From the NCBI GenBank assembly GCA_945860915.1, contig CAMARR010000010.1, positions 1 through 64,000 on the forward strand: a stretch of DNA of 64,000 nucleotides. Direction: 5' to 3'. This DNA comes from Candidatus Kuenenia stuttgartensis (lineage in GTDB: Bacteria; Planctomycetota; GCA-002687715; CAIWVZ01). Position numbers and translations under genes: made by a program. The notes beneath the pieces are model-generated. The model saw only the letters and a program-made list of their open reading frames with translations, had not been told where the DNA came from and made no database searches. Shown one piece after another: positions 1 to 64,000 of this stretch; position 1 is the first letter of the stretch; every line of letters starts with the position of its first letter.

Positions 1-63
1 TGGCGACTCCTGCGGCTTTCGGCGCGTGCCGAGAGTGTCGGTCGGGAGGCGAAGCGTGGCTGA
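1..63 (+). CDS. Possible 3' end of an upstream gene (truncated by window edge)
   Basis: Open frame from base 1 (WRLLRLSARAESVGREAKRG*) ending TGA at 61-63, just upstream of atpB. Confidence 0.3.
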   Translation, partial: WRLLRLSARAESVGREAKRG

Positions 64-78
64 GCGAGAGTTCCTCCT

Positions 79-882
79 ATGCTGACGATGGACGCACCGT
101 TCCTGCTCTCCGGGGACATTAGCGATCCCCTCGAGTGGATCCGCCACCACGCCCTCGACAACATCGGTGAGCCGTTTTTCAAGCTCGGTCCGATCCCAAT
201 CACCAAATTCTCGGTTATGGCGGTGCTCTCCGGACTCGTCGTCTTCTGCGTAGCGGCTGTTGCTGGTCGTCGTAAGGCCGGCGTTTTGGTGCCGAGCGGC
301 GTCGTTCAGAATGCGGGTGAGTCGCTCGTCCTCTTCATTCGCGACGAATTCGTGCGTCCTGGGATGGGACACCACGGCGACAAGTTTCTCCCATTCTTCT
401 GCACGCTCTTCTCATTCATCTTTGTCACCAATCTTATGGGGATGATTCCGCTGCCCGTGATCGGCGGAACGGCGACATCCAATCTCGGCATGACCGGGAT
501 GCTCGCAACATCCGTTCTCTTGGTGTCGATCTTCGGCGGGATCAGTGAAAACGGGATCGGGGGCTTTCTCCGCTCGTTCATCCCGCCGGGACTTCCCGTT
601 TGGCTCGTCCCCGCACTGTTCGTCCTCGAACTCGGCGGGTTCTTCATCAAACATGCAGTGCTGGCGATTCGTCTTTTCGCCAACATGATCGCAGGCCACC
701 TCGTCGTCGGCGCGTTCCTCGGTCTCATCTTTGTGGTGAAGGCCTACTGGGTCGCGGTTCCATCCGTCGTCTTGGCGCTATTCGTGAACGCACTCGAACT
801 CCTGGTTTGCTTCCTGCAAGCCTACGTTTTTACCCTATTGGCGTCGCTCTTCGTGAGCGGCACCGTCCATCCGGAACACTGA
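79..882 (+). CDS. atpB: F0F1 ATP synthase subunit a
   Basis: Subunit a motif LAIRLFANMIAGHLV; multi-TM; operon context. Confidence 0.95.
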   Translation: MLTMDAPFLLSGDISDPLEWIRHHALDNIGEPFFKLGPIPITKFSVMAVLSGLVVFCVAAVAGRRKAGVLVPSGVVQNAGESLVLFIRDEFVRPGMGHHGDKFLPFFCTLFSFIFVTNLMGMIPLPVIGGTATSNLGMTGMLATSVLLVSIFGGISENGIGGFLRSFIPPGLPVWLVPALFVLELGGFFIKHAVLAIRLFANMIAGHLVVGAFLGLIFVVKAYWVAVPSVVLALFVNALELLVCFLQAYVFTLLASLFVSGTVHPEH

Positions 883-888
883 CGAACC

Positions 889-907
889 GCGGGGCGTATG
901 TCCCCGC
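889..907 (+). other. Intercistronic RNA hairpin atpB/atpE
   Basis: GCGGGG-CGTATGT-CCCCGC, 6 bp perfect stem. Confidence 0.55.
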
Positions 908-924
908 CTTAGGAGCCCTCTCCC

Positions 925-1143
925 ATGTCCTTGATCCCCCTCGCAGCTATCGGTGCTGGTATCGTGACCCTCGGCGCAGCGTTCGGCATCGGACGCCTCG
1001 CGTCGTCCTCAGTTGAGTCGATTGCTCGTCAGCCTGAAAAGGCCGGCGACATCCGCACCACGATGATCATCGCGGCAGCGCTTATCGAAGGATTTACCTT
1101 CTTCGCGCTCGTTGTCTGCCAAGGCGCAGCGAGAAACGCGTGA
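925..1143 (+). CDS. atpE: F0F1 ATP synthase subunit c
   Basis: 72 aa, two TM helices, ARQPEKAGD loop, carboxylate in AALIEGFTFF. Confidence 0.95.
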   Translation: MSLIPLAAIGAGIVTLGAAFGIGRLASSSVESIARQPEKAGDIRTTMIIAAALIEGFTFFALVVCQGAARNA

Positions 1144-1149
1144 CCTCAA

Positions 1150-1173
1150 CGGTGCCCGTTCGTTCGGGCACCG
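1150..1173 (+). other. Intercistronic RNA hairpin atpE/atpF
   Basis: CGGTGCCCG-TTCGTT-CGGGCACCG, 9 bp perfect stem. Confidence 0.65.
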
Positions 1174-1189
1174 CTAGGAGACTGGAACC

Positions 1190-1816
1190 ATGACGTTCAC
1201 CGTACTGGGTGTGTCTTTTGCGGACATGCCTCGGATCGCGACGGCGATCCAAGAAGGTCACGCTGCGGCAGCTAACGACGCTGCGGCAGCCGGGGGCCAC
1301 GGCGGGTTTGACCCGCTCGCGGTAAGCCCGGGGCTTGCCTTCTGGAGCGGCGTGACGTTTCTGGCGCTGTTGTTCCTCCTCACGAAGTTCGCCTGGAAGC
1401 CCATCGTCGCAGCCGTCGAGGCTCGTGAAGGGAAGCTGAAGGGCGATCTTGACGCTGCCGACAAGGCTCGCGCTGAGGCAGAAGCCACTGCGAGGAAACT
1501 CACAGCGGAACTTGACTCCGCGGCGGTCAGGGCTCGTGAGACCGTCGAGCACGCCCGTGTCGCAGCGGAGCGCGTTGCCGCCGAGATTTCTGCACGTGCG
1601 AAGCTCGATGCTGAAGCCATTCGCGTTCGCGCGGAAGCCGACATTGAGGCAGCGCGTGACAAGGCTCTCGCCGACATCAAAGAGGTTGCAGTCGATCTCG
1701 CCATCGCGATTACGCGCGATGTCGTGAAGCGCAATGCAACGGACGATGATCATCGAAAGTCGGCCGAAGAGGTCGTCAAGTCGATGGCGTTGTTGAAGAA
1801 GAAGGGTGCCGCCTAA
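1190..1816 (+). CDS. atpF: F0F1 ATP synthase subunit b
   Basis: N-terminal TM followed by long Ala/Glu/Arg-rich helix; operon position. Confidence 0.9.
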   Translation: MTFTVLGVSFADMPRIATAIQEGHAAAANDAAAAGGHGGFDPLAVSPGLAFWSGVTFLALLFLLTKFAWKPIVAAVEAREGKLKGDLDAADKARAEAEATARKLTAELDSAAVRARETVEHARVAAERVAAEISARAKLDAEAIRVRAEADIEAARDKALADIKEVAVDLAIAITRDVVKRNATDDDHRKSAEEVVKSMALLKKKGAA

Positions 1817-1827
1817 AAAGGCTTGCG

Positions 1828-2370
1828 ATGGCTCAAAATTTGATGCCCATTGCCCGCAGCTATGCGGAGGCACTCTTCTCGCTCGCGCAAGACGAGCAGC
1901 AGATTGACCAGGTCGCAGCGGAGTTGGTGTCCGTTAGGGATGCCATCGCCGCCGATCAGGAATTTCGCAAGTTGCTTGCAGACGAGCTTGTTCGCCCACC
2001 CGCAAAGGCTGCGGCGATTGCGAAGAAGTTCCCCGCAAAGTCTCATGTCGCGAATACGCTGTGTCTCATGGCACTTCGTGGCCGATGCGCGGCATTCCCC
2101 GCGTTGTTTGAGGCTTTGGCGGAGGCTCTCGATCAGCACCATGGCCTTGTTCGTGTGTCGGTGGAATCCGCCACAGCGCTCAAGACCCACGATCTCGATG
2201 CCCTGTGTGATGGTCTGAAGGCCACTCTCGGCGGGCATGTGGTCCTCGATGCGTCGGTCGATCCGGCTCTACTCGGCGGACTGCGTCTCAAGTTTGGTTC
2301 AACGTTCGTGGATGGAAGTACGGCTTCCAAACTCGAACGGCTTAAGTCCTCGATCCTCGCGCGTGCCTGA
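1828..2370 (+). CDS. atpH: F0F1 ATP synthase subunit delta
   Basis: ARSYAEALFSLA start; VDPALLGGLRLKFGSTFVDGS motif. Confidence 0.93.
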   Translation: MAQNLMPIARSYAEALFSLAQDEQQIDQVAAELVSVRDAIAADQEFRKLLADELVRPPAKAAAIAKKFPAKSHVANTLCLMALRGRCAAFPALFEALAEALDQHHGLVRVSVESATALKTHDLDALCDGLKATLGGHVVLDASVDPALLGGLRLKFGSTFVDGSTASKLERLKSSILARA

Positions 2371-2379
2371 CGCGCGAGG
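2355..2379 (+). other. Hairpin spanning the atpH stop codon, upstream of atpA
   Basis: CCTCGCGCG-TGCCTGA-CGCGCGAGG, 9 bp perfect stem, loop contains the atpH TGA. Confidence 0.6.
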
Positions 2380-2400
2380 TTGCAACGAAAGATTCCCACC

Positions 2401-3975
2401 ATGGGCATGACTCCATCGGAAATCACCTCCATCCTGAAGAAGCAAATCAAGGACTTCGACGGGAACATCGCTGTGAGCAGCTACGGCACCGTCCTGTCGG
2501 TCGGCGACGGCGTTGCCCGCGTTCACGGCTTGAGAGACTGCAAGGTCAGCGAACTCCTGCGTTTCCCCAACGGTGTGATGGGCATTGCGCTCAACCTCGA
2601 AGAGGAAGACGTCGGCGTCATCCTTCTTGGTGACGACACTAAGGTGAAGGAAGGCGACCGCGTCGAAGGAACCGGCGAGATCGTCTCGGTCCCCGTAGGC
2701 CCAGGAATTCTTGGCCGTGTCGTGGACGCACTCGGACGTCCGATTGACGGCAAGGGCCCCATCAAGAGCGAAGGCACGATGCCCATCGAGCGCAATTCGC
2801 CCTCGGTCGTCGAGCGCAAGGGGGTGCACGAGCCACTCCAGACCGGTATTAAGGCCATCGACGGCATGATTCCGGTCGGTCGTGGCCAGCGCGAGCTCAT
2901 CATCGGCGACCGCCAAACCGGTAAGACCGCAGTTTGCATCGACACGATCATCAATCAAAAAGGCAAAGGTGTGAAGTGCGTCTACGTCGCCATCGGACAA
3001 AAGATGTCGACGGTCAAGGGCGTGCAAGCGGTGCTCGAGAAGGCTGGCGCGATGGATTACACCATCATCGTGAACGCATCGGCGTCCGAGCAGGCCTCCA
3101 TGCAGTTCATGGCCCCATTCTCCGGCACGACCATGGGCGAGTACTTCCGCGATCGCGGCGAACACTGCCTTGTGGTCTATGACGATTTGTACAAGCACGC
3201 AACGGCATGGCGCCAAGTGTCGTTGCTTCTTCGCCGCCCGCCGGGCCGCGAAGCGTTCCCTGGTGACGTCTTCAATCTTCACAGCCGACTGCTCGAGCGT
3301 TCCGCGAAGCTTGCTGATGATGCCCACATCATCAACCCGTCCGAGTACAAGGCGGGCTCGGGTTCGCTCACCTCGTTGCCTATCGTCGAAATCCAACAGG
3401 GCGACGTGACCGCATACATCCCGACGAACGTCATCTCGATCACGGACGGCCAGATTTACCTCGAGACCGACCTCTTCAACTCGGGCATCCGTCCCGCGGT
3501 GAACGTTGGCCTCTCGGTGTCGCGCGTCGGTGGTGCCGCTCAGACGAAGGCGATGAAGAAGGTTGCGGGCAAGCTTCGACTCGAAATGGCGCAGTTCCGC
3601 GAACTCGCGGCCTTCGCCCAGTTCGGTTCGGATCTCGACAAGGCCACACTCGCGACTTTGCGTCGCGGCGAGCGTCTCGTCGAACTCTTGAAGCAACCGC
3701 AGTACCGACCAATGAACTTCGAAGAGCAAGTGATGGTTTTCTACGCCGGAACCAACCGATTCCTCGACGAAGTCGCCAAGGACCAGGTCGCCGCATGGCA
3801 AGAGCAATTCTTGTCGTACATGCGCGACGCACGCCCTGAAGTCGGCAACGAAATCCGCACCTCGACGAAACTTGAGGCGGACACCGAAGGCAAACTCAAG
3901 GACGCGATCGCGTCGTTCAACAAGACGTTCAATCCATCGGCTTCGTCCGGCGCTGCCGTGGCGGCCAAAGGCTGA
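2401..3975 (+). CDS. atpA: F0F1 ATP synthase subunit alpha
   Basis: Walker [28 protein letters not shown]; start at ATG 2401 or 2380. Confidence 0.97.
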
Positions 3976-3987
3976 TCGGGGGACACT

Positions 3988-4860
3988 GTGAAGGGTGTGC
4001 GCGAACTCAAGCGGCGTCTCAAAGGCGTCCAGAACATCCGCAAGATCACGAAGGCGATCGAGCTCGTGGCAAGCACGAAGCTTCGTCGTCTCCAAGAGCG
4101 TGCAGCGGCTACGCGTCCTTTCGCCAATCAGCTCGCAGCAATGATGAAGCGTGTGGCAGGCGGCGCCGATCCTTCGGCATCGCCGCTGCTCCGCGCCCAC
4201 GATTCGGTAACCATTGTCGCGATTCTCGTCGTTGCGGGCGATAAGGGCCTCTGCGGCTCCTACAACTCCAACGTATTCAGGACCGCAATTCCGGTTGTCC
4301 GTGCCCTGATTGCTGAAGGCAAGAAGCCGCATCTGTTCGTCATGGGACGCCGCGCTGCAACATACTTCGCGAAAGTGAAGGACGTTGAGGTCAGCTGGGT
4401 GTATCCCGACCCCGTCGAGAAGATTGACTTCGCGGCGGTAAAGCGGCTTGCCAGGGATTTCATGGATGGCTTCGTTGCGGGGCGCTTCCACGAAGTTCGA
4501 GTGGTTTACACCTCGCTCCGTACGGCAACGTCCTTCCGCCCGCTTTGCCAAGGTGTTCTTCCGGTTCCGAAGCCGGAAGCGAACTCCGAAGCTGCGGCGG
4601 ACTACATCCTCGAGCCGGAAGGCCAGGTCATTTTGGACCGCATCCTTCCGCGATTCGTAGAGATGCAACTTTTCGCGGCGATCTTGGAATCGCTCGCGGC
4701 TGAATTCGCATCGCGACGCATCGCGATGAAGAGTGCGACGGACAATGCAGGCGACATGATCAGCTCGCTGTCCAAAGAATACAACAAGGCTCGCCAATCG
4801 GGCATCACCGCCGAGCTCCTCGAGATCTCGGGCGGTGCCGAAGCGGTCCGTGGAACTTGA
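3988..4860 (+). CDS. atpG: F0F1 ATP synthase subunit gamma (GTG start)
   Basis: ELKRRLKGVQNIRKITKAIELVASTKL; GDKGLCGSYN. Confidence 0.96.
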   Translation: MKGVRELKRRLKGVQNIRKITKAIELVASTKLRRLQERAAATRPFANQLAAMMKRVAGGADPSASPLLRAHDSVTIVAILVVAGDKGLCGSYNSNVFRTAIPVVRALIAEGKKPHLFVMGRRAATYFAKVKDVEVSWVYPDPVEKIDFAAVKRLARDFMDGFVAGRFHEVRVVYTSLRTATSFRPLCQGVLPVPKPEANSEAAADYILEPEGQVILDRILPRFVEMQLFAAILESLAAEFASRRIAMKSATDNAGDMISSLSKEYNKARQSGITAELLEISGGAEAVRGT

Positions 4861-4870
4861 TCGAAATTAA

Positions 4871-6289
<1,419 letters not shown>

Positions 6290-6299
6290 GGAATTCGAA

Positions 6300-6728
6300 A
6301 TGCCCCTCACTCTCAAGATCCTTACGCCAGAGAAGACTCTCTTCGAAGCCGCCGTCACCAGCGTGACGGCGCCGGCGACCAAGGGCTCGATGGGCATTTT
6401 GAACGGACACGCGCCGTTGGTCACGACTCTTGATCCCGGTGCCGTTGAGGCAACATTGCCGGATGGCAGCCAGGTTGCATTCTTGGTTACCGGCGGGTTT
6501 CTCGAGGTTTCCAGCAACGTGGTGACCGTGCTTGCGGACACGGGCGAGCCCGCAGATGCGCTCGACGAGAAGCGAGCACGCGAGGCCGAAACGCGAGCCC
6601 GAGAGCGACTTTATGCGATGCGTCGTGATTCGCAGTTCGACCTCGCACGTGCCGAGGCCGCGCTCGCTCGTGCAGCAGCGCGTCTCCGCCTTTCGGGACG
6701 CTGGAAGTCGCGCAATCCGCGCGTCTGA
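6300..6728 (+). CDS. atpC: F0F1 ATP synthase subunit epsilon
   Basis: MPLTLKILTPEKTLFE; GSMGILNGHAPLVT; internal start of ORF 6201-6728. Confidence 0.92.
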   Translation: MPLTLKILTPEKTLFEAAVTSVTAPATKGSMGILNGHAPLVTTLDPGAVEATLPDGSQVAFLVTGGFLEVSSNVVTVLADTGEPADALDEKRAREAETRARERLYAMRRDSQFDLARAEAALARAAARLRLSGRWKSRNPRV

Positions 6729-6736
6729 GGTTTCTC

Positions 6737-8524
6737 ATGAAGAAGCGCACGCATACGTGCGGCGGGCTCCGCGGAGCTGACGCCGGCCAGTCGGTCGTTC
6801 TGAATGGTTGGGTTGCATCGACCCGCGACCACGGCGGCGTGCTTTTCGTGGATCTCCGTGATCGCTTTGGGATCACTCAGGTCGTCATCGATGGAGCGGC
6901 CATTCCGGAAGCCCATACACTCCGCGCGGAGGACGTCGTCGGAATCGAAGGCGAGGTCAGGCTCCGCCCTGGCGAAGCAAAGAACGCCAACCGCGCGACC
7001 GGTGAGGTGGAAGTGGTCGCACGCGGGGTTGAGATTCTCAACCGTTCCAAGACCCCGCCGTTCGAGCTTGGCGACAAGATCTCCGTCCGCGAGGATCTTC
7101 GACTCGAGTACCGCTACCTGGATCTCCGCCGCAAGGTGCTTGCCGACAATATCGAATTCCGGCATCGCCTGTGCCATTCGGTGCGCAATTCGCTTTCGGG
7201 GCATGGATTCCTCGAGATCGAAACGCCGCTCTTGATCAAGACGACGCCCGAAGGTGCGCGCGACTTCATCGTCCCATCGCGCCTTCATCCCGGCGAAGTT
7301 TACGCATTGCCGCAGTCGCCGCAGCTCTTCAAACAAGTGCTAATGGTCAGCGGAATGGACCGCTACTTCCAGATCTGCAAGTGTCTGCGCGACGAGGACC
7401 TCCGCGCGGACCGGCAGCCCGAGTTTACTCAAATCGACTTGGAAATGTCATTCGTCGACCAGGAAGACGTATTCAAAGTCGTCGAAGACATGGTCTCGGT
7501 AATGTGGCGCGACCTCATGGGCGTGTCTCTTCCGACACCGTTCACCCGCATGCCCTATGACGAGTGCATGCGTCGGTTTGGCAACGACAAGCCGGACATT
7601 CGTTTCGGTCTTGAGTTGTTTGATCTTGCCGACATCGCGGCCGACTGCGGATTCAAAGTCTTCTCCGATGTGGCGAAGTCCAAGGGCGGCGCGGTCAAGG
7701 GGATTTGTGTCCCGGGCGGGGCGGCCATGTCCCGCAAGGAGATTGACGAGACCGAGGCTGTGGCCAAGACCCACGGGGCTCGCGGCCTCGCATGGATGAA
7801 GCTCACTCCTGAAGGACCTCAGGGGCCGGTGGCCAAGTTTCTAGCCCTCGGTGACGTTGCCAAAATCGCTGAGCGGTCCGACGCGAAAACAGGCGACCTT
7901 CTCGTGTTTGTCGCGGCTCCATTCGAAACGACCTGCGCTTCCCTCGCTCAGGTTCGACTCCACCTCGGTCGTACCCGTAACCTGGTCGATACCTCGCGGA
8001 CAGCATTCCTCTGGGTGGTGGATTTCCCGATGTTCGGTTGGAACGAAGAGGACAAGCGTTGGGAGGCGAAGCACCACATGTTCACCTCGACGCGAGGACC
8101 GATGCCGAACGTCGGCGACGACCTCACGGACGTGAAGGCGAACCTCTACGATCTAGTGCTCAACGGCAACGAAATGGCATCGGGCTCGATCCGTATCCAT
8201 CGCCCAGAAGACCAACAGAGGGTCTTTGACCTTGTCGGATTCTCCCGCGAGGAGGCCGAGGCCAAGTTCGGGTGGTTCCTTCGGGCCCTTGATTACGGGG
8301 CCCCACCACACGGAGGCATCGCCCTTGGGTTGGACCGTTTGGTCATGCTCATGCGGGGCACGGAGAGTCTCCGGGACGTGATCGCGTTCCCGAAAACCGC
8401 GTCGGGCACATGCCTCCTGACGCAGTCGCCGTCGCCAGCCGACGACCGCCAGTGGGCCGACCTTGGCCTGATGCTCCGTCCGAAGCCGACGTCCCAAGGC
8501 GTGCCCCCTCCTTCCCAAGCTTAG
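6737..8524 (+). CDS. aspS: Aspartate--tRNA ligase
   Basis: RTHTCGGLR, GWVASTRDHGGVLFVDLRDRFG, class II motifs (GLDRLVMLMRG). Confidence 0.96.
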   Translation: MKKRTHTCGGLRGADAGQSVVLNGWVASTRDHGGVLFVDLRDRFGITQVVIDGAAIPEAHTLRAEDVVGIEGEVRLRPGEAKNANRATGEVEVVARGVEILNRSKTPPFELGDKISVREDLRLEYRYLDLRRKVLADNIEFRHRLCHSVRNSLSGHGFLEIETPLLIKTTPEGARDFIVPSRLHPGEVYALPQSPQLFKQVLMVSGMDRYFQICKCLRDEDLRADRQPEFTQIDLEMSFVDQEDVFKVVEDMVSVMWRDLMGVSLPTPFTRMPYDECMRRFGNDKPDIRFGLELFDLADIAADCGFKVFSDVAKSKGGAVKGICVPGGAAMSRKEIDETEAVAKTHGARGLAWMKLTPEGPQGPVAKFLALGDVAKIAERSDAKTGDLLVFVAAPFETTCASLAQVRLHLGRTRNLVDTSRTAFLWVVDFPMFGWNEEDKRWEAKHHMFTSTRGPMPNVGDDLTDVKANLYDLVLNGNEMASGSIRIHRPEDQQRVFDLVGFSREEAEAKFGWFLRALDYGAPPHGGIALGLDRLVMLMRGTESLRDVIAFPKTASGTCLLTQSPSPADDRQWADLGLMLRPKPTSQGVPPPSQA

Positions 8525-8606
8525 GGGTTGATAGGGGGGCAGGGGTTTACGTACCCTGTTCGTCCAAAGGCTAGCCAAAGGGTGCGCTCTGCCCTCACGC
8601 TGCCGC

Positions 8607-8641
8607 AAGAAGCCTCGCGCTTCTTATGCTCTTCGGAGCAT
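8607..8641 (+). other. Two adjoining hairpins in the thrS 5' leader
   Basis: AAGAAGC-CTCGC-GCTTCTT directly followed by ATGCTC-TTCG-GAGCAT (UUCG tetraloop). Confidence 0.6.
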
Positions 8642-8683
8642 CGGGTTCGGGGCCCTCGGGCTCCCACAAAAGGAACAAGAGCG

Positions 8684-10627
8684 ATGTCGGAAACCGCGTC
8701 TCAAAACACGGTCCGGGTAACACTACCGGACGGTCGTGTGTTGGAGACCCCCAAGGGGTCGTCCATCCGTGACGTGGCGTTCCGTATCGGGACTGGCCTC
8801 GGAAAGGCCTGCGTCGGCGGTCGCGTCAATGGCGCCCCTGAGATCCTCGACCTCCGTTTTGTAATCGATTCGGATTGCTCCCTGTCTATCGTGACAGCGG
8901 ACTCTAAGGACGGACTTGAAGTCATCCGTCACTCGGCATCGCACATTATGGCAGATGCCATCTGTCGGTTGTGGCCGGATGTCAAGCTCTCGATCGGTCC
9001 GTCGACCGACGACGGTTTCTACTACGACATCGATCTCGACGTGAAGTTGCAGCCGGGCGATCTCGAGCGCATCGAGAGCGAGATGACGAAAGTCATCGAC
9101 GCCGATTCAACGTTCGAACGATGCGAAACGCCCCGCGATGCTGCGCTTGAGCGATTTCGCGCCATCGGCGAAAAATACAAAGTAGAACTCATCGAGGGCT
9201 TTCCGGCAGGGGAGGCGATCAGTCTCTACCGGCACGGCGGCGGCTCGTTCGAAGATCTCTGCCGGGGTCCGCACGTTCCCTCGACGGGTTATGTCAAGGC
9301 ATTCAAACTCCTCTCGTTGGCCGGTGCCTATTGGCGCGGTGACGAGAAAAACAAGATGCTTCAGCGCGTCTACGGGACCGCATTCTCGTCGAAGAAGGAC
9401 CTCGAAGTTTGGTCCAAGCGCCAAGAAGAAGCCAAGGCCCGCGACCATCGCAAGTTAGGCAAAGAGCTCGGCATCTTCATGATGCATCCGATCTCGCCTG
9501 CTAGTCCGTTCTTCTTGCCGCGCGGCACGCTCATCTACAACCGCCTCGTGCAGCACATGCGCGAGCTTTATCGTAAGTACAACTACCAAGAGGTCATCAC
9601 GCCCCAGATCTTCGAGTCGGAGTTGTTCAAAACATCCGGCCACTGGGCCCATTATCTCGACGCCATGTATGTGACCGAAAAGGACGAGCGACAATTCGGC
9701 GTGAAGCCGATGAATTGCCCGAGCCACACCTACATCTATGCCAGCGAGAAGCGATCGTACCGCGAGCTCCCGTTGCGACTCGCCGACTTCGGTCGTCTCC
9801 ACCGCTACGAGCGTTCCGGAGTGACCGGTGGTTTGACTCGTGTCCGCACCTTCTGCCAGGACGATGCCCACCTTTTCGTTGCGCCGGACCAGATCAAAGG
9901 AGAGATCACCATCCTCCTGAAGATGATTACCGACATTTACGAACTCTTCGGATTCACGCCGCCTAGAGTTTTTCTGGCGACGCGCCCCGCAGATTCGCTA
10001 GGCACCGACGAGATGTGGAGCAAAGCCGAATCCGGCCTTGCCGACGCGCTCAAAGAGAACGGTGTCGCTTACACCATCAATCCAGGCGATGGTGCATTCT
10101 ACGGTCCGAAGATCGACTTCATCACCGAAGACGCGATTGGCCGGGAATGGCAATTGTCGACCATCCAACTCGACTTCAACTTGCCCGAACGATTCGATCT
10201 CAAGTACACCACGCGCGATGGAACTGAAGAACGCCCCGTGATGATTCACCGCGCGGTTCTCGGCTCGATCGAGCGCTTTATTGGTGTCCTAATCGAGCAG
10301 ACCTCGGGCAACTTCCCGTTCTGGCTCGCGCCGGAACAGGCCCGCGTGCTCCCGATCGCTGATGCCCACACGCCTTACGCGCGCGAATTCGTCGCATCGC
10401 TAGAAGCGTCAGGCCATCGCATCGGACTCGATGGCTCCAATCAAAAGGTGGGCGCGAAGATTCGCGATGCCCGCCTGATGCGAATTCCGTACTTGCTCGT
10501 TGTCGGCGACCGTGAGGTTGCCGAGGGCACTGTGTCGGTGCGCGAACGACCTGATAAAGATTTGGGCGCGATGCCCAAGGATCAGGTGCTCGCGTTGTTC
10601 AACGAACTTGAGAGGACTAAGAAGTGA
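8684..10627 (+). CDS. thrS: Threonine--tRNA ligase
   Basis: TGS, editing (HSASHIMADAI) and class II catalytic (NCPSHTYIY) motifs; ATG 8684 within ORF 8528-10627. Confidence 0.96.
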   Translation: MSETASQNTVRVTLPDGRVLETPKGSSIRDVAFRIGTGLGKACVGGRVNGAPEILDLRFVIDSDCSLSIVTADSKDGLEVIRHSASHIMADAICRLWPDVKLSIGPSTDDGFYYDIDLDVKLQPGDLERIESEMTKVIDADSTFERCETPRDAALERFRAIGEKYKVELIEGFPAGEAISLYRHGGGSFEDLCRGPHVPSTGYVKAFKLLSLAGAYWRGDEKNKMLQRVYGTAFSSKKDLEVWSKRQEEAKARDHRKLGKELGIFMMHPISPASPFFLPRGTLIYNRLVQHMRELYRKYNYQEVITPQIFESELFKTSGHWAHYLDAMYVTEKDERQFGVKPMNCPSHTYIYASEKRSYRELPLRLADFGRLHRYERSGVTGGLTRVRTFCQDDAHLFVAPDQIKGEITILLKMITDIYELFGFTPPRVFLATRPADSLGTDEMWSKAESGLADALKENGVAYTINPGDGAFYGPKIDFITEDAIGREWQLSTIQLDFNLPERFDLKYTTRDGTEERPVMIHRAVLGSIERFIGVLIEQTSGNFPFWLAPEQARVLPIADAHTPYAREFVASLEASGHRIGLDGSNQKVGAKIRDARLMRIPYLLVVGDREVAEGTVSVRERPDKDLGAMPKDQVLALFNELERTKK

Positions 10628-10658
10628 TGATGAACCTGCTCGTTGGGGGCTTCTCCCT

Positions 10659-11198
10659 GTGAGGCCCTTTGATCGCGGCCCTGCCGCACCTCCCCGTCAC
10701 CGCGTCAATCTGCAGATCCGCGTTCCCGAGGTCCGTGTCCTCGGTCCGGAGAGCGAGCAGCTAGGCGTCATGACATCGGATGCCGCTCGTGCCTTGGCGC
10801 GCGAGAAAGGCTTCGATCTCGTGGAAATTTCGCCCACGGCGGTTCCGCCCGTTTGTCGCATCATGGACTTCGGGAAGTTTAAGTATGAGCAGAAGAAGCG
10901 CGAAGGGGAGTCGCGTAAGAAGCAGCACATCATCATCGTCAAGGAAGTTCGACTGCGTCCGCGCACTGACGTGCACGACCGCGAAGTCAAAATGAAAAAG
11001 GCCCGGGAGTTTCTGAACGATGGCGACAAGGTCGCCGTCACAGTGATTTTCCGCGGCCGCGAAATCGTTCACCCTGAGCTCGGCGACAAACTCCTGAAGG
11101 AGTTCGTCGTGGAACTTCAGGATGTAGGCAAGATTGAGCGCATGCCGAAACTCGACGGCAAGCGTATGACCATGGTGATCATGCCCTCAAAGAAGTGA
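10659..11198 (+). CDS. infC: Translation initiation factor IF-3 (start uncertain; GTG 10659 proposed)
   Basis: QIRVPEVRVLGPESEQLGVM; CRIMDFGKFKYEQKKRE; thrS-infC-rpmI-rplT synteny. Confidence 0.93.
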   Translation: MRPFDRGPAAPPRHRVNLQIRVPEVRVLGPESEQLGVMTSDAARALAREKGFDLVEISPTAVPPVCRIMDFGKFKYEQKKREGESRKKQHIIIVKEVRLRPRTDVHDREVKMKKAREFLNDGDKVAVTVIFRGREIVHPELGDKLLKEFVVELQDVGKIERMPKLDGKRMTMVIMPSKK

Positions 11199-11223
11199 GG
11201 CATCACCTTCACTGGAGTTAGTT

Positions 11224-11445
11224 ATGGCTCGCAAGAAGACAACACACTATAAGCTCAAGACCTCCAAATCCGCGAAGAAGCGGTTCAAGGTCACCAAGAA
11301 CGGCAAGATCCTTCGCACGATCGCCGGAAAATCTCACTTGATGGTGGGCACTTCCGGCGGAGTGGTGCGAAAGCTCCGCGGCCGAACTGTTATGCACAAG
11401 TCCAATGTCAAGGCAATGATGAAGTTGCTTCGACCAGGCCTCTGA
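11224..11445 (+). CDS. rpmI: 50S ribosomal protein bL35
   Basis: KLKTSKSAKKRFKVTKNGKI; between infC and rplT. Confidence 0.9.
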   Translation: MARKKTTHYKLKTSKSAKKRFKVTKNGKILRTIAGKSHLMVGTSGGVVRKLRGRTVMHKSNVKAMMKLLRPGL

Positions 11446-11498
11446 AATCAATTAACCCATGACGCTTGGCGGAATGTGCCGAGCGCGGAGAGACTCCC

Positions 11499-11858
11499 AT
11501 GCGTGCGACCAACTCACCGGCGCGCAAGAAGCGCCACAATAAGGTTTTTAAGGCCGCGAAGGGCTATCGCGGAGGCCGCGGGCGGTTGTACCGCACGGCA
11601 AAGGAAGCGGTGCGCCGAGCAGGTGCGTACGCGTTCCGCGATCGTCGCGTCAAGAAGCGCGAGTACCGCTCGCTGTGGATCATCCGCATCAACGCGGCGT
11701 GCCGCGCAGCGGGTATTACCTATTCGAGGTTCATCAATGGTCTGAACAAGGCTGAGGTGACTCTCGACCGACGTCAGCTTTCCGAACTTGCGATCAACGA
11801 TCCGGCAGCCTTCGCTGCGTTGATCGACCTCGCGAAGTCGAAGGTTTTGACAGCCTGA
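11499..11858 (+). CDS. rplT: 50S ribosomal protein bL20
   Basis: [50 protein letters not shown]. Confidence 0.96.
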
Positions 11859-11874
11859 TCCTGTCGGGGGAGCG

Positions 11875-12870
11875 ATGAGCGGCGACGACCCACTGAATCG
11901 CGTTCGCGCCGCCCTTGCCGAGGGCGAGCGCGCCATTGCAGCTGCGGCCGATGCGTCGGCACTGGCGGTGGTGCGCTCGTCGCTTGTTGGAAAGACCGGC
12001 ACGGTGACTCTCTTGATGGATCACCTGCGAAGTCTCTCCAAGGAGGAGAAGCCTCGATTTGGCGCTGAAGTCAATCTGGTCAAGCGCCAGATTGAGTCGC
12101 TTCTGGCCGAACGCGAGGCATCCGTCGGAAAGGCGGCCCACGTTGGGCCGCGCGAAGATCTCACACTCCCGGGTATCCGGCCGGCTTCCGGTTCCCTGCA
12201 CCCCATTACCCGAACGATTCGGGAAGTTGTGCGCGTGTTCGGAACCCTCGGATTCGAGGAAACCGACGGCCCCGAGATCGAGGACGAGTTCCATAACTTC
12301 GTCGCTCTCAATATCCCTGAGCATCACCCTGCTCGCGATGAAGCGGACAACTTTTACGTAGACGCGCGCAAACTTCTTTTGCGTAGCCAGACTTCGACTA
12401 TCCAGATCCGAACGATGGAAACACGCCAACCACCCCTTCGGGTTGTTGCGACTGGGCGCGTTTATCGGCCTGACACGGTCGATGCCACCCATCACTACAT
12501 GTTCCATCAGATCGAAGGCCTCGCCCTCGATGAGGGCCTTTCAATGGCCGACCTCAAGACCACATTGTTGGCGTTCGTTCGCACCCTCTACGGCGAGGAC
12601 GTCAACGTGAGGCTTCGGCCCTCGTTCTTCCCGTTCACCGAACCATCTGCGGAAATCGACGTCGAGTTTCCAGGTCGCGGATTTGTCGAGATCGGGGGAT
12701 GCGGGATGGTTGATCCTGCGGTGCTTGCAGCTTGCGGCGTCGATGCGACCCGTTGGAGCGGGTTTGCGTTCGGTCTCGGTATCGAACGCCTAGCGATGCG
12801 ACGCTTTGCGATTCCCGACATCCGTCGACTGACGGAAAACGATGTCCGCTTTCTCAAGCAGGTGCATTGA
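11875..12870 (+). CDS. pheS: Phenylalanine--tRNA ligase subunit alpha
   Basis: HPITRTIREVVRVFGTLGFEETDGPEIEDEFHNFVALN; GLGIERLAM. Confidence 0.95.
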   Translation: MSGDDPLNRVRAALAEGERAIAAAADASALAVVRSSLVGKTGTVTLLMDHLRSLSKEEKPRFGAEVNLVKRQIESLLAEREASVGKAAHVGPREDLTLPGIRPASGSLHPITRTIREVVRVFGTLGFEETDGPEIEDEFHNFVALNIPEHHPARDEADNFYVDARKLLLRSQTSTIQIRTMETRQPPLRVVATGRVYRPDTVDATHHYMFHQIEGLALDEGLSMADLKTTLLAFVRTLYGEDVNVRLRPSFFPFTEPSAEIDVEFPGRGFVEIGGCGMVDPAVLAACGVDATRWSGFAFGLGIERLAMRRFAIPDIRRLTENDVRFLKQVH

Positions 12871-12873
12871 TCC

Positions 12874-14880
12874 ATGAAGGCCCCGGTTGACTGGATCCGT
12901 GAACTTGTTCCCGAACTTAAGTCGTCACCCAAGCGACTCTCGGATTTGCTGACTTTCTCCGGGACGGAGGTGGAGGCGATTACTAAGGACATTGTCGGGC
13001 CCGTCTTGACATGCGCAGTAACGTCCAACCGGCCGGATTGTCTTGGCGTGATGGGGCTCGCCCGCGACTTGGCGACCGTAGCTCGAAAGCCGTTTCTCGC
13101 GCCACCTTGCGACGTCGAGATGTCATCGCCGGATTCCGCATCGCGCGTTTCGATTGCGATTCACGACACGAATTTCTGCCCTCGTTATGTTGGCGTCGTG
13201 GTGGAAGGCATCCGGGTTGGCCCGTCGCCTGACTGGCTGCGGACGCGCGTTGAGGCCATGGGCGCGCGCTCTATCAACAACGTGGTCGATATCACGAATT
13301 ACATTCTGTTCGAGCGTTGTCAGCCGCTACATGCATTCGACCTCGACAAAGTTGTTGGGTCGTCCATCGTCGTGCGACGCGCGTCGAAGGGCGAGAAGAT
13401 ACTTGCATTGGATGGCCGCACGTACGCACTCGACCCGTCGATGGGTGTGATCGCGGACTCGGATGGTCCTGTCGCGATCGCGGGAGTTATGGGTGGAGAG
13501 CGCACTTCTGTTTCCGATCGCACCACACGTGTTTTGATCGAAAGTGCCTGTTTCGATGCACCTTCCGTCCGAAGGGCTTCGCGTGCGCTCGCATTGCGAT
13601 CGGACTCATCGTATCGATTTGAGCGAGGAGTTGACGCTGAGGGCGCCATGCTCGGCGCGCTTCGAGCCGCGCGTCTTCTGGTGGCGATTGCGGGCGGAAC
13701 GGTTCGTTCGTCTCCTCTCGACCTTCGAACGGCACCTCGATTGCTTCCGACACTTTCGTTGTCGCGCCAGCGAATCAAATCTGTGACGGGTACATCGATT
13801 ACGGCGTCACGTGTGAAGCAAGTGCTGTCCGACCTAGGTTGTGATGTCACTGTTTCGGCAGCTAGCGCATTCGCCGTTCGCCCGCCCTCCTGGCGTGCGG
13901 ATCTGACTCGGGAAATCGACCTCATCGAAGAGGTCATCCGTGTCGTCGGACTCGATAAGATCCCCGATGGGAATGGCCTCCGAGTCATACCGGTGAAGCT
14001 GCACCCAGAACGCATGTTGATCGATGGAGTGAAGACCCGACTAGCACTCCTCGGTTTGGATGAATGCGTCACTCCGACTTTCGTCCGCGAGGGTGCCGAC
14101 GCCGATGTGGCGTTCCTAGCTTCAGGCTCGGGGCTGAAGGTTCGCAATCCGGTTCGGCAGGGGGAGGGCGCCGTCCGCCGTAGCCTCTTGCCATCGCTGC
14201 TTGACGTGCGGTCTCACAATCAAGATCAAGGCAACAGTGACCTGCGGCTCTTCGAGGTCGCCAATCTCTCCTATGATCAGGGGGGTGCCGTACCCGAGCG
14301 CATTCCCGCGGTCGCCGCGTTGTTGGACGGCACCCTCCGTGCCGCGAAGGGGACGCTAGATGCCCTCGCCGATGGCCTCGGAGTAGTCATCACGTATGGG
14401 CCCTCGCTGGCTTCGGCACTCGACCCTTCCATGCGGCAGTCGGTGCTTCTTTCTGGGGTCCCGATCGGCGTGATCGGGCGAGTGGATCGCGAACTTGCCA
14501 TGGAACACAGGCTCGAGTTGGCGCCTTTGTTCTTCGAACTCGACCTGCGGGCGCTGGTGGGCGCTTGGCGTCCCGTCAAGACCTTCATGGGCTTACCGAA
14601 ATTCCCCGCGAGTGTCCGCGATCTGGCGTTTATCCTTCCCGAAGGGGTGCCTTATGCATCCCTCAACACGACATTGAAGGCCGCCGGAGGGGCTGATCTC
14701 GAATCCGTGTGTTTCTTTGATGAATTCCGTGGCCCTCAGATTGGCGTCGGAATGAAGAGTCTTGCTGTCTCGGTCATTTTCCGCTCGGCATCGGGCACGC
14801 TTGCAGGGCCTGCCGTGGACGCGGCGTGTGCCGCCATGGTCGGAGCCGTCGCTTCGGCACTCGGCGGCCGCCTTCGATGA
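12874..14880 (+). CDS. pheT: Phenylalanine--tRNA ligase subunit beta, short form
   Basis: TSNRPDCLGVMGLARDLA; NNVVDITNYILFE; C-terminal FDX-ACB-like region; N-terminal tRNA-binding OB region not seen. Confidence 0.94.
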   Translation: MKAPVDWIRELVPELKSSPKRLSDLLTFSGTEVEAITKDIVGPVLTCAVTSNRPDCLGVMGLARDLATVARKPFLAPPCDVEMSSPDSASRVSIAIHDTNFCPRYVGVVVEGIRVGPSPDWLRTRVEAMGARSINNVVDITNYILFERCQPLHAFDLDKVVGSSIVVRRASKGEKILALDGRTYALDPSMGVIADSDGPVAIAGVMGGERTSVSDRTTRVLIESACFDAPSVRRASRALALRSDSSYRFERGVDAEGAMLGALRAARLLVAIAGGTVRSSPLDLRTAPRLLPTLSLSRQRIKSVTGTSITASRVKQVLSDLGCDVTVSAASAFAVRPPSWRADLTREIDLIEEVIRVVGLDKIPDGNGLRVIPVKLHPERMLIDGVKTRLALLGLDECVTPTFVREGADADVAFLASGSGLKVRNPVRQGEGAVRRSLLPSLLDVRSHNQDQGNSDLRLFEVANLSYDQGGAVPERIPAVAALLDGTLRAAKGTLDALADGLGVVITYGPSLASALDPSMRQSVLLSGVPIGVIGRVDRELAMEHRLELAPLFFELDLRALVGAWRPVKTFMGLPKFPASVRDLAFILPEGVPYASLNTTLKAAGGADLESVCFFDEFRGPQIGVGMKSLAVSVIFRSASGTLAGPAVDAACAAMVGAVASALGGRLR

Positions 14881-14904
14881 TCCCCGGCGCACCTTGAAAC
14901 GGCT

Positions 14905-14928
14905 TGCCACGCCGTCTCGGGCGTGGCA
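14905..14928 (+). other. Hairpin 25 nt downstream of pheT
   Basis: TGCCACGCC-GTCTCG-GGCGTGGCA, 9 bp perfect; no U-tract. Confidence 0.5.
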
Positions 14929-15004
14929 CCCTTCCTTGGACTTCTGCTGTGCCCGCCTTTGGTCAGCTGCGCTCGTCCTAATGATCGTTTTTGTCGGGGA
15001 CAGA

Positions 15005-15153
15005 CTCGACTGGTGGCGTCTCCGCGTTCTTCGGGACGCACGAGGCAAGGCCGGCCGGGCGTCCCCACTTTTTAGTGAGGGCCGAGCGCCCTCCGCCAGA
15101 CGGCACTTTGGTGGATGTTCACGCCCAGGCCGCCGACCAACGTCGGTGGCCTG
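15005..15153 (+). ncRNA. Candidate structured RNA (or long 5' leader) between pheT and the HEAT-repeat gene
   Basis: 15010-15016 CTGGTGG pairs 15093-15099 CCGCCAG; inside CGTC..GACG hairpin and GGGCG/CGCCC enclosing CCCCACT-TTTT-AGTG(A)GGG; downstream AGGCCGCCGAC-CAAC-GTCGGTGGCCT. Confidence 0.3.
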
Positions 15154-15249
15154 CGGTCTTTCATGGATACGCTTCGCAATTCCGTTGCATATGAGGCGTG
15201 AGCCTGTCACGATGTAAGCCCCCTCCCGCCGAGTTGCGCCGGGAAAACC

Positions 15250-18200
15250 ATGAATAAAGTCACGTTCGTTGTCATGGCGGCCTTCGTTGGCTGCTTCACT
15301 GTTTCGTTGGTTGCACAAGATCGTCAGCCGAGGCCGCCGAGGCCGCGTGCACGGCCGCTCTTCAGTCCAACCGAGAACGACTCTTCACCGCAGGGCCCAC
15401 AGGCTCCGACCACCCGCGTTTCTCCGGACTCGCGATTGGCGGCGCCACCCGATGCACCCAAGGTAGAGCCGAGCGATCCGATTGACGCGCTCTTTTCACG
15501 GCTTGATCGGTTTCCGCAAAAGGCCGGCAAGGACGCCGCAGACGCACTTTCAGGGCTCGGCGCCAACGTTGCCGAGCGACTTGTCGCCGCACTCGGATCC
15601 AATGACTGGCGTGTTCAAGCGGGGTCGTCCCACGCACTTGCCGAGATGAAATGGACTTCCGCTGCGCCCGCACTCGTTAGGGCGATTCGCGAGCCAACGA
15701 ATCGTGCGGGTCTTCCGTGGCTCATGGACTCGTTGGTGCGTCTTGACCCCCTTATGGGTCCCGCTGAAGTGATGCCCTTCGTCACCTCGTCAGCGGGTGG
15801 AGTGCGCGAAGCGGCCATGAAGGCGATGCCAGCAGTCCTCGATGCGCGGTACGCCGACCAGGTCCGCGCCCTCTGTGAATCACAGAAGCCACAGATTCGG
15901 ACGACCGGGTTCATACTCCTCAGCCGAATTCCGGGAACAGCGGATCTTCCGATCTGGATCGACGCGTTCCTAGATCCTGAAGTCGCTGTCGCAGATACGT
16001 CATCGCGATATCTTGCGACCCACGCGACCAAAGATGGAATCACGAAGCTTGTCGCGCTCGCCAAAGACGGCGTGATGCGATCTTCCGCCTATTCGATGCT
16101 GACGCTCGCGGGTGTCGAGGAAACCGCAAGAGGCTGGGTGATTCCGGAAGACGATGCGGCCCTTCGTGAACGAGCCCTCAAATTCCTGCAGGGCGATGAT
16201 CCGTTCCACCGGGCGAGCGCCGCGGTGCTCCTTGCGAGCGTTGCCTTCCGTGCGCGCGATGCAGCGTTACGTGACATTGCAGATCGATATCTCGTGCCCA
16301 TTCTTCTCGACGCCGTCGCCGGTGGCACGTTCTTTAATGACTACGTTGCTGTAGAGGGTGCTGTATTTCGTCGACTTGAACTCTTGTCCGGTGAGTCGTT
16401 TGGGCCGAATGCCCCGAAATGGCGGTCGTGGTGGACTAGATCGCGAGACGCGTTTAAGGCGCGTCGGCGCATTGTCGCGATCTCGGCAAATGATCTTATC
16501 GCTGGATCCGTAATGGTTCGGGTGACGGATGACCTCGGTCGCACGCGCGCCGCGTTTCTGACCGGCGACCTTGCGGATTCGCAGCGAGTGCGCCCTGGAG
16601 CTCCGCTATGGCTCTCGAACGAGGCATGTGTGGATCTTGCCGCGGAATTCGCGACATCGAAGATCCTCGAGATGACTCCCGCGCGCGGTGATGCCCCAGG
16701 GGGCGATGGATGGGAAGTTATCGTCCGGCGTGGGGCAGACACGACGATTCGTCGCGGATTCGGGGCCCCTCAGGGGCATGTTCTCGCTCTTGTCGAGTAC
16801 ATACTGAAACTCCATCGCGACTTGGCATGGCAGCGATTCGCACCCGTCGAGCCGGCTGCGCGAAAGAAGTGGCTTGACGCCGAATCCACGGCGAGATCAG
16901 GTCTCGATTCGCTTGCACGTGAGCGACGCTTAGTTGACTCCGCATTGACGGGATTCGCCGAGCTTGGCCGCGAGGGCCGGATTGCAGCAGCCGAGGTCAT
17001 GGCTTCAGCGCCGGTGTCATGGCGCTTGGCCGAAGCGCCGCGCTTGGCGTCGTTGTTGCGCGCAGAAAAGGGAATGACCGACGAAGCGCGGCTCCTCGTT
17101 GAAGCTTTGACAGCATCCCATGATGTTCGTATCCGCGACGCAGTCCTCGATACACTTTCGAAGTACCCTGGCTTCCGCGCTGAGGAGTCTCTTCGCGCTT
17201 ACCTGCTAGCTGCGCCCACACCCGCGGCTGTCGCTGCTCTTCGTAGCCCCGCAGTCGGCCTCAGATCGGTGGCCGCCGAGGATCTCGGTCGTCGCGTCGG
17301 TGATCCGGCGTCCGCTGATGCCCTGATCGATGGCTTGCGTGATTTCGAGCCCCGCGTCCGAGAAGCATGTGTCCGCGCTCTCGCCAAGCTGGGCGATCCG
17401 AGGACTCCCGCGCTTCTCGAGACCGTGCTCGCATCAGGGGATCGTGGGCTTCGGGCACGCGCGATCGAAGCTCTTGGCGGAACGGGTGGTGATGCCGTCG
17501 TTCCGAGACTCATCGAAATTTTTCGTGACGGATCGGTTCCGGATCGATTCGCCGTGATGCGAGCGCTTCAGGCGTCCGGTGGACGTCGCGCGGCCATCGC
17601 CCTTGGAACTCTGGCGCGCGAGGTCATGGACACCGCACAGGCGGCCGAAGCTGTAACAACGCTCGGCCGTATGAGGACCCGAGCGGCAGCCGACGAGGTT
17701 GCGACGCTTTTCAAAAAGTCGAAGGATCGTGCTCTGAGACTCCAGGCAGCGATGACGCTTGGCGAGCTCTTAGGCGCAGAATCCGTCGAAACTTTGGCGC
17801 CGTCCCTCACGGGCGATGACAAAGACTTGGCCCGTGTAGTCGCGCTAACGCTTGGCCGCGCAGGAGCGAAAGAGGCACTGCCACATTTGCTTGAATTCAT
17901 GAGGAATCCCGCCGGGGATTCTCCGGCAGAGATTGCATTCCGACGCCTGACTTTTTTTGCATCGCAGGCGAAGTCGCCAGCGGTACGGTTCACAGATTGT
18001 GAACGGTGGGTCCTTGAACATGGCGACCGTGATCGGGCCGACTGGCTGCGATCGGCTCTACGGGCGGCCGACCTCGATCCGACGGCATGCGAGTCATACT
18101 TTGCTAAGAGCCGCCTTGATCGCCGCGCAGTGAGCGTCTTGATCAAAGCCATCGCCGCATCGAACCCAGGTTTGCGTGAGGGCGCAGATGCCATCTTGCG

Positions 18201-18387
18201 TCGCACGAGTGGTCTTAGCCTCGATGCCTTTGCACCCGATCCGTCATCGGAAGACATCGCGGCGCATCGCGATGCTTACGATCGGTGGGCGACGACACGC
18301 GCCGAACTTATTGGCGAAGGGCTCGTCGTTCCAGCGAATCAGATCATCGAGGAATCCCCGGAATCGCGCCCGGCTCGGAATCGCTAG
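15250..18387 (+). CDS. Exported HEAT-repeat (PBS-lyase-like) protein, 1045 aa
   Basis: Signal peptide MNKVTFVVMAAFVGCFTVSLVAQ; repeats such as SADALIDGLRDFEPRVREACVRALAKLGDPRTPALLETVL. Confidence 0.8.
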   Translation: MNKVTFVVMAAFVGCFTVSLVAQDRQPRPPRPRARPLFSPTENDSSPQGPQAPTTRVSPDSRLAAPPDAPKVEPSDPIDALFSRLDRFPQKAGKDAADALSGLGANVAERLVAALGSNDWRVQAGSSHALAEMKWTSAAPALVRAIREPTNRAGLPWLMDSLVRLDPLMGPAEVMPFVTSSAGGVREAAMKAMPAVLDARYADQVRALCESQKPQIRTTGFILLSRIPGTADLPIWIDAFLDPEVAVADTSSRYLATHATKDGITKLVALAKDGVMRSSAYSMLTLAGVEETARGWVIPEDDAALRERALKFLQGDDPFHRASAAVLLASVAFRARDAALRDIADRYLVPILLDAVAGGTFFNDYVAVEGAVFRRLELLSGESFGPNAPKWRSWWTRSRDAFKARRRIVAISANDLIAGSVMVRVTDDLGRTRAAFLTGDLADSQRVRPGAPLWLSNEACVDLAAEFATSKILEMTPARGDAPGGDGWEVIVRRGADTTIRRGFGAPQGHVLALVEYILKLHRDLAWQRFAPVEPAARKKWLDAESTARSGLDSLARERRLVDSALTGFAELGREGRIAAAEVMASAPVSWRLAEAPRLASLLRAEKGMTDEARLLVEALTASHDVRIRDAVLDTLSKYPGFRAEESLRAYLLAAPTPAAVAALRSPAVGLRSVAAEDLGRRVGDPASADALIDGLRDFEPRVREACVRALAKLGDPRTPALLETVLASGDRGLRARAIEALGGTGGDAVVPRLIEIFRDGSVPDRFAVMRALQASGGRRAAIALGTLAREVMDTAQAAEAVTTLGRMRTRAAADEVATLFKKSKDRALRLQAAMTLGELLGAESVETLAPSLTGDDKDLARVVALTLGRAGAKEALPHLLEFMRNPAGDSPAEIAFRRLTFFASQAKSPAVRFTDCERWVLEHGDRDRADWLRSALRAADLDPTACESYFAKSRLDRRAVSVLIKAIAASNPGLREGADAILRRTSGLSLDAFAPDPSSEDIAAHRDAYDRWATTRAELIGEGLVVPANQIIEESPESRPARNR

Positions 18388-19001
18388 GCCGACCAAGCCG
18401 CGAGCAAATGACGACACTGCGCGACGATACTCTCGTCGCCTTGCGCGTTTTCGATCACCACATCGCATTGTGATCTTTTGGCATCAAGAGGCATTTGCGC
18501 CGCCTCGCGACTCCGATGTTCCTCCGATGTCCACCCGCGACTGGCGGCCGTGCGCGCATGTCGCACAGGCTCCGGGGCGTCAACAAAAACGCGGTGCGTG
18601 CATGCGTCATTGAGCGGGCCTTCGAGCAGGAGCGGAACGTCGAGGACGATTGCCACGGGAGGCGGGGATTCTTCGAGCGCTGTTCGCAGGTCGGAACGGA
18701 TGAGGTCCGAAACAGCTGGATGCACGATTGCTTCGAGTTCATGGCGAGCCTTCGTTGCGGCCGGGAGAGGTCCGAAGACGAGCTGCCCGAGGCGGGCTCG
18801 GTCGACCGATTTGTCGTCGGCGAGGATTCCTGCCCCAAATTTTTTCTGGAGGGCCTCCCGGATCTCGGGCAGTCTGAGCACCGCGTGGGCGGTGCGGTCC
18901 GCGTCGATGACGCGTGCCCCGAGACTGGCAAAACTGCGAGTTACAGCCGATTTACCTGCACCGATACCCCCGCAGATCCCGATGATGGGCGTCGAAGCCA
19001 T
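18384..19001 (-). CDS. coaE: Dephospho-CoA kinase
   Basis: P-loop IIGICGGIGAGKSAVTRSFASLGARVIDADRTAH. Confidence 0.93.
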   Translation of the reverse strand: MASTPIIGICGGIGAGKSAVTRSFASLGARVIDADRTAHAVLRLPEIREALQKKFGAGILADDKSVDRARLGQLVFGPLPAATKARHELEAIVHPAVSDLIRSDLRTALEESPPPVAIVLDVPLLLEGPLNDACTHRVFVDAPEPVRHARTAASRGWTSEEHRSREAAQMPLDAKRSQCDVVIENAQGDESIVAQCRHLLAAWSA

Positions 19002-19054
19002 GCCCCCACCCTACCCCCCCCGTCGCCAGGAATCCACGATCCGAGCCCCTTGGC

Positions 19055-19084
19055 TTGACGGAAGTTCGGATGTGTCCGTAGAAT
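19055..19084 (+). promoter_or_regulatory. Candidate sigma70-type promoter for the 19191-20459 gene
   Basis: TTGACG (19055-19060), 18 bp spacer, TAGAAT (19079-19084). Confidence 0.55.
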
Positions 19085-19190
19085 CCGCCCCGCTTCGCTC
19101 GGATCTCTCCGTTGGAACCGGCCTGCCATGTTGCGAGCGACAACGGGGTAGGCCCTGTGAATGAAACGCCCTTCGGGGCGGAGGAATCGG

Positions 19191-20459
19191 ATGTCTCATT
19201 CGGAACGCGGCGCGGTCCATATCGCGTGGCTCATCGCCGTCCTTTTGGTCGCATTGGGTGTTACTGCATTCGGTTGGAATGCAGCGGCCGAGCGCGACAA
19301 GAATGCAGCCGAGGCTAAGAAGGCCAAGGCCGATCACAAGCAGCTCCGCCTAGATGGCGAATGGAATGCAGCTTGCTTCGACAGGCTGTCGAAGATCGTC
19401 GGCGGTGGCATTCCGAACACGCCCCCGGCGCTCGACGTCGCTTCAGAGCCGTTGCCTGATGCCGCCGAGGAGAAGTACGTCGGTAAGTACATTGCACTCG
19501 CAAAGAACTCTCTCAAAGACGCTTACAAAGCTGTCGGCGATGAATCCGCGAGCACGATGACACTTGTCGAGGGCCTCCAGATCCTCGTCAACCGTTACAA
19601 GACCGCGACGGGCGAAGTCGCCGCATTGCAGACGCAAGTCAAGACTCTCGAAGCGGAAGTTGCGGGTAAGACCGCAGCCGTCGCCGAGGGCGATAAGCGC
19701 CGCGCGGCGGACCTCGATCAGCTCAAGCAAGAGACAGACAATTCGCAAGCGCGTCTCCAAGGCCAAATCGCACAGCTCACCCAAGAGCGTGACGATGCCC
19801 AGGCACAGAACCGCAAGCTCACCGACGAAACTGCGAAAACGAAGGACGACTCTAATAAGGAGGTCGTCGCTGCTCGAAACACAATGAAGTCGATGGACGC
19901 GCAGCTCGCAGCGATCAAGAACCAGGTTCAGGTCTCGAAGGAATCCGAGGCGCCAGACGGCAAGATTCTCGCCGTCAACCGTGCGATGAAGACCTGCTTC
20001 ATCAATCTTGGGTCCAAGGACAAGGTGTGGCGCGGTGCCGCCTTCCGCACGTACCAGATCCGCAAAGGCAACACGAAGGTCTTCACGGGTCGCCTCGTGG
20101 TGGTCTCGATCGGCGCTGAACGCGCTGAGTGCGTGATCGAATCCGAACAGTCCGGTGAGATGGTGGGAGAGGGCGACCTCATCCTGTCGCCCATCTTCGA
20201 CAAGTCGAAGACGCTTCACTTCGTGATCCTCGGTGAGCTCCCGGGCCGTTACAACCGCGAGATGGCCGCGAAGATTCTCGAGTCCCATGGCGCGAAGGTT
20301 GACACCAAGGTCACAGTCGAAACGGACTTCGTGATCGTCGGCATCAAGGACGGTGCAGATGGCGCTGAACCCGCCGAATCAGACGACTACAAGAAGGCCC
20401 AAGGCTGGTCAATCCCGGTCCTTCGCGCCCGCGATCTCGAGCCCTTCCTTCAGTTCTGA
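19191..20459 (+). CDS. Membrane-anchored coiled-coil protein with C-terminal BRCT-like domain
   Basis: N-terminal TM (HIAWLIAVLLVALGVTAFGW), long coiled coil, C-term FVILGELPGRYNREMAAKILESHGAKVDTKVTVETDFVIVG...YKKAQGWSIPVLRARDLEPFL. Confidence 0.7.
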   Translation: MSHSERGAVHIAWLIAVLLVALGVTAFGWNAAAERDKNAAEAKKAKADHKQLRLDGEWNAACFDRLSKIVGGGIPNTPPALDVASEPLPDAAEEKYVGKYIALAKNSLKDAYKAVGDESASTMTLVEGLQILVNRYKTATGEVAALQTQVKTLEAEVAGKTAAVAEGDKRRAADLDQLKQETDNSQARLQGQIAQLTQERDDAQAQNRKLTDETAKTKDDSNKEVVAARNTMKSMDAQLAAIKNQVQVSKESEAPDGKILAVNRAMKTCFINLGSKDKVWRGAAFRTYQIRKGNTKVFTGRLVVVSIGAERAECVIESEQSGEMVGEGDLILSPIFDKSKTLHFVILGELPGRYNREMAAKILESHGAKVDTKVTVETDFVIVGIKDGADGAEPAESDDYKKAQGWSIPVLRARDLEPFLQF

Positions 20460-20472
20460 GGTAATGTGACAC

Positions 20473-20514
20473 GCAGGGCCCTCGTACCGAACGGTGCGGG
20501 GGCCTTCTGCTTTT
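20473..20514 (+). terminator. Intrinsic terminator after the coiled-coil/BRCT-like gene
   Basis: GGCCCTCGTACCG-AA-CGGTGCGGGGGCC (two G-U pairs), then TTCTGCTTTTC. Confidence 0.75.
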
Positions 20515-20534
20515 CGGTAGGCTAGCGTCGCCTG

Positions 20535-21935
20535 ATGACCGCCAAACCAGCCATGACATCGAACGGAGAACCCCAAGTCGAGTCAACGCGCATGAGCTTC
20601 TTCGATCACCTCGAAGAACTCCGCCGCCGGGTCTGGCGTTCTGCCATCGTCACAGGGGTCATCTTCGCCCTAGTTACGACCTACGGTGACGAATGTATGC
20701 GGCTGATCGTCGCGCCGTATCAGGATGCGATGCGTGACTTGGGGCTAGACCCGACACTTAAGTACGACTCTCCCACTCAACCCGTCGTGACCTGGTTTAA
20801 GGTCACCATGTTCGTGAGCTTGATCTTTGCCGCCCCGTATTGGGTGGCTCAGATTTGGGGCTTCATCTCAGCCGGGCTCTATGAAAAGGAGAAACGATGG
20901 GTCGGTCGCTTCGTGCCCTTCTCAGTCCTTCTCTTCTTTGGCGGTGTGGTCTTTGGATACACGCTCTTGTTGCCTATCGCGCTTCGATACATGGTCGGAT
21001 TCGCGCCCGCTGACATTGCACAGGGGTGGATTGGACTCGATCAGTACTTGAGTCTGTTCGCAGCGCTGACGTTGCTTCTTGGCGCCACGTTCCTAATGCC
21101 CTTGTTCATGGTTGGGCTAGCAAAAGTCGGCATTCTCGAGCCTGATACCTATAGAAGTTATCGACGCGTGACGATTCTCGTTATCTTCATCGTGTCCGGC
21201 ATCCTCACCCCGCCCGATCCGATCACACAGTCGCTAGTTGCCATTCCGCTGTGTTTCCTCTTTGAGTTCGGGATCATCTTGTCATCGCTGGCGACCGGGA
21301 AGGGACTTCCAAGCTTCAAACCGAAGGATCTCTATCGCAACCTGCGAATCCCGTTGGTCATCGTGGGGCTCTTGTTCGTTGTGCGTGAACCGCTGTTAAA
21401 GGCATGGAAACGGGTCGACGCGGACGGCAAAGTTGAGTCTGCCGCAACTGCCGTGGTCCCATGGCCAGAGGTCGGGGCGGCTGTGTTAGGTCTCGCGCCG
21501 ACTGCCGCACTGCGAATACAGGAGTCGCAGCTCGGGCGCGACTTCGTCGTCGTTGCCGAGGGGCGAATGGCCGTCCTGCGATTCACGTTGAGCAATGACG
21601 CACCGGTCATCGTGAATCCGCGACTAGGTGGCAATTCGTTTCGCGCGGTACGAGTTCAGTCGGGCGCCGTAGTTTGGAAGGCTGAGCCGTTGAGTGACTT
21701 GAATTATGGCGACGTGCTTCCGAAACTCCGGAATGCGGTCTTCGCCGGTTCTGCTGATTCGTTTAATACGGCGACCACGATTCTTGATCTCCTCGAATCA
21801 CCAAGACGCCCGGCGACTCGCCCAGTTATCGCCGAGATTACCGATGAACTGCGGTCTGAGTACAAGAAGAGGCTCGAGGCGATGATTGCGTCATCCAGCG
21901 ATCAGAAGCTCCCTTTGGTCCAATCACCCAAGTAA
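20535..21935 (+). CDS. tatC: Sec-independent translocase TatC with about 195 aa C-terminal extension
   Basis: SFFDHLEELRRRVWRSAIV; PYWVAQIWGFISAGLYEKEK; SGILTPPDPITQ. Confidence 0.92.
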   Translation: MTAKPAMTSNGEPQVESTRMSFFDHLEELRRRVWRSAIVTGVIFALVTTYGDECMRLIVAPYQDAMRDLGLDPTLKYDSPTQPVVTWFKVTMFVSLIFAAPYWVAQIWGFISAGLYEKEKRWVGRFVPFSVLLFFGGVVFGYTLLLPIALRYMVGFAPADIAQGWIGLDQYLSLFAALTLLLGATFLMPLFMVGLAKVGILEPDTYRSYRRVTILVIFIVSGILTPPDPITQSLVAIPLCFLFEFGIILSSLATGKGLPSFKPKDLYRNLRIPLVIVGLLFVVREPLLKAWKRVDADGKVESAATAVVPWPEVGAAVLGLAPTAALRIQESQLGRDFVVVAEGRMAVLRFTLSNDAPVIVNPRLGGNSFRAVRVQSGAVVWKAEPLSDLNYGDVLPKLRNAVFAGSADSFNTATTILDLLESPRRPATRPVIAEITDELRSEYKKRLEAMIASSSDQKLPLVQSPK

Positions 21936-23191
21936 TGCCGGGCGCCATCGTCATCTCCGTGGGCGACGAGTTGCTGGCGGGCCGCGTCGCAGACTCTAAT
22001 GCCCAATGGGCATCCGTTCTCTTGCGTCAGCACGGGTTTCCAGTTGTCCGACGGGTGACGGTCTCCGATCAGGAAGAGTCCATTGCGTCGGCGGTAACCG
22101 CTGCGTTCGAGTCCGCATCCGTTGTGGTCGTCGGTGGCGGACTGGGGCCCACTCTGGACGACATTACGCGTGACGGTTTGGCTCGTGCGTTCGGAGTCGC
22201 TCTGCGCCGTGACTCCACGATCGTCGACGAGCTCAGCGCCCGCTCGATGGCGCGTGGCCGTCCGATCACCGAATCGAACCTCCGACAAGCAGACGTTCCG
22301 GATGGATTCTCTGCCATGCCGAATTCGATTGGGACCGCTCCGGCGTTGCTCAAGTCGGATGGGAGTCGGATCCTCATTGCCGTTGCTGGCGTTCCCGCCG
22401 AGTTCCGGTCTCTGCTTGAAACCCACCTCGTCCCGCGGCTTGCGACGTTACCGGGGCGCAGCGGTGTTCCAGCGGTCGGGAGTGTGACGTTATGCAGCAT
22501 TCCTGAGTCAGAGATTGGCGAGAGACTCAAAGATCTGATGCGACGCGGTCGTGATCCGGAGATCGGTTCTTATCCGAGCTCCGGGCCTGTCACGCTCGTT
22601 GTCACTTCATGGAATCGAGATGATTCTGCCGCTAGACGTCTCGTTGATTCCGACATCGCCGAGATCAAACTCCGATTTCCGGCAGCGCATCTCTCCGATG
22701 CGTTTGCTTCTCCCGCGGCCGCCCTTGTCAGCGCTGCGCGAAGCAAGGGACTCAAGGTTGCGGTTGCTGAGTCATTAACGGGCGGACTCGTCACCTCGAT
22801 GATCGTCGATGTCCCACATGCGTCGGAGGTTCTCGTCGGAGGGATGACGACCTATGCGAATGCCTCAAAAGTCGCGTGTCTCGGGATTCCGGACGAGGTG
22901 ATTCGCCGACATGGGGTCGTTTCGAGAGAAGTTGCTCTGGCGATGGCCGAGGGCGTGCGTGCTTCTCTTGGAGCGGACCTCTCCGTCTCGACGACGGGTG
23001 TGGCCGGTCCCGATGCGTTCGACGACGTTCCGGTCGGAACGGTGTGGTTTGGACTTGCGTGGCGAGGCGGGGCGCACGCCATAGAGGTTCGACTGAGCGG
23101 TAGTCGTGCGCAGATTCGAACTCTTGCCGCGGCTCGTGCCGTCGATCTCATGCGGCGCTACGTGGCGGGCGTCGCGCTATCTGGGCCCTGA
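21935..23191 (+). CDS. cinA: CinA-like protein (MoCF domain plus nicotinamide-nucleotide amidase domain)
   Basis: AIVISVGDELLAGRVADSNA; GGGLGPTLDDITRDGLA; AVAESLTGGLV; STTGVAGPD. Confidence 0.92.
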   Translation: MPGAIVISVGDELLAGRVADSNAQWASVLLRQHGFPVVRRVTVSDQEESIASAVTAAFESASVVVVGGGLGPTLDDITRDGLARAFGVALRRDSTIVDELSARSMARGRPITESNLRQADVPDGFSAMPNSIGTAPALLKSDGSRILIAVAGVPAEFRSLLETHLVPRLATLPGRSGVPAVGSVTLCSIPESEIGERLKDLMRRGRDPEIGSYPSSGPVTLVVTSWNRDDSAARRLVDSDIAEIKLRFPAAHLSDAFASPAAALVSAARSKGLKVAVAESLTGGLVTSMIVDVPHASEVLVGGMTTYANASKVACLGIPDEVIRRHGVVSREVALAMAEGVRASLGADLSVSTTGVAGPDAFDDVPVGTVWFGLAWRGGAHAIEVRLSGSRAQIRTLAAARAVDLMRRYVAGVALSGP

Positions 23192-24504
23192 TTCGCTTTG
23201 GTTTGAAGGAACGAAGTCGCGGCGACGAGCGCCAAGGCCGGGAGCGCCTGCACCGCGAGGCGCTCCGCCGACGTCCAAACATGCCATTCAAGCGGGTCTG
23301 GTGTCACGATGTATGCCGCAGCGGATGCCACAAGCAATCCGAACGCAACCCTGCATTGAAACTTGCTACGTCCGACGATTGCCACAAGAAGACACCCGAA
23401 TGTCGTTGGCAGAACCCAGATCGAGCCAGCGACAAGGCCTGGGTAGGCTGCCGCTATATGGGGTGTGTGCGGCCCCATCGACATGGTGGCAAGATGGCCC
23501 ACGAGTTCTGGAATGCGCCTTAGGGCAAGTCCAGCGTTGTCGAGGAGGCCCGGCATGAGCAGCGTGGCCCTCGACCCGACCCCTGACCGAATCGCCAGCC
23601 ACGGCGCAAGGAAGGCCCACGGAAGGAATGCCAATGCAAGCGATTGGGCGTCGCGGCGCCTGACGGCACGCGTTGCGCAAATGAGCGTGACGATCGCCGC
23701 AACCACCAGACCCTCATCCTTAATTGCACCCGCTCCTGCTGCCGCAACGAGGGCCACCATCGGTGCACCGATCGCAGTACTCAGTCCAATAGTTGCTAAA
23801 AGAACACATGCCGCGAGCGGAAGATCCGCAAGTCCTGATGGTGCTGCGTTCGCCATTTCGGGGACGGCGCCGGTGAACGCGATCGCGACGATGCCTGCAA
23901 CCGGTGTGGCGTGAATCGAAGCGGCATCTAAGAGCGACACGAGAATTAGAATGAACACGAGCACACCGAGGATCGACGCGGCTCTCGGGTCGAGCCGGTG
24001 CGAGAACCCTCCCGCCGCCGCAATGAGACTAGGCCAACCCCGCGGGTACTCGGCGTGAGCATGTTCCGGCGAAGAGACAGGCGATGGTGGAGCCTCATCG
24101 AGAGCCCTAGCCGCTTTGGGTAGCCAGATGAACGTCGTGTCATGACGTACCGGGGATTGGCGCAAAGACTCGACGGCGGGGCTGAAACTTAAGAGGATGA
24201 TGAGGGTTGCTGCACCGGCTTGAATGGCGACGGGCGTTCGTGCGGGCGTCGTGCTGCGGGTGGGCGGACTGGACCTGATCCAGCCCAAGGTCCCGAGCAC
24301 GGCAATCACGACTAATCCCGCGCGACACGGGATTCCAAGCGCGAGGAGAGCGTGCGATCCGGCCGCCAATCCCATAAGCCCTGTGAGGACTTCAATCCCG
24401 ATGCGCGTCCAACGTTGTCGCGCCGGCGCCATGCCTAGAGTGGCCCATCGCCCAAGAGGCCAGGCAGCAATGGCGAGCATGAGCACGAAGTGGAGGGGAC
24501 TCAT
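23158..24504 (-). CDS. Polytopic membrane protein, possibly GT-C glycosyltransferase-like
   Basis: 448 aa with about 10 hydrophobic segments; EYPRGWPSLIAA; no clear signature. Confidence 0.5.
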   Translation of the reverse strand: MSPLHFVLMLAIAAWPLGRWATLGMAPARQRWTRIGIEVLTGLMGLAAGSHALLALGIPCRAGLVVIAVLGTLGWIRSSPPTRSTTPARTPVAIQAGAATLIILLSFSPAVESLRQSPVRHDTTFIWLPKAARALDEAPPSPVSSPEHAHAEYPRGWPSLIAAAGGFSHRLDPRAASILGVLVFILILVSLLDAASIHATPVAGIVAIAFTGAVPEMANAAPSGLADLPLAACVLLATIGLSTAIGAPMVALVAAAGAGAIKDEGLVVAAIVTLICATRAVRRRDAQSLALAFLPWAFLAPWLAIRSGVGSRATLLMPGLLDNAGLALRRIPELVGHLATMSMGPHTPHIAAAYPGLVAGSIWVLPTTFGCLLVAIVGRSKFQCRVAFGLLVASAAAYIVTPDPLEWHVWTSAERLAVQALPALALVAATSFLQTKANQGPDSATPAT

Positions 24505-25496
24505 CGAGGTAGCGTCTCAAGGACGAACGCCGATTGGGTGGAGCAAAGAAGCAGCATCCCCACCGGAAGTTCAGAGGGCGGAGGTCGGAATATAAGGCTG
24601 CATCCCGCTTCCGTGGTGATGTCGAGACTTTGAGAGTCACTAATCCAAACGATCTGACGCGGCCAGAGTCGCCATGCCGCTTCTGCGGCCAATCGGAAAG
24701 CGGGTCCGGAGGAACTACACGGCGCGATCCGGACGAAACCTGATCGTGGAACGTGTTGTGCAATAGTGTCGACAAGAGTCGAAACATCATTCTCGTTGGA
24801 TGTGGCGGAATCGTCTGGCTTAACTGGGATGATCGGGTGGATGTCTCCGCGACGCCCTCGCGCTTCGCCTGGATCGGCATGAAGCCGAGGCCATGCGCAG
24901 ATGGAAGCCAGCAATGCCGCAAGGATCGCCCGGGGGACGATGGGGATCGCGACCACCCAGTTGCGCCGTCGCACGATAAAGCACGCTGCGCAGAGCAAGA
25001 GGGCGATTCCAATCGCCGGGGCGGCAGCAAGTACCCCGAGCCACCCATCGCGAGTGACGCTAAGGTTGTCATCGACCCAGTTCACTGTGAAAGCGGGGGA
25101 GACCGATATTGCAGGCGCGTCCTCGTTCTCGCCCGCAAACACCACCGCCTGAATGGTGCGCGGCGACTGACGGTCCCGGGGCCATGGGATAGCCAGAGCG
25201 ACATCCCCGAGGGTTGTTGCCTTGGCCTTGGCCAGCACTTCCGTCTTTCCCGGCGCTGGAGGCCAACTCACGCTAAGGAAAGGGCGTCCGTTCGATCGGG
25301 GGTATCCCGGACCATCGGGGCTTCCCGCAAGGACCATGACGACGGAGGCTGGGGGAGCCTTGGACGTGAATAGGAGCGACTCTCCCGCAGGTTCTAGCTC
25401 CGGCTCGCCCTTGCAGCTGGCGAAGGCGGAGAGGATCAGAGCTGTGAGGATTTGGATTGATCTCCGGCCCCCCCCCTCCTGATCCCCGAATGCCAT
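24501..25496 (-). CDS. Uncharacterised membrane protein with lipobox-like N-terminus
   Basis: LSAFASC lipobox-like; central TM segments; 4 bp overlap with downstream gene. Confidence 0.5.
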   Translation of the reverse strand: MAFGDQEGGGRRSIQILTALILSAFASCKGEPELEPAGESLLFTSKAPPASVVMVLAGSPDGPGYPRSNGRPFLSVSWPPAPGKTEVLAKAKATTLGDVALAIPWPRDRQSPRTIQAVVFAGENEDAPAISVSPAFTVNWVDDNLSVTRDGWLGVLAAAPAIGIALLLCAACFIVRRRNWVVAIPIVPRAILAALLASICAWPRLHADPGEARGRRGDIHPIIPVKPDDSATSNENDVSTLVDTIAQHVPRSGFVRIAPCSSSGPAFRLAAEAAWRLWPRQIVWISDSQSLDITTEAGCSLIFRPPPSELPVGMLLLCSTQSAFVLETLPR

Positions 25497-25521
25497 GCTA
25501 AAACCTCTCCCGGTTCATCAT

Positions 25522-25593
25522 TGCCCTGTGGTGTAATTGGTAACACATCAGTTTTTGGTACTGAGATTCTAGGTTCGAGTCCTGGCGGGGCAA
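25522..25593 (+). tRNA. tRNA-Gln (TTG)
   Basis: 7 bp acceptor TGCCCTG/CGGGGCA; anticodon arm TCAGT-TTTTGGT-ACTGA; T-loop GGTTCGAGTCC; no encoded CCA. Confidence 0.95.
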
Positions 25594-25686
25594 TCGGCTG
25601 GAGAGTAAGGGGTTGAACACGACCGGCGGTGCCGCTACCCTTGGCGCCCATTTTCCGGGGATGCTGTGTATGCCCCGGATCACCAT

Positions 25687-25758
25687 TGCCCTGTGGTGTA
25701 ATCGGTAACACGGCAGGTTCTGGCCCTGCAATTCTAGGTTCGAGTCCTAGCGGGGCAA
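25687..25758 (+). tRNA. tRNA-Gln (CTG)
   Basis: Same acceptor; anticodon arm GCAGG-TTCTGGC-CCTGC; T-arm TAGGTTCGAGTCCTA. Confidence 0.95.
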
Positions 25759-25767
25759 TCAACAACG

Positions 25768-25790
25768 ACCCAAGTCACTCCGACTTGGGT
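25768..25790 (+). other. Hairpin between tRNA-Gln(CTG) and rplY
   Basis: ACCCAAGTC-ACTCC-GACTTGGGT, 9 bp perfect. Confidence 0.55.
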
Positions 25791-25814
25791 CCAAGTGTCA
25801 AGAAGAGACCTTCG

Positions 25815-26468
25815 ATGGAACTCGCGACCCTCAACACCGAGCCCCGTGCAATCCTCGGCAGTGCCGAATCCCGCCGCATCCGTCGGGGTGGACGCATTCC
25901 GACTGTTGTATACGGGCTCGAGAAGGCCCCCCACTCCTGCACCGTCGACGCTCGCGCGTTCGACGCGGAGTTTCACAGGGGCCTCCGTACCTACAATCTT
26001 GTCATCGCCGGAAAGCAGGAGGCAGCCCTCCTGAAGTCCATTCAGATGGACACATATGGCAAGGATGTCGTCCATTTGGATTTCCACCGTGTGGACCTGA
26101 CGGTCAAGGTACGGGTTGCGGTTCCGTTGTCGTTCATCGGCCACGCCGAGATCAACGCAGCGGGTATCGTCGACCACGTGGCTGAAGACATCCACGTCGA
26201 GTGTCTACCAACCGACATCCCGCCGTCCCTCGAGGTCTCGCTCGAAGGATTGCAGGTTGGCAAGCGCATCGAAGCCAAGGACGTCAAGCTCACAACGGGC
26301 CTGGTTCTTGCCGACGATCCGCACAAGGTCATCGTCAGCTACCACTGGCGTCACGCTGAAGTTGTCGCTCCGGTCGCAGAGGTGGCTCCGGCCGCCGATG
26401 CCGCAGCCAAGCCGGCGGATGGCGCCAAGCCAGCCGCACCTGCTGCGAAGTCCGACGCGAAGAAGTGA
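25815..26468 (+). CDS. rplY: 50S ribosomal protein bL25 (CTC family)
   Basis: ESRRIRRGGRIPTVVYG; LHRVDLTVKVRVAVPLSF-type region; Ala/Lys-rich C-terminus; ATG 25815 within ORF 25629-26468. Confidence 0.88.
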   Translation: MELATLNTEPRAILGSAESRRIRRGGRIPTVVYGLEKAPHSCTVDARAFDAEFHRGLRTYNLVIAGKQEAALLKSIQMDTYGKDVVHLDFHRVDLTVKVRVAVPLSFIGHAEINAAGIVDHVAEDIHVECLPTDIPPSLEVSLEGLQVGKRIEAKDVKLTTGLVLADDPHKVIVSYHWRHAEVVAPVAEVAPAADAAAKPADGAKPAAPAAKSDAKK

Positions 26469-27172
26469 ACGACGCGCCCCGTGGCCAACCTGTCGGGCGC
26501 TTGGCGCTCGGCATCGGAAATCCCGGGGCTCGTTTTGTCGGTACGCGCCACAATGTGGGATTCGAGGTCTTGGACCTCGTCGCGGCCCGACAAGGTGCGA
26601 ACTGGGTGCCCAACGGTGAGGGCGACCTCGTGGCTCAGGGCCAAACGGCTTCGGGCGCGTGGTGGCTTGTCAAGCCGGGCACATTCGTCAATCGATCGGG
26701 AGAGGCGCTTCGACGCGTGCTCCCGCTTGTTGACGGTGACCCAGGAAGGGTGCTTGTCATCGCGGATGACATGGCGCTCGATCTGGGGACTCTGCGGCTT
26801 CGTGCCGCGGGCTCTCCAGGAGGACACAACGGGCTTCGCTCGGTTCTTGCCGAGCTTGGCACGCAGGCGGTGCCCCGCCTTCGGGTGGGCATCGGATCGG
26901 CTTCTGCCGGTGATTGGACAAGCCATGTGCTTGGCCAATTCACTGAATCTGAGGCCGAGTCCCAAACCCGGGCTTTCGCTCGGGCTGCAGATGGTGTTTG
27001 GGGTTTCCTGCAAGGGACCGACCTCCACGCGCTCGCTGCAGAATTGAATCGCTCCCTTCCCCGGGGACCGGCCTCGGGGACAGTTAAGTCCGATGTTCGC
27101 GACGCGAGTCGCACGGACCGGCTGCCCGAGGGGAGTGAGGAGACACCGACTCCACCGGAGGTACCACGGTGA
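26465..27172 (+). CDS. pth: Peptidyl-tRNA hydrolase
   Basis: LGIGNPGARFVGTRHNVGFEVLD; KPGTFVNRSGEA; GSPGGHNGLRSV. Confidence 0.93.
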   Translation: MNDAPRGQPVGRLALGIGNPGARFVGTRHNVGFEVLDLVAARQGANWVPNGEGDLVAQGQTASGAWWLVKPGTFVNRSGEALRRVLPLVDGDPGRVLVIADDMALDLGTLRLRAAGSPGGHNGLRSVLAELGTQAVPRLRVGIGSASAGDWTSHVLGQFTESEAESQTRAFARAADGVWGFLQGTDLHALAAELNRSLPRGPASGTVKSDVRDASRTDRLPEGSEETPTPPEVPR

Positions 27173-27567
27173 ATAAGTACGAAGGCATGTTCTTGCTGGA
27201 CAACAGCAAGGTGAAACCCGACGCAGCCGAATGTGCGGCTGTTGTGTCGGACGCGATCAAGAAGCATGGTGGAAACGTCGTGCGTGCGGACCGATGGGAC
27301 GAGCGCAAGCTTGCCTACGAGATCCGCAAACAGAAGCGGGGCACATTCGTGCTCGCTCACTTCGAAGCTGAATCGGCGAATGTCGCCGCCATCCGCGACG
27401 ATGTCAATCTCAACGAGAACTTCCTCCGCATCATGATCATGCGTTGCGGCGACGAGTTCCCGACGTTCCTTACGGCGGTCGACTATGAGGCCATGCGCCC
27501 ACGTCGCGAAGAAGAGCCGATGATGGGCGATCCGGCGAAGGGTGATGTACTCGAGGAGGAGGTCTGA
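27169..27567 (+). CDS. rpsF: 30S ribosomal protein bS6
   Basis: NKYEGMFLLDN; RWDERKLAYEIRKQKRGTFVL. Confidence 0.93.
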   Translation: MNKYEGMFLLDNSKVKPDAAECAAVVSDAIKKHGGNVVRADRWDERKLAYEIRKQKRGTFVLAHFEAESANVAAIRDDVNLNENFLRIMIMRCGDEFPTFLTAVDYEAMRPRREEEPMMGDPAKGDVLEEEV

Positions 27568-27569
27568 TC

Positions 27570-27854
27570 ATGGCACCTAATGGACCAACTCGCCAAAAGG
27601 CGAAGGACAAGAAGAAGAGACTCAAGAAACTCACCGAAAAGGCTCAGTGCCGTTGGTGTAAGGGTCTCAAGACGTGCGAGGAGGGACTCGCGCGTATCGA
27701 CTGGAAGAATGTCGACCAACTCCAGCGATTTGTTACGCCTCAGGGCAAGCTCTTCTCGAGGAAGCGTTCGGGCAACTGCTCCCGTTCGCAGAGTCTCGTG
27801 AAGGCTGCGGTCAAGTACGCCCGGCAGATGTCGCTCATGCCCTACGTGGGCTGA
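27570..27854 (+). CDS. rpsR: 30S ribosomal protein bS18 (Cys-containing form)
   Basis: CRWCKGLKTC, IDWKNVDQLQRFVTPQGKLFSRKRSGNCSRSQ. Confidence 0.93.
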   Translation: MAPNGPTRQKAKDKKKRLKKLTEKAQCRWCKGLKTCEEGLARIDWKNVDQLQRFVTPQGKLFSRKRSGNCSRSQSLVKAAVKYARQMSLMPYVG

Positions 27855-27873
27855 GCTTCAGAAGGAATTCCCC

Positions 27874-28380
27874 ATGGATATCCTCCTCATCCAGGACGTC
27901 GACAAACTCGGCCGCCGCGGCGATCGAGTTCAGGTGAAGTCGGGCTACGCCCGTAATTACCTCCTCCCGTTTGGCTACGCCGTGCTCCCGACCGTCGCGA
28001 ATCTCGCGGCGACCGAGCGTTCACGAGCAAAGTGGCTTGCCGAAGAGACTCAAAAGGTCGAATCGGTTCGCGCATTTGCCGAACTTCTCAAACCCATTTC
28101 GCTCAACCTCATCGAGCGCGCGTCTGACGAAGGCCGCCTCTATGGTTCAGTGAACGACAAGGTCATCGCGGCGAAGCTTGCCGATCTCGGTTTCAAGGTG
28201 GACATGAAGGCGATTCGCCTCGATGCCCCCATCCGAGAGATTGGCAACTACGACGTTCGAGTTCATCTCCACGCTGAGGTTGAATTCATGATGCCCGTCC
28301 GCGTCCGAGCCGAAGGCTTCGAGACATGGGAACCTGGTCAGCCGAAGGTCCGCAAGGTAGCGGGACCGCTTTCTAACTGA
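27874..28380 (+). CDS. rplI: 50S ribosomal protein bL9
   Basis: MDILLIQDVDKLGRRGDRVQVKSGYARNYLLPFGYA. Confidence 0.95.
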   Translation: MDILLIQDVDKLGRRGDRVQVKSGYARNYLLPFGYAVLPTVANLAATERSRAKWLAEETQKVESVRAFAELLKPISLNLIERASDEGRLYGSVNDKVIAAKLADLGFKVDMKAIRLDAPIREIGNYDVRVHLHAEVEFMMPVRVRAEGFETWEPGQPKVRKVAGPLSN

Positions 28381-28392
28381 GCCAAACCATTG

Positions 28393-28416
28393 GCCGCCCC
28401 GGCTCTCCGGGGCGGC
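28393..28416 (+). terminator. Strong hairpin between rplI and dnaB (terminator or attenuator, weak U-tract)
   Basis: GCCGCCCCGG-CTCT-CCGGGGCGGC 10 bp perfect, then TGTGTCCCC. Confidence 0.45.
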
Positions 28417-28472
28417 TGTGTCCCCCTAGCCTGGTACTCTCCCCGCGTCCTCCCGCTCCCCGAGCGCCCTAG

Positions 28473-29816
28473 ATGAGTCACGACGCGAATCTCCCAGAAA
28501 ACGCCGAGGCAGAACGCAGTGTCCTTCGGACCCTGCTTGTAAGTCCTGAGCGCTACGCGGATGTGCGTGAAATCGTTGCGCCGGAAGATTTCTACGTCCG
28601 AAGCCACCAACTGATTTTTGCCGCTCTCGGTGTGCTTGCGGATGACCCCCAGGGCGTGGACATCATCACCCTCGAAGAGACACTCCGAGCGAGCGGCGAT
28701 CTCGATGCAGCGGGCGGGCGACCCTATCTGGCGGAAATTGTATCGCAGTTCGTGACGGGCAATGTCGAATCGCACGCCGGGCTTGTCCGCGATTGCTCGC
28801 TCCGTCGAAAGCTCTTGCGTGCCGCCGACGAGATTCGTGTCAGCGCGATCGAAGGCCCGAAGCGCGCGGCAGAACTCGTCGATGAAGCGTCGGGAATCTT
28901 GTTTGACTTAGGTCTACAGGGCTCCAAGCGCGACACCGTTCGAGTTGGTGACGTCCTTATCGAGACATATCAGAAACTGATGTCGGACGAGGGGACGTCT
29001 GGAGGGTTGACGGGAGTTGACACCGGATATTATCGACTCAACGATATGCTCGGTGGTTTTCAGTCTGGAGATCTGGTCATCATTGCTGCTCGCCCTTCGA
29101 TGGGAAAGACGACGTTTGCTCTGAATTGCGCGCTGAATGCCTGCCTCGGTGCTGGCAAGCGCGTCTTGTTCTTCTCGATCGAAATGGCGGAGGAGCCAAT
29201 CCTCACCAACATGCTCTGCGCGACTGCGCGGGTCGATGCACAGCGGGTTCGGAAGCGGCAGATGACCCGAACCGAGCAAGACAAGATCTCGGAGGCTGCT
29301 GGCCGCCTGATGGAGGCACCGTTCCTCATTGATACGACGTCAGGGCTGACACCCATGGACGTCCGAGCCAAGGCGCGCCGAGCCCAACATCGACACGGCA
29401 AGATCGATCTCATCCTGATCGACTACCTGCAGATGATGCAGTCGCACGTTAAGGTGGAGACGCGCCAACTTGAGGTCGCGCACATTTCGCGATCTCTCAA
29501 AGAGCTAGCAAAGGAATTTGGCTGTCCCGTCATTGCCCTATCCCAGCTCAACCGTGCACTCGAGGGCCGCAAGGAGCACCGTCCGCAGCTTTCGGACCTT
29601 CGCGAATCGGGGGCTATCGAGCAAGATGCCGACGTCATTATGTTCCTCCACCGCGAGGACTACTACGGGGCGCCCGAGGCCGCTCCGCCTATCGAGTCCG
29701 GCCGTAAAACCGAGGTCATCATTGGCAAGCAGCGCAATGGCCCGACGGGAAAGGTCGACCTCCTCTTCTTCCCGAATCTCCTCCGTTTCGAGAACCTCGC
29801 CGAAGGGGTAGGGTGA
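28473..29816 (+). CDS. dnaB: Replicative DNA helicase
   Basis: PENAEAERSVL; Walker A ARPSMGKTTFALN; LIDYLQMM; LSQLNRALEGR. Confidence 0.96.
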   Translation: MSHDANLPENAEAERSVLRTLLVSPERYADVREIVAPEDFYVRSHQLIFAALGVLADDPQGVDIITLEETLRASGDLDAAGGRPYLAEIVSQFVTGNVESHAGLVRDCSLRRKLLRAADEIRVSAIEGPKRAAELVDEASGILFDLGLQGSKRDTVRVGDVLIETYQKLMSDEGTSGGLTGVDTGYYRLNDMLGGFQSGDLVIIAARPSMGKTTFALNCALNACLGAGKRVLFFSIEMAEEPILTNMLCATARVDAQRVRKRQMTRTEQDKISEAAGRLMEAPFLIDTTSGLTPMDVRAKARRAQHRHGKIDLILIDYLQMMQSHVKVETRQLEVAHISRSLKELAKEFGCPVIALSQLNRALEGRKEHRPQLSDLRESGAIEQDADVIMFLHREDYYGAPEAAPPIESGRKTEVIIGKQRNGPTGKVDLLFFPNLLRFENLAEGVG

Positions 29817-29863
29817 GGGCCGCCGGAGCTGGGGGAGGGAACCCCGTCTGGTCGGGACTCTGC

Positions 29864-32278
29864 ATGCCGATCCGAATCTTGTCTGTCATTCTGTTTGTCG
29901 CAGCATTCGTTGCCGCGCAGGACACACGCCCACAGGACGCGACCGAAGGTCGCTCCGTGACACGTATCGAACTTCCGTTCCTGAAGCGACTTACCCCTGA
30001 CGCCGTACGAGCGCGCATGGGGCTGAAAGTCGGACGCCCGTTCACCCGCGAGCTGTTCGCGAAGGACCTAAAGGCCCTCGTCGATTCGAAGATCTTCTTC
30101 AATATCTCAAAGGCTACGGCCGAGTTAGACGGCACGGGCGTCGTCCTCACCATCGTCGGTGAAGAAAACGTCCGCGTGCTTGAAGTTGCATTTTTCGGCC
30201 TCGTCGACGCCAGTCGCGACACGATCAGCCCCGTGGTCAAGACGACAGCCGGAGGCCTCGTCGATTCATTTTCACTCGATGTCGATAAGCAGTCGATTCT
30301 CCGATGGTATCGACAGCAGGGATTTCACTTTGCAGAGGTGAATATTCTTCAGACACCGGTCGAAGGCGGCGACGGTGTCGTGGTCGTGTTCCAGATCACA
30401 GAAGGCCCGAAGGTCAAAATCAAGGAAGTGAATTTCGACGGGAACGCGACGTTCTCGAAGGCCGATCTCCTCAAGGCCATGCCGAAGACTTCAGAGCCCG
30501 GCTTCCTCTCATCGACTGAGTTCGTTCTTGAAGAAATTCAACGCGACGTTGTGCAGTTGAATCGGTACTACCAAGGCAGAGGGTTTCTCGATGCTCGCTG
30601 TTCGCTCTTAGGCTACGAACCAACCCCTGACTATTCGAAAGTCACGATTCGCATTGCAGTTGACGAGGGGCGGCGCTACGTGGTCCGTTCGGTTGCGATC
30701 GAAGGCATGACTCTCTTCGATCCCACTCTGACGTTGTCTGAACTTAAAACGACTGTCGGATCGCCCTACGAACCTGGCATCGCGTTGGCTCAGGACCTTC
30801 GAGACATCACGACTCGCTACCAAGAGCGCGCGTACATCGAAGCCAACGTCCAAGATGCCTCGACGCTCGACGTAGATGGCAATGCTGTCGATGTCATCGT
30901 GCGGGTCGTCGAAGGCGAAATGACCTACACCGGTGAGGTCGTGATTCACGGCAACATTGAGACTCGCGACAATGTGATTCGGCGCGAGATCGACGTTTGG
31001 ACCGGCGAGCCGTTGAATCTGAAGAAGTTTGAGCGTGCTCGTAAACGTCTTTTCGCCCTGCAGTACTGGGAGGCATCGCGCGATGGCCTGTCCGCGGAAA
31101 CAACAGACATTCCCAACGCTGCCTTTGGGACCTACAGAGATGCCTACGTCACGCTGCGCGACACCAAGCGCGAGAACGTAAAGGACGTCATCATCAACGT
31201 AAAGGAGAAGGACTCAGGGTCTCTTCGATTTGCCGTCGGTGTTGGATCGAACAACGGGATCGTCGGCGATATCACATATCGTAAAGAGAACTTCGACCCC
31301 TTCGACTTGCCTGAAGGGTTCGGGGATATCCTTGATGCGTTCACCGGAGGCGGCGACACCCTCATTCTCTCGGTCCAGCCCGGAACGATCTACTCACGAT
31401 TCCAGACGACCTACATGAATCCCCGCCTTTGGGATTCAACGTACTCGTTCCGAGTCGACGCCTATAAGAGCTTCTTTCTACGCGAAGCGTGGTTGGAAGA
31501 TCGAATGGGTTTCCGAACGACCTTCGGGCACAGATTCGGTGATGACCTCACGGTGTTCGGAGGCTTCCGCAGCGAAGTTGTCAAAGCCACGGACGTCGAG
31601 ACCACCGCTCCGCAGATTGTGTTTGACTTTGAGGGCGAGCAGCTGATCGGATCGTTGTTCCTTGATGCCAAACTCAATCACACGGACGATCCGAGCGACC
31701 CGAGCGAGGGATATGCGCTCTCGTTGAACGGGGAGTTTGCTGGTCTTTGGGGTGACTTGGAATTCGCTCGTGTTCAGGCGGGTGGGGACGTTTACTTCCG
31801 ACTGTCGCAGGACTCCCAAGAACGTTGGCATATTCTCTCCCTGCGCGCTGAAGTCGGTTGGGAGTCTGAGTACGGCGATTCAAACGACATACCTGTCTAT
31901 GAGCGATTCTTCGTCGGCGGATCGGGCTCGCTTCGCGGGTTCCGGCATCGCGGCGTTGGTCCTCACGAGAACAGCGAGCCGATCGGTGGAAAGGCATTCT
32001 GGACAGCTTCGGCGGAGTATGGGTTCCCCCTCGTCGGGGTCCCTGCGCCGGGCGAGCCGAGCCTGCGCGGCGTAGCGTTCATCGATTCGGGTGCATTGGG
32101 CGCGGATTGGAGTTCGAACGGAATTTCGGACGTTCGCCTCTCGCTTGGGGCGGGTATCCGTATCGTGGTACCGTTCCTCGGCCCACGGCCCATCTCAATT
32201 GATTTCGGCATTCCGGTAATCAAACACGATGGCGATGAGCCTCGGGTGCTCACATTTAGTTTCGGTTCGAATTTCTGA
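29864..32278 (+). CDS. bamA: Outer membrane protein assembly factor BamA/Omp85
   Basis: Signal peptide, repeated POTRA-like segments, C-terminal barrel with GGSGSLRGFRHRGVGP motif and terminal Phe. Confidence 0.92.
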   Translation: MPIRILSVILFVAAFVAAQDTRPQDATEGRSVTRIELPFLKRLTPDAVRARMGLKVGRPFTRELFAKDLKALVDSKIFFNISKATAELDGTGVVLTIVGEENVRVLEVAFFGLVDASRDTISPVVKTTAGGLVDSFSLDVDKQSILRWYRQQGFHFAEVNILQTPVEGGDGVVVVFQITEGPKVKIKEVNFDGNATFSKADLLKAMPKTSEPGFLSSTEFVLEEIQRDVVQLNRYYQGRGFLDARCSLLGYEPTPDYSKVTIRIAVDEGRRYVVRSVAIEGMTLFDPTLTLSELKTTVGSPYEPGIALAQDLRDITTRYQERAYIEANVQDASTLDVDGNAVDVIVRVVEGEMTYTGEVVIHGNIETRDNVIRREIDVWTGEPLNLKKFERARKRLFALQYWEASRDGLSAETTDIPNAAFGTYRDAYVTLRDTKRENVKDVIINVKEKDSGSLRFAVGVGSNNGIVGDITYRKENFDPFDLPEGFGDILDAFTGGGDTLILSVQPGTIYSRFQTTYMNPRLWDSTYSFRVDAYKSFFLREAWLEDRMGFRTTFGHRFGDDLTVFGGFRSEVVKATDVETTAPQIVFDFEGEQLIGSLFLDAKLNHTDDPSDPSEGYALSLNGEFAGLWGDLEFARVQAGGDVYFRLSQDSQERWHILSLRAEVGWESEYGDSNDIPVYERFFVGGSGSLRGFRHRGVGPHENSEPIGGKAFWTASAEYGFPLVGVPAPGEPSLRGVAFIDSGALGADWSSNGISDVRLSLGAGIRIVVPFLGPRPISIDFGIPVIKHDGDEPRVLTFSFGSNF

Positions 32279-32324
32279 GGGAAAGCCAATGCGCGGCCCA
32301 ATCCGGCTGCGCCGGAGAGAAACC

Positions 32325-32867
32325 ATGAACCGCATTGCAATCATCCTTCTAATGGCGATTGTGGCCATTCCAGTGTCCGCTCAAGTTCAGATCGGCTTCA
32401 TTGACTTCCAGAAGTGCTTTGAGGAATACAAGAAGGCTGATGCGCAGGTCAAGGAGCAGGAGAAACTGCTCGAAGCCGAACGCGGCAAGATCCGCATCGC
32501 AGAGCAGAAGATCATCGCCATGCGCGACAACCTTGACCTGCTTACTGACGGTTCGCCCGATCAGCTTGAACTGAAGAAGAAGATCGAGGTTGCAAAGGTC
32601 GATCTCAACATCGACAAGGAACTCATTGCGATGAACTACCAGCGGATGTTGGTGGAGCTTCTCAAGAAGGTCTACGAGGACATTCGTCGCGAAGTCAAGG
32701 CCGTCGCTCAGGAGAAGGGACTCAAGTTGGTACTCCTTCAGGCAAGCGGCGATATCACCGGCAAGACTCGTCAGGACGTTGTCAACAACATCTTGATCCG
32801 CCCCGTCTTCTACTTCGACGCCTCGCTCGACATCACCGCCGAGGTGGTAGCTCGCCTCAACAAGTGA
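32325..32867 (+). CDS. OmpH/Skp-family periplasmic chaperone
   Basis: Signal peptide ending VSAQ; IGFIDFQKCFEEYKKADAQVKEQEK; between bamA and lpxD. Confidence 0.85.
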   Translation: MNRIAIILLMAIVAIPVSAQVQIGFIDFQKCFEEYKKADAQVKEQEKLLEAERGKIRIAEQKIIAMRDNLDLLTDGSPDQLELKKKIEVAKVDLNIDKELIAMNYQRMLVELLKKVYEDIRREVKAVAQEKGLKLVLLQASGDITGKTRQDVVNNILIRPVFYFDASLDITAEVVARLNK

Positions 32868-32882
32868 GGCGTTGACTGAACG

Positions 32883-33953
32883 ATGAAGGTTCAACTCCGG
32901 ATAGCAGACATCCTCGCCTTGACCGGCGGGGAGTTAGTGGGCGATGACCAGGCGGTCGTCACGGGCCTCAACGGTGTTGATCTCGCACGTGCAGGTGACC
33001 TTACGTTTGTCGATTCAGACAAATACCTGCCCCTTTTGAAGTCAACTTTGGCGGCGGTAGTGTTGGTCAGGTCTGCCGTCTCAGATTGCCGCGCTACTCA
33101 GGTCGTGGTCGCCGAGCCAAACGTCGCGTTCAACCGTATTTTGGCGAAGGTTGTTGATGCGGCGGACCGAGATCGTCTGCGTGGCGATGGGGGCGTGCAT
33201 CCATCTGCGACGGTACATCCATCAGCCAAGGTCGATTCAACCGCGGCCATCGGCGCACAGGCCGTGATTTGTCCGGGCGCGAGCATTGGGCCTCGCAGTG
33301 TCGTCGGCCCCCTCACGTATGTGGGGCACGGTTCGACGCTCGGTGCGGATTGCATTCTGCATCCGGGCGCCGTCGTGATGCATGGCGTCACGCTAGGCGA
33401 TCGTGTCACTCTTCAGCCGAACTGCGTCGTCGGATCTGACGGATTCGGATATGCAAAGAACGACCGCGGTCATTACGAGAAGATCCCACAAGTCGGCGGA
33501 GTGCTGATTGGCGACGATGTCGAGATTGGGTCGTCAACCACGATCGATCGGGGCCGTTTTGCCCCCACGCGAATTGGTCGGGGCACGAAGATCGACAATC
33601 TTGTGCAGGTGGCGCACAACGTGATTCTTGGAGAGGACTGCATCTTGGTTGCTCATTGCGGTGTCGCAGGTTCCTCTGAACTTGGCGATCGTGTGACGAT
33701 CGGCGCCATGACTGGCGTGACGGGCCACATCAAGATCGGAAACGATGTCGGCGTTGCGGCGATGAGTGGTGTCTCGAAAGGACTCGACCCTGGCCAGAAT
33801 TACCTTGGCATCCCAGCCAAGCCGATCTTGGAAGGATCAAAGATTCGCCTTTCCGCTGAGAAACTCCCCGCACTCTTGGCAAAGGTCCGTGAGCTTGAAC
33901 AGAGACTTGCGAAGCTTGAGTCAGCCAGCAGTCAACCTGGGACATCACGGTGA
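32883..33953 (+). CDS. lpxD: UDP-3-O-acylglucosamine N-acyltransferase
   Basis: [11 protein letters not shown]; hexapeptide repeats; GSDGFGYA. Confidence 0.94.
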
Positions 33954-35251
33954 AGCCTCAACGCACTCTGCGCAATCCCGTCACATTGCGCGGCGTGGGT
34001 CTCCACACCGGCAAGGACGTCACGATGGTCCTCAAGCCGTCGGAACCTGATTCCGGAATCGTTTTCGTGCGAACGGATATTCCAGGAGCGCCTCGACTTC
34101 CGCTTCTGCAGCAGCATGCCGAGAAACGCGACCGTCAATCGGCAGTTCGCCTGGGCGATGCCGAGGTAGGCACTGTAGAGCATTTAGCCGCAGCACTCTA
34201 TGCCTGCGGAGTTCATAATGCAGTCATTGACATCGACGGTGCTGAAGTGCCAGCGATGGATGGTTCGGCGATCGCTTTTGTTGATGCGATTCGCGAGGCC
34301 GGACGCATTGACCAGAAGGCTGAACGGCGAGTGCTCAAGCTCGATCGCAATCTGGCCGTCGTTGAGGGAGATTCAACACTCAGTGCGTTCCCGGGCGATG
34401 GAAGCCTCAGACTTTCGTACACACTCGACTACTCTGCTGCGGCCCCATGGCTTCGGCCCCAACATGTAGCGATGGTGATCGATGAAGATCGGTTCGCTCG
34501 CGATGTTGCGCCGGCGCGGACGTTCTGCCTCGAGTCCGAAGCGACGAAATTGCGCGAAATGGGCTTTGGCAGGGGCGCCGACACTCGGAACACCTTGGTG
34601 CTTGGCAAGGATGGCGTTCAAGACAATTCGTTCCGACTCGAAGACGAACCGGCGCGCCACAAGATGCTTGACCTCATCGGCGACCTATCAATGCTGGGCG
34701 CCGATCTTGAAGCGAAGATTGTCGCGGTCAAGACCGGACATCGTGCGAATCTAGAACTTGTCACACAGCTCAAAGATCGAATGGCGGCGGCTGAGCTCGA
34801 GGGTACAGCCGAGGCCTCGACATCCATCGATATCAACGAGATCATGCGGATTCTCCCGCATCGATATCCATTTTTATTCCTCGATCGCGTTGTGTCGGTC
34901 GACGGTGCCAAGCGCGCCGTGGCCATCAAAAACATCTCGGTTAACGAGCCGATTTTTCAGGGGCACTGGCCCGAAGACCCGGTTTTCCCCGGCGTGCTGC
35001 AGGTCGAGGCGCTCGCCCAACTGGCGGGTGTCCTGTTGATGCGCAAACTCTCTCATACGGGTAAGCGAGCGATGATTGTGGCGATTGAACACGTCAAGTT
35101 TCGCCAAGTGGTTCGACCGGGAGACCAGCTCAGGCTTGAATGTGAGACTCTCGAAGACCGTGGCGGTTATGCGAAGGTCTACGGGAAAGCCATGGTCAAC
35201 AACAAAGTCGCGAGCGCTGCCACATTGAAGTTCCTTTTGGTGAAGGCATGA
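33950..35251 (+). CDS. Bifunctional LpxC deacetylase / FabZ 3-hydroxyacyl-ACP dehydratase fusion
   Basis: Lpx[24 protein letters not shown] and [14 protein letters not shown]; Fab[15 protein letters not shown] and [20 protein letters not shown]. Confidence 0.95.
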
Positions 35252-36054
35252 CGATGACGTCGAATTCTATCCACCCCACGTCAGTCATCGACTCAACCGC
35301 TCGAATCGGCGAGGGCGTCACGATCGGTCCTTGCTCGGTCGTCGGCCCGAATTCCGTCGTCGGCGATGGAACGATCGTTGGTCCGAGTTGCATCATCGGA
35401 CCGAATACCCGCCTCGGGCGTCGCAACGTGTTGCACGGGCATTGCGCGATTGGGGGCGACCCACAGGACAAGTCCTACAAAGGCGAAGAGGTCTTTCTCG
35501 TCATTGGTGATGACAACCATATTCGCGAGTTCGTGACAATCAATCGTGGGACATCCAAAGGCGATGGTCAAACACGGGTGGGACACCGCAACTTGTTCAT
35601 GGCGTGTTCGCATGTCGCTCACGACTGCGTCGTCGGTGATGGCGTGATCCTTGCGAACAACGTTTTGCTTGCGGGCCACGTCCATGTCGAGGATGGCGCA
35701 ACGTTGAGTGGTGCGGTCGCCGTGCAGCAGTTCGTCACGATTGGCCGGATGGCCTATGTCGGCGGACACGCATCAGTGAAGAAGGACTTTCCACCTTTCA
35801 TGAAGGAAGATGACCCCTCGCAGCCCCGCGGAGTCATCAACTTTATTGGTCTTCAACGGGGCGGCTTCTCTGATGACCAGATCAAAGCCCTCGATGAAGC
35901 CTTTCGAACGGTCTACGTTCGTAGCGACACTCTCGCCGAGGGAATCGCCCGAGTTACGGCGTCTGCGCCGCTGAGTCCGGAAGTTGCGCTCTTCATCGGC
36001 TCGCTTCAGCGATCCCATGCGGCGCGTGATGGTCGAGCTCGGGAGCCGCGCTAG
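35248..36054 (+). CDS. lpxA: Acyl-ACP--UDP-N-acetylglucosamine O-acyltransferase
   Basis: Hexapeptide repeats; CSHVAHDCVVG; LLAGHVHV; C-term INFIGLQRGGFS. Confidence 0.94.
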   Translation: MTMTSNSIHPTSVIDSTARIGEGVTIGPCSVVGPNSVVGDGTIVGPSCIIGPNTRLGRRNVLHGHCAIGGDPQDKSYKGEEVFLVIGDDNHIREFVTINRGTSKGDGQTRVGHRNLFMACSHVAHDCVVGDGVILANNVLLAGHVHVEDGATLSGAVAVQQFVTIGRMAYVGGHASVKKDFPPFMKEDDPSQPRGVINFIGLQRGGFSDDQIKALDEAFRTVYVRSDTLAEGIARVTASAPLSPEVALFIGSLQRSHAARDGRAREPR

Positions 36055-37073
36055 TGTCGCGCCTCGGCGTTGCGGTCGTCGGGGCAGGGCGACTCGGGAG
36101 CATCCATGCACGGATCCTCTCGCAGATGCCGTCAGTGAAGCTCGAAGCCATCGTCGATGCCAACCGTGAGCAGGCCACCAAGGTCGCGAATGAACGTGGC
36201 GTCACCGCGTTCACCGACTGGCGAGATCTGCCACCCTCAGTCAAGGCCGCGATTGTTGCCGTTCCGACGACGCATCATGCTGAGGTAGCGACCGGGCTCC
36301 TTGAACGTGGCATTGCATGCCTAGTCGAGAAGCCTCTCGCGTCGACTCCCGAAGAAGGTCGTCGCATCATCGCTGCGGCGCGAGCGGCACGTTTACCCCT
36401 CATGACCGGCCATGTCGAGCGATTCAACCCAGTCGTGACCGCTGTACGCCAAATGGGCCTTAAGCCTCGCTTTCTTGATGCCACCCGCGTCTCTCCGTTC
36501 CCGTTTCGTTCGATGGACGTGGGAGTTGTCCTTGACGTGATGATTCACGATCTCGATATCGTGTTGCATCTAGTCGGAAGCGAAGTTGTTTCCGTGGATG
36601 CCGTCGGAGTGAATATCACTGGTGATTACGAGGATCTGGCCTCGGCTCGTTTGGTGTTTGCCAACGGCGCCGTGGCCAATCTCACCGCTTCGCGGCTTGC
36701 ACTCAAGACCGAGCGCAAACTCAGATTGTTTGCTCCCGACTTCTACGCGAGCCTCGATTTGGCCGGGAAGAAGGGGCGCGTTGTTAGGCCGGCTTCGGAT
36801 ATCGTAGATCGGATCCGCGCATTTAAGCCCGTTGGCATCGACACAATCGACGCAATGCGCCTGTCAAAGGCGGTCAGCGAGGTCGATCTTGAGATACGCG
36901 ATCTCGAGCCGTTGCGCGCTGAGGACGACGAATTTGTTGCGTCTGTGGTCGAGGGCCGCGATCCTCTCGTTACTGGCGAGCATGGACTGGCGGCGATGGA
37001 AGTGGCATCGCGTATCGTTGCATCCATTCACGCGCGACTTGAATCATCTCGGACAGCGGAGTCATCCCTATGA
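36054..37073 (+). CDS. Gfo/Idh/MocA-family oxidoreductase
   Basis: Rossmann VAVVGAGRLGSIHARIL; CLVEKPLASTPEEGRRI; GHVERFNP. Confidence 0.9.
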   Translation: MSRLGVAVVGAGRLGSIHARILSQMPSVKLEAIVDANREQATKVANERGVTAFTDWRDLPPSVKAAIVAVPTTHHAEVATGLLERGIACLVEKPLASTPEEGRRIIAAARAARLPLMTGHVERFNPVVTAVRQMGLKPRFLDATRVSPFPFRSMDVGVVLDVMIHDLDIVLHLVGSEVVSVDAVGVNITGDYEDLASARLVFANGAVANLTASRLALKTERKLRLFAPDFYASLDLAGKKGRVVRPASDIVDRIRAFKPVGIDTIDAMRLSKAVSEVDLEIRDLEPLRAEDDEFVASVVEGRDPLVTGEHGLAAMEVASRIVASIHARLESSRTAESSL

Positions 37074-37492
37074 GTCGAACTAGCATTCTTGCATTGGGAC
37101 TGCTCTTGGCGGTCGCCTGCTCCTCACCGGACGAGAATTCGGCGATCGTGGCTATCCGAGGTGCCGTAAGTGGTCCTAGTTTCTTCTTGGACCAACAGGG
37201 AGCCGTGGCACGCATCGCCTTAGTCCCCGACCTTCACGGCAGTCTTCTGACCAGCGTGAGCGTATCCGTCGCCGATGTTGAGGGACGAATTACTTCTTCT
37301 GCACCCACCGTTGTGTCTGATGGTCGCCTGGGCGATGTCACGACGACGCGTGGCTCTGAGACCATCGTTACGTTCACTCCGCCCGTTTCGGACGGTACTG
37401 TTGTCACGCTTGTTGTCACGGCTCCGGACAGGGCGCCGGCACCGTGGCGCTGCTTGATCGTCCCGAGCGTCAAGTCACCGAACGCGCCTTGA
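37070..37492 (+). CDS. Putative lipoprotein
   Basis: Signal peptide with lipobox LAVAC. Confidence 0.55.
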   Translation: MSRTSILALGLLLAVACSSPDENSAIVAIRGAVSGPSFFLDQQGAVARIALVPDLHGSLLTSVSVSVADVEGRITSSAPTVVSDGRLGDVTTTRGSETIVTFTPPVSDGTVVTLVVTAPDRAPAPWRCLIVPSVKSPNAP

Positions 37493-39034
37493 TCAGCGAG
37501 GCGGGATCAGAACGAACACGCTAATGGCGTCGTCGATCTTGATCTGACGCTCCACGACGCGGCCGTCGTGGAGGCGACGAACCGCCTCTTGGCGTTCTGT
37601 GGTCGCATTCATGAAATCGTCCCACCTGCGCACCAACAGAATGACAGGGCGTTCGAATCCGGGATCTCCACGAACAGGAAGCTCGCGAGGCTCGACGGCG
37701 TTCAAGTCTGCGCCATAGGCCGAGTACGCGAGTCGGTGTTCGAAGATGTTGGGTTGACGCATCACAGCCGAGATCCAAGGTTCGCCGATGCCAAGCGTCC
37801 TGACTCGCGCAATCTCCTGACGAACGACGTCCACACCGCGCTCCATATCCTCTCGTGGCACTGCGAATGCCTGTGCGACTCCGCCGGCAAGAGAGCACAG
37901 CAGGAGGAAGCCTGCGAGCGTGTTGCGCAACTTGGTGTTTGAAATGGAGGCGAGTACCTCGGCCGCAACGAGAGGGAACGCGAAGGCTGCAATCGAGTAA
38001 TACTGGAGTCCGACCCGCCCCCAAGATCGAATCGAAAGGAAGCCGGTGAGCGGAACGAGAATCACCAAAAGCACGAACGCCTGCGCCGCGACGCGGCTTG
38101 TGAATGGACGTTCACTCGAAGTGGACCGCGCGCGCAACCACAGAATGGACCCGAAAGCCACGGCCCCCAGAGTCCCCGCCATCGCGCCGATTGCAAGTGG
38201 AACCCGCCACGAGCCTAGCGTGTTGATGCGGGGGGCGAACATCCGCAGCGGAGCCTCAAGAAACTCCCTCCATGCGAGGCCCGATGTTTGGACGTCGGTC
38301 GGCACAAGGTCATTCGGGTTCTCAATCGCCCACGACATGTAGCCTAGGATCCATGGCACGATGAGAAGCGCGCCAAGCGCGCCGGTTCCGATAAGCGCTC
38401 TCATCGAAAGCGGGGGGTTATCTCTGACGTGCCGCCATGGCCACGCTGTGAAGATTCGTGATGCGCCAATTCCGAGGACGGCGATCGTCATGAGGTATTG
38501 CGAATTCAGTCCAACGCCCACTGCGATTCCGAAAATCGTCCCACGGAGCCACGGAGGTCCATCGTCGCACCAAGCAGCCCACGTCGCGGTGACGGTCGCG
38601 AGCATGAGAAATGCATAGGGCCGCAGTTCCTGACCATAGTAGGTGAAGTAGGGCATCGTCGAGAAAAGACCGCACGCGACGACCACGCAGAAGCGTCCTC
38701 CATTGAGACGGCGGGCAATTGCGGCGAGCGGAATCAGCGTGAGTCCCGACACGAGGATCGTCAGGATCTTCGAGAAATGTGGGTGTTGCCAAGAACCGAC
38801 AACATGAATCGCGGTAAAGAAGAGCGGAGCATGAAAATCAAAATGTGTGTGCTCGAAAACGCCCGCGAGGTCTGGTTGGAGTCCGTGGCCGAGCGAGTGC
38901 AGTTCGTCTAACCACAAGCTCGACGTTGCGGCCACGACCTTGAGGAGCGTTCCGACTCCCAATGCCACGGCGAGAAACGTCCAGGGCAGCGGATTCGACG
39001 TCGATGCGGGGAGTTTTTCACGCGGCACCGTCAT
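37493..39034 (-). CDS. GT39-like polytopic glycosyltransferase
   Basis: SLWLDELHSL N-terminal acidic motif, multiple TMs. Confidence 0.7.
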   Translation of the reverse strand: MTVPREKLPASTSNPLPWTFLAVALGVGTLLKVVAATSSLWLDELHSLGHGLQPDLAGVFEHTHFDFHAPLFFTAIHVVGSWQHPHFSKILTILVSGLTLIPLAAIARRLNGGRFCVVVACGLFSTMPYFTYYGQELRPYAFLMLATVTATWAAWCDDGPPWLRGTIFGIAVGVGLNSQYLMTIAVLGIGASRIFTAWPWRHVRDNPPLSMRALIGTGALGALLIVPWILGYMSWAIENPNDLVPTDVQTSGLAWREFLEAPLRMFAPRINTLGSWRVPLAIGAMAGTLGAVAFGSILWLRARSTSSERPFTSRVAAQAFVLLVILVPLTGFLSIRSWGRVGLQYYSIAAFAFPLVAAEVLASISNTKLRNTLAGFLLLCSLAGGVAQAFAVPREDMERGVDVVRQEIARVRTLGIGEPWISAVMRQPNIFEHRLAYSAYGADLNAVEPRELPVRGDPGFERPVILLVRRWDDFMNATTERQEAVRRLHDGRVVERQIKIDDAISVFVLIPPR

Positions 39035-39105
39035 GCGACTGTCCCTAAGTCCTTGATGGGTATCGTTTTAAAAAAATCGCTTAAATTGATCATGCGGGCT
39101 TGAGT

Positions 39106-39127
39106 TGTTCAACTATTTAGTTGAACA
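39106..39127. promoter_or_regulatory. Perfect inverted repeat in intergenic region (candidate operator)
   Basis: TGTTCAACT-ATTT-AGTTGAACA. Confidence 0.4.
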
Positions 39128-39146
39128 TACTCCCGTTGGCAGTTCC

Positions 39147-39274
39147 AGCTGGGTGACCGGCGCGGTGCAGCTAACGACAAAACAAGATGCCCGAGAGGGT
39201 GCCAGGTGGTTTGCGCCAACTGCCTGATAATCGCTCGGCCGAGGCCCGGAAGTGTTCCGGGTCTCGTTTTTTTT
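39147..39274 (+). ncRNA. Candidate small structured RNA ending in an intrinsic terminator
   Basis: Hairpins 39147-39172, 39189-39200 (GAGA loop), 39203-39226 (9 bp), then terminator; no + strand ORF feeds the terminator. Confidence 0.5.
39241..39274 (+). terminator. Intrinsic terminator
   Basis: GAGGCCCGGAA-GTG-TTCCGGGTCTC then G and TTTTTTTT. Confidence 0.9.
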
Positions 39275-39283
39275 ACATCCGTT

Positions 39284-40711
39284 TCACTCTCGTTCACGGT
39301 AGACCTCGACGTCGCCGAGCGCAGACGGGTACACGGCGACTCGGTCACAGCGATTTTCGAGGGCACGGTGAATCGCAGGTCTGTAGGCCGAAACGAAGAT
39401 GGGTGATGCAGACATGACCCATGAACGGCCGGGGCGATCCAACGTGGCGGCAAGTGCATCGATGTCATTCGCACCGCGATACTCGGGTGCGTAGAGATAA
39501 CCGCAGGCCCAGTAAGCAGTGCCGACGGCAGAAACATCCTCCGTGGCTGCACGGCGCTGTTCGATGAAGGCCTTTGCCGCGGGAAAATCTTGCTTTGTCG
39601 CATAGACCCCTGGAATCAGCGGAGTGAGCGCAAATAGGCTAGCCATCGCGAGGCGTCCAGTTATGTGTGCGGGTAGCCAACGAGCGGCGGCCGATGCCAA
39701 GCCGCTCGTTGCGAGGAGAGCGAGTGGAATCGCTTGGGCAAAGAAGAACCTGGGCCAGAGGTGTCTCCCGAGCGCAAATGTCACGATTGGGGCGAGGAGT
39801 ACTGGCGAAAGCGCGGCGACAGTGAATCCGCTGACACGCTTGCGGATTTGTATGGCCCCGGCGACGACCGAAGCACCGCCTAACGCCGCAATGATCCCGC
39901 CCAAAATCGCGGATCCTGATCCGATCCCTCGCAAGAGTTCTTCGACCGTCCACCAGGGGCTGCGCCAGGCGCTCACGGGGCGTGGAGCCTTCGGGCCGGT
40001 AAAGAACACCACCATGTCGCCAATCATGGGTGCGTGCAGCAGAATCGCTCCCACGGCGCCGAGGGCTAGGGCGGTGACGCACGCCCCGTTTCTGCCTGAG
40101 GGGGATGGGGGGGCGCCAGCGCGCATCGACATCAGGGCAACGCACCACGAGAGTCCGAGGCCGGCCGCGACAAAGACCCCAGTTAGGTGGGTCCAAACAG
40201 CGAGCGCGAGGGCTAGGCCACAGACCACGGCCGCGCGACGTGATCCTTGAAGCGCGTCAATCCATGAATCAAGCGCCACGGCCGCGAACAACGCAAGTGC
40301 CGTGTATCCCCGAGCATTCTGAGAGAACCAGATGTGATGGGGTGACAGGGCGAGGAGCGCGGTTGCCCAAAGCGCGCCGCCGCGGCTAAGGAATCTACGC
40401 CCCAACGTGTACGCGACGGCGATTCCGATGAGACCGAAGATGACTGCCGGCAGCCGAATTGCCCATGCGGATTGGCCAAGCACCAAGGCCGCGAGGCTAG
40501 CCGAGAATGAGTACAGCGGGTGTTGGTTATCGGTCGGATACGTGGTGATGGTCTTCACCAACGGCCCCTCGACGAAGTCGTGCAACATCAGAACTTCGTC
40601 AAGCCAAAGCGGTGCGTCGAGTCGCCAAACACGCAGAGCGGTCGCGATCGCGAGGATGACGAGCAACACCGCGCCTCCCTCGCGCATTCGCGATCCGAAC
40701 GTGGTGTTCAC
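39284..40711 (-). CDS. GT39/ArnT-like polytopic glycosyltransferase
   Basis: LDAPLWLDEVLMLHDF; DNQHPLYSF; SPHHIWFSQNARGYT. Confidence 0.75.
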   Translation of the reverse strand: MNTTFGSRMREGGAVLLVILAIATALRVWRLDAPLWLDEVLMLHDFVEGPLVKTITTYPTDNQHPLYSFSASLAALVLGQSAWAIRLPAVIFGLIGIAVAYTLGRRFLSRGGALWATALLALSPHHIWFSQNARGYTALALFAAVALDSWIDALQGSRRAAVVCGLALALAVWTHLTGVFVAAGLGLSWCVALMSMRAGAPPSPSGRNGACVTALALGAVGAILLHAPMIGDMVVFFTGPKAPRPVSAWRSPWWTVEELLRGIGSGSAILGGIIAALGGASVVAGAIQIRKRVSGFTVAALSPVLLAPIVTFALGRHLWPRFFFAQAIPLALLATSGLASAAARWLPAHITGRLAMASLFALTPLIPGVYATKQDFPAAKAFIEQRRAATEDVSAVGTAYWACGYLYAPEYRGANDIDALAATLDRPGRSWVMSASPIFVSAYRPAIHRALENRCDRVAVYPSALGDVEVYRERE

Positions 40712-41679
40712 GTGTTCGTCCTAGAACGAACATCCGTGATGACGTCCTTTAGGATTGCAGCTAGGTCGTGTTTTGGTGCGAACCCAATAAGCCGTCGAGC
40801 CTTGCTGATATCGGGCACGCGGCGTCGCATGTCCTCGAATCCTTCGCGGAAGGCCTCGTCATATGGCACGTGAACGATCGTCGAAGCACTGCCCGTCGTC
40901 GTAATGATCCTGCGTGCAAGGTCGAGAATCGTGATCTCTTCCGGATTGCCAAGATTCACCACTTCGCCAGTTGCCGCAGGAGTTGCCATCAGTGTGATCA
41001 GCGCACCCACGACATCATGGACGGATCCAAAACACCTTGATTGAAGGCCATCTCCGAACACGGTGAGCGGCTCGGATCGCAGAGCCTGCCCAACGAGTCG
41101 CGGGAGCACCATCCCGTAGCGTCCGGTTTGGCGCGCGCCGACGGTGTTGAATAGCCGGGCGATCACGACCGGAACCCCACGCTCCGCATGGGACGCCAGC
41201 GCAAGGAACTCATCCAGCATCTTCGACGCCGCGTAAGACCATCTCGAGCGTGTGACCGGGCCGAGCGTCACATCATCATCTTCCTTGAATGGGACGCGTT
41301 CGCTTTTTCCATAGACCTCGGAAGTTGACGTGATCAGTGTGCGCGTCTTGTTCAACGCAGCGAGTCGAAGGAGCAAAGCGGTCCCTTCGACATTAGTTTC
41401 AATCGTGCGCGCAGGACTCTCGAGAATCAGCCGCACACCAACTGCCGCAGCCAGATGCCAAACTGCGTCGGCTGCTCGCACAGTGCGACCGAGCGCCGCC
41501 TCATCGCGCAGATCGGCCTCGACGAAAGTGAACCGAGAGTTCTGACTACAGGCTTGCAGATTCGCCAATGACCCCGTGGAGAGGTCGTCAAGTGCAGTGA
41601 CATCATGGCCACCAGCCAAAAGCCTCTCGCACAGATGGGAACCAATAAAACCGGCGCCGCCGGTGACTAGGCACTTCAT
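40708..41679 (-). CDS. NAD-dependent epimerase/dehydratase (sugar-nucleotide SDR)
   Basis: [27 protein letters not shown] active site; [20 protein letters not shown]. Confidence 0.9.
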
Positions 41680-41720
41680 GAAGGGAACTCCGCCGTGGAT
41701 CTTACGTGTGTCGTCAAGTC

Positions 41721-43118
41721 TCAATCCTCGACAACATGGTGTTTGAATGCTTCACGGCACCGTTTCCACGCCTCGTGGTCAAACGTGCCGTTGGGGCGCA
41801 GGCACATCGCGATGTCCGAGCCCATCCGAAGCGCATGATGCGTGTTGTCATGTGCCATCAGCCCCAGTCGGCCGACGGTCGTGACTCGAGGTACTTGGCC
41901 GACCCACGCGTCAAGGCCACGGAATGCCTCTTCCGTTGCTTGCGTATAGATCGGATATGCGTGTCGCACGCGAACCGCATGGACTTCCTCGATCTCCGGC
42001 AAGGACGGTAGTCCCGCGCTGGCTAACGAATCTCGCACAAGCTTGGCGAGGTCCGCATCGGATGCCGTGAAGGTGGAGTCGTTGAAATCGCAGGGGATCT
42101 CGGCACAAAGGACCGTCTTGCTCGTCGGCGTCACGGCATCGGAGTAGTTCTTCGGTTCCGACAGGCGGGCGACACGAATCGCCTCTTCTGGGAAATAGTG
42201 CGCATCGAATTCAGTGTATTGACTGATCGGTAGCACGACATAGACCAAAACAAGCGATCTCCAATTGAGTTTGGACGTCAACTCAAGTGCAGAGCTAGGT
42301 GCGCGCGGCGTAACTAAGGAAGCCAACAGTCCAATCGGAATCGTGGAAATGACCCAATCAGCTTCGCAGGATCCCGAAGGGGTTCGGACCGACACTCGGT
42401 CATCGGCGAGGTCAATCCCTTGGACCGGGCTCGACAGACTGAATTTCGCGCCCTGATTGGTCGCCTGCGCAGCTAGACCGTCGACAATGCGTCCGAATCC
42501 TCCGCGCGGGTAGAAGAACTTGCCGGCGTACGGCGTGCGAAGCCCCGGCAGTTTTCCGAATACCTTTCGCAGGAGCTTCGTCGGCGATCCCGCTGAGACT
42601 CGGCGTCGCGCCTGTGTTGCTGACAATTGAGAAGGGTCAAGTCCCCACATCTTGCGAGCGTAGGGGAAGTAGAAGCGCGAACAGATCTCCGGTCCGAGCC
42701 CCTTTTCAAGCACACCTGCAAAAGTCTCGGCCTTCACTGAGCGAAATGGCGAACAAATCGCATCTCGAAGTGCACCGGCAAGGAACCGCGGAGGTGCGTG
42801 GGCAATCATGTCGAGAGGGCGGAGTGGGAAGTGAATCCAGCGACCCAGGAGTCGAATGCGTCCATGGCGTGGCCTCACCAGCAGGTCATCGCCAAGCGCG
42901 TTCCTGATGGCCGCGAGAAGATCGGGTTCCGTTGACGGGTGGAGGCGATGACTGCCAAGGTCGCAATGAACGCCCGCGATGGTCACACTCTTAGCGGTGC
43001 CCCCGATTTCGGGAGCGGCCTCGAATACTCGGACGTTGAAGCCGCCTCTTGCGGCTAGGCGCCATGCGGCACCCACCCCCGTTGGGCCAGCGCCAAGGAT
43101 CGCGATCGTGGGCGTCAT
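41721..43118 (-). CDS. FAD-dependent oxidoreductase (amine oxidase / protoporphyrinogen oxidase-like)
   Basis: [37 protein letters not shown]; internal ATG overlaps upstream gene by ATGA. Confidence 0.85.
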
Positions 43119-44062
43119 GCGGGCTTGCCCTTTTGAGTTTGAGGCGTGAATCCGCAGACGGCTCCGGCAATGAGGCCCCCGGTCATCAGGATGGCTTGCC
43201 AGAGGAGGGATTGCGACACCGCGAGGTCGCGGGGGAAGCCTAGTGGGGTCGCGATAGAGGCGAATGCCGCTTCGCGGATGCCGAGGCCTCCCAGTCCAAG
43301 CGGGAGCATTGCGCATGCCTTGGCTAGAGGCCATGCGACCAACCACGCGGAAAGATCTGCGGGTGTGCCCATCTGAATGGCAAGACTTCGGTTCATAAGC
43401 AAGAGTGAAAGCTGCAAGCCGCACGAGATCACCAAGGCTGCGACGAGTCGCCAGATCGCGACGCGACGAAGGGCGACTCGAAGTCTGAGTCCCGGGCGCT
43501 GCATTCGCTTTGGCAAAAGAGACGTCCAACGCCAACGAACTGCGCCCCAGAATCCGATAACGAGGCTCGCAACGACCGACCCTCCCAGAATCATGACCGA
43601 CGATGTTGTGGCCGAGCCCGAGCCGACGTGAGATTCGCCACGCATCAGGAGCCCTATGACTCCTAGTGTCAACAGTGCAACGAGGTCGGCTACGCGGTCA
43701 ATCAAGCTGCCGAGGATCAAGGCTTCGGATCGACTCCCGTCGCGAAGCGCCATGGCGGTGCGCACGAGGTCACCGCCCACCACGGACGGAAGCCAGAGAT
43801 TTGCTGCAAGACCTGCGCCATGGGCTCGAATTGCTGATCGGCGGTTCAACGTCGCGCCGAAACCCTGCAACGTCATCCGCCACTTGAGCGCACATCCGAC
43901 GTGGACGACAAGGAAACCGAGGAGTACGAAGACGAGCGAGTCAAGCGGAACTCTCGACATGGCGTCGAGTGCCTGGCGCGCTCCAACCCATGTCAAGATG
44001 GCGCCGGCGAGGAGGACGGGAAGGATGAGCCGCCAAATCCAACGGCTTCGAAGGAAGTTCAC
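43115..44062 (-). CDS. UPF0104/LPG synthase TM-like (flippase-like) membrane protein
   Basis: LGLGGLGIREAAF motif; about 8 TMs. Confidence 0.75.
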   Translation of the reverse strand: MNFLRSRWIWRLILPVLLAGAILTWVGARQALDAMSRVPLDSLVFVLLGFLVVHVGCALKWRMTLQGFGATLNRRSAIRAHGAGLAANLWLPSVVGGDLVRTAMALRDGSRSEALILGSLIDRVADLVALLTLGVIGLLMRGESHVGSGSATTSSVMILGGSVVASLVIGFWGAVRWRWTSLLPKRMQRPGLRLRVALRRVAIWRLVAALVISCGLQLSLLLMNRSLAIQMGTPADLSAWLVAWPLAKACAMLPLGLGGLGIREAAFASIATPLGFPRDLAVSQSLLWQAILMTGGLIAGAVCGFTPQTQKGKPA

Positions 44063-44970
44063 GTCGAATCTCGCCGCGCGCGCGCGGCAATGTTGCTCAT
44101 GCCGAGGCGGGAATTTTGATCCGCCAGCAACCCCACACAGAAAATGATGACGCCTGCGAGGATGGCCATCACGGCGGATTCTGACAGATTTCCGATCACA
44201 ATGTCGTACGCAGTTTTTGCGGAACCTGCGAGAAACAAAAGAAACGCGATCGGTCCAAACACTTTGAGCGGATTGAAAAGAACAATCAAACGAACGATCA
44301 GCAGCATGAACTGCGTGAAGTGCTTTGCTCGAATTTTAGATACGCCCTTGCGCTTTCGGTAGTCGATCGGGACATAGCGGATTTCCATGTCTCGACATGC
44401 GAATGACAATGTGATGGTCGTCGTGAATGAGAACCCGGATGGGAGAATGGTTTCTAGAGCAAGCGCATCACGACGGCGAAACAGCCTTAGTCCCGAATTG
44501 AGATCTGGGATTTTGATCCCCGAGAGATACTCGGCGAGCAAGTTCAGCACACGTTTGGCCGGCTTGCGCTCCCATGGGATGTTGACGTCTGCGCCGATGC
44601 GTGCACCGACCACCATTTCAGCGCCTAAGCGACCTTCGATCATTAAGGGAATCGCACTGCCCGGGTATGTCCCGTCCGCGTCGATGATGACGATCCACTC
44701 TGTTCGTGCGGCAGCGATTCCCCGCTTCAGCGAAGCCCCGTAGCCCTTGTTGCGCTCTGATCGAATGACCTCTACCCCGACGCTTCGCGCGCGTTCGCTT
44801 GTGCCGTCAGTCGAACCGTCGTCCACAACGATGATGACGTGGGGGATCGACGCTCCTTCTAAAGCGGTTCGTACCTCTGCGATCGTGCCGATGATGCCTT
44901 CCGACTCGTTCATCGCGGGGATGACGACGGTGATGGCAGCGGACGATGGCTCTAGATTCGGTTGCGACAT
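44059..44970 (-). CDS. Family 2 glycosyltransferase with C-terminal TMs
   Basis: VVIPAMNESEGI; IVVDDGSTDGT; IDADGTYPGSAI. Confidence 0.88.
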   Translation of the reverse strand: MSQPNLEPSSAAITVVIPAMNESEGIIGTIAEVRTALEGASIPHVIIVVDDGSTDGTSERARSVGVEVIRSERNKGYGASLKRGIAAARTEWIVIIDADGTYPGSAIPLMIEGRLGAEMVVGARIGADVNIPWERKPAKRVLNLLAEYLSGIKIPDLNSGLRLFRRRDALALETILPSGFSFTTTITLSFACRDMEIRYVPIDYRKRKGVSKIRAKHFTQFMLLIVRLIVLFNPLKVFGPIAFLLFLAGSAKTAYDIVIGNLSESAVMAILAGVIIFCVGLLADQNSRLGMSNIAARARRDST

Positions 44971-45068
44971 GGAGGCGGTTCGGATGATAACCCTTCGACC
45001 GAACCTATGGCAGCACCTTGAGTTGGGACGGCATGATCAGGTGAGAATGTCGCTTCCGAGGCAACAAA

Positions 45069-45995
45069 TCACGAAAGGCGGCGCTCGATCACCCCGCGTC
45101 CTTCGCCGACGGCCCAGAAGAATGTGAATACGAAGACTAGGGGTGCGCAAGCCAAGAGGCGCAGTGGCGGTAGGTGACTACGAGCCCGAAGCAGCGTGCG
45201 AACTGCGAACCATGGCGACGCCAACAGCACGGCCGGTAGATAGAACAAAGTGATCCATCGCGACGGCACGAGCAGTCGGCCACGACCGAAGTGACGTCCC
45301 CACATCATCCGTTCCGCGAACAGTGAACGCAGACTAGCCATGGGGCGTTCTTGTTCAACTTGAAGCGTTGCATCGCGAGAAAGGCCTCCGATGGCGAGCA
45401 ACGCACCATGGACATCCGGTTCGTGGAATCCAGCTCGCCACGTGGGTGAGATATCAAGGATTGCGGTTCGCTTGTAAGAGACATTCACGTCGGAAAGCGA
45501 CTTGGTTGCTCCGCTTCTCACCGGCGCAAGGTGCCGCGAGAAATCGCACATCCAAAGGGCGTAATGACGCAAGTGGGAGGAACGGCAGCCTACGCCCCCT
45601 CCGATCGCAGCGCTTGGATTGTCACGGTGAGCGTCGACGACGAGCCGCACGAATCCCTCGCATGGGGTGCCGTGGTCCTCAAGCATGGCGACGATGGCGC
45701 CTGACGCAGCGCGAAGCCCACCGGCTCGTCGCAAATCGAATCGTCGGTGCTCCGCGCAGGGATCATGGGGATCGACTTCCGAGTCCATTGGTCCGAGATC
45801 AACGAACCGCACGGCATCGAATTCGGCGCTCAACACGGCGACATCGGCGCGTTCACGCTCAACGGGGACGAGGACCTCGAGCCATGCCGGGTGCCCGTCC
45901 GAAAGCAACGAACGGAGGCAGCGGCGTACGCTTTCGGCGCCACTCACAATCGTCACGATGACCGTGACCTCGATACCCCGAAGAGTCGGTTCCAC
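45069..45995 (-). CDS. Family 2 glycosyltransferase-like protein
   Basis: TVIVTIVSGAESVRRCLRSL; RAASGAIVAMLEDHGTP. Confidence 0.75.
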   Translation of the reverse strand: MEPTLRGIEVTVIVTIVSGAESVRRCLRSLLSDGHPAWLEVLVPVERERADVAVLSAEFDAVRFVDLGPMDSEVDPHDPCAEHRRFDLRRAGGLRAASGAIVAMLEDHGTPCEGFVRLVVDAHRDNPSAAIGGGVGCRSSHLRHYALWMCDFSRHLAPVRSGATKSLSDVNVSYKRTAILDISPTWRAGFHEPDVHGALLAIGGLSRDATLQVEQERPMASLRSLFAERMMWGRHFGRGRLLVPSRWITLFYLPAVLLASPWFAVRTLLRARSHLPPLRLLACAPLVFVFTFFWAVGEGRGVIERRLS

Positions 45996-46094
45996 ATGTG
46001 GATCCTATCGCTCCCCGCATGGAGTGAGTGGTAGAGTCTCGGTGTCTTGGCGGTGCTTAAGCTGCATTTCTCAACGCCAATTCGCCCGTCGACC

Positions 46095-47387
46095 ATGCAG
46101 GACGCTCCCATCAAGCCATTGGACCCCACTGCGCCCGCAGCAAACGCCTCAAATCTAACCCGGAATTTCGGGATTCTTCTGGTTGGCGAGGTGGTTTCGA
46201 AGGTCATCGGGTTCTTCGTCTTCGGCCGCCTCGGCCGAGTCCTCGGCGATTCTTGCTACGGAGAACTCGAATTTGCGTTCGCGACCACCACCATCGCGGC
46301 CTTGCTTGCTGACGCCGGGCTTGTGGTCTTTGGGGCTAGGGCCGTTGCGAGAGATCCATCGACCGCTCGGTCTCTGATGCCGTCGTTCTTTGTGCTGCGT
46401 GGGGCGCTCGTTGTCTTGTCACTGATTGCGATTGGGCTAATTGCTGCCTCAGGTCGCGGTGCGTCGCCCGCAATTCTCCTTGCCTGTGGACTGGTTCTCT
46501 TGCCCGTTCCTTTTGTGTGCGACTGGTTCTTTCAAGGACGCGACGAGATGGTTGTCGTCACGATATCCAATGTCGTCCGTCAATCGTGTCTCCTCGTTGG
46601 CGTCCTACTGTTCGTCGATGCTCCTTCTCACGCGTGGCGGGTGCCGATAGCAGACGCCGTTGGACTTGCAGTGGTGGCAGGACTCCATCAGGTTTTGCTC
46701 GGGCGCCGGTGTGGGCGTTGGGCTTGGAAAGGCGCGCTCAACCGGGCTCAAGCGGTGGTCCGTGAGGCGGCGCCACTAGGTCTCAGCACAGTGGCATGGG
46801 CTGTGCGCTTCTGGGCCCCAATGGTCTTTGTTGGCATGACGACCACTGGTGGTTTTAAGGGACAGTATGGCGCCGCGCATCGTCTGGCCGTGGCAATGCA
46901 TCAGGTCGTATTCCTCTACTTCTACAACTTGCTTCCTACGTGGAGTCGACTCGCTACGACGGGAGATTCACGCATCCCGGACGCACTTCGAAGTGCCGTG
47001 CGCCGTTCCACGTGGATCAGCCTCGCGGGCGCCATTCTCATGATCACGACGACTTGGCTGCTCGCGCCTGACGTAATCCGACTCCTCGGGTACGGCGCGG
47101 AGTTCGAAAAATCAGCGGACATTCTTCGGTGGCTGTGTGTCGTTCCGGCCGTTGCATGGATTTCAGGCAACGCGCGATTCGGTCTCATCGCAGCAGGGAA
47201 CTCACGGGGAGACATGTGGGCGAATGCGGCGGGCGCAGCGTGCGTCGTAGGCGCCTATTTTGCGTGGATCCACTCAGCTGAAACTGTGGTTGTCCCGGCG
47301 TTCATCGCAGCCGAAGTGGTAACCGGTCTGGTCGCACTAGGACTTTGGTCTATGAGGTCGAATTCGAAACTCGCGATACGGGTCTGA
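46095..47387 (+). CDS. Wzx-type polysaccharide flippase
   Basis: NFGILLVGEVVSKVIGFFVFGRLGRVLGDSCYGELEFAFA; about 12 TMs. Confidence 0.82.
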   Translation: MQDAPIKPLDPTAPAANASNLTRNFGILLVGEVVSKVIGFFVFGRLGRVLGDSCYGELEFAFATTTIAALLADAGLVVFGARAVARDPSTARSLMPSFFVLRGALVVLSLIAIGLIAASGRGASPAILLACGLVLLPVPFVCDWFFQGRDEMVVVTISNVVRQSCLLVGVLLFVDAPSHAWRVPIADAVGLAVVAGLHQVLLGRRCGRWAWKGALNRAQAVVREAAPLGLSTVAWAVRFWAPMVFVGMTTTGGFKGQYGAAHRLAVAMHQVVFLYFYNLLPTWSRLATTGDSRIPDALRSAVRRSTWISLAGAILMITTTWLLAPDVIRLLGYGAEFEKSADILRWLCVVPAVAWISGNARFGLIAAGNSRGDMWANAAGAACVVGAYFAWIHSAETVVVPAFIAAEVVTGLVALGLWSMRSNSKLAIRV

Positions 47388-48885
47388 GCAGGAAGTAGAT
47401 CGCAACGATCGCAATCAGGACGGCAGTTACGGATGGGATGGGACCTTCCATAAACTGTCTCACGGCATCTTTGGATGGTGAACCCGGCAGATGTGACGAG
47501 ACGGCGTTGGCGAGTTCGCGTCCCGACGCAGTTCTTGCGAGGGTGTCGAAAATAGGAAGCTTAAAATCTCCAGAGAGAAGACGCTCCCAGTCATCAGCGA
47601 CGTTGAATAGTCGGGATGTCGTCAGTACCAGAGTGTGAGTGATCGCAATCGCGAGAACCGTGTGAATCAAACGCCGCGGGAGAGTCGCGAGCATTGCGCA
47701 GGTAGCCATCCACAGTGGAATGATCACCGGAGTGAGGTAGCGAAATCCCGTGTTCCACTGCATGCGCGCGTATTGATTCGAGGAGGCGAAAAGAAGGTAG
47801 AGCGCGACCATGAGGCAGCCGCGCCGCCATGTCGAGGTGGAAATCAGCGAGCCTTTGCGGGGTGGGAAGAAGCCGAGCAGCAGAAGGGGCGCGAATGGGA
47901 TTAGTCCAAACCGAGGGTCAATCAGATTCGCAACAAGAAGGTCAGGCGAAGGAAGGTCAAATCCACGCCACCCGAGGTTTGTGAAGTTGGCGTCGGTCAT
48001 CCAACGCGCGGGCGGAAGCCACGGGTTGCCGAAACAGAGCCATTGGGCGTGAAACTGAACGGCAAGGCCCGGCAATGAAGCAGCCACGAGAATCGACGCG
48101 AAACGGAGCCGATCCTTCCAACGGGTCTCAGATGCAGTGAGGATCAGCAGTCCGGCCCACAACGCAGTCATCGCGCCACTGTAGTCACACATCATTGCGA
48201 CGCCCGAGAACAACCCCGCAGTAATGACCCGGCGAGAAGTGAAGGCGATTCGGCCACTAGAAGACTCGAGTGCAATCCAAACCCCGAGGGTCGCATAGGC
48301 GACGAAGAGATTGTGATTGAGAGTCGCTCCGCGGAAAAGCAAGGGAGTAGCGACAATACCGGCGAATCCGAGCCAGGTAGCCAGCGAAGGGGAAAGACCC
48401 CTATCCCGTAGATGCGTCGCCATCGCAATAGACGCCAAGGCGGCGAGTGGTCCGAGCAATAGGGCAGCAATTACGAGAGTCGAGACCCCGAAACGAAGGT
48501 CAAGGCCCCTTTCTCTCGCTAGTCGGTACATCCTCTCGCGGTTTGGGAAGGGCGTTGAGTAACTCGCGTCAATCGACCCACTGTTCGAATTCAACTTGGA
48601 TTTGGAGATCGCCTCCACGCGATCGAGGAGGGGAGACGCGATCCAAAGTGGGATCGCTGCGATTGCGGAGCTGCCGATGTTGTTGTTGATGTACCAGTGG
48701 CCATCGGTATGCAAGAAGATGTCGCTATGGAAGCCCGCGTAGCGGTCGCACTGCCACGCGGTGCCATCGACAACGGCGAATGCAGGGTAGTGCTCTCTCG
48801 TGATGTTAGTCGCCATCACAAGGACAGTGGCGATCCAGACCGCGATGGCGAGTCGCCAACGTCGAATATCAGGCGCCTCGCTCAC
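47350..48885 (-). CDS. Polytopic membrane protein, GT-C-like
   Basis: 511 aa, multiple TMs; DGHWYINNNIGSSAIAAIP. Confidence 0.6.
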   Translation of the reverse strand: MSEAPDIRRWRLAIAVWIATVLVMATNITREHYPAFAVVDGTAWQCDRYAGFHSDIFLHTDGHWYINNNIGSSAIAAIPLWIASPLLDRVEAISKSKLNSNSGSIDASYSTPFPNRERMYRLARERGLDLRFGVSTLVIAALLLGPLAALASIAMATHLRDRGLSPSLATWLGFAGIVATPLLFRGATLNHNLFVAYATLGVWIALESSSGRIAFTSRRVITAGLFSGVAMMCDYSGAMTALWAGLLILTASETRWKDRLRFASILVAASLPGLAVQFHAQWLCFGNPWLPPARWMTDANFTNLGWRGFDLPSPDLLVANLIDPRFGLIPFAPLLLLGFFPPRKGSLISTSTWRRGCLMVALYLLFASSNQYARMQWNTGFRYLTPVIIPLWMATCAMLATLPRRLIHTVLAIAITHTLVLTTSRLFNVADDWERLLSGDFKLPIFDTLARTASGRELANAVSSHLPGSPSKDAVRQFMEGPIPSVTAVLIAIVAIYFLLRPVSRVSNSTS

Positions 48886-50120
48886 AGTGAGATGCCCTTG
48901 GCCGATGCAATCCCACGAATCATCGCGAAGTAGTCGCGGAAGTGGGCTTCCTTCGTGAATCGCTCCAAATAGTGGGCAAAGCCGGACTCTCCCATTTTCT
49001 TGCGGAGTTCCGGGTTTCGCGTCAATTGGTCCATCGCCGCCTCAAGTTCCGCATCCGTGTCGTATGCCAAGCCGCCCGCGGCATCGGCCACGATGTCGGG
49101 AGGCGCACCGAGATTCCTGACGATGGAAGGAGTCTTTGCAGCAAACCCCTCAATGATGATCTGTCCAAGGACTTCGTAGCAAATTGATGGCACAACAACG
49201 GCGGTCGCACGCTCATAAAGGCGATGTAGGACATGCCTCGGTTGATTTCCGAGGAAACGGACGTTCGGAAGGGCTGCGAATTGCCGTCTGAGTTCCGTGC
49301 CATGGAGCCCTTCACCAGCTATCAAGAGCCGAAAATCTGGGCGACGCGCCATCACGGGAAGAAGCGTATGGACGCCCTTCAAGATCTCTAGGCGTCCGAC
49401 GTAAAGGAAATATGGCCCCGACTCTGTCGCGAGAATGGACTCAGCCGCTTGCCGTTGTTCCAGCGGCTCTTCCGGGAGTTCCGGTAGGAAGTAGGGGATG
49501 ACTTTCATCGACACGGGAAGCTCGGCTTCATGACGTCGTCGAGTGAATGCTGATGGAGAAATCATGCCATCTACATTCTTGAGCTCGCGTTCGATCATTC
49601 CGGTTATGCGCCATGCTTGTGGCGGGCGCTTGTGCGCAAGAACACATCGCAGACAGTCCTTCGTGACGCACGGCTCTTTGTTGTACTTAAGGAGCACATG
49701 TGTCGGACACACGAGCCAGTGTTCGTGGGTTGTGTAAAGGCGGATGCCGCGACCCATTCGTAAAACGCGCGGACCACCCACGAGTGAGATGTTGTGCCAG
49801 TGCACCACGTCGTGTCCGCGATCGAGGATTTTCTTGAGCGCTCGCGATTTGAGCCACGGCGCACCCGTGGCCTGAGTCAGAATCGGAGACAGTGCACCAA
49901 ACGGACTCTTGAGCGGGAATGTCGTGACGTTCGGGTGATTAACCACGGGGGGCATCGGTTTGCCGCCGAGTAGGCGATACGAATCCGTGCAATGAACGAC
50001 GTCCACGCGGTGCCCATCCTCGGCCAATGCGTTGGCGAGTCGGTAGATGAAAATCCCGTCCCCGCCGAAGTTCTCAGGCGGGAAAAAGGTCGTCACCATG
50101 CAAAATGACAAAGGGCGCAT
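48882..50120 (-). CDS. Family 4 glycosyltransferase
   Basis: FPPENFGGDGIFIYRLANALAEDGHRVDVVH; YVGRLEILKGVHTLL; internal ATG at 50120 preferred. Confidence 0.88.
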   Translation of the reverse strand: MRPLSFCMVTTFFPPENFGGDGIFIYRLANALAEDGHRVDVVHCTDSYRLLGGKPMPPVVNHPNVTTFPLKSPFGALSPILTQATGAPWLKSRALKKILDRGHDVVHWHNISLVGGPRVLRMGRGIRLYTTHEHWLVCPTHVLLKYNKEPCVTKDCLRCVLAHKRPPQAWRITGMIERELKNVDGMISPSAFTRRRHEAELPVSMKVIPYFLPELPEEPLEQRQAAESILATESGPYFLYVGRLEILKGVHTLLPVMARRPDFRLLIAGEGLHGTELRRQFAALPNVRFLGNQPRHVLHRLYERATAVVVPSICYEVLGQIIIEGFAAKTPSIVRNLGAPPDIVADAAGGLAYDTDAELEAAMDQLTRNPELRKKMGESGFAHYLERFTKEAHFRDYFAMIRGIASAKGISL

Positions 50121-50203
50121 GAGAATTGGGGGCTCGTTGACGATCAGGGAATGATACCTCCGCGTTCTCAGACTAGACTTGGGGCACACCGACTTCACCG
50201 TTC

Positions 50204-50947
50204 ATGTTCAGTCTTCCCGTACTCACATTCCATGCGCTCGCAGCGACGTCGCACGTCGTCGCGTGGCCAGAGGCTGCTTTTGATGCCATGGTTTTGAGGC
50301 TGGCCCGCCGCGGCAGAACACCGCAGGGACTCGACGCGATAGAGGCCTGCCAAGCTGGGAGATCGGTCGCCAAAGGCGGGTATTTGGTCACCTTTGACGA
50401 TGGTTACGAGTCGGTGGTCGCGGCACATGCGTCGTGTCGTCGGGTCGGGGGGCGAATTGTGCTCTTCCTCGCGACGTCCCTCCCGGAGTCGAACCCCATA
50501 TTTCCTGGCGAAACTGAGTGCCCGGTACAGGCTGCAGTCACCTGGAGCGAGCTTCGCGAATTGGTGAAGGACGGTGCCGAGGTGGCATCTCATGGGCACC
50601 GCCACGTTGACCTGCGAAAGCTCTCGGATTTTGAAATCGAACATGAACTGATAAATGCAAAGGCGGCGCTCCGCGACTATCTTGGGGTAGCGCCTCGGGC
50701 CTTCGCCTATCCGTTCGGGGCGGTGAACGCACGAGTTCGAGGCATCGTCGGCGCGCACCACGCGTTGGCCTTCGGAACACGACTCGGTGCGGTGACTGCC
50801 GAATCCGACGCGCTGGACATGCCGAGGCTCGAAGCGCACTATTTTCGGCACCTTTCGACTCGCGGCGATCTTGATGGAATTGCTGTGCAGGCATACATCG
50901 GGGTCCGGCGAGTATTGCGGGCCGTGCGCGGGAGTTTTCACGGGTGA
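50204..50947 (+). CDS. Polysaccharide deacetylase
   Basis: LVTFDDGYESVV; EVASHGHRHVDLRKL; AFAYPFGAVN. Confidence 0.88.
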   Translation: MFSLPVLTFHALAATSHVVAWPEAAFDAMVLRLARRGRTPQGLDAIEACQAGRSVAKGGYLVTFDDGYESVVAAHASCRRVGGRIVLFLATSLPESNPIFPGETECPVQAAVTWSELRELVKDGAEVASHGHRHVDLRKLSDFEIEHELINAKAALRDYLGVAPRAFAYPFGAVNARVRGIVGAHHALAFGTRLGAVTAESDALDMPRLEAHYFRHLSTRGDLDGIAVQAYIGVRRVLRAVRGSFHG

Positions 50948-51969
50948 CTCAACGCGCATCCATCATCATGCCTGCTTATGGCGGAGGCCCTGCCTTTGCG
51001 CGGGCGCTAGCTGCGATTGCGCCCGCGATCGACTCCGGACACGAGATCATCATTGTGGACGATGCCACGCCCGGCGGCCTGCGTAACGCCTTGCCTCCTG
51101 GGGCTCGGCTAATTGTCCGCGAGCGCAACGGTGGCCCCGGCGCAGCACGGAATGATGGGGTCGCTGCTGCGACTCATCCGACCGTCATCTTTATCGATGC
51201 TGATGTTGAGGTTCGGCCGGACACGATCGAGCGAATCGCAGAGAAGATGGCCGGGCCAAGTGCGCCTGCGGCCCTATTCGGATCATACGACGATGATCCA
51301 TCGGAGCGCACCCTCGTCTCAAGATTCAGGAATCTTCTGCATCACTGGGTGCATCAACATGGCAACCACGAGGCGTCGACATTCTGGGCGGGATGTGGCG
51401 CAATCAAGACCGATGTGTTTCGGCAAGTGAATGGCTTCGACATCGAGACCTTCAAGCAGCCGAGCGTTGAGGACATCGATTTAGGGTATCGATTGCGCGA
51501 ACTCGGTTTGAGAATCGAACTTGATCCCACAATTCTTGTCAAACATCTTAAGAAGTGGACGTTGATCGAAACGATCCGAGTTGATGTCTTTCGCCGCGCG
51601 ATTCCCTGGACAAGGCTGATGGCGGCACAGCCGGCGATGACCTCAGATCTCAATGTCAGAGGATCGCAACGCATCTCAGGAGGACTCGCGTCGCTGGCGC
51701 TTGCTTTCGCTTTGGCGCTACCGTGGTCCATCGCGCTGGGGGTGTCATATTCGGTCGTCGCCATAGCCGCTGGTTTGGCGCTTGTCGGAGTAGCTCTGTG
51801 CAATTTGGGGTTTCTTGGTTTTTTGGCTTCACGCGGAGGAGCCCCGCTTCTGACCGTCGGCTTCCTACTTTACGTACTGTATTTTGTCTACAGCACGATC
51901 GCATTCGTTGTTGCTAAGATCGGGCTTGCCACGGGAGTCCTGAGCCCTATCGGGAGCACGCGCACATAG
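50944..51969 (+). CDS. Family 2 glycosyltransferase
   Basis: ASIIMPAYGGG; IIVDDATPGG; GGPGAARNDGVAAATHPTVIFIDADVEV. Confidence 0.9.
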   Translation: MTQRASIIMPAYGGGPAFARALAAIAPAIDSGHEIIIVDDATPGGLRNALPPGARLIVRERNGGPGAARNDGVAAATHPTVIFIDADVEVRPDTIERIAEKMAGPSAPAALFGSYDDDPSERTLVSRFRNLLHHWVHQHGNHEASTFWAGCGAIKTDVFRQVNGFDIETFKQPSVEDIDLGYRLRELGLRIELDPTILVKHLKKWTLIETIRVDVFRRAIPWTRLMAAQPAMTSDLNVRGSQRISGGLASLALAFALALPWSIALGVSYSVVAIAAGLALVGVALCNLGFLGFLASRGGAPLLTVGFLLYVLYFVYSTIAFVVAKIGLATGVLSPIGSTRT

Positions 51970-51976
51970 ACGCGGC

Positions 51977-52450
51977 CTAGCGGCTCCGCGCCAGAGACTT
52001 CGCAAGGAGAAATAGCGCGAGTCCGATCGCGGCGCCTGTCAGCGCGTCGGTGCTTCGCTCATCTAAATACACCTTCGTGAGATATGAGAACGGAATCATG
52101 GCAGCCGACATCCATCGATAGCTCCTCGGCATGGGGGCGAACGCCCAAAATGCGCCAAGCAGCGCGTGACCAGAAAATGGCCAATCCGAAAAGTAGCGAC
52201 CGGCGGTAAGGGTCAATGCGAGCGCGTTGATTAGGAGCCAGATTCGGCCTTCGTCGGTCTTCCTTCTCCACCAAATCTCAAGGGAAACAGGACAGGAAAG
52301 CACGATGATGGGCCAGTGGTAGACCATAGCTCGCAACGGATAGGTAAAGCTCACGACGATCCAGACGGCTGACGCAATCGCGACAGTTAAAGTCAACGCA
52401 GTGACGACTCGTATTGGTGGCGAGGGTGGACTGTCGGTCAACGTGCTCAT
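51977..52450 (-). CDS. Small membrane protein, possibly degenerate PAP2-like
   Basis: SDWPFSGHALLGAFWAF resembles the PAP2 PSGH box; later catalytic His not evident. Confidence 0.35.
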   Translation of the reverse strand: MSTLTDSPPSPPIRVVTALTLTVAIASAVWIVVSFTYPLRAMVYHWPIIVLSCPVSLEIWWRRKTDEGRIWLLINALALTLTAGRYFSDWPFSGHALLGAFWAFAPMPRSYRWMSAAMIPFSYLTKVYLDERSTDALTGAAIGLALFLLAKSLARSR

Positions 52451-54438
52451 CTCCCTGTGAGTCGTTGCCACCAGATTTTTAGGTCAACGTCGCAATCGAC
52501 TCCAACCTTTGGCTCGGAAAGCGGGAAAAGGCGATTCTGGGGGACTCGAAGCGATCGCGCGACCGGAGTCACAGGGTACGGGATCGAGCGACGATCCTTC
52601 ATAGCTTCAGAATCAAAGTGGGCGCCTGTCGCGTCAAGACGGACTAAATCGCCGGTGCCTGGATCCGTGGCGTGTGCATAGATCGCGGGAAGAATCGGCA
52701 CCATCGTGACGATGCCAGAATCCGAGGATTCTGTGGGACTGAACGGGCTCCTGACGACTGCGGCAGCGTGATTAGCTGCCAAAAGCCATGCGCGGTGCGA
52801 CTCCGTCGATAGAAGAGTTCCTCGTCCCGAGGAAAACGCTGACCAACCGAGACGCGGTGGGAACGGGCTTCGAAGGTACGACGGAAGAGCGTCGTCGGGT
52901 GTTATGGACGCGCGGTCGACCGAGATCGCTGCGCCAAGGTCACGCGCCTTCGATGGCGCTTGTCGGTACGTTTGAGCACCAAGGAAGACGGCAATGAGCA
53001 GACCGAGCAGCAGGAAGAAGCGGTCGAGGAGCCGTGCATCGGCCAACAACGCGGCAGTGGCGAGCCAAACAAGCGAAACCGCAGGCATCATGTGATGGGG
53101 CGCGAATCCTCGCGTAATTGTAAACAGACCAGCACATGCGGCCGCGGCGATGCCAACAGACTTGATTGTCTTTGGTACCGAACTTCTCATGCAGCGTGCA
53201 GCAACGAGGATCGCTCCTCCTCCCGAGGCGGCAATGACCCAAAACCAGCGGCCTTGATCTTGGAATGTCAGCGCACGAAGGCGAGTCTTAAGCCCGCCAG
53301 AGGCCAAAAATTCATCTGATCCAGGGCGGATGGCGGTGACAAGGTAATTCTCAATCAGCATGACCACGATCACACTTGCGAGGAGTGCGACTAGAAGGCG
53401 AAGCAACTTGTACCGAACGTCGATGGGACGCATGGCGACAAGGGCAAAACCGACAGCAGCAGCGACCAGCGGACCTGATGGGCGAGCTAGCGCGCAAAGT
53501 GTTGCGATCGCGACGACCTCCAACATGCTCCCGCTAAAGCACGCCCCGACAAGAGCGATCAGCAGGGCTGCGCCGACTGCATCCCAAGCAGCGGGAGACG
53601 ACGGGTCTGTGATATGCAGGTCGAAGGAAGCGTGAAGTGCGAGCAGCAGCAACCCGATGGTCACAACAGCAGGCAAACCTAGCCCCATTGAGAACGAGCG
53701 GCCGAGGATCCTCTCCGCGGAGCGATGCGCAACGGCAGTGACGACTGGCGCGGCCACGATCAGAAGAAAACGCGGAGTGGACTCCGCGTCGCCGACGAGC
53801 GGAAACAACGCATGGATCAGGTAGGCTTGAAGCCATCCACCAGAACCTAGGCCCGCCCCGCCGGTTGGCGTCAGGAAAAGAGGGAACGGGTTTAAGTCAA
53901 GACCTCGACCTAGCACATAGGACTCGAGTCCATCCGAAGAGAACTCTCGACTCCAAAGCGCTGGGCCAAGGCCACAGGCCAACATCCCTGCGACGCCAAG
54001 GAGCGCGGCTAATTCGCTTCTCGCGGACAGAATCGCCCCGGGCTTCCGCATTCGAAAAGCCCACGCAATTGCGGGGAGCGCCAAGGTCCATCCAGCCTCA
54101 ATCGCCGAGCGACTCTCCGCAGAGACTCCGGTCATCATCGCACCGCTGGCGAGTCCGGTTCCGACATGCCAAATCGCGGACCAGAAGCCTGCTCCCACGA
54201 CCCAATCGACCAAAGTCATCGAGTCTTTTCGCAACGCCGAGATGGCCAATCCTGGCGCAAGAAATGCCACCGTCACGAAGCACGCAATAGCCGGCCCCGC
54301 GAGTGTATGCGCTGCCCAGGGAGGGAAGTGTGATGACGGACATGGCCATAGCCAGCTGGCGCTCGGGAGCGACAGCGCGAAGGCCGTCGCCGCAGTCACA
54401 ATGGCGAGACAACGCGATTGATCGAGGGTCTTCGTCAT
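52447..54438 (-). CDS. Large polytopic membrane protein
   Basis: 663 aa, many TMs; overlaps neighbours by ATGA. Confidence 0.55.
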   Translation of the reverse strand: MTKTLDQSRCLAIVTAATAFALSLPSASWLWPCPSSHFPPWAAHTLAGPAIACFVTVAFLAPGLAISALRKDSMTLVDWVVGAGFWSAIWHVGTGLASGAMMTGVSAESRSAIEAGWTLALPAIAWAFRMRKPGAILSARSELAALLGVAGMLACGLGPALWSREFSSDGLESYVLGRGLDLNPFPLFLTPTGGAGLGSGGWLQAYLIHALFPLVGDAESTPRFLLIVAAPVVTAVAHRSAERILGRSFSMGLGLPAVVTIGLLLLALHASFDLHITDPSSPAAWDAVGAALLIALVGACFSGSMLEVVAIATLCALARPSGPLVAAAVGFALVAMRPIDVRYKLLRLLVALLASVIVVMLIENYLVTAIRPGSDEFLASGGLKTRLRALTFQDQGRWFWVIAASGGGAILVAARCMRSSVPKTIKSVGIAAAACAGLFTITRGFAPHHMMPAVSLVWLATAALLADARLLDRFFLLLGLLIAVFLGAQTYRQAPSKARDLGAAISVDRASITPDDALPSYLRSPFPPRLGWSAFSSGRGTLLSTESHRAWLLAANHAAAVVRSPFSPTESSDSGIVTMVPILPAIYAHATDPGTGDLVRLDATGAHFDSEAMKDRRSIPYPVTPVARSLRVPQNRLFPLSEPKVGVDCDVDLKIWWQRLTGR

Positions 54439-56030
54439 GGGCTCGTTATCGCGTCGGGCCTAGTATCGCCACGATCGGCGAGGAGTGCGAGAAGCAGCAT
54501 AGGAAGAGCCCATTCAACGTACGATCCGCCCGCGTGGGTCTTCCAAAGCTGAACCACACAGGGCATGGCTGCCGAGAGGGCTGCCAAGCGCCCATCTCGT
54601 GATCGATATCCAGCCCAAAGCCCAAGCACCGATGTGATCACGACGAGAAGGAAGGTCGGCTTTGTCAGCGAGCCTCCAAATGAGAACAGCGGGTGGTGCC
54701 ACGAAGATGCGAGGTCGGGATGGACTCCCCAGAAAGAGAATGGACTGGATCCGTACTGATCCATCCCTTCTTGGTGTTCAAGCGTTGATCGGAAGAAGAG
54801 ACCAACGGCGCTTTCACCTGGAGCAGTTTTTGTTGACAAGATGACCCACGCAGCAAGGACGAGGCCTGTCGCGGCGAATCCGGCGACGTATGAAAGTGCG
54901 GCGCGCCGGTTTCTACCGAAGTAGTGACCAATCCAAAGCGGTACAAGGAAGGCGGGCCAGTAGACTGTGCCCGCGCCCAGTGCCATCAGCATGCCGGCAA
55001 GCCAAGGACGATTCAGCGAGGCCATTGCGAGCGCAACGAAGGCGGCGGGTGTCAAATGCGACACATATCCGACGCCACAAATCGCAGCATCGCGACCGCC
55101 GAGACCAAGCACGTACGCGCTTGAGGCGAAGAGTGTAACCATCAACCAAGCGGTGGCAGTGTCCGCCATACGACGGGCCGCGATGAACAATCCGACGCAA
55201 ACGCCAATGAGTGAGAGGGCGGCGACCCACTTGGTCGCACCCATGTCTGGCCGAACATATCTGGACGTGTCCATCGGTCGTGCGTCGGCGGCGTTCGGGA
55301 ATGTAGCGCCGCCGGAGACCGCCAGCTGGGCTAGAGCATGAAGTCCATAAAGAACAGGCCCATACGTTGCAGCAGCGCCACCACGAAGCGCCGAATCGCC
55401 GTACGGAAGTGTGCCCGTCTCGATCCAGCGTTGGGCGCCCAAGTTCGAGTAGACGCCGCAATCGTCTGGAGTCCGAACAGCCGTCGCGGTGAGGGCACAT
55501 GCGACTGCCACACCTGCCGCCATTTTTGCCCAGGATTCTGGAATGGGTGGCCGCCAAGGGGTGCCCTCGGGGCGACGGGCACCGAGCCAACCCACGATCG
55601 CCCAGATTGCCGTCGCCACATACAGAGAGGTGAACGCCAGGGTGAATGCGGCTCGTCGATTAAGGTCGTTCCCGAAGAACTGCATCGGGACGAGTCCGGT
55701 CAGCGGAATCGCCGGCCCGACTAGCAGCGCGGCGAGGAGAACACCCTTCATTCGATTGCGGCAGCCTGCGATCACCAGGCAGGACGTAGTCAAGAGTCCA
55801 ATCGCTAGGGAAAGACCGTCGCCTGGAAGACCCTTCCGGACAAAATGACCACCCCAGTTCTTGAGTGCAGACCACGAAGCCCAAGCCGACGGAGGAAGGG
55901 CAGACTTCGCTGGAATTGCTTCGTGGTAAATGCCCCCCGGAACGTTCGACTGGTGACGCGACGTTGGCTCTTGGGCGAACGTCGTTACCGCGAGCAGGCA
56001 CATGGCAAGTGCGATTCCAATACGAGCCAT
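54435..56030 (-). CDS. Polytopic membrane protein, GT-C-like
   Basis: Internal start MARIGIALAMCLLAVTTFAQ; multiple TMs. Confidence 0.55.
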   Translation of the reverse strand: MARIGIALAMCLLAVTTFAQEPTSRHQSNVPGGIYHEAIPAKSALPPSAWASWSALKNWGGHFVRKGLPGDGLSLAIGLLTTSCLVIAGCRNRMKGVLLAALLVGPAIPLTGLVPMQFFGNDLNRRAAFTLAFTSLYVATAIWAIVGWLGARRPEGTPWRPPIPESWAKMAAGVAVACALTATAVRTPDDCGVYSNLGAQRWIETGTLPYGDSALRGGAAATYGPVLYGLHALAQLAVSGGATFPNAADARPMDTSRYVRPDMGATKWVAALSLIGVCVGLFIAARRMADTATAWLMVTLFASSAYVLGLGGRDAAICGVGYVSHLTPAAFVALAMASLNRPWLAGMLMALGAGTVYWPAFLVPLWIGHYFGRNRRAALSYVAGFAATGLVLAAWVILSTKTAPGESAVGLFFRSTLEHQEGMDQYGSSPFSFWGVHPDLASSWHHPLFSFGGSLTKPTFLLVVITSVLGLWAGYRSRDGRLAALSAAMPCVVQLWKTHAGGSYVEWALPMLLLALLADRGDTRPDAITSP

Positions 56031-56053
56031 GACGCGATGGTATCCGACTATGC

Positions 56054-57418
56054 TCAGGCTGTGACTAGGTTGTAGAACAGTTTCGCCTGCCTCCAAAGAC
56101 TACGGAAGTCGCCTTTGATGAGACGGCCCGCGACGTAAGAGGGGCGTGCGTAGTAGTGAATATAGGCTCGTCGTGTCATCCGCTTCCAGTCGGCGAGTGA
56201 GAATCGACCTTCGACGGCCTCCGGGAAGAGCGAGTCGTCAGAGAATCTGAGCGATGGGTCCTTCTTTACTTGTTCGTGAAGCTCAGTCCCCGGGTAAGGG
56301 GCTGCGATGTGGAACAACGGGTAATCAGGCGCCAATTCCTTGGCAAATTCCTCGATGTCAACCATGTCCTCCTGAGTGGATTCTGGGAATCCGATCATGA
56401 AGAAACACGCGGACCGGATCCCGGACTCCTTGGTCAGGGCCATGCCTCGGCGAATGGCATCCATGGTGATGCCCTTGTTGACTTTCGAGAGCATTCTGTC
56501 GCTTCCGGCTTCAACACCAAAGTGAATGAGAGTGCAGCCCGCCCGTTTCATCTTCTCAAGGACTTCGGCATCAACCAGATCGAAACGCGTTTGACAGCAC
56601 CAAGTGAGTGGAAGTTTACGCTCAATGAGCCAGTCGCAGAGCTCCATGACCTGCTTCCGAAGCACAGTGAATTCCAAATCAATGAAGTACGCCGTACGTA
56701 CTCCAAATTGGGTCACCGCTACTTCAATTTCGCGGGTGAGCCGATCCACGCTTTGCTTGCGAACTCCATTGCCATAGGTATCTAGCAGGCAGAAGGTGCA
56801 TTCTGACGCGCAGCCACGCGACATCTCAAAAAGAGTGAAGGCGTTGCCCATGACCTCGTACTCGTACAAGTGCATCGGCAAAAGATCGAGGGCGGGAAGT
56901 GGAAGTTCGTCCATGCGGACTCCCTTGCCCGGGGGGTTGGAGACCGGCCCGTCGGGACCATTCCATGTGACGCCGGCAACTGCCGAGAGTAGCGCGCCCT
57001 TTGCGATCTCTTGGATCGCACCCTCGGGCTCTCCCTGAACGACCGCCTCCGCTTGAGTCTGCTTGAGGATCTCAACAGGAAGCACTGTCCCGTGACTCCC
57101 CATGACCACCAAACGCGAGACCTTGCGCCGGATGGCCTCGGTGGTTTCAAGGAATGGGACGAGATCGAGGTGGGGGCACTGCCATCGATCAAGACTTGTC
57201 GACGTGATGAAGACGATGTCGGCGCCTGCGCATCGATCTGCAGTGGCCTCGCTCGTCAACTGCTCCGCGTTTGCGTCGACAATGGATACATCGTGACCTT
57301 CTGCCCGGAGAATTGAGGCCGATGTGGCGAGGTCCAAGGGGGTCCACGTGCGGTTATAGATGCGTCCCTTCTTTCCGACGAGTCGGATCTGGAACGGATT
57401 GACCAACACGGCTTTCAT
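56054..57418 (-). CDS. B12-binding-domain radical SAM protein
   Basis: N-terminal B12-binding-like fold; SRGCASECTFC (CxxxCxxC); FGVEAGSDRML. Confidence 0.9.
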   Translation of the reverse strand: MKAVLVNPFQIRLVGKKGRIYNRTWTPLDLATSASILRAEGHDVSIVDANAEQLTSEATADRCAGADIVFITSTSLDRWQCPHLDLVPFLETTEAIRRKVSRLVVMGSHGTVLPVEILKQTQAEAVVQGEPEGAIQEIAKGALLSAVAGVTWNGPDGPVSNPPGKGVRMDELPLPALDLLPMHLYEYEVMGNAFTLFEMSRGCASECTFCLLDTYGNGVRKQSVDRLTREIEVAVTQFGVRTAYFIDLEFTVLRKQVMELCDWLIERKLPLTWCCQTRFDLVDAEVLEKMKRAGCTLIHFGVEAGSDRMLSKVNKGITMDAIRRGMALTKESGIRSACFFMIGFPESTQEDMVDIEEFAKELAPDYPLFHIAAPYPGTELHEQVKKDPSLRFSDDSLFPEAVEGRFSLADWKRMTRRAYIHYYARPSYVAGRLIKGDFRSLWRQAKLFYNLVTA

Positions 57419-58263
57419 TGCGTTGTCCGATCTCCAATCGGCTTCGTGGCCGCAAGTTGCCGACGAACTCTGAGCACGCCTCGTATGTCGTCGATTGCGG
57501 TTTTCACGATCTTGACACGACTATCGTCATCATCGATCCACTTTACGGGAACATCTTTGATTCGGAATCCCTGTTTTTCCGCCAGCGTCAGCAATTCCGT
57601 ATCAAAGAACCATGATTCGTCCTGAATCTGAGGAACGACAACGTCAATCACCCTTCGACTCACGGCCTTGAAGCCGCACTGGGCGTCACTAAAGCTGGTC
57701 TTAAGCGCCACTTTCACGAAGAGGTTGTACGCCCGCGAGATAAATTCTCGCTTGATGCCCCGGCGAGTCTCTGAGTCCTTCATCAGTCGCGATCCTATCG
57801 AAATGTCGTAGCCGGCGATGGCAATCGCATCGGTGATTTCCCGAAGGTGCTTAAGGTCGGTCGAAAGGTCTACGTCGGTGTAGGCGCAGATGTCGGCGTT
57901 GCTTTCCGTCCAAGCCTTGCGGAGTGCGCGGCCACGACCGCGAACCGTGAGGTGGGAAACCCGGACTTCCCCGTAGGCCTGCTCAAGTCGGCGAGCGACT
58001 TCGAGTGTTCCGTCGGTTGATCCGTTGTCCGCGATGATGATGTTGCATGGATAGGGGAAATCCGTCGCCAAGTAGGTGCGGACTGCTTCCACGCTGCGCT
58101 CGAGTACATGCGCTTCGTTCAACACCGGGATCACAAGATCGACGGTCGGACGATGGATGCGGTGGGTCAACGGACAGGCTCGACCAAGGATAACCCGATG
58201 GGGCCATCGCGAACGGGCGCGACAATGGAATTCGTTAAGAAAACCCACCTCAACCCCAATCAA
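57415..58263 (-). CDS. Family 2 glycosyltransferase, polyprenyl-phosphate hexose synthase-like
   Basis: VDLVIPVLNEAHVLERSVEAV; IIADNGSTDGT; CAYTDVDLSTDLKHL; QCGFKAV. Confidence 0.88.
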   Translation of the reverse strand: MIGVEVGFLNEFHCRARSRWPHRVILGRACPLTHRIHRPTVDLVIPVLNEAHVLERSVEAVRTYLATDFPYPCNIIIADNGSTDGTLEVARRLEQAYGEVRVSHLTVRGRGRALRKAWTESNADICAYTDVDLSTDLKHLREITDAIAIAGYDISIGSRLMKDSETRRGIKREFISRAYNLFVKVALKTSFSDAQCGFKAVSRRVIDVVVPQIQDESWFFDTELLTLAEKQGFRIKDVPVKWIDDDDSRVKIVKTAIDDIRGVLRVRRQLAATKPIGDRTTQ

Positions 58264-58329
58264 ATCTTACCCAAGGACGCCAGTAGTCCTTAATGCGCGC
58301 GGGAGATCATAGAGCGCACCCGGATTCTC

Positions 58330-59403
58330 TTGATGGTCTCCTTCACTTCAAAAAAACGAACGCTGTGCGTTATGGTCGCTTTGGCCATTTTGGCGATTTC
58401 TTTGGGAAGTTCTTGGCGCACTGAACAGCCAGCGCATGTTGAACCCGACGCAGAGGAGGCTCTGGCGTTGTCGGATGACGTGCATGCGGAGGAAAGCGAC
58501 TTTCCGAATGCCCTTTCAGAGCTCGGGGTGTTCTCGAATCTACCCACGCTTTCACCCGCCGGAGGGGTGGTGGCATTTGATGTCAATTTCCCGCTGTTCA
58601 GTGATCAAACAGCGAAGCATCGTCACTTACGTGTCCCGCGTGGAGCCGGTGTCGTGCGCTCGGAGCAGGGAGAGCCAGTGTTCCCAACGGGTACGCTGCT
58701 ACTCAAGACCTTCTCGTATCCCGACGGGATTGGCCGGATCGAGACTCGGGTCTCACGTCGCACGAAAACAAAGTGGATCTACGCGACCTACATGTGGCGG
58801 CCCGATCAGACCGACGCAGACCTCGTCCGGGCCATGGGATTGGACACGTTGATTCCGATTCCGGAGTCCAACCTCACGTACGCGATTCCATCTCGGACGT
58901 CCTGTATTCAGTGCCATGGAGTCGGTGGCGCGCCCCTCGGTTTTTCACGTTGGCAATTGACGGATGCCACCGCAAAGAAGCTCGAAACTCTGATGACGGG
59001 CGACCAATTGCCGCTTGCTCGTGAGTCCATTCAAGGTCGAACGGCGGCCGAATCCCATGCGCTTGAGCACTTCATTGCGAACTGCGTCTTCTGCCATCAG
59101 CCCGGAACGACGGCGAGCGCGGGGAACGACCTCGACCTCCGACCTCGCCATGCGGTCGAGTCTCTAGTGAACGTCCGAAGTCGCAGACTATCTCTACCCG
59201 ACGCATCGATGCGCGTCGCTCCAAAAGACCCAGACGCAAGTCTAATCTATCGACTTACAGCGCGAACGTATTCGTCAGGCAACGATCGACAGGTCGCAAT
59301 GCCTCCGATTGGAAGTCGTCTTGTCGACGATGAAGGTGTGAGAGTTATTCGCGACTGGATCTTGGAGCTCTCGACCGACGAACGCGGCTTGATCTCGAGA
59401 TGA
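58330..59403 (+). CDS. Exported diheme c-type cytochrome-like protein (resembles HNE_0200/SO2930-type)
   Basis: Two CxxCH motifs: CIQCH and CVFCH; NFPLFSDQTAKHRHLRVP. Confidence 0.72.
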   Translation: MMVSFTSKKRTLCVMVALAILAISLGSSWRTEQPAHVEPDAEEALALSDDVHAEESDFPNALSELGVFSNLPTLSPAGGVVAFDVNFPLFSDQTAKHRHLRVPRGAGVVRSEQGEPVFPTGTLLLKTFSYPDGIGRIETRVSRRTKTKWIYATYMWRPDQTDADLVRAMGLDTLIPIPESNLTYAIPSRTSCIQCHGVGGAPLGFSRWQLTDATAKKLETLMTGDQLPLARESIQGRTAAESHALEHFIANCVFCHQPGTTASAGNDLDLRPRHAVESLVNVRSRRLSLPDASMRVAPKDPDASLIYRLTARTYSSGNDRQVAMPPIGSRLVDDEGVRVIRDWILELSTDERGLISR

Positions 59404-59433
59404 GTTTGTGGTTCGCAACTTGGAGCAGTGTTT

Positions 59434-60804
59434 ATGAGACCAACAATTCGATACGTACTCGGATTCCTCGCGGTAGCACTCTGTGTCGCGTGTGGAGAGA
59501 AGGGTGTCGCTAATCCAGCTCCGAACGGGCCGGATCAAGCACTCAATCCGAATACGGCGGGCGAAGCTCCCGCGCCGCCGATTCAGAAGGCTCCTCGAAA
59601 GGTCCCACGCGGGAAAGCCACAGGCGTCGAATTCGAAAACGTCTTAGTAGGCGGTGGCAAAAAGCCCAAACCCCTTCCTCCCGTGCCTTGCGCTCTGCAG
59701 TCGATGCCGAACAATCAGGGATTCTATGTGCTAGGGCGGGACGGCGATCTTTGGAGATACAGCACGCCACTCGAATCACTCCCATTCCGCGAAAAGCGGA
59801 ACGACCCCGGTGCTGAAACCCATGATGGTGTGATCGTGAAAGCGCGGATTGAGGGGTCGTTTGCCTACGGTGACATGGGCACCATTGGGATGACACTCGA
59901 TCCCGGGTTTCATTCGAATCGGTACTTCTACGTTTGGTATTGCGATGCAAAGGGGAAGGCTGGCGACAATCTGTTGCTCGATCGATTCACAGACGGAACG
60001 ACTGCGAAGGAGATTGAGGCGAGCCGAACGAATATCATCACGATCAGTAGAAGTGATCCTCCTAAGCCATTCCACATGGGCGCCGTGTTGACATGGCTCA
60101 CTGACAACTCACTTGTCATCTTCACAGGCGACGCGGAGCAACCCGAATTAGCGCAAGACAAGAAAGACCTGAATGGGAAGGTGCTGCGGATCGTTCCACT
60201 CGCGGGCGGGGGGTACGCAGTTCCGAAGGACAATCCTCACGTAGGCGATACCGCTTGGGCTCCTGAAATCATCGCCTCTGGACTTCGCGCACCCTTCCGA
60301 GGCGCAACTTCGGTCGACCGGAAGTACGTTTGGTTTGGAGACGTCGGCGCGGACCACGAGGAGATCAATGTGTGGAAGGTCGGAGCGACGGCGAATTTCG
60401 GGTGGGGCCTTACTGCGGTTAGCGACGGATTCCTTAAGAAGGACGGGGTGACGGACCCTCAAGTTGTTTGGACGCCTTCGGAGGATTACTCGAGTGAAGA
60501 TCCCGCATACACCGGGGAGACACGCCTATCTGCTGCGGTCGGTGTGATATACGATCGTCGAGCGCCCGATCGATACCAAGGACTTTTGTCGAACAAGGTT
60601 GTTTTCTTCGATATCATGCGTGGTTGGGTCCGATGTGGTCCTATCCTTAGAGGTGATTCGATGGCCGACCACGCTCACATCGGTCACCGGGTGTTCATTG
60701 CAGATATGCTCGTTGGATCCGATGGTTACATCTACGGCCTCAGTTGGGGGCGTCCAGAAGCGCTCTTTCGGATGCGCATCAAGGGAGAACTCGATCCGGA
60801 ATAG
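59434..60804 (+). CDS. PQQ-dependent sugar dehydrogenase-like (GSDH family) lipoprotein
   Basis: Lipobox ALCVACG; GMTLDPGFHSNRYFYVWYC; HMGAVLTWLTDNSLVIFTGD; LNGKVLRI. Confidence 0.78.
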   Translation: MRPTIRYVLGFLAVALCVACGEKGVANPAPNGPDQALNPNTAGEAPAPPIQKAPRKVPRGKATGVEFENVLVGGGKKPKPLPPVPCALQSMPNNQGFYVLGRDGDLWRYSTPLESLPFREKRNDPGAETHDGVIVKARIEGSFAYGDMGTIGMTLDPGFHSNRYFYVWYCDAKGKAGDNLLLDRFTDGTTAKEIEASRTNIITISRSDPPKPFHMGAVLTWLTDNSLVIFTGDAEQPELAQDKKDLNGKVLRIVPLAGGGYAVPKDNPHVGDTAWAPEIIASGLRAPFRGATSVDRKYVWFGDVGADHEEINVWKVGATANFGWGLTAVSDGFLKKDGVTDPQVVWTPSEDYSSEDPAYTGETRLSAAVGVIYDRRAPDRYQGLLSNKVVFFDIMRGWVRCGPILRGDSMADHAHIGHRVFIADMLVGSDGYIYGLSWGRPEALFRMRIKGELDPE

Positions 60805-60847
60805 ACTCTGCCAGACCTCGACCTAGCAGGTGAGCTACGAGTTTGAA

Positions 60848-61930
60848 TTACACCGACCACGCGCGAGACGAAAGCAAGGTCGAAACAAGATGGCGCGGCG
60901 AAAAAGTGAAGCTAGGCCATAGGAACACTTCGTTCGTGCACCAGCATTCTTTTCGGGCGATCGATTGTCGCAGCGCCTCGGCCTTTGGCCCATCCCATAC
61001 CCCACGGAACCCACCGCCTGTGCGAATGTTGCCTACTGGCGCCAAGGTCTCGCAGAGTCCGATGTCTCCGTTGGCGTGTATGACTCCGGTCATGCGACCC
61101 GCGGAACACGGAATGACTTGTCGCTTTTCGTCAAGCGTGCGCAGTTTTGCGTGATGAAGCATCGGATCAACGATGCCGCCAAAACGACCCTTCTCGCGCG
61201 GCGCCCACCGCATGCGTAGGTGTCGCCAGACGGTGTCGTAAGCCTCACGCGCCGGTCCCGTGAGTGATTGATTTAGCCTGTCTCCACGCAGGATCGCCAG
61301 ATTGTGATGCTCCATGCTGGGGCATCGCTCGTAAAGGTGATCGGTGAGTTCCTGGACCTGACCAACGTTCTCATGGGTAACGGTGGTAATCGCATGGATA
61401 CGCAATCGAGGATCGCGCCGCGCCACTTCTGCAAGAGCGTCATGGGTCTTCATGGCGCGGTCAAAGGATCCCTGTAGCCCACGGAACTTGTCGTGGTACT
61501 CGGGCAATCCGTCCAACGAGAGTTCAGCTACGAAGTGATCAACGGAGGGTTCCTCGAGCACCTTTGAAATTTGCGCAACTGTCTTGTCGGTGAACCAGCC
61601 GTTAGTCGGGACGTAGATGTTCTTGGCGTGGTTGCGCGTTATGAAGAGGCGCACGATTTCTGCGAAGTCTGGGCGTAGGAATGGCTCGCCACCCGACAGA
61701 TTGAGGTTCTCGACTTTTCCGAGTTCTTTTGTCAGACTATCGAACTCGGCAAAGGTGAGATCGTCACGTTTGTTGAGATTGCTCCAGTAGAAGCAGTGCT
61801 CGCACGTCATGTTGCAAATGGAGTTGATGAACACAATCAGAAATGGTGGAGTCGTCCCCGCAGGCGACGACGAAGCGCGGCGCGTGAGTTTCACGTGACG
61901 TGCGATGCGCGATGGAATTGACGGTGCCAT
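60848..61930 (-). CDS. Radical SAM protein with SPASM-like C-terminal cysteines
   Basis: CNMTCEHCFYW; LNLSGGEPFLRPDF; C-term CSAG...GDIGLCETL...CWC. Confidence 0.88.
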   Translation of the reverse strand: MAPSIPSRIARHVKLTRRASSSPAGTTPPFLIVFINSICNMTCEHCFYWSNLNKRDDLTFAEFDSLTKELGKVENLNLSGGEPFLRPDFAEIVRLFITRNHAKNIYVPTNGWFTDKTVAQISKVLEEPSVDHFVAELSLDGLPEYHDKFRGLQGSFDRAMKTHDALAEVARRDPRLRIHAITTVTHENVGQVQELTDHLYERCPSMEHHNLAILRGDRLNQSLTGPAREAYDTVWRHLRMRWAPREKGRFGGIVDPMLHHAKLRTLDEKRQVIPCSAGRMTGVIHANGDIGLCETLAPVGNIRTGGGFRGVWDGPKAEALRQSIARKECWCTNEVFLWPSFTFSPRHLVSTLLSSRAWSV

Positions 61931-61937
61931 GAAGTTT

Positions 61938-61952
61938 CTAAGGTTACCTTAG
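61938..61952. promoter_or_regulatory. Inverted repeat just upstream of the radical SAM gene
   Basis: CTAAGG-TTA-CCTTAG. Confidence 0.25.
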
Positions 61953-61977
61953 GTGCGACGTGTCGGTTGAATGATCC

Positions 61978-63159
61978 TCAGGATGTCTGATTGAGAGGAT
62001 CGAACTTCTCGAGCACGGGCAGGAGTCTTTTGGCTGATTCTTCCCAAGTAAACAACGCAGCGCGCTTCGGACCCTCACGTTTCAGTAATTCGGCGTTCTC
62101 GGGTGTCGTGGCGCGAATGAAGGCGCTCGCTAGCGCACTAGGGTCGTTGGGATCCGCCTCAACGCCGAGGTTTCCTGTGACTTCCGGCAGTGCACCTCGT
62201 CCCGATGTCACGACTGGCGTCCCACACGCAAGGGCCTCAAGGGCGGGTAGTCCAAAACCTTCCAGCAAAGATGGGAACAGGAGCGCATCTGCGGCTCGAA
62301 CGAGGTCTCCAAGGTCCAAATCTGAGATATGACCTAAGAAGCGAACGGAATCGACGATGCCGAGGGAACTTACCAACGCGCGAAGGTCCTCCGCCTCCGA
62401 ATGGAATACGTCTCCCGCTCCTCCGCCGGCGAGGGCTAGCACCACTTTGATCCCTGACTTCCTAAGTAATGCACAAGCGTGGATTGCGGCTTTCAGGTTC
62501 TTGTGAGGGCTTAACCCCCCCACGGTAATGGCAAGCCTTCCATCCGGCGGTACGCCGAGTTGCGTCCGGACTCGGCGACTCGTGATTTCGTCGCGATTGG
62601 AGTGGAAGGTGTCCCGATCGAATCCTTCTGTAAGCACCGTGATTGAATCGGGGTTCAATTTCCAACGCTCGATCATCGAGCTTCGGGCCGACTCAGATAC
62701 GGTTGCGAGCGACGCTGAGCACGCAAGGGCCGCCCGAACCTTCAGATTCCATAGGAACTTGCCGGTCTTAGTGGGAAATACGAGCGAGGGAAGGGACTCT
62801 GCAATGGTGTCGTGCACAATGGTCACGGTCGGCAGGCCGGTGGGGAACCACGAGTAAACGGTTGGAACAAGGATGGCGTCCGCACGAGACTGACGTGCTG
62901 CCGCGCGGAACAAGAGCATATCCCTAACCGAACGGCGTCCTTCTGCAGACGCCGCATGCCCCGGCCGAACTGACACTTTCACGATCCTAGGCTCGAGACC
63001 ATCGGGGAGGGGCATTTCGCGCTCTTCGCCGGGTGCCAAGAGAATGGCCCATCGGTGCCGATTCCCCGCACGAACGAGCGCACTTACGAGCCCCCTCGTG
63101 AAGCGTCCGTATCCTCGGACGTTATTCCACGTCGCTCCATCGATAAGAAAGGTGGCCAT
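61978..63159 (-). CDS. Family 4 glycosyltransferase
   Basis: TVGGLSPHKNLKAAI; FPSLLEGFGLPALEALACGTPVVTSGRGALPEV. Confidence 0.92.
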   Translation of the reverse strand: MATFLIDGATWNNVRGYGRFTRGLVSALVRAGNRHRWAILLAPGEEREMPLPDGLEPRIVKVSVRPGHAASAEGRRSVRDMLLFRAAARQSRADAILVPTVYSWFPTGLPTVTIVHDTIAESLPSLVFPTKTGKFLWNLKVRAALACSASLATVSESARSSMIERWKLNPDSITVLTEGFDRDTFHSNRDEITSRRVRTQLGVPPDGRLAITVGGLSPHKNLKAAIHACALLRKSGIKVVLALAGGGAGDVFHSEAEDLRALVSSLGIVDSVRFLGHISDLDLGDLVRAADALLFPSLLEGFGLPALEALACGTPVVTSGRGALPEVTGNLGVEADPNDPSALASAFIRATTPENAELLKREGPKRAALFTWEESAKRLLPVLEKFDPLNQTS

Positions 63160-63219
63160 CCGGGAATAGGTCTACCACAACAGGGGCGGTTGCGGTGTAC
63201 CATCTCCTCGCACCCCCCC

Positions 63220-63627
63220 ATGAGCGCAATACACGCAGTCACACATAGTTTGGTTGTCGGCACCATCGGTGCAGGCGTTTGGGTTGCGACTGGATTGATC
63301 TCAAGCGACTCGCGGCCAGAAGGCGTCTACGTGTACCTGAATGGCGCGCTTCCAGTCCTACTTGCGGTCTCAGCGTGGGCCGGGTGGCGTGACGCTAGGC
63401 GCCCGTGGCGTTGGGGGGTGTCCGTCATGTGCCCGATTCCATTTATTCACTGGATTGGGTCGATGGGGCCTATAGCCCCTAAGATTTTTACCACCGGCCA
63501 TGGCGGATATCCGGGCGACCTCGTGTCGTTCACCCTATTCACCATCGCCTGTGTGATCGCGTCATCCGCGGGAGCTTGGCTTCGGACAACATCGCCGACG
63601 CCTGAAGGAGTTGAACGTTGTGGCTGA
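63220..63627 (+). CDS. Conserved small membrane protein
   Basis: ATG 63220 within ORF; about 4 hydrophobic helices; next ORF starts before its stop. Confidence 0.5.
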   Translation: MSAIHAVTHSLVVGTIGAGVWVATGLISSDSRPEGVYVYLNGALPVLLAVSAWAGWRDARRPWRWGVSVMCPIPFIHWIGSMGPIAPKIFTTGHGGYPGDLVSFTLFTIACVIASSAGAWLRTTSPTPEGVERCG

Positions 63628-64000
63628 TCCGGGAATTGTCCTGAAGGAACTCGAAGATCGTCGACGCGAGGCGATCCGCCGATCATTTACGCGGCTTGAT
63701 CCCGTCGGGGTCGGCGCAGCAACGGGAATTGTTGCTTCTGGTGTGATGTTTGTTGTTTGCGCTCGTCTTTGGTTCGGAAATCCAAACCCTAAACTCTCCG
63801 AGACCATTGGGGCGATGAGTCATTACCTTTTCGGATTCGACGAAGGCGTGATCGGGATATTGACCGGGGTGCTCGAAGTCGGCCTCATCGGCGCCATCGC
63901 TGGTTGGGTCGTGGCTACCGTGAGGAACGGCGCTCTGCGCGTCGTGCTCTGGAAGTCATTCCGAGATCGAGATTCCTTCTTTAGACGACACGCACTGGAT
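63620..64000 (+). CDS. Membrane protein, truncated by window end
   Basis: GTG 63620; VADPGIVLKELEDRRREAIRRSFTRLDP... open to window edge, two TM segments. Confidence 0.5.
   Translation, partial: MADPGIVLKELEDRRREAIRRSFTRLDPVGVGAATGIVASGVMFVVCARLWFGNPNPKLSETIGAMSHYLFGFDEGVIGILTGVLEVGLIGAIAGWVVATVRNGALRVVLWKSFRDRDSFFRRHALD

Follow-up and report, generated by a model that had tools for sequence, protein, structure and literature searches.

A gene at positions 19,191 to 20,459 of the window (the whole 64,000-nucleotide stretch of Candidatus Kuenenia stuttgartensis DNA that was analysed) encodes a 422-residue protein that, judged by profile comparison, ends in a genuine BRCT domain. It belongs to an unnamed, near-phylum-wide family of Planctomycetota with a conserved architecture of one transmembrane (TM) helix, a helical stalk, a small barrel and the BRCT domain. 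BRCT domains are classed as cytoplasmic or nuclear DNA-damage modules, and to our knowledge none was known outside the cytoplasm. In this family the phosphate-pocket residues are lost, and the charge bias around the TM helix makes it likely that the head lies outside the cytoplasm (N-in/C-out). We consider it reasonably probable that the protein is an envelope stalk-and-head scaffold in which the BRCT is a protein-docking module, not a reader of DNA or phosphopeptides. A first-pass annotation of the same DNA had proposed such a protein-interaction or envelope-scaffold use of the BRCT fold, and it is the best-supported reading in view of pocket loss, charge bias and conserved architecture. The features of the locus are, in window coordinates:

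18384..19001, minus strand: coaE, divergent neighbour (context; domain scans)
19055..19084, plus strand: promoter-like site TTGACG-18-TAGAAT (consensus match; both hexamers identical in two congeners, three genomes)
19180..19184, plus strand: Shine-Dalgarno GGAGG (sequence; kept in two congeners)
19191..20459, plus strand: coding sequence, 422 aa, planctomycete TM-stalk-barrel-BRCT protein (open reading frame, homologue comparison)
19212..19277, plus strand: single TM helix near the N-terminus, spanning roughly residues 8-29; orientation predicted as N-in/C-out (from the charge bias of the family, compared with MreC and YajC)
19278..19949, plus strand: helical stalk, residues 30-253; a coiled coil for the family as a whole (length and periodicity across the family)
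19953..20198, plus strand: small FlgT_C-like beta barrel, residues 255-336, containing Cys269 and Cys314 (PF16538 matches in 15/57 homologues; cysteine co-occurrence)
20208..20456, plus strand: BRCT domain of LigA/RFC1 type without phosphate-pocket residues, residues 340-422 (Pfam, profile-profile and PDB profile searches)
20475..20506, plus strand: terminator-like hairpin between the BRCT-protein gene and tatC (sequence)
20535..21935, plus strand: tatC, the next gene in most loci (context; domain scans)

Start site and expression signals

The open reading frame is present as first annotated. In an alignment of three genomes, both the ATG at 19191 and its GGAGG Shine-Dalgarno are kept in two congeners, which a scan of genome contigs had found, whereas an in-frame ATG upstream at 19161 is not; the start at 19191 is therefore correct. 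As for the promoter and terminator attributed to the gene, a promoter-like site and a terminator-like hairpin were found, so a monocistronic unit is plausible. The 5' leader also holds an inverted repeat, GTTGCGAGCGACAAC (19130-19144), identical in the two congeners; its central 13 bases occur only in same-genus loci, with one further near-match in the genome. A regulatory RNA in the leader was discarded as a candidate, given this restricted repeat core and the lack of a significant Rfam match.

Identity of the C-terminal domain

The proposal that the C-terminal ~80 residues form a BRCT domain was borne out by profile searches. PF00533, whose Pfam cut-off is 21.3 bits, matched the whole protein with 31.6 bits (residues 342-412) and the C-terminal 91 residues alone with 35.7 bits. 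Profile-profile comparison of the family's BRCT segment with 20 planctomycete LigA BRCTs gave a probability of 99.6% (E=1e-23, 72 columns), against 0.2-0.5% for five column shuffles and the barrel used as controls (0.3-0.5% and E of 0.1-0.2 for the shuffles). The BRCT profile of a divergent group of homologues reached 98.8% against the same LigA domains. The first-pass annotation had let its claim hang on sensitive searches of this kind, and the similarity they returned is strong. In a PDB profile search, all matches to E=0.1 were BRCT proteins, headed by LigA (1l7b, 8e-11) and RFC1 (6.5e-9) and including Mdb1, microcephalin and Rad4. PF00533 was matched at E<=0.1 by 54 of 57 homologues, and no NCBIfam model names the protein; its best matches there, apart from coiled-coil models, were LigA models.

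Structure prediction was less informative on the BRCT topology of a four-stranded sheet with three helices (beta-alpha-beta-beta-alpha-beta-alpha). AlphaFold models of barrel plus BRCT and of BRCT alone, with the two congeners as the only relatives in the alignment, had pLDDT 57 and 48; the longer showed BRCT-compatible secondary structure without beta4, at that low pLDDT of 57. A Foldseek search with the first of these low-confidence models returned no match below E=0.05. Because the models are low-confidence and Foldseek came back empty, the fold and the barrel rest on sequence profiles. The absence of a confident BRCT model is what would speak for a small alpha/beta domain with a convergent likeness to BRCT. 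Such a look-alike is very improbable, since the profile match runs over the full length at E=1e-23 with shuffled controls at noise, nearly all homologues match PF00533 and the PDB matches are exclusively BRCT proteins.

As a genuine BRCT, the domain appears to descend from a LigA-type fold. With the LigA BRCT (PF00533; PDB 1l7b) it shares full-length profile homology and the same core, namely the beta1 hydrophobics and Gly, the GG/GA turn, V...V, T-D-F/Y-h-V-h-G, and the Ala and G-V of the alpha2-beta4 region. It differs in sitting on a TM-anchored stalk outside any DNA enzyme, in being without the Thr-Gly and Ser-x-Lys phosphate motifs and, in some lineages, in an inserted EF-hand-like loop.

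Loss of the phosphate-binding residues

Phosphate-binding BRCT domains are characterized by Ser/Thr-Gly in the beta1-alpha1 loop and Thr/Ser-x-Lys at alpha2 (PMC10386641). Among planctomycete LigA BRCTs the pocket residues are Thr in 20/20, Ser in 18/20 and Lys in 19/20. Measured against the published determinants (PMC10386641), the family has almost neither motif: the position preceding the beta1 Gly usually holds Ala, Leu, Val or Ile and is Ser/Thr in only 3 of ~100 homologues, and the alpha2 Lys (position 399) lies outside the family's common residues. Fold positions are retained (G348, G367, V370, V374, T378, D379, G384, A403, G407 and V408). Because the phosphate-binding residues are lost, the BRCT most likely binds a protein partner via its surface. 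In twelve homologues, each from one of the 20 divergent loci, an EF-hand-like insert of DxDxDG type, for example IDLDGDGRSDR, lies between beta1 and alpha1 at the old phosphate site. This loop may bind calcium in the divergent lineages.

A family across Planctomycetota

Of 41 genomes covered by a first whole-genome search, 39 held a homologue. A 14-sequence profile gave matches in 396 of 399 Planctomycetota genomes; because the weakest of these are LigA itself, we use the count at E<=1e-12, about 330 of 399 genomes (our own count from the profile-search table). In the sampled genomes of families f27, f75, f95, f96 and f100 the best match was a frame of ~700 residues, through its BRCT portion only. 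In f27 (G115, G281) two BRCT frames of LigA size occur in one genome, and the barrel-BRCT family was not found in that lineage. Relatives sought in viral contigs and in plasmids were absent from both.

In all, 101 homologues were extracted in a first round and 20 divergent ones later, and counts over them are uncorrected for relatedness. In nearly all, a single TM at the very start of the protein precedes stalk, barrel and BRCT in that order, so the homologue survey that the annotation had called for finds the architecture conserved. Profile comparison joins the divergent and main groups into one family (100%, E=4.6e-41). A post-BRCT tail (YIGYKPQRRLF.PG...; SSTG.TS) is common to L124, L120, L127 and L132 and missing in most other homologues. 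A literature search of titles and abstracts returned nothing on a BRCT that is planctomycete, periplasmic or membrane-anchored.

Anchor, stalk and barrel

The window protein has a single hydrophobic TM at its N-terminus, as annotated. Several homologues (L003, L010, L013, L016, L019 and others) show a recurrent Arg-Gly-(Ala/Ser/Ile) before the TM that recalls a prepilin-type cleavage site, without the usual Glu at +5.

The predicted coiled coil applies to the family and not to the window member. Averaged over the family, stalk hydrophobicity has a sharp periodicity peak at 3.5-3.6 residues, and 93 of 99 members exceed the mean of their own shuffles (mean z 2.5); the window member's stalk lacks heptad periodicity (z -0.1). 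The family's stalk is low in Pro (0.4%) and Gly (2.5%), and the distance from N-terminus to barrel is tightly distributed (median 243 aa, IQR 239-251, single-copy loci). Since most relatives have a coiled coil, the stalk is probably oligomeric.

The FlgT-like barrel suggested for the middle segment found weak backing at family level. PF16538 (FlgT_C) was matched by 15 of 57 homologues with a best E of 4.9e-4, one homologue scoring 13.9 bits against a cut-off of 27, and the window barrel gave no match to it at E<=10. Cys269 and Cys314 occur together in 11 of the 14 homologues that have Cys269, against ~3.5 expected if independent (kinship uncorrected). This co-occurrence was not taken as proof of a disulfide in the barrel, because relatedness was uncorrected and other homologues have small hydrophobic residues at the two positions.

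In layout, and in layout only, the protein comes closest to MreC (PF04085), which likewise has an N-in single TM, a helical stalk and a beta-barrel head outside. Unlike the planctomycete protein, MreC has no BRCT; a separate mreC gene is present in the same genome, and PF04085 is absent among the 25 Pfam matches of the window protein to E=10. The FlgT C-terminal domain shares the weakly matched barrel motif, but here the barrel is fused to a stalk and a BRCT in a non-flagellar context. The TatA/TatB model PF02416 gave no Pfam match in the window protein, and the genome has separate TatA/B genes. By these comparisons the protein is a member of neither MreC, FlgT nor TatA/B.

Topology of the head and gene context

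A single charge rule served for the family and for MreC (C-out) and YajC (C-in) controls of same-phylum genomes; YajC took the place of TatA, for which 6 of 30 proteins could be read. Of 117 homologues, 86 had the more positive net flank charge ahead of the TM and 15 behind it, and in 16 the two flanks were equal. The corresponding before-to-after counts were 19:3 for MreC and 2:26 for YajC, so the family behaves like MreC and opposite to YajC, although the window member by itself is close to neutral on both sides of the TM (0 before, +1 after). When K and R alone are counted, the C side of the TM is richer (2.97 vs 1.69), since the stalk carries many charges of either sign; C-out is thus favoured by net charge and not by the K+R count. 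One homologue with apparently two TMs and a positive loop between them likewise gives C-out. Beyond the TM, Cys makes up 0.22% of residues, compared with 1.09% in cytosolic neighbours, an argument weakened for the head because LigA BRCTs are also Cys-poor (0.19%).

Domain scans showed a conserved gene block in which the BRCT-protein gene, tatC, ychF, argG and cinA diverge from rho, coaE and, in some loci, polA on the opposite strand. In the window tatC starts 75 bp past the BRCT-protein stop codon, and it is also the next gene, in the same orientation, in 43 of the 61 loci fetched besides, usually at a gap below 200 bp; five of the 18 loci without tatC next end less than 450 bp downstream. Several divergent lineages keep the gene beside polA, and only 3 of 20 divergent loci showed a tatC in their flanks. 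The window TatC has 466 aa, ~220 of them beyond the Pfam domain (residues 24-238), and its C-terminal extension has no family match. The protein encoded at 15250-18387 of the window has 1045 aa, HEAT repeats (PF13646) and a signal-like N-terminus. Essentiality data from transposon sequencing exist for Planctopirus limnophila, where DNA polymerase I is Plim_3011 (PMC10632474); judged by synteny, the gene next to it is the probable orthologue of the BRCT-protein gene.

These data bear on two other readings of the protein. If it inserted N-out/C-in, a cytoplasmic BRCT on a coiled coil would link the membrane to DNA or to a repair complex, which would suit the part that LigA and RFC1 BRCTs take in DNA binding, the adjoining polA of several lineages and the higher K+R count on the C side. 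We regard this as unlikely, given a net-charge bias that follows MreC and reverses YajC, the missing phosphate-pocket residues, the calcium-type insert at the phosphate site in some lineages and the scarcity of Cys after the TM. The frequent, closely spaced tatC downstream would instead fit a factor that works with TatC, for example as a receptor or scaffold on the outer face for folded proteins that are exported, a role compatible with an envelope scaffold. This is slightly less likely still: the block includes the housekeeping genes coaE, rho, polA, ychF, argG and cinA, so its order may be ancestral; the adjacency is rare in divergent loci; a terminator-like hairpin separates the two window genes; and the protein lacks a TatA/TatB match in a genome with ordinary TatA/B. 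A functional Tat link may exist, though the data do not require one.

A candidate envelope scaffold

In the envelope scaffold that we favour, the short N-terminal tail, positive in the family, would stay cytoplasmic and the one TM helix would anchor the protein in the inner membrane. The helical stalk would point outward and hold the head, made of the FlgT_C-like barrel and the BRCT, at a near-fixed distance, so that the BRCT could dock, most likely by its surface, a periplasmic protein partner. The loop at the emptied phosphate site has, in several lineages, an EF-hand-like insert of the calcium-binding type. How the family arose is a more tentative matter: early in the history of Planctomycetota a repair-type BRCT may have been taken into the periplasm and become part of a near-universal envelope scaffold, its phosphate site emptied and in several lineages given a calcium-type loop instead.

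If this is true, the protein would be the first extracytoplasmic BRCT known to us and a candidate part of the unusual envelope or division machinery of Planctomycetota. A pocket-less BRCT outside the cytoplasm across most of a phylum would be a clear case of fold reuse, and automatic BRCT labels on genes of the family would indicate the wrong process. The cell plan of Planctomycetota is unusual, and a near-phylum-wide, syntenic envelope protein without a named family would offer a concrete entry point into it.

Paralogous copies

Two copies of the gene are present in 18 loci, and the pairs suggest two subunits. Copies lie side by side in L066, L068, L069, L072, L073, L079, L093, L095, L111 and others, and in most pairs one copy has the longer stalk, for example 298 against 235 aa.
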